This document shows, piece by piece, positions 1 to 41,971 of a DNA stretch of 41,971 nt. The notes under the pieces were generated by a model that did not search any database, was not told the origin of the DNA, and saw only the letters and a program-made list of their open reading frames with translations. The stretch's first letter is position 1. Each line of letters begins with the position of its first letter. This DNA comes from Ileibacterium valens (lineage in GTDB: Bacteria > Bacillota_I > Bacilli_A > Erysipelotrichales > Erysipelotrichaceae): NCBI RefSeq assembly GCF_001945525.1, contig NZ_MPJW01000101.1, positions 1 to 41,971 on the forward strand. Direction: 5' to 3'. The translations under genes and the position numbers were made by a program.

Positions 1-288
1 ACGGATCGTTCGGTCGCTGTCAGTGATTTCAATCACCGGCTTTGGACTCTCGTCTGATCCTTCCAAATCCAGGAAGACCGTCCTGTCAATTTCTACGAAT
101 TCAAGAGCCGCTGAAGCAGGCGATACGGCGGCAGCTTTTCTGCGCCAGTACTGGAAGGTGGATAAAGCCAGGCCGTTTTGGACGCAGAAGCCAGCCTGAG
201 TCAGACCTGACACCTGATATTGATCAACCAGGTTCATCCACTGTTCCTGATTCAGTTCACGGGATTTGGAAAACAGATAATTATGCAT
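1..288 (-). CDS. tnpA: IS66 family accessory protein TnpA (partial, 3' end outside window)
   Basis: The first 96 codons are visible and the frame stays open to base 1. The protein starts MHNYLFSKSRELNQEQWMNL and continues with SGLTQAGFCVQNGL and STFQYWRRK. That is the typical TnpA pattern: a Trp-containing helix, then an S-G-T-xx-FC helix-turn-helix, then S-T-F-x-Y-W-R. TnpA is the small DNA-binding accessory protein encoded ahead of tnpB and the DDE transposase tnpC, which should lie to the left. The ATG at 288-286 has a good Shine-Dalgarno (GGAGG, 293-297). The annotation rests on the N-terminal domain only. Confidence 0.8.
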   Translation of the reverse strand, partial: MHNYLFSKSRELNQEQWMNLVDQYQVSGLTQAGFCVQNGLALSTFQYWRRKAAAVSPASAALEFVEIDRTVFLDLEGSDESPKPVIEITDSDRTIR

Positions 289-368
289 AAAATCCTCCAG
301 TTCTAGTCGAATACAGAATATCGACTGGAACCGGAGGATCTAAGCCCATGCAAATTTCAAAAGGTTAC
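1..368 (-). mobile_element. IS66-family insertion sequence, left end (partial)
   Basis: The element runs off the left window edge. It is identified by its first gene, an IS66 TnpA-type protein read on the minus strand from 288. The likely outer tip is at 368: the minus strand begins GTAACC there, and IS66 termini usually begin GTAA. Between tip and tnpA lies a short inverted repeat, AGTCGA (305-310) with TCGACT (321-326). IS66 elements normally make 8-bp target duplications. Here the duplication would be about 369-376 and would include the stop codon of the neighbouring CpXC gene. The other copy is outside the window, so the boundary is inferred. Confidence 0.75.
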
Positions 369-371
369 CAA

Positions 372-1142
372 TTAAGCTCCATATGGATAGCCGTCTGGTG
401 AAATACAGAGTTCATCGAGATTATCCGTCTCGAGATCAGACGATTTCGAAGGATCCATCAACAGAAACTGTACTTTAGGAAAAGTCTCAACGGCCCATTG
501 AGAATCGACATGTAAAAGGTGTTCCGAACAGAGTGCTGGATCCATCTGTTCTAAAGTTTTTACTGCATTTTTGAGCAGATCATAATCCTCGGTTGAAAAA
601 CCAAATATGCCTTTTGCTTCATTAATATCAAGCAAAAAAACCGGTCGATCCTTTTGAAGCTGAAAACGGATGGATGAAACGTTCTGATTGCGTTCGATCG
701 AAAAGAACTGAACAATATAAATCTTCATCAGTTCAATCAGACGATCATCCAGGGAACAATCAAGAATTCTGGATTTTTCATAAAAATCTTCTCGGCGTTT
801 CAGGATTCGATAAAATGTTTTTTTAAAACGAATTTTACGTTCAGATATTTTCTTTTGCAGGGTCTTGTTCAATGAAGAACGTTTCTGATCATCAGGTTCA
901 AAGTAGAGAATCGTATGATTGAGTTTATCTTCATAGGTTAGAGATTGTGAAAGGGGAATCTGTGATCCGCAATGCGGGCAGCGCGAATGAAGAAGATGAC
1001 CGCAAATGGCTTCATATTTCAGATCTGGCTGCTTATCACAATCGATATAAGTAAGAATCGGCTGATTCAGTACATTCAGGCAGAAGGGGCATTTCTCCTG
1101 ATACTGATCAATGGCTTGTTTTGTATTGGATCGAATAATCAT
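372..1142 (-). CDS. CpXC domain-containing protein (zinc-ribbon-like)
   Basis: This is a 256-aa protein with paired cysteine motifs CPFC (residues 18-21) and CPHCG (55-59), plus Cys35 and Cys47. The pattern fits the CpXC family, in which a conserved N-terminal metal-binding motif precedes a poorly characterised body. The remainder is charged, alpha/beta and soluble, with no signal peptide or membrane segment. Its function is unknown. The start ATG (1142-1140) has a strong site, AGGAGG, about 7 nt upstream, and a possible TTGACA -35 lies further upstream on the minus strand. The gene is monocistronic. Its stop codon is only 3 bp from the IS66 tip, so anything natively downstream has been displaced. 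Confidence 0.75.
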   Translation of the reverse strand: MIIRSNTKQAIDQYQEKCPFCLNVLNQPILTYIDCDKQPDLKYEAICGHLLHSRCPHCGSQIPLSQSLTYEDKLNHTILYFEPDDQKRSSLNKTLQKKISERKIRFKKTFYRILKRREDFYEKSRILDCSLDDRLIELMKIYIVQFFSIERNQNVSSIRFQLQKDRPVFLLDINEAKGIFGFSTEDYDLLKNAVKTLEQMDPALCSEHLLHVDSQWAVETFPKVQFLLMDPSKSSDLETDNLDELCISPDGYPYGA

Positions 1143-1389
1143 AATTGTGCCTCCTGTCCTAAGCTTTCATAATGAAAAAAATAAAATTTTGCTGGATGAT
1201 CAATTGTCAATCCTATTTTAACATTCAAGAAAGCGTTAACATCAAAAACATATGAATTTAACTGATTATTTTACTCTGGTTTCTGTTTTTAAATTCATGA
1301 GTGAATATGATCCTGAATTTGCATTGGACATGTTTGAATTCATACCTTCTTTTGGAACTGATGTTTCTTAAAATAGCATTACCAAAAGA
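1143..1389. other. Intergenic region upstream of the CpXC gene
   Basis: No convincing gene is present. Short open frames here lack ribosome sites and family features. On the minus strand an AT-rich stretch contains TTGACA about 65 bp before the CpXC start, and a TAAAAT just upstream of it, so this is the likely promoter region of that gene. The left arm of the nrdAB terminator lies at the right-hand edge. Confidence 0.5.
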
Positions 1390-1476
1390 AAAAAGGATTG
1401 CATCCGCTGACAAATACCACGGTTTCCATATCATGGACTCAGGTGTCATTTACTCAGTCTGGATGCAATCCTTTTT
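1390..1476 (-). terminator. Large stem-loop, probable terminator of nrdAB
   Basis: There is a perfect 16-bp inverted repeat: AAAAAGGATTGCATCC (1390-1405) with its complement at 1461-1476, enclosing a 55-nt loop. Reading the minus strand, the stem runs straight into a T-rich stretch (TTTTT then TCTTTT), as expected for an intrinsic terminator after the nrdA-nrdB transcript. The loop is unusually long and holds a smaller hairpin, CCAT/ATGG at about 1425-1435. A degenerate miniature element is an alternative reading. Confidence 0.6.
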
Positions 1477-1545
1477 GATCAGTATGCAGGACAGGATTGA
1501 TTATTTATTTTATTTTTTTAGATGCAAATGCCGGTAGCATGAACA

Positions 1546-1602
1546 TCAAGTTCTTAGATAACAGCAGCAGGAGCAGCACTGGTCTTGCATGCTCAGATTC
1601 AT
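1546..1602 (-). CDS. Candidate Cys-rich mini-protein downstream of nrdB
   Basis: An 18-codon open frame begins with an ATG that directly abuts the nrdB stop (TAAATG), the geometry of translational re-initiation. The predicted peptide MNLSMQDQCCSCCCYLRT has five cysteines in six residues. I recognise no family. A redox or metal-binding role near ribonucleotide reductase is conceivable, but the Cys run comes from a GCTGCT-like triplet repeat and could be low-complexity DNA. There is no separate Shine-Dalgarno. Whether it is expressed is unknown. Confidence 0.3.
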   Translation of the reverse strand: MNLSMQDQCCSCCCYLRT

Positions 1603-2643
1603 TTATAGATCATCAACAATCGCGCCAGCTTTGGAGTAAGCTGTAGACTTGGCTTCGAAGAAATCTGTTTTGATGTCATTAGCACGGCTGTAATTATCCA
1701 CCCATTTCATGGATTCTGGAATTTCATCGTGGCCTTCGAAGACTGGCTCGAAATTTAATCCTTTGCATCGAAGATTCGCCAGATATTTAATGTAATCCTC
1801 AACCATTTCAGGATTCAGACCCGCAATACGGTCCCCAAGAACGTAGGCGGCCCAGTCCATCTCTTCTTCAGCACCGTGTTTGATCATTTCTCTGTATTCT
1901 CTGACATCTTCAGCAGTGAAAAGTTCAGGCTGTTCCTTCTGAAGTTCAAGGAGAATGTTTCTGAATAACCACAAATGCGTATTTTCATCGCGGTTAATAT
2001 AACGAATTTCCTGAACACTTCCTGGAATCTTACCCATTCGTCCCATGTTATAGAAAAACATGAATCCGGAATAGAAGTATATTCCTTCAAGAATATAGTT
2101 GGCAATCAAAGTCTTGACCAGATGTTTTGGATCCTTATGAGCTAGAAAATCATTATAGAGATTGCCGATAAACTCGTTTCGGCGCAGCAGATGCTCGTCA
2201 TTTTTCCATTGATACAGGATCTCGTTTCGTTTTTGAGGCGGACAGATCGTATCTAACATGTAGGAGTAGGACTGTGAATGAACAGCTTCCTGAAATGCCT
2301 GAATGGTCAGACAAAGATTGACTTCGTTGGCAGTGATATAAGCTCCAATATTTGGAAGGTTTGCGGTCTGAAGAGAATCGAGAAAGACAAGAAAAGACAG
2401 GATCTTGTCAAAAGCGGTTCTTTCGATATCAGAAAAATTGCGGTAATCCTTAATATCTTGAGCCAGATTAATTTCTTCAGGAATCCAGAAGTTGTTCATT
2501 GCCTGACGATACCAGCGGCTCGTCCAGTCATATTTCACATTATTGAAGTCATTCAGATTGGTGGTATTGCCGTTGATCATCGATCGTTTGGACAGATCGA
2601 TATCTCCATTGGCATTAAATAAGGCTTTTTGTTTCAGTTCCAT
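1603..2643 (-). CDS. nrdB: Ribonucleoside-diphosphate reductase, beta subunit
   Basis: This is the class I ribonucleotide reductase radical-generating subunit, which houses the dimetal centre and tyrosyl radical used by NrdA to reduce ribonucleotides. Counting from the ATG at 2643 it has 346 aa and the full ligand set: Asp89, Glu119 and His122 in the ExxH motif, Glu186, and Glu220/His223 in RDENTH. The radical Tyr126 lies in HSQSY. A GTG at 2664 would overlap nrdA and add 7 residues. I prefer the ATG because AGAAAGAAG precedes it and the protein then begins MELKQKALFN. It follows nrdA with 13 bp between stop and start, so the two are surely co-transcribed. The sequence resembles NrdB more than the class Ib NrdF common in Bacillota. 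Confidence 0.93.
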   Translation of the reverse strand: MELKQKALFNANGDIDLSKRSMINGNTTNLNDFNNVKYDWTSRWYRQAMNNFWIPEEINLAQDIKDYRNFSDIERTAFDKILSFLVFLDSLQTANLPNIGAYITANEVNLCLTIQAFQEAVHSQSYSYMLDTICPPQKRNEILYQWKNDEHLLRRNEFIGNLYNDFLAHKDPKHLVKTLIANYILEGIYFYSGFMFFYNMGRMGKIPGSVQEIRYINRDENTHLWLFRNILLELQKEQPELFTAEDVREYREMIKHGAEEEMDWAAYVLGDRIAGLNPEMVEDYIKYLANLRCKGLNFEPVFEGHDEIPESMKWVDNYSRANDIKTDFFEAKSTAYSKAGAIVDDL

Positions 2644-2656
2644 GATTAGCTTCTTT

Positions 2657-5179
2657 CTAGGCACTGCACGATTCGCATTCTTCTACTTCGAGAGATTGAG
2701 AACGTACGTAATAAATCGTTTTGACGCCTTTTTCCCATGCCCGGATATACAAATCCAGGATCTTTCGGAATGTAAATTCTGGGGTGATATACAGGTTAAC
2801 TGATTGAGCCTGATCAATGTGCCGCTGTCTGATTCCGGCGGCATCCACAACCCAGTTCTGATTAATAAAATGAGCGTTTTTGTAATACCAGAAGGTTTCA
2901 TCGGATAAGTCAGGGGCCACTCGTGTGAGCATCGAACCTTTCTTTTCCTCAAGGTAGAATTTTTTGAGGATTGGATCGACAGCTGCTGTTGTTCCAGCCA
3001 GGATGGAAGTACTCGAAGTTGGTGCGATAGCCATCAGATATCCATTTCTTAAACCATTTTCATGAATTTCACTGGCCAGCTTCTTCCATTTCTCAGAGGT
3101 ATAATCTCGTTTAACAAAATACTCCCCGGTATCATAATCGCTGCCTTTAAAATGAGCATAGGAGCCTTTTTCCCTGGCAAGTTCACAGCTGGCCTGTAAG
3201 GCATGATAATTGATACGCTCATAGAGGTCATCCATATAAGTCAGGTGTCTTTCATTTTCAAAAGGAATATGCTGCTTGGCCAAAAGATGCTGATAGCCGC
3301 TGGTGCCTAATCCAACTGGACGCATGGATTGCGAAGTGAGTTTGGCTGTCGGCAGCGGATAGTAGTTCAGATCAATGACATTATCAAGAGCCCTCATGAC
3401 CGTCGTAATGACTTGCTTGAGTTTGTCATCATCATTGACATCGATATGACCCAGTGAAAGGCTGGCCAAATTGCAGACCACAAAATCACCCGGATGGGTT
3501 ATAGTTGAGATGATCGTTTCGCCATCACATTGAATAATTGTTGGTTCATCCTGATGCATCGCTGACATGTTCTGCGCAATCTCAGTACACAAGTTGGACG
3601 CGTAAATCATACCCTGATGAGAATTTGGATTGGCTTCATTGACGACATCCCGATTGAAGATAAATGGAGTTCCTGTTTCAACCATGGATTTAATCATCAT
3701 TCGAATCATATCCTTAACCGAAAGGGTTCGCTTTTCGATTTTTGGATCACTGACACAGTCAAAATATTTTCTTTCCCATTCATCCCCATAGCTGTCTTCC
3801 AGGCACCAGCCCTTGACTCTTAGAATCTGATGCGGATCCATTAAATGCCATTCGGAATCCAAATCGGTTTTGGCCAGACGCCAGAAAAGATCAGGTACAC
3901 AAAGAGCAGGGAAGATATCATGGGCTTTCATTCTTTCATCCCCGTTATTGGTTCTCAGCTGCATGAATTCAGGAATATCACGATGCCAGATATCCAGATA
4001 AACTGCAGCGGCTCCAGAACGAACTCCCAACTGGTCAACGGCAATGGCAGTATCGTTGATCAGACGGATCCAGCGGATAACCCCACCGGCAGCCCCTTCA
4101 AAGCCGCGGATATCACTGCCACTGGCTCTGACCTTGCCTAAATAAAGACCCATACCTCCACCGTGTTTGGAAACGCGGGCAAAGTTATCAAGAGATTTGT
4201 AAATTCCGCTTAATGAATCTTCTACGGTATCAATGAAACAGCTCGACATCTGATGAAACGGTTTTCTGGCATTGGCCATGGTTGGGGTGGCCATGGTTAC
4301 CTGAAGGGTACTGAGCATGTCATAAAAGCGAATCGCCCATTCCACATAATTTTGCTCAGGCATGGCTAAATGCATGGCAATTCCCATAAACATTTCCTGA
4401 ACACTTTCAAGTGGTTTTCCGTCATGAGAGACAATCAGGTATCGGTTTTTCAGCAAGTCTAGACCAGGATGCTTAAACAGTCTGGTTCTTTCAGGTTTCA
4501 TGGCTGCATTCAGGATTTCAAGATCTTCTTTTGTATATTTTTTAAGAAGATCAGGAAGGAGCAGATTCTGGCTGGTTAAGTATTCTAATTTTTCAGGCCA
4601 GGAATGAATATTTAAATCCACCATGTTTGCTGAAATTTCTTTTTCGAGCTCGTAGTTAAGTATACGGGCAGCGATTTCTTCCCATTTCGGAGCTTTACGG
4701 CTGACCAGTTCGCTGGCTGCTCTTTCAAGCATGGAAAGACGGATTTTCTGGGACTGATCCTCCCGGATCAGTTCAGCGGCTTTAATCTGCAGTCTTTCAA
4801 GAGAGTATTCAGGTTCAGAAAAATCCTTCTGAATTTCCCGAAGAACGGGTTGTATCTGTGGATCGATGACCAGATCGACGATTTTATTGAGGGTTTCACG
4901 TAAACGATAATGCGATTGGCGATAAAGGATATAGGCTTTAGCCGTTTTAAAATATCCATTTTCCATTAACACCTGTTCTGCAACATCCTGTATCTGTTCG
5001 ACATCACATTCTTCATTGAGCCGGTTAACGATATCCTGAGTGATTTCCAAAAGCTTTGGATCTGATATCAATTCATCGGTTGAAGCAAATGCCTTATAAA
5101 GCGCTGCATTGATCTTAGTGGGATCGAATGCTTCAAAAGCTCCGCTTCGTTTACGGATATTCAAAATTCTTGTATTCAT
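2657..5179 (-). CDS. nrdA: Ribonucleoside-diphosphate reductase, alpha subunit (with ATP cone)
   Basis: This is the catalytic subunit that reduces ribonucleoside diphosphates to deoxyribonucleotides, 840 aa from the ATG at 5179. Residues about 4-92 form an N-terminal ATP-cone, the allosteric activity site. Catalytic motifs are visible: SSCFIDT with the first active-site Cys, the N-x-C-x-E triad in SNLCTEI, the second Cys in VVCNLAS, the radical-transfer tyrosine pair in TIYYVR, and a C-terminal CESC (Cys835, Cys838) that shuttles electrons from thioredoxin or glutaredoxin. A TTG start at 5200 is possible, but GGAAG at 5184-5188 points to the ATG. No nrdR or NrdI gene is present here. The ATP cone and the partner NrdB suggest class Ia-like enzymology. 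Confidence 0.95.
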   Translation of the reverse strand: MNTRILNIRKRSGAFEAFDPTKINAALYKAFASTDELISDPKLLEITQDIVNRLNEECDVEQIQDVAEQVLMENGYFKTAKAYILYRQSHYRLRETLNKIVDLVIDPQIQPVLREIQKDFSEPEYSLERLQIKAAELIREDQSQKIRLSMLERAASELVSRKAPKWEEIAARILNYELEKEISANMVDLNIHSWPEKLEYLTSQNLLLPDLLKKYTKEDLEILNAAMKPERTRLFKHPGLDLLKNRYLIVSHDGKPLESVQEMFMGIAMHLAMPEQNYVEWAIRFYDMLSTLQVTMATPTMANARKPFHQMSSCFIDTVEDSLSGIYKSLDNFARVSKHGGGMGLYLGKVRASGSDIRGFEGAAGGVIRWIRLINDTAIAVDQLGVRSGAAAVYLDIWHRDIPEFMQLRTNNGDERMKAHDIFPALCVPDLFWRLAKTDLDSEWHLMDPHQILRVKGWCLEDSYGDEWERKYFDCVSDPKIEKRTLSVKDMIRMMIKSMVETGTPFIFNRDVVNEANPNSHQGMIYASNLCTEIAQNMSAMHQDEPTIIQCDGETIISTITHPGDFVVCNLASLSLGHIDVNDDDKLKQVITTVMRALDNVIDLNYYPLPTAKLTSQSMRPVGLGTSGYQHLLAKQHIPFENERHLTYMDDLYERINYHALQASCELAREKGSYAHFKGSDYDTGEYFVKRDYTSEKWKKLASEIHENGLRNGYLMAIAPTSSTSILAGTTAAVDPILKKFYLEEKKGSMLTRVAPDLSDETFWYYKNAHFINQNWVVDAAGIRQRHIDQAQSVNLYITPEFTFRKILDLYIRAWEKGVKTIYYVRSQSLEVEECESCSA

Positions 5180-5526
5180 AAAAGCTTCCTTTTCTATCAA
5201 AAAGTTTTCGATAAATAGTTTGAAAAACGAAGTACGTTAAATGTAGAAACCGAATTCTCAACAGCCATTTATACTTCGTGTTTATTTTAGAGTATGAAGA
5301 GATGAAAGGCAGGAATAGAGATTTGACCTGTGATCAATCCTTGCCAGTTCTGTCAGAATTCAGTATTTGTTCTCCAGAAAGAGTCTTTACCAGGAGGACA
5401 ATCTGACAGCCACGATATCATATTATTTAAGATTTTCAGTACCGTGTGATCATTATGGTAAATTCGTTCTCACTGTATCTTTTCAATCTTTTTCCATCTT
5501 TTCTTGAAAGTCAGCCAAAATGAAAG
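5180..5526. other. Intergenic region with the nrdA promoter and an inverted repeat
   Basis: No gene is evident. An 8-bp perfect inverted repeat, ACGAAGTA (5227-5234) and TACTTCGT (5272-5279), lies 50-100 bp upstream of nrdA and is a candidate regulatory site. On the minus strand the far arm is followed by TATAAA, a possible -10. I could not match the classic NrdR box sequence. The rest (about 5300-5526) shows no coding or repeat signal. Confidence 0.4.
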
Positions 5527-5573
5527 AAAAGGTTCAGATAAAATGAGATTTCTCTCATCCATCTGAACCTTTT
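5527..5573 (-). terminator. Terminator downstream of gltBD
   Basis: A 13-bp inverted repeat, AAAAGGTTCAGAT (5527-5539) and ATCTGAACCTTTT (5561-5573), encloses an inner TGAGA/TCTCA stem. On the minus strand it ends in TTTTCTTT. It lies about 160 bp beyond the gltD stop with no gene between, so it is the likely end of the gltB-gltD transcript. Its symmetry would also let it act on the other strand. Confidence 0.75.
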
Positions 5574-5729
5574 AAGTCTAATTTAATAATGCACTAATAA
5601 ATGGTGAACTAATGAACCAATAATAGTCCACTCCATTATATCTGTTATTCTGCGCCTTTAATACCAGTTATGATCTGGTTTATTTTCTACAGATTTGAAC
5701 CGATATATCAGTTTATCCATCAAAACTAT

Positions 5730-7178
5730 CTATTCGATGTTCGAATATCCCATCAGATACCGATCCACTTCCTTGGCACATTGCTTTCCCTGTTCTAAGG
5801 CCCATACCACTAACGACTGGCCTCGTTTGCAGTCACCGCAGGCAAAGATTTTTGGATTCTGTGTCTGATAGCTTGCTTCTTTCGTAATGATTGTATTTCT
5901 AGGTGTCGTTTCAAGATGAAAGGACTCCTTTAAGGAATCTTCAATTCCGATAAAACCGGCTGCAATCAGCAATAAGTCACACTTCAGGATCTTTTCGGTT
6001 CCTTCGATCGGTTTAAAATCAGGACCTAAGGAAACAATTTCAATCTCATGCAGGCGGCCGTTCTTTTCGATCAGACGTTTAACCGTTGTGGAAAAAATTC
6101 TTGGATCCTTTCCAAATACAGCAGCGGCTTCCTGTTGTCCATAATCGAATTTGGCGACTTTTGGCCATTCAGGCCAAGGGTTATCCGCCGTTCTTTCAAT
6201 TGGAGGCATTGGAGTCATTTCTAACTGAATGACTGACTTGCAATGCTGCCGAAGGGCTGTCCCAACGCAGTCATTTCCAGTATCTCCGCCTCCGACGATA
6301 ACCACATTTTTATTCTTAGCAGATATCAGAGGCTTCTTATTGCTGACTACTGATCGGGTTGCATCCGTAAGGTAATCTACCGCAAACATGACACCCGACA
6401 GGTCCATGCCTTCAAGATTCAGAGATCTGGGTTTTCTGCTGCCTGCCGCCAATACGACCACGTCAAAATCCTGGAACAATTCTTCCTTGCTGATGTCCTT
6501 GCCAGCCTCCACATGACAGGCAAATTGAATTCCTTCATCTTTCATCAATGAAATTCGACGATCAACCACTTTTTTATCGAGTTTCATATTTGGAATTCCG
6601 TACATCAGAAGTCCTCCAGGTCGATCTGCTTTTTCAAAGACCGTAACCTGATGACCTCTTTGGTTGAGATATTGTGCGACGGATAAACCCGCCGGTCCGC
6701 TTCCAATGATCGCAGCTTTTTTACCTGAACGGATTGCAGGAGGCTGCGGTTTCATCCAGCCTCTCGCAAATCCAGTTTCGATAATATAGTTTTCATTGTC
6801 ATGAATCGTGGTTGCGTTTGAATCGATGCCATTAATACAGGCCTTTTCACAAAGAGCAGGGCAAACTCTGCTTGTAAATTCAGGGAAAGGATTGGTCTTA
6901 AGCAGACGTTTTAAAGCATATTCATCGTTACCGGCAACCAGTTCTTCATTCCATTCTGGAATCAGATTATGAAGCGGACAGCCGGTGACCATTCCTTTGA
7001 GCTCTAAAGCCGACTGGCAGAATGGAACGCCGCAGTGCATACAGCGGGCAGCCTGTTCCATTCGTTTTTCGTAAGGCAGGGGGACATGAAACTCGTCAAA
7101 ACTTTCAAGTCTTTTTTCAGGAGAAACGCATGGATTCTCCTGGCGTTCATAAATCAGGAATCCGTTATTTTTAGCCAT
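5730..7178 (-). CDS. gltD: Glutamate synthase, small (beta) subunit
   Basis: This is the NAD(P)H-oxidising flavoprotein subunit of GOGAT, 482 aa, passing electrons through Fe-S clusters to GltB. The N-terminal domain has the cluster cysteines Cys46, 49, 54, 67 (CMHCGVPFC and GCPLHN) and Cys106, 110, 114. The FAD Rossmann motif is GSGPAG (about 159-164), followed by GGLLMYGIPNMKLDK. The pyridine-nucleotide site is VIVGGGDTGNDC, and the C-terminal CGDCKRGQSLVVWAL closes the FAD site. It lies 19 bp after gltB, with AAAGGAG before the ATG, so it forms an operon. It is a paralogue of nfnB at 32218-33603. Confidence 0.96.
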   Translation of the reverse strand: MAKNNGFLIYERQENPCVSPEKRLESFDEFHVPLPYEKRMEQAARCMHCGVPFCQSALELKGMVTGCPLHNLIPEWNEELVAGNDEYALKRLLKTNPFPEFTSRVCPALCEKACINGIDSNATTIHDNENYIIETGFARGWMKPQPPAIRSGKKAAIIGSGPAGLSVAQYLNQRGHQVTVFEKADRPGGLLMYGIPNMKLDKKVVDRRISLMKDEGIQFACHVEAGKDISKEELFQDFDVVVLAAGSRKPRSLNLEGMDLSGVMFAVDYLTDATRSVVSNKKPLISAKNKNVVIVGGGDTGNDCVGTALRQHCKSVIQLEMTPMPPIERTADNPWPEWPKVAKFDYGQQEAAAVFGKDPRIFSTTVKRLIEKNGRLHEIEIVSLGPDFKPIEGTEKILKCDLLLIAAGFIGIEDSLKESFHLETTPRNTIITKEASYQTQNPKIFACGDCKRGQSLVVWALEQGKQCAKEVDRYLMGYSNIE

Positions 7179-7197
7179 TTTCCATTTCTCCTTTTCT

Positions 7198-10100
7198 CTA
7201 TTCCGGATGGGCCATTCTGAAAGCTTTCAGACTGGCTTCAGCAGGGGTAAATCCTTTGTCTTCAAGATCCTTCATATCCTGACGTATTTTCTTGAAGTCA
7301 TTTGGAATAATCTTTTTGAAATGGATCAGGTAATCATCAAAATGATCGAGAATTTCTCTGGCAAGTTCAGAATGAGTTTCCCTGTAATGTTCTTCGAGAA
7401 TTTCATGGAGTTTTTCAATATCCTGTTTGGCTTCTAAAGCTTCCATGGATACAAGTTCCTGGTTGATCGAACGATAAAGAGAATGCTCTACATCTAAAAC
7501 ATAGGCAATTCCACCGCTCATACCAGCCGCGAAGTTTTTCCCGGTTTTACCCAGTATAACGGCATACCCGCCAGTCATATATTCAAGACCATGATCGCCG
7601 CAGCCTTCAACCACTGCAGTCGCTCCGGAATTGCGGACACAGAAACGTTCTCCGGCTTTTCCATTGATAAAGGCTTTTCCATCGGTAGCACCATATAAAG
7701 CTACGTTTCCAATCACGACGTTATCAGCAGCTTTAAATGGAGACCGTGGATCTGGAGCAATTACCAGTTTTCCTCCCGAAAGTCCTTTTCCAAAGTAATC
7801 ATTGGCATCACCGGTGCATTTGAGCGTCAATCCTTTTGGCAAAAAGGCCCCAAAAGACTGACCAGCCCCACCAATACAGTTCACGACATATGTATCTTCT
7901 TTAAGGCTGTTCTTAAAGCGACGAGTAATTTCACTGCCCAGAATGGTTCCTAAAGTACGATCAGTTGAAGAGATCTTAATGGTTGTTTCATATGGTTTTT
8001 TACTGTTGAGATAAGGCATGAATTCGGGCAGCAGCTTAGCCACATCCTGGGTTTCTTCAAGTTTGAAATCGTAAGATTCGGCATCATCATGGCAGATGGG
8101 CTGGATGTTCTTTAGCAGTTCTTCAAGATGCAAAGAGCCTGCTCTGGAATTTACTTCAACGTTTTCACGAATTTTTAACCGATCGGCGTGTCCAATCATT
8201 TCATCGAGCGTTCTATACCCTAAACGAGCCATGATTTCACGCAGTTCTTCAGCGATAAAGAGCATGAAGTTCATTACATTTTCTGCTTTACCCTTAAAGC
8301 GCCCGCGAAGTTCTTCGTTTTGAGTAGCAACACCGAATGGGCAGGTATCCAGGTTGCAGACTCTCATCATCCGGCAGCCCATTGTTACTAATGGAGCGGT
8401 CGCAAATCCAAATTCTTCAGCTCCTAACAAGGCAGCAATCGCTACATCTCGCCCGCTCATCAACTTACCGTCCGTTTCGACAATGACACGTTTTCGAAGT
8501 CCATTCTCGCTTAGTGCCTTGTGAGTCTGAATCAGACCAAGTTCCCATGGAAGACCGGCATTATGAATGGAAGACTGACCGGCAGCTCCGGTTCCTCCAT
8601 CGTATCCTGAAATCAGAATGACCTTGGCTCCTGCCTTGGCTACGCCGCAGGCAACAGTTCCAACACCGTTTTCTGAGCAGAGTTTTACTGAAATTCTGGC
8701 ATCACGGTTTGCGTTCTTGCAATCGTAAATCAGCTGGGCTAAATCTTCAATCGAATAGATATCGTGATGAGGAGGTGGAGAAATCAGAGTCACTCCTGGA
8801 GTTGAACATCTGGTTTTGGCAATCCAGGGATAAACCTTGTTGCCCGGAAGATGTCCGCCTTCACCCGGCTTGGCTCCCTGAGCCATTTTGATCTGAATCT
8901 CATCGGCGCTCACCAGATATTCGCTGGTTACACCAAAACGGCCGGATGCTACCTGTTTGATTGCTGAATTCCTGATGGTTCCAAAACGTTCAGGTCTTTC
9001 TCCGCCTTCACCGGAATTGGATTTACCGCCCAGACGGTTCATCGCTTCTGCCATGGTTTCATGCGCTTCCTGAGAGATGGAACCATAGGACATGGCGCCC
9101 GTTTTAAAGCGTTTGACAATTTCGGAAGCTGGTTCCACTTCTTCTAATGGAATCGAATTCTGACTTTCATCAAAATCAAACAATGCTCTTAAGGTATGAG
9201 GTCTGTTTTCATCATTGACTCTTTGGGTATATTCCTTAAAGAGTTCATAGTTTCCTTCGGCAGTCGCTTTTTGCAGAAGAACAATTGTTTTTGGATCATA
9301 CAGATGGTCTTCCTTGCCTGCGCCGCTTCTGAGTTTGTGATAACCAATCGAATCAAGGGTTGTATTGACTGGAAGTCCAAGTGGATCAAAAGCCCGGTCA
9401 TGATGGTAAATCAAATCTTCTTCAATGTCTTTTAAACCAATGCCTCCGATCTGAGACTGAGTATTGGTGAAGTAAGCATCAATGACATCGCGGTCGATTC
9501 CAATGGCTTCAAAGATCTGAGCTCCCTGATAGGACTGTAATGTAGAGATCCCCATCTTGGCAGCAATCTTTACGATTCCAGAAAGAATGGCTTCATTATA
9601 ATCACGGATGGCAATGGATGGTTCCTTATCAAGCATGTCCTTGTCAATCAGTTCTTCAATACATTCATGAGCCAGGTAAGGATAAATGGCAGTGGCTCCA
9701 AATCCTAACAGGGCTGCAAATTCATGAACGGTTTTAGGTTCACCACTTTCAAGGATGATTGACATGGAAGTCTTTTTCTTGGTCTTTACCAGATGCTGTT
9801 CTAATGCCGAAACCGCAAGCAGGCTTGGAATAGCCATGTGCGATTCATCGACACCTACATCGGAGAGGATCAGGATGTTCTTTCCATTGCGGTAAGCTCT
9901 GTCCGCTTCTAAAAAGAGCTGATCCAGAGCATCTTTTAATGGCATACCCCGGTAGAACAGCAGAGAAATAACCTGAGAATGGAATCCATCGCGGTCCAGG
10001 TTCTTGATCTTATCGAGATCTCTGGCTTCAAGAATCGGATTATTGACTTCTAAAACGGTGCAGTTTCCAGCCTTTTCTTCCAGCAGATTTCCAGAACTTC

Positions 10101-11688
10101 CAATATAAACCGTCGTATCAGTGACAACCTTTTCACGTAAGGAGTCGATTGGAGGGTTCGTTACCTGAGCAAACAGCTGCTTAAAGTAATGAAACAGGGA
10201 AGGGTGAAGTTTCGACAAAGCGGCTAATGGAATATCCGTGCCCATCGAAGCGGTTGGTTCCTTACCAGTTTTTGCCATAGCCAGCAACTGGTCATTAACG
10301 TCTTCAAAGGTATATCCAAATACGCGATAAAGGCGGTCCCGATCTTCCTGAGAATGCATTCTGACTTTTTTATCCGGTGCGGGAAGGTTCTTTAAGTCGA
10401 GAAGCTTTAAAGACAGCCATTCTCCATATGGTTTAGATTTTGCAAAGTTTTCCTTTAATTCTTCATCAGGAATCAGTCTTCCTTCAATCGTATCAATCAA
10501 AAGCATTTTTCCTGGTTCAAGTCTGGATTTTATGACGATATCGGATGGATCAAGATCCAGAACTCCAACTTCAGAGGACAGAATGAATTGTCCGTCTTTT
10601 GTAATGTAATAACGGCTTGGACGCAAACCATTTCGGTCTAATACCGCTCCGCATTTTTCACCATCGGAAAAAAGAATGGCTGCCGGACCATCCCAGGGTT
10701 CCATCATCGTTGCATAGTAATGATAGAAGTCCTGACGGGATTGATCCATTGGAACATGTTTCCATGGTTCAGGAATGGTGATCATCACCGCTTTGGCTAG
10801 GTCCATTCCATTCATCATCAAAAATTCCAGAGAGTTATCGAGCATGGCTGAATCAGAACCAGCGTTATTAATTACAGGAAGAATTTTCTGATATTCATCT
10901 TCGATGAAATCTGAAGTCATGCTTTCTTCACGGGCCAGCATTCGGTTGGCATTTCCGCGGATTGTATTGATTTCTCCATTATGAGCAATCAGGCGGTTTG
11001 GATGAGCCCGCTGCCAGCTAGGAGTTGTATTGGTTGAAAAACGGGAATGGACAATCGCAATCGCAGATTTATAATCCGTATCCTGAAGATCTGCATAGAA
11101 TTTACGCAGCTGATCTACCAGGAACATTCCCTTATAGACAATCGTTCGGCTTGAAAGAGAAGCCACATAGGTATCCGGACAGCTTTTTTCAAATTCCCGG
11201 CGGATCACATAGAGAATTCGATCAAAATCAATTCCGTTTTTTACTCCCTTAGGTTTCTGAACAAAGCCCTGCCAAATGGAAGGCATACAGTCCTGAGCCA
11301 CTTTTCCCAGAATGGATGGGGAAGTTGGAACTTTTCTCCAGCCTAAAAAGGAGCATCCTTCTTTTTCAGTTATCGTTTCAAACAATTTCTTTGCCTGATT
11401 TCTTTCAAGCTCATTTTCAGGAAAAAAGAACATACCCACACCGTAGGTTCCTTTTTCCTGAATGGATATGCCGGCTTCTTTTGCCGCTTTCTGGAAGAAA
11501 TCATCAGAAACGGCTAAAAGAATTCCAACGCCATCACCGACCTGGCCAGTCGCGTCTTTTCCGGCACGGTGTTCGAGTTTTTCCACAATATGCAAAGCTT
11601 TGTCTACCACGTCAAAGCTGGGGGTTCCATCGATTTGTACAACCGCTCCGATCCCGCAGGCATCGTGTTCATTCATGTAATCAAACAT
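7198..11688 (-). CDS. gltB: Glutamate synthase, large (alpha) subunit
   Basis: This 1496-aa enzyme transfers the glutamine amide to 2-oxoglutarate, giving two glutamates. The class II glutaminase domain begins at Cys11 (HDACGIG) after a 10-residue propeptide, shorter than the 22-42 residues I recall for well-studied enzymes. Then come the central domain and the FMN-binding synthase domain with SGEGGERPERFG and GAKPGEGGHLPGNKVYPW. The 3Fe-4S cysteines lie in MGCRMMRVCNLDTCP, and a GXGXG beta-helix forms the C-terminus. AAAGGAG precedes the ATG by about 10 nt. With glnN it forms the GS-GOGAT route. About 190 bp separate it from asnB, so it probably has its own promoter. Confidence 0.97.
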   Translation of the reverse strand: MFDYMNEHDACGIGAVVQIDGTPSFDVVDKALHIVEKLEHRAGKDATGQVGDGVGILLAVSDDFFQKAAKEAGISIQEKGTYGVGMFFFPENELERNQAKKLFETITEKEGCSFLGWRKVPTSPSILGKVAQDCMPSIWQGFVQKPKGVKNGIDFDRILYVIRREFEKSCPDTYVASLSSRTIVYKGMFLVDQLRKFYADLQDTDYKSAIAIVHSRFSTNTTPSWQRAHPNRLIAHNGEINTIRGNANRMLAREESMTSDFIEDEYQKILPVINNAGSDSAMLDNSLEFLMMNGMDLAKAVMITIPEPWKHVPMDQSRQDFYHYYATMMEPWDGPAAILFSDGEKCGAVLDRNGLRPSRYYITKDGQFILSSEVGVLDLDPSDIVIKSRLEPGKMLLIDTIEGRLIPDEELKENFAKSKPYGEWLSLKLLDLKNLPAPDKKVRMHSQEDRDRLYRVFGYTFEDVNDQLLAMAKTGKEPTASMGTDIPLAALSKLHPSLFHYFKQLFAQVTNPPIDSLREKVVTDTTVYIGSSGNLLEEKAGNCTVLEVNNPILEARDLDKIKNLDRDGFHSQVISLLFYRGMPLKDALDQLFLEADRAYRNGKNILILSDVGVDESHMAIPSLLAVSALEQHLVKTKKKTSMSIILESGEPKTVHEFAALLGFGATAIYPYLAHECIEELIDKDMLDKEPSIAIRDYNEAILSGIVKIAAKMGISTLQSYQGAQIFEAIGIDRDVIDAYFTNTQSQIGGIGLKDIEEDLIYHHDRAFDPLGLPVNTTLDSIGYHKLRSGAGKEDHLYDPKTIVLLQKATAEGNYELFKEYTQRVNDENRPHTLRALFDFDESQNSIPLEEVEPASEIVKRFKTGAMSYGSISQEAHETMAEAMNRLGGKSNSGEGGERPERFGTIRNSAIKQVASGRFGVTSEYLVSADEIQIKMAQGAKPGEGGHLPGNKVYPWIAKTRCSTPGVTLISPPPHHDIYSIEDLAQLIYDCKNANRDARISVKLCSENGVGTVACGVAKAGAKVILISGYDGGTGAAGQSSIHNAGLPWELGLIQTHKALSENGLRKRVIVETDGKLMSGRDVAIAALLGAEEFGFATAPLVTMGCRMMRVCNLDTCPFGVATQNEELRGRFKGKAENVMNFMLFIAEELREIMARLGYRTLDEMIGHADRLKIRENVEVNSRAGSLHLEELLKNIQPICHDDAESYDFKLEETQDVAKLLPEFMPYLNSKKPYETTIKISSTDRTLGTILGSEITRRFKNSLKEDTYVVNCIGGAGQSFGAFLPKGLTLKCTGDANDYFGKGLSGGKLVIAPDPRSPFKAADNVVIGNVALYGATDGKAFINGKAGERFCVRNSGATAVVEGCGDHGLEYMTGGYAVILGKTGKNFAAGMSGGIAYVLDVEHSLYRSINQELVSMEALEAKQDIEKLHEILEEHYRETHSELAREILDHFDDYLIHFKKIIPNDFKKIRQDMKDLEDKGFTPAEASLKAFRMAHPE

Positions 11689-11809
11689 TTCAGAAAAACT
11701 CCTTTCAAATCGTATCCAAAGAGATCCGCAAGAGATCCTGGATTGTCTTTATCAGTACACTGAATAATGAATAGAAAAATTACTTAAGAAAAAACATTCA
11801 TATATAAGA

Positions 11810-11843
11810 TTCGTTATGACCAGAAAATTCTGATCATAACGAA
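11810..11843 (-). terminator. Stem-loop between asnB and gltB
   Basis: TTCGTTATGA (11810-11819) pairs with TCATAACGAA (11834-11843), extended by CAG/CTG across a small loop. It lies 35 bp after the asnB stop. The poly-T run (TTTTTTAATTTTT) is on the plus strand, while in the asnB direction the stem is followed only by TCTTATATA. It may be a weak or bidirectional terminator, or a processing or leader structure ahead of gltB. Confidence 0.5.
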
Positions 11844-11877
11844 GTTTTTTAATTTTTATCGGTTCTACCGGATTCGA

Positions 11878-13467
11878 TCAGATTCCGCTTTCTCCATAGT
11901 TGGAGAGATAACGAGCAGATGGATCATTGACATCACAGCCCTGCCACTCCTTGTTTGGCATCCAGAAATCGACAACCATTCTGGACTGTCCAGGATAATA
12001 CTTTTCAAAGAGATCACGATAGAGCAAGCTTTCCTTAGTAAAAGGAGCGGCATGATCATATAAGGCTTTTCTGGCTTCGAATTCTTCATCCGAATATGTC
12101 CGCTCAGCCAGAGCTTTTAAATCATCAGCCATCGAATGCCCGACGGCATCTGAGAACGCTGCTTTTTCGCGCATCAGAATTTCATAAGGCAGAATCTGAT
12201 CTTTTTCAAAAGCATGACGCAGCAGATATTTGCCTTTGTTATAGGTGTTGAGCTTAAGTTCTGGATCGATGCTCATGACATATTTCACAAAAGCGATATC
12301 ACCAAAGGGAACTCTTGCTTCCATTGAATGAGTCGAAATGCAGCGGTCGGCTCTCAGTACGTCATACATATAAAGCTCTTTAATTCGCTTGGCACTTTCC
12401 CTTTGGAATTCCTGTGCACTTGGCGCATAATCCGTATATTTATAACCAAAGAGCTCATCTGAAATTTCACCAGTCAGTAGAACTCGGACATCTGAGATTT
12501 CACGGATTTTTTTGCAGATTAGATACATACCCATGCTTGCCCGAATTGTGGTGATGTCATAGGTAGCCAGTTCAGCAATCACTTCTTCAAGGGTGTCAAG
12601 AACTTCCTTTTCAGTCATGATCAATTCATGATGATTGCTGCCAATAAAATTGGCCACCTGTTTTGCGTACTTCAGATCGATGGCATCTTCTTCCATACCG
12701 ATGGCAAAAGTTTCAATCGGCTGATCGGATCGACTGGCGGCAATTGCACAGACCAGAGAACTGTCCAGGCCGCCAGAAAGCAGAAAGCCGACTGGAGCAT
12801 CCGAATCAAGCCGCTTATCAATCGCATCGATCAGCAGATCATGAATTTTACTGCAGACTCCTTCTACATCCTTCTGCGCAGCCGGTTCATCTACAACGGA
12901 AAGGTCAAGATAGCAGATAAACTGTCCATCCTGGTAATAATGACCAGGTGGGAAAGGCATGATTGAATCACAGAGTTTCACCAGGTTCTTAGCTTCTGAA
13001 GCAAAGCAGATACTTCCATCTTCTTTCAAATAACCATAAAACAAAGGTCGAATTCCCATTGGGTCTCTGGCTGCGACAAATGATTTCTTGGAATCGTCAT
13101 ACAGGATCAGGGCATATTCAGCATCAAGTTTTTCAAACATGTCTGTTCCATATTCTTCATACATTGGAAGAAGAATTTCACAGTCACTGTCTGACATGAA
13201 AACATAGCCTTTTTCTTCAAGATCTGCTTTCAGCTTTCGAAATCCATAGATCTCGCCATTACAGACCAGAGCATTCTCATTTAAGGTAAATGGCTGCATT
13301 CCAGCTTCATTAAGACCCATGATCGCCAGACGCTGAAATCCTAAGACTCCAGCCTGAGTCTCAAGAAATCTTTCCTGGTCTGGTCCACGGCTTTTTGTAC
13401 AGGACATGGCTTCCTTGGCCATATCCAATGTTGCTGATCGACTCTGAATTCCTAATACTGTACACAT
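11878..13467 (-). CDS. asnB: Asparagine synthase (glutamine-hydrolysing)
   Basis: This 529-aa enzyme converts aspartate to asparagine using glutamine and ATP. The N-terminal class II glutaminase domain has the nucleophile Cys2 immediately after Met (MCTVLGIQS), RGPDQE and NGEIYGF. The C-terminal ATP-pyrophosphatase domain has the P-loop SGGLDSS. The length is close to the E. coli-type AsnB of about 554 aa. The start is fixed by Cys2 and by CGGAGG ahead of it. It stands between glnN and gltBD, which groups glutamine-consuming enzymes with the enzyme that makes glutamine. A TTGACA -35 (13507-13512) and a GTTAAATTAAC palindrome upstream suggest its own regulated promoter. Confidence 0.95.
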   Translation of the reverse strand: MCTVLGIQSRSATLDMAKEAMSCTKSRGPDQERFLETQAGVLGFQRLAIMGLNEAGMQPFTLNENALVCNGEIYGFRKLKADLEEKGYVFMSDSDCEILLPMYEEYGTDMFEKLDAEYALILYDDSKKSFVAARDPMGIRPLFYGYLKEDGSICFASEAKNLVKLCDSIMPFPPGHYYQDGQFICYLDLSVVDEPAAQKDVEGVCSKIHDLLIDAIDKRLDSDAPVGFLLSGGLDSSLVCAIAASRSDQPIETFAIGMEEDAIDLKYAKQVANFIGSNHHELIMTEKEVLDTLEEVIAELATYDITTIRASMGMYLICKKIREISDVRVLLTGEISDELFGYKYTDYAPSAQEFQRESAKRIKELYMYDVLRADRCISTHSMEARVPFGDIAFVKYVMSIDPELKLNTYNKGKYLLRHAFEKDQILPYEILMREKAAFSDAVGHSMADDLKALAERTYSDEEFEARKALYDHAAPFTKESLLYRDLFEKYYPGQSRMVVDFWMPNKEWQGCDVNDPSARYLSNYGESGI

Positions 13468-13483
13468 AAAGATTCCTCCGGTT

Positions 13484-13512
13484 TGTAGTTAAATTAACAT
13501 CCATTTTGTCAA
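13484..13512 (-). promoter_or_regulatory. Putative asnB promoter and palindromic operator
   Basis: On the minus strand TTGACA (rc of 13507-13512) is followed by a weak -10 around 13484-13491. An 11-bp palindrome, GTTAAATTAAC (13488-13498), overlaps the -10 zone. The shared core ATGTTAATT also occurs upstream of the GS-like gene. The -35 is good, the -10 is poor, and the operator role is inferred. Confidence 0.4.
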
Positions 13513-13559
13513 TTTGGGGAATAAAAATGGAATGTTACCGTAAAATTGGGTATAAGAAA

Positions 13560-13579
13560 GCGGCAGCGTACACTGCCGC
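13560..13579 (-). terminator. Terminator after glnN
   Basis: GC-rich 7-bp stem GCGGCAG/CTGCCGC with a 6-nt loop, about 27 bp past the glnN stop. On the minus strand it is followed by TTTCTTATA. The U-tract is short, so some read-through into asnB is possible. Confidence 0.7.
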
Positions 13580-13606
13580 AGATCTTTCAACTACAGTGCT
13601 GATGAA

Positions 13607-15703
13607 TTACTGAATACCAAAGAGCAGTTTCCCGTAAGTTGGGAATGGCCATTCTTTTGCATCGGTAATGTCTTCTAAGAAGTCACATGGTTCTCTTAAG
13701 GCTTCCATATCAGCCAGAATGTGGTCACGAACGAAGAAGGCTTTTTCTTCAAAATCACTCATGGAGTTCAGTACAGCCACATCGGTTTCGAGCTTTTCAA
13801 GAGTATAGTAAGCTTTTTTCGTCAGCTCGCTGGCATCTTCCAAAGTTCTGGTTTCATAAACGGCTGGCAGGTCTGGCATCGCTTCTTTTTTCGAAAGGAT
13901 GATGTCGGCCAGTTTGCCTTCAAAACCGGCAACTGCAGGCAGAATTTCCTTTTTAGCCATATTGACCATAGTTTTTGCTTCAATATTGATCAGGTTGACG
14001 TATTCTTCCATCAGAATTTCGTAACGGGAGAGAACTTCTTCACGGCTGAATACTCCTAGACGTTCAAACAAGGCAATATTTTCTTCATTCTTAAAATATG
14101 GCAATGCATCTGGAGTGGTTTTCAGATTGAGCAGGCCTCTATTCTGAGCTTCTTTTACCCATTCATCGGAATATCCGTTTCCGTTGAAGATGATTCTGGA
14201 ATGATCCTGGAAGATGCTCTGAATCAATACGTGTAAGGCAGAATCAAAATCAGGAGCGGCTTCAAGGGCATCTGCAATCTCTCTTAAGGAATCCGCAATA
14301 ACTGAGTTCAGGATCACGTTGATTCCAGCAATAGACTGCGCTGAGCCTGGCATACGGAATTCAAATTTGTTTCCAGTAAAGGCAAATGGGGAAGTCCGGT
14401 TGCGGTCTGTCGTATCGATTGGAAGATTTGGCAGTACATCGGTTCCGATGTTCATGAAGATTTTTTCATGGTTGCCGTAATCTTTATCATCACGAATCGC
14501 TTCGATGACTTCTTCAAGCTCATCACCCATGAAGATGGAAATGATTGCAGGAGGTGCTTCGTTAGCGCCTAAACGATGATCGTTTCCAGCAGTTGCCACA
14601 GATAGTCTTAACAGATCCTGATGTTCATCAACTGCCTTAACAATTGCAGCCAGGAACAAAAGGAACTGAATATTTTCATAAGGAGTATCTCCTGGTTCAA
14701 GCAGGTTATCGCCGCTATCCGTAGAAATGGACCAGTTGTTATGTTTTCCGCTTCCATTGATTCCATCAAAAGGCTTTTCATGAAGCAAAGCCACCATGCC
14801 ATGCTTTTTGGCGATTCTCTGAATGAGTTCCATAGCCAGCTGGTTCTGATCAGTGGCGAGGTTTGTTGTTGTAAAGATTGGAGCCATTTCATGCTGAGCT
14901 GGCGCTACTTCGTTATGTTCTGTTTTGGAAGTAACTCCGAGTTTCCATAGTTCTTCATCGAGTTCGGTCATGAACTTCTGAACTCGGCTCTTAATGGTTC
15001 CAAAATAATGGTCTTCCATTTCCTGACCTTTTGGAGCCATGCTGCCAAATAAAGTCCGTCCGGTATAAACCAGATCTTTGCGGTCCCAGAAGTATTTTTC
15101 ATCAACGAGGAAGTATTCCTGTTCTGGTCCGACTGTTGTTTTAACGGAACGAGTCTGGTTGTCTCCAAACAGCCGCAGGATTCTTAAAGCCTGAGTATTG
15201 ATTGCGTCCATGGAGCGAAGCAATGGAGTTTTTTTATCCAGAGCATGTCCTGTATAGGAAGCAAATGCTGTCGGAATGCAAAGAACACCTTCCTTAATAA
15301 ACGCATTGCTGGTAGGATCCCATGCTGTATACCCTCTGGCTTCAAAGGTTGCCCGCAGTCCGCCGCTTGGGAAGGAAGAAGCGTCAGGTTCTCCTTTGAT
15401 CAATTCCTTTCCGGAAAATTCCATCAGGACTTTTCCATTGCCGGCTGGTGTGATAAATGAATCATGCTTTTCAGCGGTAACGCCGGTCATTGGCTGAAAC
15501 CAGTGAGTAAAGTGAGTAACACCTTTTTCAAGAGCCCATACTTTCATAGCGTGAGCTACAGCATCAGCGATCTTTCGGTTTAAGGGGAGACCGTCATCGA
15601 TCGTTTTTCGAAGTTCTTTATAGACATCTTTTGGTAGAGTCTGCCGCATGGTGGAGTCATCGAAGACGTTTTCACCGAAGATTTCCGTAACCTGTTTTTC
15701 CAT
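13607..15703 (-). CDS. glnN: Glutamine synthetase type III
   Basis: This is the ATP-dependent ligase joining ammonia to glutamate, in the large GSIII form (698 aa from the ATG at 15703; classical GSI is about 450). Recognisable GSIII blocks are FPSGGLRATFEARGYTAWDP, NEVAPAQHEMAPIF and GSGKHNNWS, and the catalytic acidic and histidine residues of the GS fold are retained. An upstream ATG at 15751 would add 16 residues. I reject it because AGGAG stands 6 nt before the ATG at 15703 and the longer start would lie inside the U-rich leader end. The gene has a strong promoter and a structured leader, so it is probably controlled by transcription attenuation. It is the active GS of the locus, in contrast to the divergent GS-like gene. 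Confidence 0.95.
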   Translation of the reverse strand: MEKQVTEIFGENVFDDSTMRQTLPKDVYKELRKTIDDGLPLNRKIADAVAHAMKVWALEKGVTHFTHWFQPMTGVTAEKHDSFITPAGNGKVLMEFSGKELIKGEPDASSFPSGGLRATFEARGYTAWDPTSNAFIKEGVLCIPTAFASYTGHALDKKTPLLRSMDAINTQALRILRLFGDNQTRSVKTTVGPEQEYFLVDEKYFWDRKDLVYTGRTLFGSMAPKGQEMEDHYFGTIKSRVQKFMTELDEELWKLGVTSKTEHNEVAPAQHEMAPIFTTTNLATDQNQLAMELIQRIAKKHGMVALLHEKPFDGINGSGKHNNWSISTDSGDNLLEPGDTPYENIQFLLFLAAIVKAVDEHQDLLRLSVATAGNDHRLGANEAPPAIISIFMGDELEEVIEAIRDDKDYGNHEKIFMNIGTDVLPNLPIDTTDRNRTSPFAFTGNKFEFRMPGSAQSIAGINVILNSVIADSLREIADALEAAPDFDSALHVLIQSIFQDHSRIIFNGNGYSDEWVKEAQNRGLLNLKTTPDALPYFKNEENIALFERLGVFSREEVLSRYEILMEEYVNLINIEAKTMVNMAKKEILPAVAGFEGKLADIILSKKEAMPDLPAVYETRTLEDASELTKKAYYTLEKLETDVAVLNSMSDFEEKAFFVRDHILADMEALREPCDFLEDITDAKEWPFPTYGKLLFGIQ

Positions 15704-15725
15704 ATCGTTCTCCTGTGTATTCAAT

Positions 15726-15812
15726 AAAAAAGGCAAAGACACTGAAATCAAAGCATTTCAGTCATCTCGTTTATTCGAGATGCTGTATGCCTGTTTTCTG
15801 GCGTCCTTGCCA
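15726..15812 (-). ncRNA. Structured 5' leader of glnN (candidate attenuator / ANTAR target)
   Basis: On the minus strand the closing stem GGCAAGGAC (15811-15803) pairs with GUCUUUGCC (15740-15732) over 9 bp with one G-U, and runs directly into U6 (15731-15726). It encloses three abutting hairpins: GCC/GGC (15802-15789), CAUCUCG/CGAGAUG with a 6-nt loop (15782-15763), and ACUGAAAU/AUUUCAGU with a 6-nt loop (15762-15741). An alternative fold uses UGGC-AAGGAC-GCCA (15812-15799). Its hexaloop has A at position 1 and G at position 4, as in known ANTAR targets, and it would break the closing stem. The second hexaloop, AAUAAA, has A1 but not G4. Folding was by eye. It matches no riboswitch class I know. 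Confidence 0.65.
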
Positions 15813-15824
15813 TTTCATGGTTGT

Positions 15825-15853
15825 AGATTACTCGATTGATTTTGCTCTGTCAA
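15825..15853 (-). promoter_or_regulatory. glnN promoter
   Basis: On the minus strand there is a consensus TTGACA -35 (15853-15848), a 17-bp spacer and a TAATCT -10 (15830-15825). Transcription would start near 15818-15821, only a few bases before the structured leader. The leader is therefore the very 5' end of the mRNA. Confidence 0.75.
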
Positions 15854-15923
15854 CAGGAACGAAACAATTTTTCGAAAATTTTCAGAAAAATAGACTTTTT
15901 CAGTTTCATACCATATTTTAGAA

Positions 15924-15970
15924 ATGTTATAACATCTAACCTGTTAATTGTTGAAAAAGCATGTTAATTG
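15924..15970. promoter_or_regulatory. Candidate operator cluster between glnN and the GS-like gene
   Basis: A perfect 12-bp palindrome, ATGTTATAACAT (15924-15935), is followed by two identical 9-mers, TGTTAATTG, at 15942-15950 and 15962-15970. Their starts are exactly 20 bp apart (two helical turns). They sit in the divergent promoter region and could bind a nitrogen regulator. I cannot match them exactly to the GlnR/TnrA consensus (TGTNA-N7-TNACA). Confidence 0.45.
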
Positions 15971-16108
15971 AGTGAAGCAATATCGATCATTAATGGGATA
16001 TGCATATAAATTGTACTGACATTTCAAAAAAAGCAGCAAAACATATCACTTTTGAAAAGTCTTTTACAGCGATTTCCATTTTATGAATAGCTGACCTTAA
16101 TTTTCATT

Positions 16109-16114
16109 TATACT
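16109..16114 (+). promoter_or_regulatory. Putative -10 of the GS-like/ANTAR operon
   Basis: TATACT stands 26 bp before the ATG at 16141 in an AT-rich context. No good -35 is found 16-19 bp upstream, so the promoter may depend on an activator binding the repeats further upstream. Confidence 0.4.
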
Positions 16115-16140
16115 GAGCCATAAGAAAGTTGAGGACGATT

Positions 16141-17328
16141 ATGTATTTTAAAGATGAGGTTCTCACGTTTATTGAAGAAGAAAACGTTCAATTCATCAAA
16201 CTGCTTTTTTTTGACGTGTTTGGCCGGCAGAAAAATGTATCCATTCTTCCAAGCAGAATGTCTCGCACTTTCGAAAAGGGAGTAACGATCGATGCGACTG
16301 CAGTTACAGGTTTTAATAACCCGGATCATTCTGATCTTGTATTAAAGCCTGACCCATCCACGATGACCGTTCTGCCATGGCGATCGATTGATGGCTGCGT
16401 CATCTATATGATCTGTGATCTTTATTATCCAGATGGAAGAAGATTTGATTACGATATTCGCTATATCCTGCAAAAGGCAGTAAAAAAGGCGCAGAAGGTC
16501 GGGCTGACCATTGAAATGGCCGCAAAGTTTGAATTCTACCTGTTAAAGCTGGATGAACTGGGAGAAAAGACGAATATTCCAATGGATCAGGCAGGATATA
16601 TGGATGCCGCTCCACTTGATCGGGCTGAAAATATCCGCAGAGACATCTGTCTGACTTTAAATGAGATGGGAATTGAACCCCATAAATCCTACCATCAGTA
16701 CGGAAAAGGCCAGAATGAAGTGGATTTTCATTTCAATACGGCCCTCAATGCGGCTGATGAAGCAGCGATCTTTAAATGGGTTGTTCGTTCTACCGCTCAC
16801 TTAAATGGCTTATGGGCTGATTTTTCCCCGCGCCCTTTCAAAAATCAGCCTGGCAGCGGACTGCATATTCAAATGCGCTTCTTTGATACTGAAGATGAAC
16901 GGATCAAAGAGCAGTTCATGGCTGGAATTCTGAAGTATATCCGACAGATGACTCTGTTTCTGAATCCAAATAAGCAATCCTATGACCGTTTTGGCAAGGA
17001 TCAGGCTCCTTTATTTATCGACTGGTCCGATCAGACAAGATTTACCTTGCTGAGAATCCCAGCATTATCTCCGGATATTATGGAAGTCCGCTCACCGGAT
17101 TGCACCTGCAGTGTGTATCTGGCTTTTGCATTACTGATTGAAGCGGGTCTGAAGGGAATTGAAGATCAGCTGGAACTGATTGAACCAGGTGCCTGCAAAA
17201 GACAGGATTCAATGGATATTCTTCCAACGAGTCTTGAAGAAGCAAAAGCATTAGCCATTGAATCAGATTTCATTGCAAATGTATTACCAGACCATATTAT
17301 CAATACATATATAAAGAAAGATCAGTGA
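16141..17328 (+). CDS. Glutamine synthetase homologue, probable pseudoenzyme
   Basis: This is a GSI-fold protein of 395 aa (functional GSI is about 445), starting at the ATG after GAGGACGATT. Aligned by eye to B. subtilis GlnA it keeps Glu131, Glu193 (GQNEVD), His242 (GSGLH), Arg283, Arg305 (RIPA), Glu315 and Arg317. It has Lys129 where the first metal-ligand Glu should be (AKFEFY for EPEFF), Gln186 for the Glu of HHEV, and Gln288 for the catalytic flap Glu (DQAP for YEAP). The Arg-rich strand after RIPA is shortened, and the C-terminal tail is missing. Loss of metal ligands and flap Glu argues against synthetase activity, while substrate-binding elements partly remain. It is coupled to an ANTAR gene 6 bp downstream. 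I infer a glutamine- or nitrogen-sensing partner; an enzyme acting on another amine is the alternative. Confidence 0.8.
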   Translation: MYFKDEVLTFIEEENVQFIKLLFFDVFGRQKNVSILPSRMSRTFEKGVTIDATAVTGFNNPDHSDLVLKPDPSTMTVLPWRSIDGCVIYMICDLYYPDGRRFDYDIRYILQKAVKKAQKVGLTIEMAAKFEFYLLKLDELGEKTNIPMDQAGYMDAAPLDRAENIRRDICLTLNEMGIEPHKSYHQYGKGQNEVDFHFNTALNAADEAAIFKWVVRSTAHLNGLWADFSPRPFKNQPGSGLHIQMRFFDTEDERIKEQFMAGILKYIRQMTLFLNPNKQSYDRFGKDQAPLFIDWSDQTRFTLLRIPALSPDIMEVRSPDCTCSVYLAFALLIEAGLKGIEDQLELIEPGACKRQDSMDILPTSLEEAKALAIESDFIANVLPDHIINTYIKKDQ

Positions 17329-17334
17329 TTTTTC

Positions 17335-17904
17335 ATGAGAAAAAAGAAAGTGATTTGGCTCTCTTCAAATTCTGAGACGAAAGGTCAGTATTTCCCATCA
17401 TCAAAATATGATTTGAGCCTTGAAAAATCTTCTTCAAAACTGAAGCAAAAATTAAATGATGAAAAATTTGATCTGATTATGATTTCAGGTCCATTAAGTG
17501 GAGAAAGCTGTATCCAGATTGCCAACGAAGTTGCTGCAGTTTTCCAGATTCCAGTTTTATTAGCTGTTCCAGGTGAGCTGTATGATCAGGCTTCCTATCA
17601 ATGTCAGGAACATCGAGTCTTTGTGATCCTCTCTCCGCTTCAGAAGCTCATGACTATGCAGGCCATAGCTCTGATTGAAAAATTCTCGGATCAGATTCGC
17701 CTTCTTGAAAAACAGATTCAAAAGGAGCAGCAGAAATTCAAGGATGAAAAAATGATCAATCTGTGCAAGCTCAAATTGATCGAAACATATCATTGGAGTG
17801 AAGAAAAAGCCCATTCCTTTATCGGTAAAAAGGCGATGGATCATTCCTGCACCAAAGTTTACGTAGCAAAAGTTCTGCTTAACCGGCTTCAGGCGAATAC
17901 CTGA
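17335..17904 (+). CDS. ANTAR-domain RNA-binding antiterminator with pseudo-receiver (NitR/AmiR-like)
   Basis: This 189-aa protein has a receiver-like domain at about 1-112, a coiled coil at about 113-140 (LEKQIQKEQQKFKDE) and a C-terminal ANTAR three-helix domain at about 136-187 (DEKMINLCKLKLIE, WSEEKAHSFIGKKAMD, VYVAKVLL). The phospho-acceptor position in FDLIMISG is Ser51, not Asp, so phosphorylation is unlikely. AmiR has the same architecture and is controlled by protein contact with its sensor AmiC. ANTAR proteins bind pairs of hexaloop hairpins and prevent transcription termination. NitR homologues are known beside glnA in clostridia. The 6-bp gap from the GS-like gene implies co-expression. 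The nearest plausible RNA target is the glnN leader. Confidence 0.85.
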   Translation: MRKKKVIWLSSNSETKGQYFPSSKYDLSLEKSSSKLKQKLNDEKFDLIMISGPLSGESCIQIANEVAAVFQIPVLLAVPGELYDQASYQCQEHRVFVILSPLQKLMTMQAIALIEKFSDQIRLLEKQIQKEQQKFKDEKMINLCKLKLIETYHWSEEKAHSFIGKKAMDHSCTKVYVAKVLLNRLQANT

Positions 17905-17914
17905 AGCTTTTTTA
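17886..17914 (+). terminator. Terminator overlapping the end of the ANTAR gene
   Basis: GCTTCAGG (17886-17893) pairs with CCTGAAGC (17900-17907) around a 6-nt loop, followed by T6. The stem contains the stop codon (17902-17904). Confidence 0.85.
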
Positions 17915-17920
17915 CTTTAA

Positions 17921-17999
17921 AACGATCCCTTACGCTTTCGATTGATTCTTATGGCCTTACCAGATTGAAACTCAAATAACTGGATCGGTTATTTTTTTT
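17921..17999 (+). terminator. Second terminator-like structure after the ANTAR gene
   Basis: AACGATCC (17921-17928) can pair with GGATCGGTT (17982-17990) with one bulge. The smaller nested stem CCAG/CTGG with TTGA/TCAA lies just before T8 (17992-17999). It is either a back-up terminator or the end of a short, independent RNA. Confidence 0.45.
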
Positions 18000-18142
18000 A
18001 GATCATCGAAAGCCCCATCTTATGAATTATGTCCTTAAAGAAATCAGGTCGAAATAGAGAGCCTGACAGGACGAAAAGAGGACATTCGATTAAGATGTAG
18101 TAGATATAAAATACACAGGATACAGGAAGAAGGTTTTATTGA

Positions 18143-18634
18143 ATGTCGAAGAAATCGAAACATGATAAAGGAAGTACAAAAACCAATGCGATGCGTATTC
18201 TTGAAGATCTGAATATTGAATATATCCCTCATGAACTCAATACAAAGATCACTAATGGAAGTGAGCTGGCCAGAACTTTTGGTATAGACCCGGCAAAAAC
18301 ATTTAAGACTCTGGTAACCATTGCCAATACTAAAGAATATCTGGTCTTTTTGGTGCCTGTCGATGAAAAACTGTCATTGAAAAAAGCGGCCAGTGCCGCT
18401 GGCGTCAAAAATGTCGAGATGATTTTACAGAAGGATCTGTTTAACAGGACTGGTTATGTACATGGCGGATGTTCTCCAATTGGAATGAAAAAAAGTTTTC
18501 GAACTTTTATTGATCAATCCGCTGAAAACTTCGATACGATTCTTTTTTCAGCTGGCAAAATTGGGGAACAGATCGAAACAGACCCAAAAAATCTTGAAAA
18601 GCTGTCCATTACTTTCTCTGATCTGACAGCTTAA
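18143..18634 (+). CDS. ybaK: Cys-tRNA(Pro)/aminoacyl-tRNA deacylase, YbaK/EbsC family
   Basis: This 163-aa protein of the YbaK/ProX-like trans-editing family hydrolyses mischarged aminoacyl-tRNAs, typically Cys-tRNA(Pro), in the cytoplasm. Family features are the early TNAMRILEDLNIEY, a Lys-rich core with KTFKTLV and LVPVDEKLSLKKAA, and the hallmark GGCSPIGMKK. The length is normal for the family. The ATG is preceded by AGGAAGAAGG. A TATAAA about 30 bp upstream suggests its own promoter. The exact tRNA specificity cannot be read from sequence. Confidence 0.92.
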   Translation: MSKKSKHDKGSTKTNAMRILEDLNIEYIPHELNTKITNGSELARTFGIDPAKTFKTLVTIANTKEYLVFLVPVDEKLSLKKAASAAGVKNVEMILQKDLFNRTGYVHGGCSPIGMKKSFRTFIDQSAENFDTILFSAGKIGEQIETDPKNLEKLSITFSDLTA

Positions 18635-18821
18635 ACTGCCAAAACTGGAATTCTGAATTGAGTCAGTCTTTCAATCATGTCTGATGAATCTTTACTGAAA
18701 ATTCGTGGATAAAAATTGACTGAAATCATTATCGATAATTAGAAACGATAAATAGAAATAAGAGAAAACAGGAACAAGAGAGTGAAAGTCACAAGAGTAG
18801 AAAAATAGAAAGCAGGACAAT

Positions 18822-20132
18822 ATGAACTGGTTTGATGAAAAAGTGTTTTATCAGATTTATCCATTAGGAGCTGCAGGAGCTCCCTTTGAAAATGATCATC
18901 AGCTGACTCACCGGTTGAATCAATTTGAAGCATGGATTAAACCGCTAAAGGAAAGAGGAATTGGAGCCATCTTATTCAACCCTCTATTTGAATCCATTAC
19001 GCATGGCTATGATACAACGGATTACAGAAAAGTCGACAGCCGTTTAGGAGATAACGAAGACCTAAAAAAGCTGGTTGAAAAGATACATGATAATGATATG
19101 AAAGTGGTTTATGATGCTGTTTTCAATCATGTCGGCAGAGAATTTCCTCCTTTTCAGGACGTTTTAAAAAACAGAGAGAATTCAAAATACAAAGACTGGT
19201 TCTTCATTGATTTTAATGGAAACAATGGATTTGATGATCATCTGTATTATGAAAACTGGGAAGGCAATGAACCGCTCGTCAGACTCAATCTGAAAAATCC
19301 GGAAGTCATTCAGTACCATCTTGACAGCGTTGATTTCTGGATGGATGAACTGGGTGCAGATGGATTACGCTTAGATGTGGCTTATTGCCTCGATCATGAT
19401 TTTATGAAAGCTCTGCATCAGCATGTCAAAGCAAAAAACCCTGAATTCTTTCTTCTTGGCGAAATGGTCCATGGAGATTACAACACCATTGCAAATCCAG
19501 AAATGCTTGATTCAGCAACGAACTACGAATGTCAGAAGGGAATTTATTCAAGTCTGAACTCCAAAAACTTCTATGAGATTTTATATTCCTTCAATCGTCA
19601 GTTTGGCAAGGAAAACTGGTGTTTATACACAGGTAAAAATCTGTTGTCCTTTCTGGATAACCATGATGTCAATCGGATTGCAAGCGTGCTGGAAAACAAG
19701 GACCTGCTGCCTGCTGCGTATACTATTTTAATGACGATGCCAGGTATTCCCTGTATTTATTATGGAAGTGAATGGGGAATTGAAGGGATGAAAAATCAGA
19801 ACGATACAGAAATACGTCCTGAAGTCGAAATTCCAGTGACCAACGAACTCTCGGAAATTGTGGCAAAACTGGCCAAAATTCATACCGGGAATTCTGCTTT
19901 GCGAAATGGGGATTATACTCAGATTGCCATTAATAATCCATGGTGCATTTATCAAAGAAGCAACGATGAACAGACGATCTGGACCTGCATCAATATCGAT
20001 AAAAATCCAGTGGATATTCCTGTGAACTATCAGGGTCAGACAAAAAATTTATTCGATGATCAGATTGAAGAAGTCAATGGACAGATTCACCTTGAACCAG
20101 GTGATTTTAAAATTCTTGAGCTGAGCGCCTGA
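18822..20132 (+). CDS. GH13 alpha-glycosidase (cyclomaltodextrinase/alpha-amylase-like)
   Basis: This 436-aa cytoplasmic glycoside hydrolase (no signal peptide) would cleave alpha-glucans or maltooligosaccharides. The GH13 conserved regions are present: DAVFNHVG (about 98-105), GLRLDVAYC with nucleophile Asp185, LLGEMVHGD with acid/base Glu214, and FLDNHDVNR with Asp282. A short C-terminal beta domain ends at LELSA. It is shorter than typical neopullulanases because it lacks the N-terminal domain. GCAGGACAAT precedes the ATG. Substrate preference is not determinable. It is followed by a terminator, so probably a single-gene unit. Confidence 0.88.
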   Translation: MNWFDEKVFYQIYPLGAAGAPFENDHQLTHRLNQFEAWIKPLKERGIGAILFNPLFESITHGYDTTDYRKVDSRLGDNEDLKKLVEKIHDNDMKVVYDAVFNHVGREFPPFQDVLKNRENSKYKDWFFIDFNGNNGFDDHLYYENWEGNEPLVRLNLKNPEVIQYHLDSVDFWMDELGADGLRLDVAYCLDHDFMKALHQHVKAKNPEFFLLGEMVHGDYNTIANPEMLDSATNYECQKGIYSSLNSKNFYEILYSFNRQFGKENWCLYTGKNLLSFLDNHDVNRIASVLENKDLLPAAYTILMTMPGIPCIYYGSEWGIEGMKNQNDTEIRPEVEIPVTNELSEIVAKLAKIHTGNSALRNGDYTQIAINNPWCIYQRSNDEQTIWTCINIDKNPVDIPVNYQGQTKNLFDDQIEEVNGQIHLEPGDFKILELSA

Positions 20133-20291
20133 TTGATGGCTTATTGTAAAAATGAATCTTCCCTCAAAGATAGAACCTTTGGCAATCGAAAAGAGTAGAT
20201 CTATGAAACTGTGGTTTGAAGCAGTGGTTTATTGAATCAAATTCAAATTATGAAATACAGCTCTAAAATGAAGTTTTAAATAGAGCTCCGG

Positions 20292-20324
20292 CCGGATCGA
20301 TTGATAAAGATCCGGTATTTTTTT
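20292..20324 (+). terminator. Terminator after the GH13 gene
   Basis: CCGGATC (20292-20298) pairs with GATCCGG (20309-20315), followed by TA and T7. It lies 160 bp past the stop codon. Confidence 0.8.
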
Positions 20325-20700
20325 GTATCTTTATTCTTCATTGAATTCAAAAACAGTTTATTGCAAACAGCTGATTTCGGTTCAATGAGGATACAGTAAG
20401 TTTTCAGCATCGGTAGAATTTTATGGCAGAAAACAAGAAACCAATCTGCCGGCTTTTCCTGTATTGCTCTGAAACTTATTCATAAAGTGGAACATACAAT
20501 ACGATGAGAAGATAATCAATCACGAATTCGGATGTTATTAAAACATTGCAAATCATGTGATTCTTCTGTTAGACAGGATATAAATATGTGCAGATTATCC
20601 GTCCATTTTGTTTTTAGTCTTGTTATTCAGAATGGGTTTTGGAACAATAAGAACTAACAGATTTGTTTTGCTGGAATATTTCAGAGAAAGGAAAATTTGA
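20325..20700. other. Intergenic region before the Na/Pi cotransporter gene
   Basis: AT-rich stretch of about 375 bp with no credible gene, repeat or strong hairpin. It presumably holds the promoter of the downstream gene. A clear -35/-10 pair was not found. Confidence 0.4.
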
Positions 20701-22461
20701 ATGGATTCAAATACTGAAATGGTTCTGAAAATTCTCAGCGGGGTCGCATTGTTCCTTTTTGGAATGAGCAGTATGTCGGATGGCTTAAAAAAAGTCGCTG
20801 GAAATAAGATGGAGCTCATTCTATATAAATTGACCAATTCCCCCGTGAAGGGATTTTTACTTGGAACCGCAGTCACCTGCGTGATTCAATCAAGTTCTGC
20901 TGCCACTGTTATGGTTGTTGGATTTGTAAATTCTGGAATGATGAAAGTTTCGCAGGCGATTGGTGTCATACTCGGAGCCAATATCGGTACTTCGATTACC
21001 GGATGGATTGTCTGTATGTCCTATATCGAAGGAGCCGGCTGGGCAAGTTACTTTTCAAGTACTACCATCACTGCGGTGATGGCGATCATTGGTGTTCTGC
21101 TGACCATGTTTGGTAAAAAAGATACTTTTAAGCATACCGGGAATATCCTTTTAGGGTTTGCGGTTTTGATGACTGGGATGTCAATGATGTCAGGAGCTGT
21201 CGCTCCGTTAAAGAGTGATCCGATTTTCATCGATACGATGAAGAATCTGACCAATCCCTTTTTATCCATGCTTTTTGGTATTCTCTTTGCAGGTATTCTG
21301 CAGTCTTCTTCAGCTGCTATCGGAGTTCTGCAGGCTTTATCAACCACTGGAGCGTTGAGTTTTGCATCTGTATACCCATTAGTTATGGGTATTGGAGTAG
21401 GCGCATCGTTTCCAGTTTTGTTATCAGCAATCGGAGCCAATAAAAACGGGAAACGAACTTCGTTTATTTATCTGCTGATTTCGATCATCTGCCTGCTTTT
21501 GGGATGCCTTGTCTTCTATCCGCTAGCAGCGGCAGGTCTGATTCCATTTGCCGGAATGACGATGGATCCGTTCTCCACAGCCTTGACGAACACTGGTTTC
21601 AGGCTCGTTTTTAATACGCTTTTACTGCCGTTTATTCCTTTGATCAAGAAACTAGCTTATATCATTATTCCATCAGATGCTGCAGAACTCGAAGATACAG
21701 GTGATTTTGAAAAACTTGAAGCGCGTCTGTTAAATAATCCGGATATTGCCTATGCTACATCCATGGAAGTGATGGACGGTATGGCAAAAAAGGCAAAGAA
21801 AAATGTTCTACGTGCTATCCGTCTTCTGGAAGAATATTCTCCGGAAGGATACAAAAAAGTGGCTGAACTTGAAAGCACCCTGAATAAATACGAAGATAAG
21901 CTGGGAAAATATCTGGTTCGCCTGTCGAGTTCTGAAATTTCAATGGAACAATCCAGAAATATCTCAAAATCTCTGCAGTCCATCGCTGATTTTGAAGCGA
22001 TGGGGGATTATGCTCTTCAGATTGCAGATGTAGCCAAATCCATGAACGAAAAGAAACAGACTTTCTCATTGGCTGCAATCGATGAACTGACTGTCATTGC
22101 TGCAGCGATGGAAGAGGCAACGGAACTGGCAGTTAAAGCCTTCCTGAACAATGATGCAGCAGATGCCAAACGGGTCTTCCCATTGCGGGAGCTGATTTCC
22201 TTATCTTCCAACGACATAAAAAAACGCCATATCAAACGTCTGAAGGAAGGCAAATGCTCCATGGAAATGGGATTTGTCCAGGCTGATATTCTTGCGGATA
22301 TGACCCGAATTGTGGATCATTGCGCAAATATATCACTCGATATCGTCAAATTCTCCAATCAGGACTTTGATGTGCATCGGTTTCTTCGAAAATATACTGA
22401 AGAAAACCGCAGTGAGTATTCCGATATTCTTCGTGATTATGAAGTAAAATATTCCATCTGA
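20701..22461 (+). CDS. Na+/Pi cotransporter family protein with C-terminal PhoU-like domain
   Basis: This 586-aa membrane protein has about 8-9 hydrophobic segments across residues 8-330 and the duplicated QSSSA signature of the NptA/SLC34-like family (63-67 and 201-205). From about 345 to the end it is soluble and helical, matching a PhoU-like domain. The family moves phosphate with sodium. Bacterial members with PhoU tails are poorly characterised and may be regulated by that domain. The ATG follows AGAAAGGAAA. There are no pst or pho genes nearby. Confidence 0.9.
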   Translation: MDSNTEMVLKILSGVALFLFGMSSMSDGLKKVAGNKMELILYKLTNSPVKGFLLGTAVTCVIQSSSAATVMVVGFVNSGMMKVSQAIGVILGANIGTSITGWIVCMSYIEGAGWASYFSSTTITAVMAIIGVLLTMFGKKDTFKHTGNILLGFAVLMTGMSMMSGAVAPLKSDPIFIDTMKNLTNPFLSMLFGILFAGILQSSSAAIGVLQALSTTGALSFASVYPLVMGIGVGASFPVLLSAIGANKNGKRTSFIYLLISIICLLLGCLVFYPLAAAGLIPFAGMTMDPFSTALTNTGFRLVFNTLLLPFIPLIKKLAYIIIPSDAAELEDTGDFEKLEARLLNNPDIAYATSMEVMDGMAKKAKKNVLRAIRLLEEYSPEGYKKVAELESTLNKYEDKLGKYLVRLSSSEISMEQSRNISKSLQSIADFEAMGDYALQIADVAKSMNEKKQTFSLAAIDELTVIAAAMEEATELAVKAFLNNDAADAKRVFPLRELISLSSNDIKKRHIKRLKEGKCSMEMGFVQADILADMTRIVDHCANISLDIVKFSNQDFDVHRFLRKYTEENRSEYSDILRDYEVKYSI

Positions 22462-22492
22462 TCAAAATTATTGAGTTAAATCATACAAATAA

Positions 22493-22559
22493 AAAATCCC
22501 CGGACGAAGACCGGTACGCTGCTGTCGAACACCGCTTCATTCGGGGATTTTATTTTTTT
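22493..22559 (+). terminator. Terminator after the Na/Pi cotransporter gene
   Basis: AAAATCCCCG (22493-22502) pairs with CGGGGATTTT (22542-22551), with partial inner pairing GACGAAG/CTTCATT, then T7. Confidence 0.85.
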
Positions 22560-22602
22560 CTGTTATTATGCAATGAACTATGTTTTCCATGGATTGACAT
22601 AT

Positions 22603-22628
22603 AAAAAAAAGCCCGAAAATATCGGGCT
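22603..22628 (-). terminator. Terminator of the lipoprotein gene
   Basis: AGCCCGA (22610-22616) and TCGGGCT (22622-22628) form the stem. On the minus strand it is followed by T8. It sits 54 bp beyond the stop of the minus-strand lipoprotein gene. Confidence 0.85.
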
Positions 22629-22681
22629 ATCTGCTCATTCATGATTGAAAATGAGAATAAAGTTTGCTGTGTTGATTTAAA

Positions 22682-23113
22682 CTACTTCGCGTTTGCTTCG
22701 TCAACAGCCTGCATGATGTCTTTCAGGTTGATTGTGCATCCGGATTTAACATCTTCGGATTCAGCATAGCCATCAGCATCAAGTTTAACACTGTCTACAC
22801 CATGTTCAAGAATGTAGTTTTCCAGGAATTCAACCTGTTCGTTCCATTCTTTACCAATTTTAGAATCAGACTTCATGTTGTAATCAGCGCCAAGATCCTT
22901 CTTGGAATCGCCTTCTTCAGTTACAACATCAATGGAAACACCAGTCAGTTTTCCATCTTCTTTTGTAAGAACGGCAGTAGTTTCTGCACCGTCAGTTGTA
23001 ACTGTTGCTTCAGTCTGAGTTCCAGCAGTGCTGTTTGCAGCATCATCGGAAGAGCTGGAGCAAGCAGCCAGCATCATTGCAGCCATAGCAGCTGCAGCAA
23101 GTTTCTTATTCAT
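22682..23113 (-). CDS. Secreted lipoprotein, FMN-binding-like repeat
   Basis: This 143-aa protein starts MNKKLAAAAMAAMMLAACSS, a lipoprotein signal with lipobox LAAC and lipidated Cys18. A Ser/Thr/Ala linker and one compact domain follow (about 40-140: KLTGVSIDVVTEEGDSKKDL, then YNMKSDSKIGKEW). This resembles the repeats in FMN-binding or PplA-like lipoproteins of Gram-positive extracellular electron transfer. I did not see the Ser/Thr flavinylation motif, so function is uncertain. It is anchored on the outer face of the membrane. CAGGAGG precedes the ATG, and an extended -10 (TGGTAAAAT) lies about 40 bp upstream. It is expressed alone. Confidence 0.75.
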   Translation of the reverse strand: MNKKLAAAAMAAMMLAACSSSSDDAANSTAGTQTEATVTTDGAETTAVLTKEDGKLTGVSIDVVTEEGDSKKDLGADYNMKSDSKIGKEWNEQVEFLENYILEHGVDSVKLDADGYAESEDVKSGCTINLKDIMQAVDEANAK

Positions 23114-23457
23114 GTGTATTGCCTCCTGATTTTACAATTATTCCGCTTAGATTTTACCATTTTTTATGACAGATGGACTTTTGGTACCCTGAAACACAAA
23201 TCAGATCAGAACTCTGATTCTCGCAGATGATTTGATAAGAACAATTGAAAGATCTGTCTAAAAACGCTTTGATCCGCAGGTCCTGTACTATGATATTTGA
23301 TGAACCAGTAATCTTCAAGCGGTTTTTTTAATAACGTTTTAAAGATTATTGAAAACGGTTACTTCGCTTGTGAAAAAATAAATAAACGACACAATTCCCA
23401 TTTATTAAACAAATCATTCGGAAATTGTCTTGGTTTTTCGATTTTTAAAGGTAAAAA
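23114..23457. other. Intergenic region between pyrG and the lipoprotein gene
   Basis: About 340 bp without a gene. The left part holds the lipoprotein promoter and ribosome site on the minus strand. The right part is AT-rich with no clear structure before the pyrG terminator. Confidence 0.45.
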
Positions 23458-23479
23458 AAAAGACGTCGAAGACGCCTTT
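23452..23479 (-). terminator. Terminator of pyrG
   Basis: On the minus strand AAAGGCGTC (23479-23471) pairs with GACGTCTTT (23467-23459) around a TTC loop with a cUUCg-like tip, continuing into a run of nine Ts. Confidence 0.85.
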
Positions 23480-23533
23480 TAATCAGAAAATTAAGGTGAA
23501 TTGTATATTTTTAATCTTATTCCGATAATCGAA

Positions 23534-25189
<1,656 letters not shown>

Positions 25190-25354
25190 CTACCTCGTCA
25201 ATGGACAAATTTTAATCAGATCTAAATATAGTGTAAAGATCCAATAAAGAAGATTTATAATTTTGCAAAATTGAAAACGGATTTCGTACAGTTTCTTATT
25301 TGTGAACCATGACCTGTTCGATAAAAACAGGTAAAATTGTTTCGAGGACAAAAT

Positions 25355-26563
25355 ATGTTAAAATTACCGCCAAAATATCGAGACCGCGAAATTCTTTATC
25401 GACGACTGATATTATTTACACTGTCGTTGGGACTTCTGGTGATTTACGCTGGAGAAATTTTTGAATTTATCGCTAAAGCCATCTGGATCTGCCTGCCATT
25501 TATTATCGGAGGAATATTGGCCTTCGTTTTAAATACATTCTGTTCAGTCATTACCAGACTGATGCATCGTTTTTTTCATACTCCAGTCAATGCAAAAAAC
25601 ATGATTTATTATCGAATCCTGACGATTCTGATCATTCTGTTGTTTTTGTTAGTGGTCTTCTCATTCATTATTCCACAGCTGATCAGTTCCATCGACCGGC
25701 TGATGAGAGATTTGCCCATTGTTTATGATAAGTTTTATAACGAAATGTTAAATCGCAGTAAGGATATTCCAGCGATCCATGATTGGATTCTGGAACATGA
25801 AAAGCTGCTATCGGATGCTCCAGCTCTAATTCGGGAACTGGCCGGATTTATCAGCGCGGGAAGCGCAGGAAACGCTTTAGGATCAATCAGCGATATTATT
25901 TCAAATACATTTTCATGGTTATGGACTCTGCTGCTATCGATCGTATTTGCGATAATCACATTCTTTAATACAAGTCAGTTCATAGAAATCTGTCAGTTAA
26001 TTGCCAGAGCGTGGATTCCCGAACGTTTTCTTCGCTCTACTCATGGTTTTATCAGTATGGTCAGCAGAATATTTGCGCAGTATATCGGAGGATCTGTTCT
26101 GGAATGCATCATTCTTGCCGCATTAGTGAGCACTTTCTCATTAATCTTCAACATTCCTTACGCCGTCCTTATCGGCGTCTCTTGCGGAATCTGTGCGCTC
26201 GTCCCTATGTTTGGCGCAACTGCAGGAGCCATCTTATGTACATTATTTTTATTGATGGAATCAGCGGGAAAAGCGGTCACATTTTTGATTATGTTTCTTT
26301 GCATTCAACAGGTGGAGGGAAATTTCATCTATCCCAATGTCGTTGGAAAGAGTGTTGGACTGCCTCCAATGTTTGTCGTCGTTTCCATTACGATTGGAGC
26401 CAGTCTTGCGGGAATTCTGGGAATGATCATCTCAATTCCAATTGCATCGGTCATCTATGAACTGATCAAAGCTCAGGCCCAGAAAAGAATGGATGCCAAA
26501 AATTCAAAATGGGACCCGACCGTCAGCAATCTTCAAACGGACAAGGATACTACTGAAAAATAG
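25355..26563 (+). CDS. AI-2E/UPF0118 family membrane protein
   Basis: This 402-aa protein has about seven to eight transmembrane segments and a soluble section near residues 110-180. The C-terminal hallmark GASLAGILGMIISIPIASV is characteristic of the AI-2E (PerM/TqsA-like) family. Reported members export small molecules or exchange Na+/H+; the substrate here is unknown. I place the start at the ATG at 25355 after CGAGGA. A TTG at 25337 would add six residues without a good site. It is divergent from pyrG across 168 bp. Confidence 0.87.
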   Translation: MLKLPPKYRDREILYRRLILFTLSLGLLVIYAGEIFEFIAKAIWICLPFIIGGILAFVLNTFCSVITRLMHRFFHTPVNAKNMIYYRILTILIILLFLLVVFSFIIPQLISSIDRLMRDLPIVYDKFYNEMLNRSKDIPAIHDWILEHEKLLSDAPALIRELAGFISAGSAGNALGSISDIISNTFSWLWTLLLSIVFAIITFFNTSQFIEICQLIARAWIPERFLRSTHGFISMVSRIFAQYIGGSVLECIILAALVSTFSLIFNIPYAVLIGVSCGICALVPMFGATAGAILCTLFLLMESAGKAVTFLIMFLCIQQVEGNFIYPNVVGKSVGLPPMFVVVSITIGASLAGILGMIISIPIASVIYELIKAQAQKRMDAKNSKWDPTVSNLQTDKDTTEK

Positions 26564-26657
26564 ATTAAAGATTCTATGACTAATTCATTGATGGATGTCC
26601 ATATTGATCTTACTTAAAAGAACTTCATTAATCATTGGGAACATTTGAACTTTTATT

Positions 26658-26707
26658 GCTCCTTTGTCCGATTGCTTGGCAGTAATTGGTTTGAAGGAGC
26701 ATTTTCT
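26658..26707 (+). terminator. Terminator after the AI-2E family gene
   Basis: GCTCCTT (26658-26664) pairs with AAGGAGC (26694-26700), with an inner stem CCGATT/AATTGG, followed by ATTTTCTT. The U-tract is moderate. Confidence 0.6.
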
Positions 26708-26809
26708 TATATCTATTAATGTTAAGACTCGATTTTTGGTCAGTCGATTATTGAATTCCTGTTTCAGATTTTTCAAGGAACAGTACTTGCAGAATTTAGC
26801 AGAGAATAA

Positions 26810-26917
26810 TTGACATTGTTAACTGACATTCTTAACGAAGATTAGATTTATTGATTTATACTGAAGACAATGAGTTTCAAAGAATTATGGGAATTGTTGT
26901 CATATTGAATTTTGACA
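26810..26917 (+). promoter_or_regulatory. Promoter/operator region of the WYL regulator with tandem repeats
   Basis: Two head-to-tail 13-mers, TGACATTGTTAAC (26811-26823) and TGACATTCTTAAC (26824-26836), differ at one base. The first is part of a TTGACA -35-like hexamer (26810-26815). An inverted pair, TGTCA (26898-26902) and TGACA (26913-26917), lies just before the ribosome site. The recurring TGACA suggests an operator, possibly for the WYL protein itself. TATACT near 26857 is a candidate -10. Confidence 0.45.
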
Positions 26918-26928
26918 GAAGAGGTGTT

Positions 26929-27909
26929 ATGAATCGAGCCGCATTATGCATAAAAATGCTTAAAATACTCAAATCAAGAGACATTGTTTCAACCGCTGAA
27001 CTCGCAGAGTTGTTGAAAACCAATCCGCGAAATATCAGAGAATTTCGAAAAGAGCTTGAAGCTGCAGGCTATCACATTGAAGAGAAAAGAGGAAGATATG
27101 GGGGATACTATCTCGATGATAGAGATTTAATCCAGATTCCCAAACTGACCAAGGAACAGCTTCAGGTACTCGCTCATGCGAGGCAGTTTATCAAAGCACA
27201 TGCTGAATTTGCCGAAGGTGACCAGTTCGAAGAGATTATGGATGATGTTGCCGCTGCAGGCAGTTCCTACTCCAATCGGGAAATGCCTGAAATTGGGTAT
27301 TCATTTTCTGTAGATCGACATTCTGGTTTAACCGATCACGAAAGAGAAATGCTCAGTCAGGTTCTGGCCAGCATGAAAAGTTCTTATTCTGTTGAGCTTT
27401 CGTATATGAAAAGAGGAGTCAATGAACCAGCGAGTATTCTAGTCGATCCCTATCACGTGGTAAACATCGAAGACAACTGGTATATGATTGGCTGGTCTCA
27501 TTCAGCCAAGGCTTTTCGTAATTTCCGCTTTTCAGACGAGCGAATGCTTGATATCAAATTGACTCAAAGGCGATTTACAAAGGATCCAAACTTTAACTTC
27601 AAAAACTTTATCGGTATAGATTCCGCTTTTAAAGGGAAACTTAATCTCTATGAAGTTGAAGTGAATCCGGATCACGCCCGTTTATTTCGGGAAGATTTTA
27701 AAGGGCGTGAGCTGAGCCAGAAGGAAAACCGAAATGGGAAATGTGTATTTTCTTTTACCGCCGATAATCAGTATCAGGTATATCAGCTTCTTTTTCGTTT
27801 CGGTGATGCTGTCGAGCTCATCCTGCCTGTAGAATTCCGCGATGAGTACATAAAGAGGATCGCTTCGATCGCTAAAGTTTACGGTATTTCTCTGGATCCT
27901 GATGATTAA
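26929..27909 (+). CDS. WYL-domain transcriptional regulator
   Basis: This 326-aa regulator has an N-terminal winged HTH (about 5-60: STAELAELLKTNPRNIREFR, then RGRYGGYYL), a central WYL domain with NWYMIGW at the ligand-sensing core, and a C-terminal WCX-like region. WYL proteins sense nucleic acids or other ligands and often control DNA damage or defence genes. I chose the ATG at 26929 (AGAGGTGTT site), not the TTG at 26851. The protein ends DPDD, but the -1 frame continues for 43 acidic codons. It is upstream of a Cas4-like/exonuclease gene it might regulate. Confidence 0.85.
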   Translation: MNRAALCIKMLKILKSRDIVSTAELAELLKTNPRNIREFRKELEAAGYHIEEKRGRYGGYYLDDRDLIQIPKLTKEQLQVLAHARQFIKAHAEFAEGDQFEEIMDDVAAAGSSYSNREMPEIGYSFSVDRHSGLTDHEREMLSQVLASMKSSYSVELSYMKRGVNEPASILVDPYHVVNIEDNWYMIGWSHSAKAFRNFRFSDERMLDIKLTQRRFTKDPNFNFKNFIGIDSAFKGKLNLYEVEVNPDHARLFREDFKGRELSQKENRNGKCVFSFTADNQYQVYQLLFRFGDAVELILPVEFRDEYIKRIASIAKVYGISLDPDD

Positions 27910-28037
27910 ATCGAATTCCAGAGGAAGATCCTGATGAATCTTCATATCCTTATGAAGTCGAATCAGAAGAATATGAAGACCATTCGCTTTATTATAGTTT
28001 TGATTACAGTTTCGAATTTTTTTTGAATGGAATTTAA
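27906..28037 (+). pseudogene. Frameshifted acidic tail after the WYL regulator
   Basis: In the -1 frame, exactly from the WYL stop codon onward, 43 sense codons run to TAA at 28035. They encode a Glu/Asp/Tyr/Ser-rich tail (EEDPDESSYPYEVESEEYED) with coding-like codon use and no start codon. It may be a former C-terminal extension cut off by an indel, or a frameshift product. Stops TGA TGA lie immediately upstream in that frame, so any slip would have to occur at the last codons. Confidence 0.35.
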
Positions 28038-28135
28038 TCCGCACTGTATTATGGCAGGCGCTTATCATTATTAAAGATTAAAATTTGTAAGTTGATTCAG
28101 GTAGAATATCTGCTGTTTTTAAGGAGTGTTTAATT

Positions 28136-29893
28136 ATGATTCATGCTTCCGATCTGATCAATGTCTGGCACTGTCCAAGACTGGGATGCAATATTCATCA
28201 GCATAAAAAAGGGCAGCATGAGCCCTTTGCGAATCTGATCGCTCCTTTTTTTGATTTAGCAAAAGAGAAAGTTAAGGTCGAAAACATTCCGCAGGGTCGG
28301 CTTAACGATCCAATGGAAAGAACTGTTGAACTTCTTAAACAAAAAAAGGGCGGCATTCGGCTTCGTTTTGAACGAGACGGCATTCGAACAAAGGTCCCTT
28401 TCTTATTTCCGATCTACGAAGAAGAAGAGTCAACATTTCAGGAATCCAAAAAGAAGACATCAAAAAAACGAAAAAAAAGATATGAAGATTTTGATTATGA
28501 AGCAATCTATCCGATTCTTTCAGCCAATCCAACCGAAATTCTAATTGAAATGATGGCGTTGGATCAATGGATTCTTGAAGGAATGGGAATTCATGTAAAG
28601 AAACATAAAATCGTATATCTCAATCGTGAATACGTCCGCAATGGAGATTTGAATCCTGATGAGCTGTTTATTGAGGGCAGACATCTGCTTAGAAAATCAG
28701 GAACTCCATATGAAAAAACGATCGATGATCAGATTGCAGAGTATCTCTCTGAAAATGATCTCGAAAAGAAGATCAGGCAAGCTAAACAGGTTTTAAATGA
28801 AGAAGATGCCGTTCCTGTTCGAAACCGGCATTGTCTAGCTCCGAGAAGATGTGCGTATTATAACGATTGTTTTAACGAAGACAGTCTCGATGATAGTTCA
28901 ATTCTGTTCTTAAGCTCTGCTTCTAAACGAGCACAAATGTTCGAAGAGGGAAAGGATACATTGGCTAAAGCGGATCCATATCAGATCGAAGGCAGTCCTT
29001 TACAGTTTTCTCAGGTTATGGCCGATCGAAACGGCGGAGTTTTCCTGGATGCAAGAGCGGCTGAAAACTGGATTGCCTCATTGGCCTGGCCAAGAATCTA
29101 TCTCGATTTCGAGTGGGATACTTTTGCGTTTCCGCCTTATGATCGAATGATTCCATATGATGTTCTCTGTTTTGAATTTTCAATGCATGTAGAAAATGAA
29201 GATGGAACAATCCGTCATACCGGCTTTTTTAAGCATGGAGACGGGCGAAAAGAATTTATCGAAACATTGCTAAAAAATATTCCTGAACACGGAAGTGTCA
29301 TTGTATATAACATGGAAGGAGCCGAAAAACTCAGGCTCATCCAATTAGCAAGACAGTTTCCGGAATATGAAGAACAGCTGAATGAAATCTGCAGCCGTAT
29401 GCTGGATCTTTCTGTTCTTTTTGAAAAGGGAATCTACTATGACATTCGCCAACGCGGTCATTATTCCTTAAAAACGATGATGAATCTCTTTTCAGATCAG
29501 GATGGTTACTCAAAACTTCCCGTTAAGAATGGACTGGATGCAATTGAAGCATATAGAAGGCTTTGCGCAAGTCATGATGAGGCGGAAAGAAACTCGCTGG
29601 CAAAACGGATCGATACGTATTGTGCAATGGATACCGAGGCGGAAATGATCATTTTACATGGCTTGCAGGATAAGCTTGCTGATCTAAAAAACACAAAACC
29701 AGCAAAAAAGAAGAAAGCAAAAGAACAGGCTCTAAAACAGACAGAATCGACAAAAATTCACAGAAGAAAACGAAAATCAAAAAAACGTGTTAAGCCAGCT
29801 TCGCCAAAAGATAATGACCAGGAAACGGCTGTTTTAAACAGTGATCCTGAAGATCCGTCCAGAACCAAACCAAAAACCAGGAATGAAGAATAA
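28136..29893 (+). CDS. DUF2779 protein: Cas4-like N-terminus fused to a DnaQ-like exonuclease
   Basis: This is a 585-aa protein. Residues 1-260 resemble Cas4/RecB-type nucleases, with a Cys at CPRLGC near the N-terminus and a C-terminal cysteine group CLAPRRCAYYNDC that could hold an Fe-S cluster. Residues about 320-510 contain an RNase H-fold DEDD-type exonuclease: YLDFEWDTF (Asp, Glu), VIVYNMEGAEKLRL, HYSLKTMMN and YCAMDTEAEM. The final 70 residues are very Lys/Arg-rich. The DUF2779 family is found near mobile and repair genes, and its function is not established. The ATG follows AAGGAG. No CRISPR repeats or cas genes are in the window. Confidence 0.8.
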   Translation: MIHASDLINVWHCPRLGCNIHQHKKGQHEPFANLIAPFFDLAKEKVKVENIPQGRLNDPMERTVELLKQKKGGIRLRFERDGIRTKVPFLFPIYEEEESTFQESKKKTSKKRKKRYEDFDYEAIYPILSANPTEILIEMMALDQWILEGMGIHVKKHKIVYLNREYVRNGDLNPDELFIEGRHLLRKSGTPYEKTIDDQIAEYLSENDLEKKIRQAKQVLNEEDAVPVRNRHCLAPRRCAYYNDCFNEDSLDDSSILFLSSASKRAQMFEEGKDTLAKADPYQIEGSPLQFSQVMADRNGGVFLDARAAENWIASLAWPRIYLDFEWDTFAFPPYDRMIPYDVLCFEFSMHVENEDGTIRHTGFFKHGDGRKEFIETLLKNIPEHGSVIVYNMEGAEKLRLIQLARQFPEYEEQLNEICSRMLDLSVLFEKGIYYDIRQRGHYSLKTMMNLFSDQDGYSKLPVKNGLDAIEAYRRLCASHDEAERNSLAKRIDTYCAMDTEAEMIILHGLQDKLADLKNTKPAKKKKAKEQALKQTESTKIHRRKRKSKKRVKPASPKDNDQETAVLNSDPEDPSRTKPKTRNEE

Positions 29894-29973
29894 GCGAAAA
29901 AACCTGATCACCCATTCCATAGCTAAGTTTAAAGAGAAACAGTGATTGGATTTTTCGGGAAGGGAAACCAGAA

Positions 29974-30948
29974 ATGCCAAATATCATTACTCACACTTTA
30001 TTTGCTGATGAAGTTTTAGAGATCCTTAAAATTGATTCTCTCGATGAAAGAAAACAGATTTTTGAAATCGGGTCGAATGGACCGGATATTCTGTTTTTTC
30101 ACCATATGAATCCGAAAGATTTCTATAAGAAATCCAGGCTTCCAAAACTGGGAAGCCGCCTTCATTCCGGCAATGTCAATGATTTTTATTCAAGTGCCAT
30201 CAACAGCATCTGGAATGAAAAAGATCCTGAAATCAAAGAAGATATGATTGCTTATACAGCTGGTCATTTATGCCACTGGGCTCTGGATTCATCTGCTCAT
30301 CCTCTGATCTATAACCGGACAGGAAACTGTAAGGGGATGTCAGTCAACGCTCATCATCGGTATGAATCCATTTTGGATTCCCTGATGCTTAAGCTGAAGA
30401 AAAACGAAACGATTGAATCCTTTGATATTACAAAGAAAGTCACAGATTCTCCGTTATGGATGAAACGAGCCATCGCAAGAGTCTATATTCCAGCACTCAA
30501 TTCCATTTTTGATGACAATCTGCCAGCCCATGTAATTGCTGAGACTCTTGATGACTGGAACTTCATGCAAAAACTGTTCAGAGATCCTCATAATAAAAAA
30601 ATTCCTGCAGCTCAGATGGTTGACAAACTGATCGGAAGACCAAATCAGCTGGCGGGTTATGCGGTGCCAAATATCCCGGAAGATAATTACGATATTATGA
30701 ATCTGAAACATGAATTATGGAGAAATCCTCAAACTGGTCAAAAATCTTATGAATCCTTTCTTGATCTCTATGATTCTGCAATGAAAAAAGCACTGACAGC
30801 TATTCCTCTGTTTTTAAAAGCCTGTGCAAAACCAAAAGATGAACTCGCTAAAAAGGATCTTCTGGATTTTGTCGACAATCGAAATTATTGTATGGGAACT
30901 TCTGAAAACAAAGATCTGAAGTATTTCGATCTGATCGATCTTTCCTGA
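29974..30948 (+). CDS. Zinc-dependent phospholipase C family protein
   Basis: This 324-aa protein has the helical zinc-dependent phospholipase C/S1-P1-like pattern: N-terminal ITHTLFADEVL, GPDILFFHH, LHSGNVNDFY, then AGHLCHWALDSSAHPL and NAHHRYESILD, which supply the His and Asp metal ligands. There is no signal peptide, so it acts inside the cell, unlike secreted clostridial PLCs. Its substrate is unknown. GGGAAGGG precedes the ATG. It lies 80 bp after the DUF2779 gene and may share its transcript. Confidence 0.8.
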   Translation: MPNIITHTLFADEVLEILKIDSLDERKQIFEIGSNGPDILFFHHMNPKDFYKKSRLPKLGSRLHSGNVNDFYSSAINSIWNEKDPEIKEDMIAYTAGHLCHWALDSSAHPLIYNRTGNCKGMSVNAHHRYESILDSLMLKLKKNETIESFDITKKVTDSPLWMKRAIARVYIPALNSIFDDNLPAHVIAETLDDWNFMQKLFRDPHNKKIPAAQMVDKLIGRPNQLAGYAVPNIPEDNYDIMNLKHELWRNPQTGQKSYESFLDLYDSAMKKALTAIPLFLKACAKPKDELAKKDLLDFVDNRNYCMGTSENKDLKYFDLIDLS

Positions 30949-30978
30949 AACAACAATTAAACCAGTCAGCATTAAATC

Positions 30979-31018
30979 GATCGGAATGTGATGCCCAATC
31001 CATTCCGGTCTTTTTTTT
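30979..31018 (+). terminator. Terminator after the phospholipase-like gene
   Basis: GATCGGAATG (30979-30988) pairs with CATTCCGGTC (31001-31010; one wobble), followed by T8. Confidence 0.9.
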
Positions 31019-31375
31019 CAGGATGCAGCTGAATTGATTCCAATTTGTAAAGGATTCTCATCCACATACCGGCACCTTCAACGTTTCAAATCGATGATCT
31101 GCTTTGATTGTATCTGACAGAATTTGATGAGCTATGCACGGTCATTTTAATCTGAATACGGCAGATCATAAGTGGTTCATTTGGGATCTTTTATCGCTTT
31201 ATTATCTTTTTTGTACCATTTATTTACCATAATTGAATGAAATACGGCAAATAGTTGGTTTTTTTAGTGATTTTTCTTCTGTTCGAGTTTGGAAAAGAAG
31301 AATGGTGCTGATACTATTATAAAAGTTCAAAAAAGAATGAATGATTAAGTATAAGAAAGGGAGACCGATCCTCAA
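31019..31375 (+). promoter_or_regulatory. Upstream region and promoter of nfnAB
   Basis: The stretch of about 350 bp has no gene. Near its end TTGGAA (31289-31294), a 17-bp spacer and TACTAT (31312-31317) form a plausible promoter, placing the start near 31324 and leaving an approximately 50-nt untranslated leader. The remaining 270 bp show no repeat or hairpin that I trust. Confidence 0.6.
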
Positions 31376-32218
31376 ATGTTTGAGATAACAGAAAAAAGAA
31401 TTCTGAATCCGACTGTTGAAGAAATCACTGTCTATGCGCCAAATGCAGCAGCCAAGGCGAAAGCCGGTCAGTTTATTATTCTTCGTACGGATGAAGATGG
31501 AGAAAGAATTCCGTTTACCATTGCTTCCGCTGATCCAGAAAAGGGAACCGTCAGCGTGATTTACCAGATTGTCGGTGCCGGAACCCGCAAGCTTTCCGCT
31601 TTAAAACAGGGTGATTCGCTCCATGACTTTGCCGGACCTTTAGGCAAACCCTCTGAAATTGAAGGTGAAAATGTAGTGATCATCGGCGGAGGAGTTGGTT
31701 GCGCCATTGCCTGGCCAACAGCCAAGGCATTTAAGCAAGCTGGAAAAAATGTAACCAGTATCGTTGGTTTCAGAAACAAAGATCTGGTTATTCTTGAAGA
31801 TGAATTCAAAGATACTTCCGATGCGTTCTATCTGATGAGTGATGATGGAAGTGCTGGTCAAAAAGGTCTGGTTACTGCCAAATTGGAAGAACTGATCCAG
31901 AACGGACAGAAAATCGATCGGGTGATTGCGATTGGACCGCTGATCATGATGAAGTTCGTTTGCGAACTGACAAAGAAATACAATATTCCAACCATCGTTT
32001 CCATGAATCCAATCATGATTGATGGAACCGGTATGTGTGGTGGATGCCGTCTGGTAGTCGATGGAAAAATGCAGTTTGCCTGCGTTGATGGACCAGACTT
32101 TGATGGTCATAAAGTCGACTTTGATGCAGCCATGAAGAGAAATCGTCAATACCTGGATTTTGAAAAACATAAATATGAAGAAGCCTGCAATCTTCTGAAC
32201 AAGGAGGTGGATGCCTGA
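31376..32218 (+). CDS. nfnA: NADH-dependent reduced ferredoxin:NADP+ oxidoreductase, subunit A
   Basis: This 280-aa ferredoxin-NADP-reductase-like subunit has a FAD motif (RIPFTIAS, 44-51), a nucleotide-binding stretch VVIIGGGVGCA (about 100-110), and a C-terminal [2Fe-2S] site with Cys221, Cys224 and Cys236 (MCGGC and FACVDGPDFDGH). In NfnAB this subunit carries the NADH site and a [2Fe-2S] cluster. Related proteins are PyrK and sulfide dehydrogenase subunits; pairing with nfnB decides the call. AAAGGGAG is somewhat far (about 13 nt) from the ATG. Its stop overlaps the nfnB start. Confidence 0.85.
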   Translation: MFEITEKRILNPTVEEITVYAPNAAAKAKAGQFIILRTDEDGERIPFTIASADPEKGTVSVIYQIVGAGTRKLSALKQGDSLHDFAGPLGKPSEIEGENVVIIGGGVGCAIAWPTAKAFKQAGKNVTSIVGFRNKDLVILEDEFKDTSDAFYLMSDDGSAGQKGLVTAKLEELIQNGQKIDRVIAIGPLIMMKFVCELTKKYNIPTIVSMNPIMIDGTGMCGGCRLVVDGKMQFACVDGPDFDGHKVDFDAAMKRNRQYLDFEKHKYEEACNLLNKEVDA

Positions 32219-33603
32219 TGCCAAATATGAGAATGGATAAAAATCCAATGCCTGTTCAGGATCCGGAAGTCCGAATCCATAATGTCGATGAAGTTGCGAC
32301 TGGATATACTGCTGAAATGGCAATCGATGAAGCCAAACGCTGTCTCTCCTGCAAACACAAACCCTGTGTAGCTGGCTGTCCAGTCAATATCCATATCCCT
32401 GAATTTATTGCCAGGGTAGCTGAAGGTGATTTTGAAGGAGCCTATGAAATCATCTCTTTAACCAGCTCATTACCTGCTATCTGTGGACGGGTATGTCCTC
32501 AGGAAAGTCAATGCGAAGCCAGATGTGTTCGCGGAATCAAGGGAGAACCGGTATCCATCGGACGTCTTGAGCGTTTTGTCGCTGACTATATGAGAGAAAA
32601 AGGAGAAACGCCTGCTGTAAAAGCAGAGCCAAATGGTCATAAAGTTGCGGTCGTTGGAGCAGGGCCGGCTGGATTAACCGCAGCAGGGGATTTGGCTAAA
32701 CTTGGTTATGAAGTCACCGTATTTGAAGCTTTGCATACTCCAGGCGGTGTTCTGATGTATGGAATTCCCGAATTCCGTTTACCTAAAGCAATCGTCGCTC
32801 ATGAAATCGATAAGTTAAAGGATCTTGGCGTCGAATTCGTAACCAACTTTGTCGTTGGCCGTGCTTCAACCATTGATGAAATGATGGATGATGGGTATGA
32901 AGCTGTCTTTGTCGGCAGTGGAGCCGGGCTACCTAACTTTATGAATCTTCCAGGTGAAGCGCTCAACGGAGTTTATTCTGCCAATGAATTTTTGACCCGT
33001 TATAACCTGATGAAGGCTTATGATGAAAATTCCAGTACTCCGATTCAACATCCCACAAAAACAGTTGTAGTCGGCGGAGGAAATGTAGCCATGGATGCTG
33101 CCCGCTGCGCCAGAAGACTAGGATCCGAAGTTCATGTCGTATACCGTCGTTCTTTAGAAGAACTTCCTGCCCGTAAGGAAGAAGTTGAACACGCAATGGA
33201 AGAAGGCATCATTTTTGATCTGCTGAATAATCCGGTAGCTGTTCTTGGAGACGAAAATGGTCACATCAAAGCTGTAGAATGCATTAAAATGGAGTTGGGA
33301 GAACCTGATGAATCCGGACGCAGAAGACCAGTTCCTGTGGAAGGAAGCAACTTCATTATTGATGCGGATTGCATGATTATGGCGATCGGTACTTCACCTA
33401 ACCCATTAATTCGCCAGACTACGCCAGGCCTTGATGTCAATCGCCGCGGCTGTCTGATCGTTGATGAAAACGAAATGACAACCAAGGATGGGGTTTATGC
33501 TGGAGGAGATGCAGTGACTGGTGCGGCTACTGTGATTTCAGCAATGGGAGCAGGAAAAAAAGCCGCTGCCGCTATGCATGAATATTTAAGTTCAAAGGAA
33601 TAA
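32218..33603 (+). CDS. nfnB: NADH-dependent reduced ferredoxin:NADP+ oxidoreductase, subunit B (GltD-like)
   Basis: This 461-aa flavoprotein is often annotated as 'glutamate synthase (NADPH), homotetrameric, GltA'. It has two cysteine clusters, Cys42, 45, 50, 54 and Cys89, 93, 99, 103, then FAD motif VVGAGPAGLTAAGDL and NADP site VVVGGGNVAMDAARCARR. It would bifurcate electrons between NADPH, NADH and ferredoxin in anaerobes. The ATG overlaps the nfnA stop (TGATG), with AAGGAGGTGG upstream inside nfnA, so translation is coupled. True GOGAT subunits are present elsewhere (gltBD), which supports the Nfn reading. Confidence 0.85.
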   Translation: MPNMRMDKNPMPVQDPEVRIHNVDEVATGYTAEMAIDEAKRCLSCKHKPCVAGCPVNIHIPEFIARVAEGDFEGAYEIISLTSSLPAICGRVCPQESQCEARCVRGIKGEPVSIGRLERFVADYMREKGETPAVKAEPNGHKVAVVGAGPAGLTAAGDLAKLGYEVTVFEALHTPGGVLMYGIPEFRLPKAIVAHEIDKLKDLGVEFVTNFVVGRASTIDEMMDDGYEAVFVGSGAGLPNFMNLPGEALNGVYSANEFLTRYNLMKAYDENSSTPIQHPTKTVVVGGGNVAMDAARCARRLGSEVHVVYRRSLEELPARKEEVEHAMEEGIIFDLLNNPVAVLGDENGHIKAVECIKMELGEPDESGRRRPVPVEGSNFIIDADCMIMAIGTSPNPLIRQTTPGLDVNRRGCLIVDENEMTTKDGVYAGGDAVTGAATVISAMGAGKKAAAAMHEYLSSKE

Positions 33604-33708
33604 GTCTATTCATTCACTCGATTTGAATGAAATGACGTTTTTCATTGAACCAGGAGAAATAAAATAATTATTTCTACCTATTTACTTGAGTATTAAAATT
33701 TGCTGTTC

Positions 33709-33734
33709 AGCCTCCTTTTTTCAGGAGGCTTTTT
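33709..33734 (+). terminator. Terminator of nfnAB
   Basis: AGCCTCC (33709-33715) pairs with GGAGGCT (33724-33730), followed by T4-CAG. It lies 106 bp past the nfnB stop. Confidence 0.8.
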
Positions 33735-33903
33735 CAGTATCAAAAGAGAATTCACAGACTAGGTTCTGAATATTTCAGAAATAACTCAACAAATCTTATC
33801 CAAATAAGATAAATATTTTTCGTTTTCCATTATGATTCATATTTAAAAATAAAAATCTGATGAAAATATGATATTTAAATGGTAGAGTTTACTGGAAAAA
33901 GCG

Positions 33904-33932
33904 TTTACAAGCAAAGTTTGCAAGACTAAACT
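33904..33932 (+). promoter_or_regulatory. Putative promoter of a small RNA
   Basis: TTTACA (33904-33909), a 17-bp spacer and TAAACT (33927-33932), in a stretch with no open reading frame. Start expected near 33939. Confidence 0.45.
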
Positions 33933-33938
33933 GTAGAT

Positions 33939-34067
33939 GATCACAGGAAGACGGCTCACTTCCTGTTCTTATGCAAAGATCCTTCCTGATCATGTATAAG
34001 ATTTGATTCATATCGATTCCTTTCGATACGGCTGACGTATCAAGAAAACGGCGCAAGCCGTTTTTTT
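33939..34067 (+). ncRNA. Candidate small structured RNA between nfnB and efp
   Basis: About 130 nt lie between a promoter-like site and a perfect intrinsic terminator. Pairings seen: ATGATCA (33937-33943) with TGATCAT (33988-33994), enclosing ACAGGAAG/CTTCCTGT (33943-33950 and 33959-33966); then TATCGA/TCGATA with a 6-nt loop near 34013-34030; then the terminator AACGGC-GCAA-GCCGTT (34047-34062) with a T7 tail. The first two stems share base 33943. No ORF is present and efp starts 210 bp later behind its own promoter, so this is not obviously an efp leader. It does not match 6S, SRP or tmRNA hallmarks that I know. Confidence 0.5.
34047..34067 (+). terminator. GNRA-loop terminator of the candidate small RNA
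   Basis: Six-bp stem AACGGC/GCCGTT closed by a GCAA tetraloop, with seven Ts. It terminates no protein gene, which implies a non-coding transcript. Confidence 0.8.
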
Positions 34068-34200
34068 ATATTCAGTTGTTGGAGCCGATTCAATGAATAT
34101 CTTTCATTTATTACCTTTGAAGCCATTGTTAAAAACAAACTGAATTATGAGCCTGAAAGCTCTAATCTATCAGCTCAATCTCATAAGCGGCTTACGGTCG

Positions 34201-34228
34201 TTGACAAGAGAAAAAATAATTTTAAAAT
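34201..34228 (+). promoter_or_regulatory. efp promoter
   Basis: Consensus TTGACA (34201-34206), a 16-bp spacer and TAAAAT (34223-34228), about 49 bp before the efp ATG. Confidence 0.65.
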
Positions 34229-34276
34229 TTAAACGGTAAAACATGTCAAATTCATGTTAATAACAAAGGAGTCCAT

Positions 34277-34840
34277 ATGATCAGCTCAAATGATTTAAAA
34301 CCAGGTCAGACCATTCAGCAGGATGGTGAAATTTACGTCGTTCTCGATATTTCTCAGAACAAAACTGCCCGTTCTGCCATGGTTGTAAAAGCCAAAGTCA
34401 GAAATCTTCGTTCAGGAAGCAACGTGGAACTTTCCTGGGGCGGTGGAGACAAAGTTGAACCTGCAATGATCGATAAGCGTGAAATGCAGTACCTGTACGA
34501 TACAGATGATGCCATGGTATTCATGGATAATGAAACCTATGAACAGGTTGAAATCCCTACTGGCCGTCTGGAATGGGAACGTAAATTTGTTAAAGCCAAC
34601 GACAACGTAAACATCACAAGCTTTGATGGCGAAATTATTGGTGTTTCCTTACCTGATAAAGCCGTTCTTGAAGTAATTGAATGCGAACCAGCTGTTAAGG
34701 GAGATACCACTTCTTCAGCAATGAAGACCGCGAAACTTGAAACCGGCTTAGAATTAAAAGTTCCTCTGTTCATTTCAGAAGGCGAAAGAATTGTTGTAAA
34801 CACTGCTGATGGAAAATATTCCGGACGCAGCAAGGACTAG
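34277..34840 (+). CDS. efp: Elongation factor P
   Basis: This 187-aa factor relieves ribosome stalling at polyproline stretches. It has the three-domain EF-P layout: KOW-like domain I, then MIDKREMQYLYDTDDAMVFM, and the C-terminal signature with EPAVKGDT. The tip of the domain I loop reads NKTARSAMVVK, with Arg32 where many bacteria have the modified Lys (KPGKG). Pseudomonas-type EF-P, rhamnosylated by EarP, also has Arg at this position (KSGRNAAV). No modification enzyme gene is visible here. AAAGGAG precedes the ATG. It is followed by a GAAA-loop terminator. Confidence 0.95.
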   Translation: MISSNDLKPGQTIQQDGEIYVVLDISQNKTARSAMVVKAKVRNLRSGSNVELSWGGGDKVEPAMIDKREMQYLYDTDDAMVFMDNETYEQVEIPTGRLEWERKFVKANDNVNITSFDGEIIGVSLPDKAVLEVIECEPAVKGDTTSSAMKTAKLETGLELKVPLFISEGERIVVNTADGKYSGRSKD

Positions 34841-34859
34841 TTCATAATCTTAAATTCAA

Positions 34860-34880
34860 AACCGCGAAAGCGGTTTTTTT
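34860..34880 (+). terminator. Terminator of efp
   Basis: AACCGC (34860-34865), GAAA tetraloop, GCGGTT (34870-34875), then Ts to 34880. Located 20 bp past the stop. Confidence 0.9.
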
Positions 34881-34974
34881 CTTTATGGATCAACAAATCA
34901 AAATCAGATATGCTCATTCGCTTTTATATAAAGCATGAAATTATGTCTTCACAAGGTAAGATGCGGTTTTTCTT

Positions 34975-34983
34975 TGTTATAAT
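34975..34983 (+). promoter_or_regulatory. Extended -10 promoter of the tail-anchored protein gene
   Basis: A perfect TATAAT (34978-34983) is preceded by TG one base upstream (TGTTATAAT), the extended -10 form. There is no convincing -35. The start would be near 34990, 20 bp before the ATG at 35010. Confidence 0.65.
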
Positions 34984-35009
34984 GAAAGACGATTTTAAAG
35001 GGGGAAATT

Positions 35010-35999
35010 ATGGCAAAATTGTCAAGGACTGCCCGTTTTCAGGAACTGCGTGATCAGCTGGATCAGGAAACCACTGTCGCTCAGACCACTCCAGGCGAGC
35101 AGATTAAGCTTACCAGAAGCAATCGAATTCAGAACAAAGCACTTCACGCCAATGATGTTCAACCCAGTGTGAACGAATCGCCAAAACCGATTCAGACTTC
35201 CACGGTTATGGATGAACTTCTTGGAGAAGTGAAACAGTATAATATCGATAACGGTGATCGCGCAGCACAGGATACGCAGATCAATATTTTAAAAACCTTA
35301 GATACCAATTCACAATCCATGAACAGCCGTCGAAATGCACACATGGAAACCATGGAACCCAATGAAGATGCCGGCGGAACAACAATGAATGTAATGAAGC
35401 AGAACGTCGATGCTCTGTTTGGTCAGGAAAGCAGAACCGAACCAGTCACCACACGTCCTGCCAGAAAAACAGCACTCGATGAGAAGGATCTTTTCAATAC
35501 CGATATTCTTCCAATGTCAACGGTGGCTCCAGCCAGAAAAGAGAAGGAAGAAATCATTCTTGAAGAAACTCCAGAAGAAGATGACAACGAAAAGACTAAA
35601 GCGGTTGAGATTAATCTGACTGACCTTATCGTTGACGAGCCCGTTGATCATGATCAGTTGGAAATGTTTGATCTTGGAGCCGATGATTTTGATCGTACCA
35701 TTCGCCAGTCTCAGGAACAGCCGGCTAAATATGCCAGCAGACGGGAAATGAAGAAGGCTCGTAAAAAAGCCCGGGTCAATGAAGAAAAGTCGATGCAGAC
35801 AACAGAAAAGATGTCTGATGCCTATTCTTCAGTCACAGAAAGAATTCATTACGATGATATCGACAGCTACGATGAAGAACCATCTCCAAAGAGCAAAGCC
35901 AGCAAAGCTGGAAATATTATCCTGAGTATTCTGATCGTTTTACTGATTATCGCGATTGCCGCAACACTTTACATGATTTATTCGACAGGAATCTTCTAG
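35010..35999 (+). CDS. Conserved-looking tail-anchored acidic membrane protein, function unknown
   Basis: I do not recognise a family. It is 329 aa. The basic N-terminus (MAKLSRTARFQELRDQLDQE) is followed by a long hydrophilic, probably disordered region rich in Asp, Glu, Thr and Gln. Next come a positively charged patch (SRREMKKARKKARVNEEK, about 247-265) and one C-terminal hydrophobic segment (about 303-323), leaving a few residues outside. The topology puts nearly the whole chain in the cytoplasm. Such layouts occur in division or envelope scaffold proteins, but nothing here proves that. A strong promoter and AAGGGGG site suggest solid expression. Confidence 0.7.
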   Translation: MAKLSRTARFQELRDQLDQETTVAQTTPGEQIKLTRSNRIQNKALHANDVQPSVNESPKPIQTSTVMDELLGEVKQYNIDNGDRAAQDTQINILKTLDTNSQSMNSRRNAHMETMEPNEDAGGTTMNVMKQNVDALFGQESRTEPVTTRPARKTALDEKDLFNTDILPMSTVAPARKEKEEIILEETPEEDDNEKTKAVEINLTDLIVDEPVDHDQLEMFDLGADDFDRTIRQSQEQPAKYASRREMKKARKKARVNEEKSMQTTEKMSDAYSSVTERIHYDDIDSYDEEPSPKSKASKAGNIILSILIVLLIIAIAATLYMIYSTGIF

Positions 36000-36397
36000 A
36001 ACTCTGATCTGGAAGAAATATTTATTCAGATGCTGATCAAATCCAATTTCTGATCTGAACCTTCATTCAGACTTTGTATTGCAAAGAAGAAAGAATAGAA
36101 TATTCGACTCGTTTTTTCTTGTTTTCTGCCAGCAGGGATCCTGAAAAGAGACAAAGCCAATTAAAAAATGGTTACCCTAATCGTACTAACTTTAATCAGC
36201 GGGTTAAGATAACCATTATAAAAAAACTAAATCAGACAAAAACAGCCCAAATTTACTGATGGGCCAGCTGCATTGTCAGAGGTCTGTGAAGTACAGACCA
36301 TTGACTTTAGGTAATGAGCAGTTAACCAAAGGACCAGCATCATTTATGTCTTTAATCGAAAGCCGGGAAATCCGGCTGTTATTGGAAGTAGAACGAA
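36000..36397 (+). other. Hairpin-rich intergenic region upstream of cmk
   Basis: About 400 bp without a gene. Hairpins in order: TTCAGAT/ATCTGAA (36025-36059), AATGGTTA/TAACCATT (36167-36217), GCCCA/TGGGC (36245-36264), GGTCTGT/ACAGACC with a 5-nt loop (36281-36299), and AGCCGG/CCGGCT with a 5-nt loop (36361-36377), the last ending 20 bp before the cmk ATG. This could be a regulatory leader of the cmk-der-gpsA-hup operon. No known riboswitch is recognised and no clear promoter was found. Confidence 0.45.
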
Positions 36398-37075
36398 ATG
36401 AAGAAATTCAACATAGCCCTTGATGGGCCAAGCGGAGCAGGAAAAAGCAGCATTGCTGATCAGCTTGCTGAGATTTATCAGATGAAGCATCTGGATACCG
36501 GAGCGATGTATCGCGCGATTTCCTGGCTTTTAAATCAGGAGAAAATTGATCCTGAAAACGATCTGGCTATTGAGAATGCCTTAAAAAGTGCCGTTCTGGA
36601 TCTACCTGAAGATGGAAGAGTGATCATCAACGGTATTGATGTCAGTGAAATCATTCGAACTCCAGAAGTTTCCATGCTCGCTTCTCTTTATGCATCCAAA
36701 GCACCCGTTCGCCAGAAGATGGTTGAACTCCAGCAAAAGATCGCCTCAAGACAGGGGTTTATTGTCGATGGCCGTGATATCTGTGATGTTGTATTGCCTG
36801 ATGCTCTGGTAAAGATTTATCTGGATGCATCAGCCGATGCCAGAGCTAAACGCCGTTATCTTCAGGATCTTGAAAACGGTAAATCCGTCGAGTATGAAGA
36901 GGTGCTTCGACAGATTGAACAGCGTGATTATCAGGATCGGCACCGTGCGATTTCTCCGCTGAAAATAAGCGATCAGGCTGTCGTCATTGACAGCAGCCAA
37001 TTAAACATCGAACAGACCGTAGCAAAGGCCTGTGAGGTCGTAAACGAGAGACTCAAGAAAGAAGGTCTTTTATGA
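36398..37075 (+). CDS. cmk: Cytidylate kinase
   Basis: This 225-aa enzyme phosphorylates CMP and dCMP. It has P-loop DGPSGAGKSS (about 9-18), LDTGAMYRA (nucleotide-binding region), VDGRDICDVVLPDA and a lid with RRYLQDLENGK. The length is typical. A GGAAG-type site precedes the ATG. The stop overlaps the der start (ATGA), the first gene of the conserved Bacillota cluster cmk-der-gpsA-hup; rpsA and plsC, often in this cluster, are absent here. Confidence 0.95.
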   Translation: MKKFNIALDGPSGAGKSSIADQLAEIYQMKHLDTGAMYRAISWLLNQEKIDPENDLAIENALKSAVLDLPEDGRVIINGIDVSEIIRTPEVSMLASLYASKAPVRQKMVELQQKIASRQGFIVDGRDICDVVLPDALVKIYLDASADARAKRRYLQDLENGKSVEYEEVLRQIEQRDYQDRHRAISPLKISDQAVVIDSSQLNIEQTVAKACEVVNERLKKEGLL

Positions 37076-38376
37076 TTCGAGGAACTGTAGCTTTAGTCGG
37101 CCATCCAAATGTCGGCAAATCCACTTTATTTAACCGTCTGATCGGTCAGCGCAAGAGTATAGTTGACGATCAGCCAGGCGTAACCAGAGATCGTATTTAT
37201 GGTCTTGGAGAATGGCTGACCCAGGAATTCTGGCTGATTGATACTGGTGGAATTCAGCTTGAAGATCAGGACTTTGCCAGTGAAATCAATGCTCAGGTCG
37301 AAATTGCTTTAGAAGAAGCAGATGTTGTCATCATGTTATGTGATGCACAGGATGGAATGACACAGGATGATATATTCATTGCCCGCAAGCTGCAGAAATC
37401 CAATAAGCCCATTCTTCTTGCCGTCAATAAAGCAGACAACGAAAAAATTCGACTGGGAATTTATGATTTCTATCAGTTAGGACTTGGAGATCCGATGCCT
37501 GTATCCAGTACACATGGTTTGGGGGTTGCCGATCTGCTTGACGAAGTCATCAAACTGCTCCCGGATAAAGAAATGCGGCCTTATGAGGGCTTGACCACAT
37601 TCTGTGTGATCGGTCGGCCAAATGTCGGAAAAAGTTCTCTTGTTAACGCGATTTTAAAAGAAGATCGCGCGATTGTATCCAACATTGAAGGAACAACAAG
37701 AGACGCCATTGATACTCCGTTCACCTATGATGGACGCGAATACGTGATCATCGATACCGCCGGTATGCGAAAACGGGGCAAAATCTACGAAAACATTGAA
37801 AAGTATTCGATTCTTCGTGCCGTCAGCGCCATTGACCGGGCGGATGTGGTTTTATTTCTCATCGATGGAGAAAAAGGAATTCGTGCCCAGGATAAACATG
37901 TCGCCGGACTTGCCCACGATGCGGGCAAAGGGGTCATTATTGTCTATAACAAATGGGATGCCGTAAAGAAGGACGAGCATACCATGAATGAAGTTACGAA
38001 AAAAATCCGTGAGGAATTTAAATATCTTGATTATGCTCCAATCGCCTTCGTCTCTGCCTTAACTCGAGCAAAAGTGCAGAATCTGATTCCACTTATTGAT
38101 GAAGTTCATGAAAGTTGTACACTGCGCATTCCAACGAATGTCTTAAATGATGTCATTCTTGATGCGCAGATGATGAATCCGCCAAAAGCTCAAAGCGGCC
38201 GTCAGCTGAGAATCTACTATGGATCTCAGGTGGCTGTTAATCCGCCAACGATCGTCTTATTCGTCAATGATCCGGAACTTTTGCATTTCACATATGCTCG
38301 ATATATCGAAAACCGTCTCAGAGACGCTTTTGGCTTCATTGGAACACCAATAAAAATAACAGCAAGGAAGCGATAA
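37072..38376 (+). CDS. der: Ribosome biogenesis GTPase Der (EngA)
   Basis: A 434-aa tandem GTPase for 50S subunit assembly. G-domain 1 has GHPNVGKSTLFNRL, DTGG and NKAD. G-domain 2 has GRPNVGKSSLVNAI, DTAGMRKRGKI and NKWD. A KH-like domain ends the protein (PTIVLFVNDPELLHFTYARY). The start overlaps the cmk stop by four bases, so translation is coupled. Confidence 0.97.
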   Translation: MIRGTVALVGHPNVGKSTLFNRLIGQRKSIVDDQPGVTRDRIYGLGEWLTQEFWLIDTGGIQLEDQDFASEINAQVEIALEEADVVIMLCDAQDGMTQDDIFIARKLQKSNKPILLAVNKADNEKIRLGIYDFYQLGLGDPMPVSSTHGLGVADLLDEVIKLLPDKEMRPYEGLTTFCVIGRPNVGKSSLVNAILKEDRAIVSNIEGTTRDAIDTPFTYDGREYVIIDTAGMRKRGKIYENIEKYSILRAVSAIDRADVVLFLIDGEKGIRAQDKHVAGLAHDAGKGVIIVYNKWDAVKKDEHTMNEVTKKIREEFKYLDYAPIAFVSALTRAKVQNLIPLIDEVHESCTLRIPTNVLNDVILDAQMMNPPKAQSGRQLRIYYGSQVAVNPPTIVLFVNDPELLHFTYARYIENRLRDAFGFIGTPIKITARKR

Positions 38377-38379
38377 CTT

Positions 38380-39375
38380 ATGAAAACTGTCGTTATCGGC
38401 AGCGGAAGCTGGGGAACTGCGCTTGCGCAGGTTCTCGCAGATAATCATCAGGATGTCATTTTGTATGGAGTTGAACCAGCTCAGGTCAATGACATCAATA
38501 ACAACCACAAGAATTCACAGTTTTTTCCAAATACAGATTTAAACCCTGAACTCAAGGCTACAACTGACATGAATGTTGTCAAAAACGCAGACATGGTTGT
38601 CCTTGCCGTTCCATCTGCTTTTATATCTGATGTCGCAAAACAGGTCAGTGATTTGGCAGACAAAAAGCTGATCGTAGTCAATGTGGCAAAAGGGTTCGAT
38701 CCAAAAACCAATGAAAGAATGTCAGAGGCGATTCGTCACGCCATGGATCCCGCCAAACTTTCAAGCGTCGTTTCGCTGATTGGCCCATCTCACGCTGAAG
38801 AAGTTGTTGAAAGACAGCTCACCAGCATTGATGCAATCAGCCAGAATGAAAAAGATGCCCAGATGGTTCAGTCTCTGTTCTCGAACCCTTATCTGCGCAT
38901 TTACACAGGTACGGATGAAGTCGGAAGTGAACTTGGAGCAGCTGTTAAAAACGTAATGGCTATAGCCAGTGGGATTATTTCCGGTCTTGGATATAAAGAC
39001 AATACCAGAGCCGCTTTAATCACTCGCGGATTACAGGAAATGATCCGCTTTGGAACTGCATTTGGCGGTGATCCAAAGACGTTCATCGGATTAACCGGAG
39101 TTGGTGATCTGATCGTTACTTGCTCTTCACTCAATTCAAGAAACTTTCAGGCCGGTTATGAAATTGGCAAGGCCAATGAGGTAGAACACTTCCTGAAAAA
39201 TAACAAGAAAACTGTTGAAGGAATTCGTACCGCAAAAATCGTTCACGAACTGGCTAAAGAAAAGAATCTTGATATGCCAATTTGTGAAGAAGTTTATCAG
39301 ATTCTTTATGAAGGCAAAGAACCATCCATGTGTGCCAGCGATCTGATGCTCAGAGATCTGAAGAGGGAGTTTTAA
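38380..39375 (+). CDS. gpsA: Glycerol-3-phosphate dehydrogenase [NAD(P)+]
   Basis: This 331-aa enzyme makes sn-glycerol-3-phosphate from dihydroxyacetone phosphate for phospholipid synthesis. It has the dinucleotide motif IGSGSWGTALAQ (7-18), NVAKGFDP, GPSHAEEV, the catalytic Lys region GAAVKNVMAIASGI and GLTGVGDLIVTCSS. It starts 3 bp after der, with AAGGAAG as its site. Operon member. Confidence 0.97.
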   Translation: MKTVVIGSGSWGTALAQVLADNHQDVILYGVEPAQVNDINNNHKNSQFFPNTDLNPELKATTDMNVVKNADMVVLAVPSAFISDVAKQVSDLADKKLIVVNVAKGFDPKTNERMSEAIRHAMDPAKLSSVVSLIGPSHAEEVVERQLTSIDAISQNEKDAQMVQSLFSNPYLRIYTGTDEVGSELGAAVKNVMAIASGIISGLGYKDNTRAALITRGLQEMIRFGTAFGGDPKTFIGLTGVGDLIVTCSSLNSRNFQAGYEIGKANEVEHFLKNNKKTVEGIRTAKIVHELAKEKNLDMPICEEVYQILYEGKEPSMCASDLMLRDLKREF

Positions 39376-39378
39376 TCT

Positions 39379-39705
39379 ATGCCAAAGTACGTAAACAAGG
39401 ATACCCTTGCCGATACTTTAGTATCCACTCTTCATCTGAAAAATAAACGTCAGGCTCACGAAGCCGTTAATGCTCTGATCGAAGAAATGAGTTCTGCTCT
39501 TGAAAGCGGCGGAGTCATTGACATCGCTTATTTTGGAAAATTTTATATTTTTGACCGAAAGAGCCGAATGGGCATCAATCCGGTAACCAAAGAAAAAATG
39601 GAAATCCAGGCTACGCGGCTTCCTAAATTTAAGCCCTCGCAGACTCTGAAAAAAAGGTGTAATCAGTCTCTCGAGGAAGATCCGGCACAAAGTGACGAGG
39701 AATAA
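39379..39705 (+). CDS. hup: HU-family DNA-binding protein with acidic C-terminal tail
   Basis: A 108-aa nucleoid protein of the HU/IHF fold. It has N-terminal helices, GGVIDIAYFGKFYI, the beta-arm with NPVTKEKMEIQATRLPKFKP, and then an added tail ending SLEEDPAQSDEE. Classical HU is about 90 aa, and the acidic tail is an extra. The usual arm Arg (GRNP) is replaced by MGINP, which may alter DNA bending. It lies 3 bp after gpsA in the operon. Confidence 0.88.
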   Translation: MPKYVNKDTLADTLVSTLHLKNKRQAHEAVNALIEEMSSALESGGVIDIAYFGKFYIFDRKSRMGINPVTKEKMEIQATRLPKFKPSQTLKKRCNQSLEEDPAQSDEE

Positions 39706-39709
39706 GGAC

Positions 39710-40405
39710 GTGAACTCCCCTCAGGAAAAAGAACAGAATCCAGGTTCAGAAAAGCAGATTTATAAACGAACCATCAGTTATTCTAATCGTTTACAAAAAC
39801 CAAAAAAGAAGCTTGAATCCATTCAGAAAATTTGCCTGTATGCGTTTTTTGCATGCCTGATTATTGTAGGGGTATTAGTTGTACTTGCAATCTTTCCACT
39901 ACGTTCAACAGATCCTGATTCAAACTCCTTTAAAAAGGCTGAAGCCTTTCTGCAGGAACTCAAAGATGGAAACACTTCAAATATTCCTGAAAGAGCCAAT
40001 TCAGTGTTAGTTCAGAGAATTAAAGATCAATCGACTACCAATATGCCCAAAGAGTTTGCTCAGAGCTACAATCAGGCTTTGGTTCATAGCTGGGAAATCA
40101 CAGATATTTATCCGGAAAACAATGAAATTATTGTTGCGGTGGAAATAAGCAGTCTTGACCCACAGTCTTTCTCTGTTTCAGACTTATCGTATGGCCTTCG
40201 GGATGTGCTTAATGAGACACTCAAAGAGCATCCGGAATACCAGCAGAGTGATGTTGATCTGGAGATGATGAGTACTGAGCTGAGAATGGAAGCGTATGAT
40301 TATCTGATGAATAAGCTCGATGAAGCCAATCAGATCACACTGCCAGTTGAAATTGTTCTGGATTCTTCAGAACAGCATATTATCGACGTCCGCGATATGG
40401 ACTGA
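39710..40405 (+). CDS. Single-pass membrane protein of unknown function
   Basis: I do not recognise a family. From the GTG at 39710 (site GAGGAATAAGG) it has 231 aa; a GTG at 39692 inside hup is an alternative. A basic cytoplasmic N-terminus of about 40 residues is followed by one hydrophobic segment (ICLYAFFACLIIVGVLVVLA). An extracellular domain of about 165 residues has a helical, repeat-free composition (FKKAEAFLQELKDG and so on), similar in plan to small DUF4878/NTF2-like exported domains. It is the last gene of the cmk operon, ending at a strong terminator. Confidence 0.65.
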   Translation: MNSPQEKEQNPGSEKQIYKRTISYSNRLQKPKKKLESIQKICLYAFFACLIIVGVLVVLAIFPLRSTDPDSNSFKKAEAFLQELKDGNTSNIPERANSVLVQRIKDQSTTNMPKEFAQSYNQALVHSWEITDIYPENNEIIVAVEISSLDPQSFSVSDLSYGLRDVLNETLKEHPEYQQSDVDLEMMSTELRMEAYDYLMNKLDEANQITLPVEIVLDSSEQHIIDVRDMD

Positions 40406-40460
40406 ACAATTCAAATCTCGGATGATCAAATTTAGAAAAAACTTATGAACTGCAGAGAAA

Positions 40461-40486
40461 AACGCCGGTTTTTACCGGCGTTTTTA
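40461..40486 (+). terminator. Terminator of the cmk-der-gpsA-hup operon
   Basis: AACGCCGGT (40461-40469) pairs with ACCGGCGTT (40474-40482) around a T4 loop, then a T-run. Confidence 0.95.
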
Positions 40487-40659
40487 ATATAGGTATAAGA
40501 AATCTCTGGCAAATATCTTTGCATGGCAGTCTATTTATTTTCAAATTGGTCTGATTGTGGTTAATATTGAAATACCCATGTTCCTTTTTTGAGCGAATTG
40601 AAAGCAGGGAACATAATCTAAGATTTATTTTCTGTCATTTATAAAAGAGGTATCTGTTT

Positions 40660-41214
40660 ATGTTGAAATCCATCGTTTTAGCCGGAGGGTGCTTTTGGGG
40701 AGTTCAGAAGTTTTTTGATCAGTTTCCAGGAATTCGAAGTGTTGTTGGGTATGCCAATGGAAATTATGAACATCCAACTTATGAGCAGGTCTGCCGTGGA
40801 AGCGGACATACTGAAGCTGTTGAACTCTTCTATGAAGATCCAATCAAGGCTGTACAGATTCTTGCTGCCTACTTTGTGATCATTGATCCGACTTCCCTGA
40901 ATAAACAGGGAAATGATGTCGGGATTAACTATCGAACTGGAATTTATTCCAATGACGAACAGATTCTGGAATTGGCCAGATTGATGCTTTCTGATATCGA
41001 AGCTAAAATTAAAAAACAAGTGGTCGTCGAAACGGGAAGTCTGGATCACTTTTATGAAGCTGAAGATTATCATCAAAACTACCTTCAGAAAAATCCCGGA
41101 GGATACTGTCATCTGCCACTATCCATCCTTCGCGGACATTCCTTACCCAGTATGGATCAGATTTTAAGAGCCTACCCATCTCTTGCAAAGCTGCCGAAAG
41201 CCAGACTTTTATAG
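40660..41214 (+). CDS. msrA: Peptide-methionine (S)-S-oxide reductase
   Basis: This 184-aa enzyme repairs oxidised methionine. It has the active-site GGCFWG at the N-terminus (Cys11), GYANG, TYEQVCRGSGHTEAVE, and AEDYHQNYLQKNPGGYCH. No MsrB domain is fused. AAGAGG precedes the ATG. The upstream region has an inverted pair, ATGTTCC (40578-40584) and GGAACAT (40608-40614). Monocistronic. Confidence 0.94.
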   Translation: MLKSIVLAGGCFWGVQKFFDQFPGIRSVVGYANGNYEHPTYEQVCRGSGHTEAVELFYEDPIKAVQILAAYFVIIDPTSLNKQGNDVGINYRTGIYSNDEQILELARLMLSDIEAKIKKQVVVETGSLDHFYEAEDYHQNYLQKNPGGYCHLPLSILRGHSLPSMDQILRAYPSLAKLPKARLL

Positions 41215-41346
41215 TCGGATTTTCTCTTTGGATTCTTCATTCGTCTGGTTGAATGTCCAAATCACTCAAAATCAATTTTTTCTGCAGTCTTACATGAAGC
41301 AGGCAAACCAAACTATACTTGTATAAATCAAATCATAATAAGTTTT

Positions 41347-41386
41347 AAAAGATCTGATGGCCAAAACGGCTAATCAGATCTTTTTT
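41347..41386 (+). terminator. Terminator of msrA
   Basis: AAAAGATCTGAT (41347-41358) pairs with ATCAGATCTTTT (41373-41384), leading into T6. Confidence 0.9.
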
Positions 41387-41550
41387 CTTCAGAGCTGATG
41401 GTCAGTCAAAACTAGATTTCAATAATGAAATAATATCCAGATTGTGAAACTAACCAAATTGGAGTTTTCCTGGCTTTTCGAGTACGATGTGTTTCAATTT
41501 TTTTTCGCCAGAAAAAAGGCTTTCCTCTATAATTTTTCTGTCTGGAAAGA
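41387..41550. other. Flank between msrA and the IS1182-like element
   Basis: About 160 bp, AT-rich. CTGGC (about 41469) and GCCAG (about 41507) form a weak inverted pair. I see no gene. Confidence 0.4.
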
Positions 41551-41971
41551 AGGGGCTGTTAAATTTCGACTGATTTTTCATCAGCGAGATTTACAGCCCC
41601 TTTTTCTATGCTTTTTATCTGATTCAATCCTGTTTTATGATGTGTTTTTCCGCTCAAGTCAATTTTTGAACGCACTGAAAAGAGCCAAAACTCAAAAAGA
41701 CTGTTTATAATCTTTTTCAGATTTCGCTTTTCTGCTCCTTTAATTTTCCATAACGTTCGAGTTCTGGGCAACTCATCCGATTTCTGTTGTTTAATTTTCT
41801 GATATTGTGTCCCATGGCCACAATAAGCACCTCAAATTTTACGTTTTCCAGTCCCCGGCGTCTCAATCGGCTGTATCTGTAGTTTTCTTTAAGATCTCCG
41901 AAGGTTCCTTCCGCCTGAATGCTCCGGCTGACCATAATCTCATGTCCTGCATCTGAAGACATGTTCTCCCG
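41551..41971 (-). mobile_element. IS1182-like insertion sequence, 3' end (partial)
   Basis: This contains the C-terminal part of the transposase (minus strand, running off the right edge), a non-coding trailer of about 115 bp, and a strong hairpin, AGGGGCTGT (41551-41559) with ACAGCCCCT (41593-41601). That hairpin is the probable terminal structure, holding the inverted repeat tip GGGGCTG. The left end of the element is not in the window, so the exact boundary and any target duplication are unproven. Confidence 0.6.
41717..41971 (-). CDS. IS1182 family transposase, C-terminal fragment (5' part outside window)
   Basis: 84 codons are visible, open to the right edge and ending in TAA. The sequence SSDAGHEIMVSRSIQAEG, followed by TFGDLKENYRYSRLRRRG and VLIVAMGHNIRKL, matches the end of the DDE domain in IS1182/IS5-type transposases (the catalytic Glu in QAEGTFGDLK). 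It is truncated by the window only; no internal break is seen. Confidence 0.85.
   Translation of the reverse strand, partial: RENMSSDAGHEIMVSRSIQAEGTFGDLKENYRYSRLRRRGLENVKFEVLIVAMGHNIRKLNNRNRMSCPELERYGKLKEQKSEI

What the first reader, a model, noticed from the sequence alone, without database searches (positions are those of the whole stretch)
15704..17904. Possible new nitrogen-control module: pseudo-glutamine synthetase + ANTAR antiterminator facing a structured leader of the active GS
Seen: a GSI homologue lacking three key glutamates, 6 bp ahead of an ANTAR protein without a receiver Asp, divergent from a GSIII gene whose leader looks like an attenuator with a U6 end. Known: AmiR is controlled by binding its sensor AmiC; NitR-type ANTAR proteins sit beside glnA in clostridia; GS itself acts as a sensor for GlnR/TnrA in Bacillus. 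Inferred: the dead GS binds glutamine or another nitrogen signal and holds or releases the ANTAR protein, which prevents termination in the glnN leader. A catalytically dead GS as the dedicated sensor of an RNA-binding antiterminator would be new to my knowledge.
Basis: partly seen in the sequence, partly recalled or inferred. Interest (0 to 1): 0.87.

Follow-up and report, generated by a model that had tools for sequence, protein, structure and literature searches.

The report
Dead glutamine synthetase paired with antiterminator
A widespread gene pair in gut and other anaerobic bacteria couples a glutamine synthetase that has lost its catalytic residue to an RNA-binding antiterminator, and a matching RNA switch sits in front of the working glutamine synthetase and other nitrogen genes, which suggests a nitrogen-control system that uses a dead enzyme as its sensor.

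Summary
An intact GSI homologue without Glu129, Glu212 and Glu327 lies 6 nt ahead of a pseudo-receiver ANTAR gene and diverges from GSIII (glnN), whose leader is an attenuator. The pair is a large family: of 80 relatives from other genomes, 79 have the ANTAR gene directly downstream and 75 have lost the catalytic Glu327, mostly to Lys. The tree shows one main loss and several later ones.

The glnN leader carries a hairpin closed by C-G with loop AANGNN, the known ANTAR target, inside the 5' arm of the terminator. It lies ahead of 22/22 close GSIII orthologues in the family, including copies unlinked to the pair, and 0/20 GSIII genes in genomes without ANTAR. In the 80 wider loci there are 109 such attenuators (3 in shuffles), ahead of GSIII, GDH, the pair itself, GOGAT, AsnB, PyrG, GuaA and Amt. 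Each has one hexaloop at the transcript start, unlike the classic two-hexaloop ANTAR target.

ANTAR action on the leader is well supported. The pseudo-GS as its sensor is likely but untested. Glutamine as ligand is doubtful, because both residues that hold it in Bacillus GS are lost. Precedents: NitR, GS-GlnR, AmiC-AmiR.

The parts
16141..17328 (+). Pseudo-glutamine synthetase (GSI fold, 395 aa); E129K, E212Q, E327Q, N264P, S53A
17335..17904 (+). ANTAR antiterminator with pseudo-receiver (189 aa), 6 nt after the GS-like stop codon
17885..17914 (+). Intrinsic terminator closing the two-gene operon
   Evidence: sequence
15848..15853 (-). -35 box TTGACA of the glnN promoter (17-nt spacer)
15825..15830 (-). 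-10 box TAATCT of the glnN promoter; hairpin starts 12 nt downstream
15799..15812 (-). ANTAR-type hairpin UGGC-AAGGAC-GCCA (C-G closing pair, A1, A2, G4), the putative antiterminator
15726..15811 (-). Attenuator: the terminator stem uses the hairpin's 5' arm and loop (GGCAAGGAC with GUCUUUGCC), then U6
13607..15703 (-). glnN, type III glutamine synthetase; the regulated target
11878..13467 (-). asnB, asparagine synthase; neighbour conserved with glnN in many genomes, may be co-regulated
7198..11688 (-). gltB, glutamate synthase large subunit; conserved neighbour
5730..7178 (-). gltD, glutamate synthase small subunit

Best explanation
The two genes form a nitrogen-status regulator. The ANTAR protein is the effector. 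It binds the hexaloop hairpin that emerges about 10 nt into the glnN transcript. That holds the hairpin closed, keeps its 5' arm out of the terminator and lets RNA polymerase read into glnN. Without active ANTAR protein the terminator, which is far more stable, forms and glnN is off. The adjacent dead GS no longer makes glutamine. It is kept as the ANTAR protein's dedicated partner, which holds or activates it according to a nitrogen or energy ligand bound in the remnant active site, as AmiC does for AmiR. By analogy with NitR, the on state is expected under nitrogen limitation. Shown here by sequence: pseudo-GS, pairing, leader element, and their co-occurrence. Inferred: RNA binding, antitermination, the GS-ANTAR contact, the ligand and the sign.
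For: Pairing: 79 of the 80 best relatives have ANTAR directly downstream, and so do most loci of the same family. Catalytic loss: E327 absent in 75/80, N264 in 80/80 and R62 in nearly all; one 61-member clade with 100/100 support lacks E327 throughout, with further independent losses in sister lines. Every family genome with a pseudo-GS also has GSIII. Leader: C-G closing pair, A1 and G4, as in ANTAR targets of EutV (PMC3369931) and NasR SELEX (PMC7496416); covarying pairs in both the hairpin and the competing terminator; 22/22 close GSIII orthologues against 0/20 in ANTAR-negative genomes, including unlinked cases G092, G166 and G146. Among 227 C-G closed hexaloop attenuators scanned without regard to the other loop bases, 93 are AAnG and the next class is 8. 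ANTAR residues that match EutV RNA contacts Lys149, Glu160 and Met172 are invariant in the family, and Tyr164 is His as in AmiR (PMC8934654).
Against: No test of a GS-ANTAR contact was possible. The known glutamine contacts of feedback-inhibited GS are gone, so the ligand is unknown. The window's own GS-like protein has also lost two metal-site glutamates that most relatives keep, so it may be a degenerating copy. EutV and NasR antiterminate through two hexaloops, and NasR binds one less well (PMC3369931, PMC7496416), so one hexaloop may not suffice. G115 and G168 have the leader but no detected ANTAR gene (genomes 78% and 66% complete).
Confidence: 0.62

Rival explanations
1. The ANTAR protein controls the leaders, but the dead GS does not sense for it. 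The dead GS acts on the working GS instead, as an inhibitory or scaffolding partner of GSIII, and is merely co-expressed.
For: Both are GS-fold proteins in the same cell, and GSIII is present in every pseudo-GS genome of the family.
Against: The pseudo-GS follows ANTAR, not GSIII: 79/80 pairs with ANTAR, while GSIII is adjacent in only some loci and in others the neighbours are GdhA or GOGAT genes. GSI and GSIII differ in oligomer architecture (own knowledge).
Confidence: 0.13
2. The GS-like protein is still an enzyme with another amine acceptor, and the ANTAR gene is only its neighbour and regulator.
For: Most family members keep D50, metal ligands E129, E131, E212, E220, H269, E357 and R321, R339, R359, so they may still bind ATP and an acidic substrate. 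GS relatives with other acceptors exist, such as glutamate-methylamine ligase and gamma-glutamylputrescine synthetase.
Against: E327 and N264 are lost and the E-flap is one residue shorter across the family. The window copy has also lost E129 and E212. No pathway gene was seen to travel with the pair apart from ammonium and glutamine genes.
Confidence: 0.12
3. The leader is a riboswitch or an ordinary terminator that works without the ANTAR protein.
For: It folds very stably, and terminators are common in the region.
Against: Loop bases A1, A2 and G4 are strongly enriched where a plain terminator would not need them; the element is absent from GSIII leaders of ANTAR-negative genomes; no Rfam family matches.
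Confidence: 0.08

Closest known systems
NitR with glnA and GOGAT genes in Clostridium saccharobutylicum (ANTAR antiterminator; reviewed in PMC6316151; similar Clo1313_2030 in C. thermocellum, PMC4676874)
   Same: ANTAR protein in a nitrogen-assimilation cluster that induces GS/GOGAT genes by antitermination under nitrogen limitation
   Different: Its GS is, to my knowledge, an active enzyme; here the partner is a pseudoenzyme and the targets include GSIII, GDH, AsnB, PyrG and GuaA. The leader element of NitR could not be read in the held library.
AmiC-AmiR of Pseudomonas and NasS-NasT
   Same: ANTAR protein beside a gene for a non-kinase ligand-sensing partner; AmiR also has a pseudo-receiver
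   Different: AmiC and NasS are not GS-like; here the proposed sensor is a dead enzyme of the pathway it controls
GS-GlnR and GS-TnrA of Bacillus (PMC9249791)
   Same: A GS controls a regulator by direct binding and reports nitrogen status
   Different: That GS is active and holds glutamine through Glu304 and Arg62, both lost here; GlnR and TnrA bind DNA, whereas the ANTAR protein binds RNA
ANTAR dual-hexaloop leaders of eut and nasF (PMC3369931, PMC8934654)
   Same: Hexaloop with A1 and G4, C-G closing pair (NasR SELEX), mutually exclusive with an intrinsic terminator
   Different: One hexaloop per terminator at the very start of the transcript; in eut a recruitment hairpin P1 precedes P2. 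Tandem copies here each have their own terminator.

Membership tests
ANTAR antiterminator proteins (PF03861) | C-terminal ANTAR three-helix domain after a coiled coil | tested here: met
   27.2-28.8 bits against cut-off 27.3; the family profile finds Rv1626, AmiR and EutV; model TM 0.78 to RNA-bound EutV
ANTAR antiterminator proteins (PF03861) | Key RNA-contact residues of EutV | tested here: met
   Lys149, Glu160 and Met172 equivalents invariant; Tyr164 equivalent is His as in AmiR; Arg168 equivalent not kept
Phosphorylatable response regulators | Acidic pair and phospho-acceptor Asp | tested here: not met
   Absent in the window protein; the acidic pair is absent across the aligned relatives
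Classic ANTAR target RNA | Hexaloop with C-G closing pair, A1 and G4, overlapping a terminator | tested here: met
Classic ANTAR target RNA | Two hexaloop hairpins P1 and P2 | tested here: not met
   Second hexaloop within 50 nt in 10 of 109 against 6 expected; the -10 box, most often 8-10 nt upstream, leaves no room for P1
Active type I glutamine synthetase | Catalytic Glu327, glutamate-site Asn264, metal ligands | tested here: not met
   E327Q, N264P, E129K, E212Q in the window protein; GS activity itself not assayed
NitR/glnA system of clostridia | ANTAR gene next to a GSI gene and GOGAT, controlling their leaders | tested here: inconclusive
   Gene arrangement met; no comparison with the NitR leader or protein was possible
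AmiC-AmiR type control | Sensor partner binds the pseudo-receiver ANTAR protein and releases it on ligand | not testable with these tools
   No complex prediction or binding assay available

The most novel reading that the evidence does not exclude
A major group of Firmicutes and some Treponema controls its whole ammonium and glutamine economy (GS, GDH, GOGAT, AsnB, Amt, GuaA, PyrG) by antitermination at single-hexaloop RNA switches, through an ANTAR protein whose sensor is a GS that was stripped of catalysis and kept only to report nitrogen status.
Probability: 0.5. Interest if true: 0.9.

Novelty: new variant of a known kind. Interest (0 to 1): 0.78.

Why it matters
Nitrogen control in many gut Firmicutes is poorly known. 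This gives a testable candidate: a regulator pair, a defined RNA element and a target list. It also bears on an open question from the EutV-RNA structure paper (PMC8934654), which redefined the minimal ANTAR site as one hexaloop and asked whether such single sites are used in genomes; here they occur by the dozen ahead of nitrogen genes. Genes of this family in hundreds of genomes, which look like glutamine synthetases, are probably not enzymes, which affects metabolic models.

Tried and rejected
Rfam, strict and permissive: no match. A second A1/G4 hexaloop in the window leader: the two inner loops are AAUAAA and GCUUUG and lack G4 (sequence). A loose attenuator scan was rejected as too noisy (217 hits against 124 in shuffles) and replaced by the stricter ones. 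My first leader alignment was chosen with AA-G in the loop, so loop invariance is partly circular; the unselected tests are the 22/22 orthologue count and the last test. Further regulon members in the window's own genome: apart from the glnN leader, other model hits are weak and mostly look like ordinary terminators. A GlnR-like C-terminal tail on the ANTAR protein that could enter the GS site was not seen.

Full report
What is there. The window holds a divergent locus. Rightward are a GSI-like gene (16141-17328) and, 6 nt on, an ANTAR gene (17335-17904), closed by a terminator at 17885. Leftward are glnN (GSIII), asnB, gltB and gltD. The genome is 2.74 Mb in 291 contigs, and this is its only ANTAR hit and its only match to the GS-like protein at E <= 1e-10. 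Its GSIII is also a single copy.

The GS is dead by sequence. Aligned to a solved GSI, it lacks Glu129 and Glu212 (metal ligands) and Glu327 (the flap glutamate that takes part in catalysis), and also Ser53 and Asn264. It keeps Asp50, Glu131, Glu220, His269, Arg321, Arg339, Glu357 and Arg359. The roles of these residues are established GS knowledge, not tested here.

The dead GS is the rule, not a local accident. Of the 80 best, 79 have ANTAR directly downstream, 75 lack Glu327 (71 Lys), and all 80 lack Asn264. Arg62 is also gone and the flap is one residue shorter. Hosts named in the records include Lachnospiraceae, Oscillospiraceae, Christensenellaceae, Sedimentibacter and Treponema. In the tree a 61-row clade (100/100) lacks Glu327 throughout, and sister lines lost it again. 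Full-length GSI proteins with every catalytic residue, next to an ANTAR gene and in many cases next to gltB and gltD, occur mainly in one genus of the same family. The simplest history is that an active GSI was paired with ANTAR first, and catalysis was lost afterwards while the pairing stayed; the root of the tree is not fixed, so this is inference. Every family genome with the pseudo-GS also has GSIII, so glutamine can still be made.

The ANTAR protein. Its receiver lacks the acidic pair and the Asp. The model (pLDDT 94) matches EutV bound to RNA at TM 0.78 and AmiR at 0.63. EutV contacts Lys149, Glu160 and Met172 (PMC8934654) are invariant across the relatives, and Tyr164 is His, as in AmiR.

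The leader. The glnN promoter (TTGACA-17-TAATCT) is followed 12 nt on by UGGC-AAGGAC-GCCA, whose 5' arm and loop are the 5' arm of a -38 kcal/mol terminator with U6; the hairpin alone is worth -4.4 kcal/mol. So termination should be the default and a protein is needed to hold the hairpin. In 22 aligned leaders both structures covary: hairpin 3 of 4 pairs changed on both sides, terminator 6 of 10. The loop rule (C-G closing pair, A1, G4) is the one found for NasR by SELEX (PMC7496416), and A1 and G4 are needed by EutV in vivo (PMC3369931).

Link between pair and leader. GSIII orthologues at least about 67% identical to the window's over their full length number 22 in the family sample; all 22 have the element, and 20 of those genomes have a detected ANTAR gene (the other two are 66% and 78% complete). 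In G092 the gene pair is about 15 kb away, and in G166 and G146 it is on another contig, so the link is not only by neighbourhood. None of 20 GSIII genes from ANTAR-negative genomes has it, while GSIII genes of similar identity in ANTAR-positive G160, G139, G024 and G164 do. Second GSIII copies in ANTAR-positive genomes mostly lack it. Kinship is a confounder, since leader and GSIII subfamily are inherited together; the ANTAR-positive distant GSIII genes reduce but do not remove it.

A wide regulon. In the 80 loci from other genomes, 109 hexaloop attenuators stand in 63 loci against 3 in shuffles. Without selecting loop bases, 93 of 227 C-G closed hexaloop attenuators are AAnG and the next class is 8. 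Downstream genes that could be named: GSIII 30, GDH 13, the pseudo-GS itself 11, GOGAT-like 4, AsnB 4, PyrG 2, GuaA 1, Amt 1. These are the genes that fix ammonium or spend glutamine.

One hexaloop, not two. A -10 box lies, most often 8-10 nt, before the stem in 75 of 109 cases (18 expected), so no hairpin can precede it, and a second hexaloop downstream is near chance (10 against 6). Some leaders carry two complete attenuators in tandem. The EutV-RNA paper redefined the minimal site as one hexaloop and called for a search for such sites (PMC8934654); these look like them. NasR binds one hairpin at about 12 uM (PMC7496416), so whether one suffices for antitermination is the weak point.

How it probably works. 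ANTAR binding to the emerging hairpin blocks the terminator (inferred, about 0.85). The pseudo-GS is its ligand-responsive partner (inferred, about 0.65), like AmiC for AmiR. Glutamine is a poor guess for the ligand, because Bacillus-type GS holds it with Glu304 and Arg62 (PMC9249791) and both are missing. Most members keep the ATP and metal residues, so nucleotide, glutamate or 2-oxoglutarate are as likely; the window copy has lost part of the metal site too. NitR works under nitrogen limitation (PMC6316151), which gives the expected sign.

Novelty. ANTAR control of GS/GOGAT (NitR) and GS as a sensor (GlnR, TnrA) are known separately. I found no paper in the held library on a pseudo-GS paired with ANTAR or on single-hexaloop attenuators of nitrogen genes. 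The library lacks most subscription journals, including the 2007 NitR paper cited in PMC6316151, so absence there is weak evidence. I file it as a new variant of a known kind.

Noticed in passing
L082:5331-7539, L088:5372-7544, L085:381-2533, L099:6683-8851: In some relatives without the pseudo-GS, an ANTAR pseudo-receiver gene lies directly before pyrG (CTP synthase, a glutamine amidotransferase), overlapping it in three of the four and 12 nt before it in L099. L088 has a hexaloop attenuator just ahead of the ANTAR gene. A second ANTAR-glutamine-enzyme pairing.
   Followed up: partly
L226:8029, L270:7872: Hexaloop attenuators ahead of pyrG downstream of the GS-like/ANTAR pair, so CTP synthesis appears to be in the same regulon.
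   Followed up: partly
L192, L197, L222, L225, L227, L233, L242, L247, L257: Two complete hexaloop attenuators in tandem, mostly ahead of GSIII or GDH; possible steeper or two-step control.
   Followed up: no
L053, L054, L083 upstream of GSIII: A short conserved ORF (MND-GD...FHEFL) lies between promoter and attenuator; possible leader peptide.
   Followed up: no
L057, L063, L067, L068, L069, L070, L084, L089, L093, L094, L095: Full-length GSI with every catalytic residue next to an ANTAR gene, mostly beside gltB or gltD: the likely ancestral, still active form of the pair.
   Followed up: partly
window 13579-13560 and 11843-11810 (-): Strong terminator-like hairpins follow glnN and asnB, so the glnN leader may not control asnB, gltB and gltD in this genome.
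   Followed up: no
L109:7151-8137 and 10265: In an order-level relative the GS-like gene looks decayed (328 aa, most site residues lost) with no ANTAR beside it, yet the GSIII leader keeps the hexaloop attenuator.
   Followed up: no
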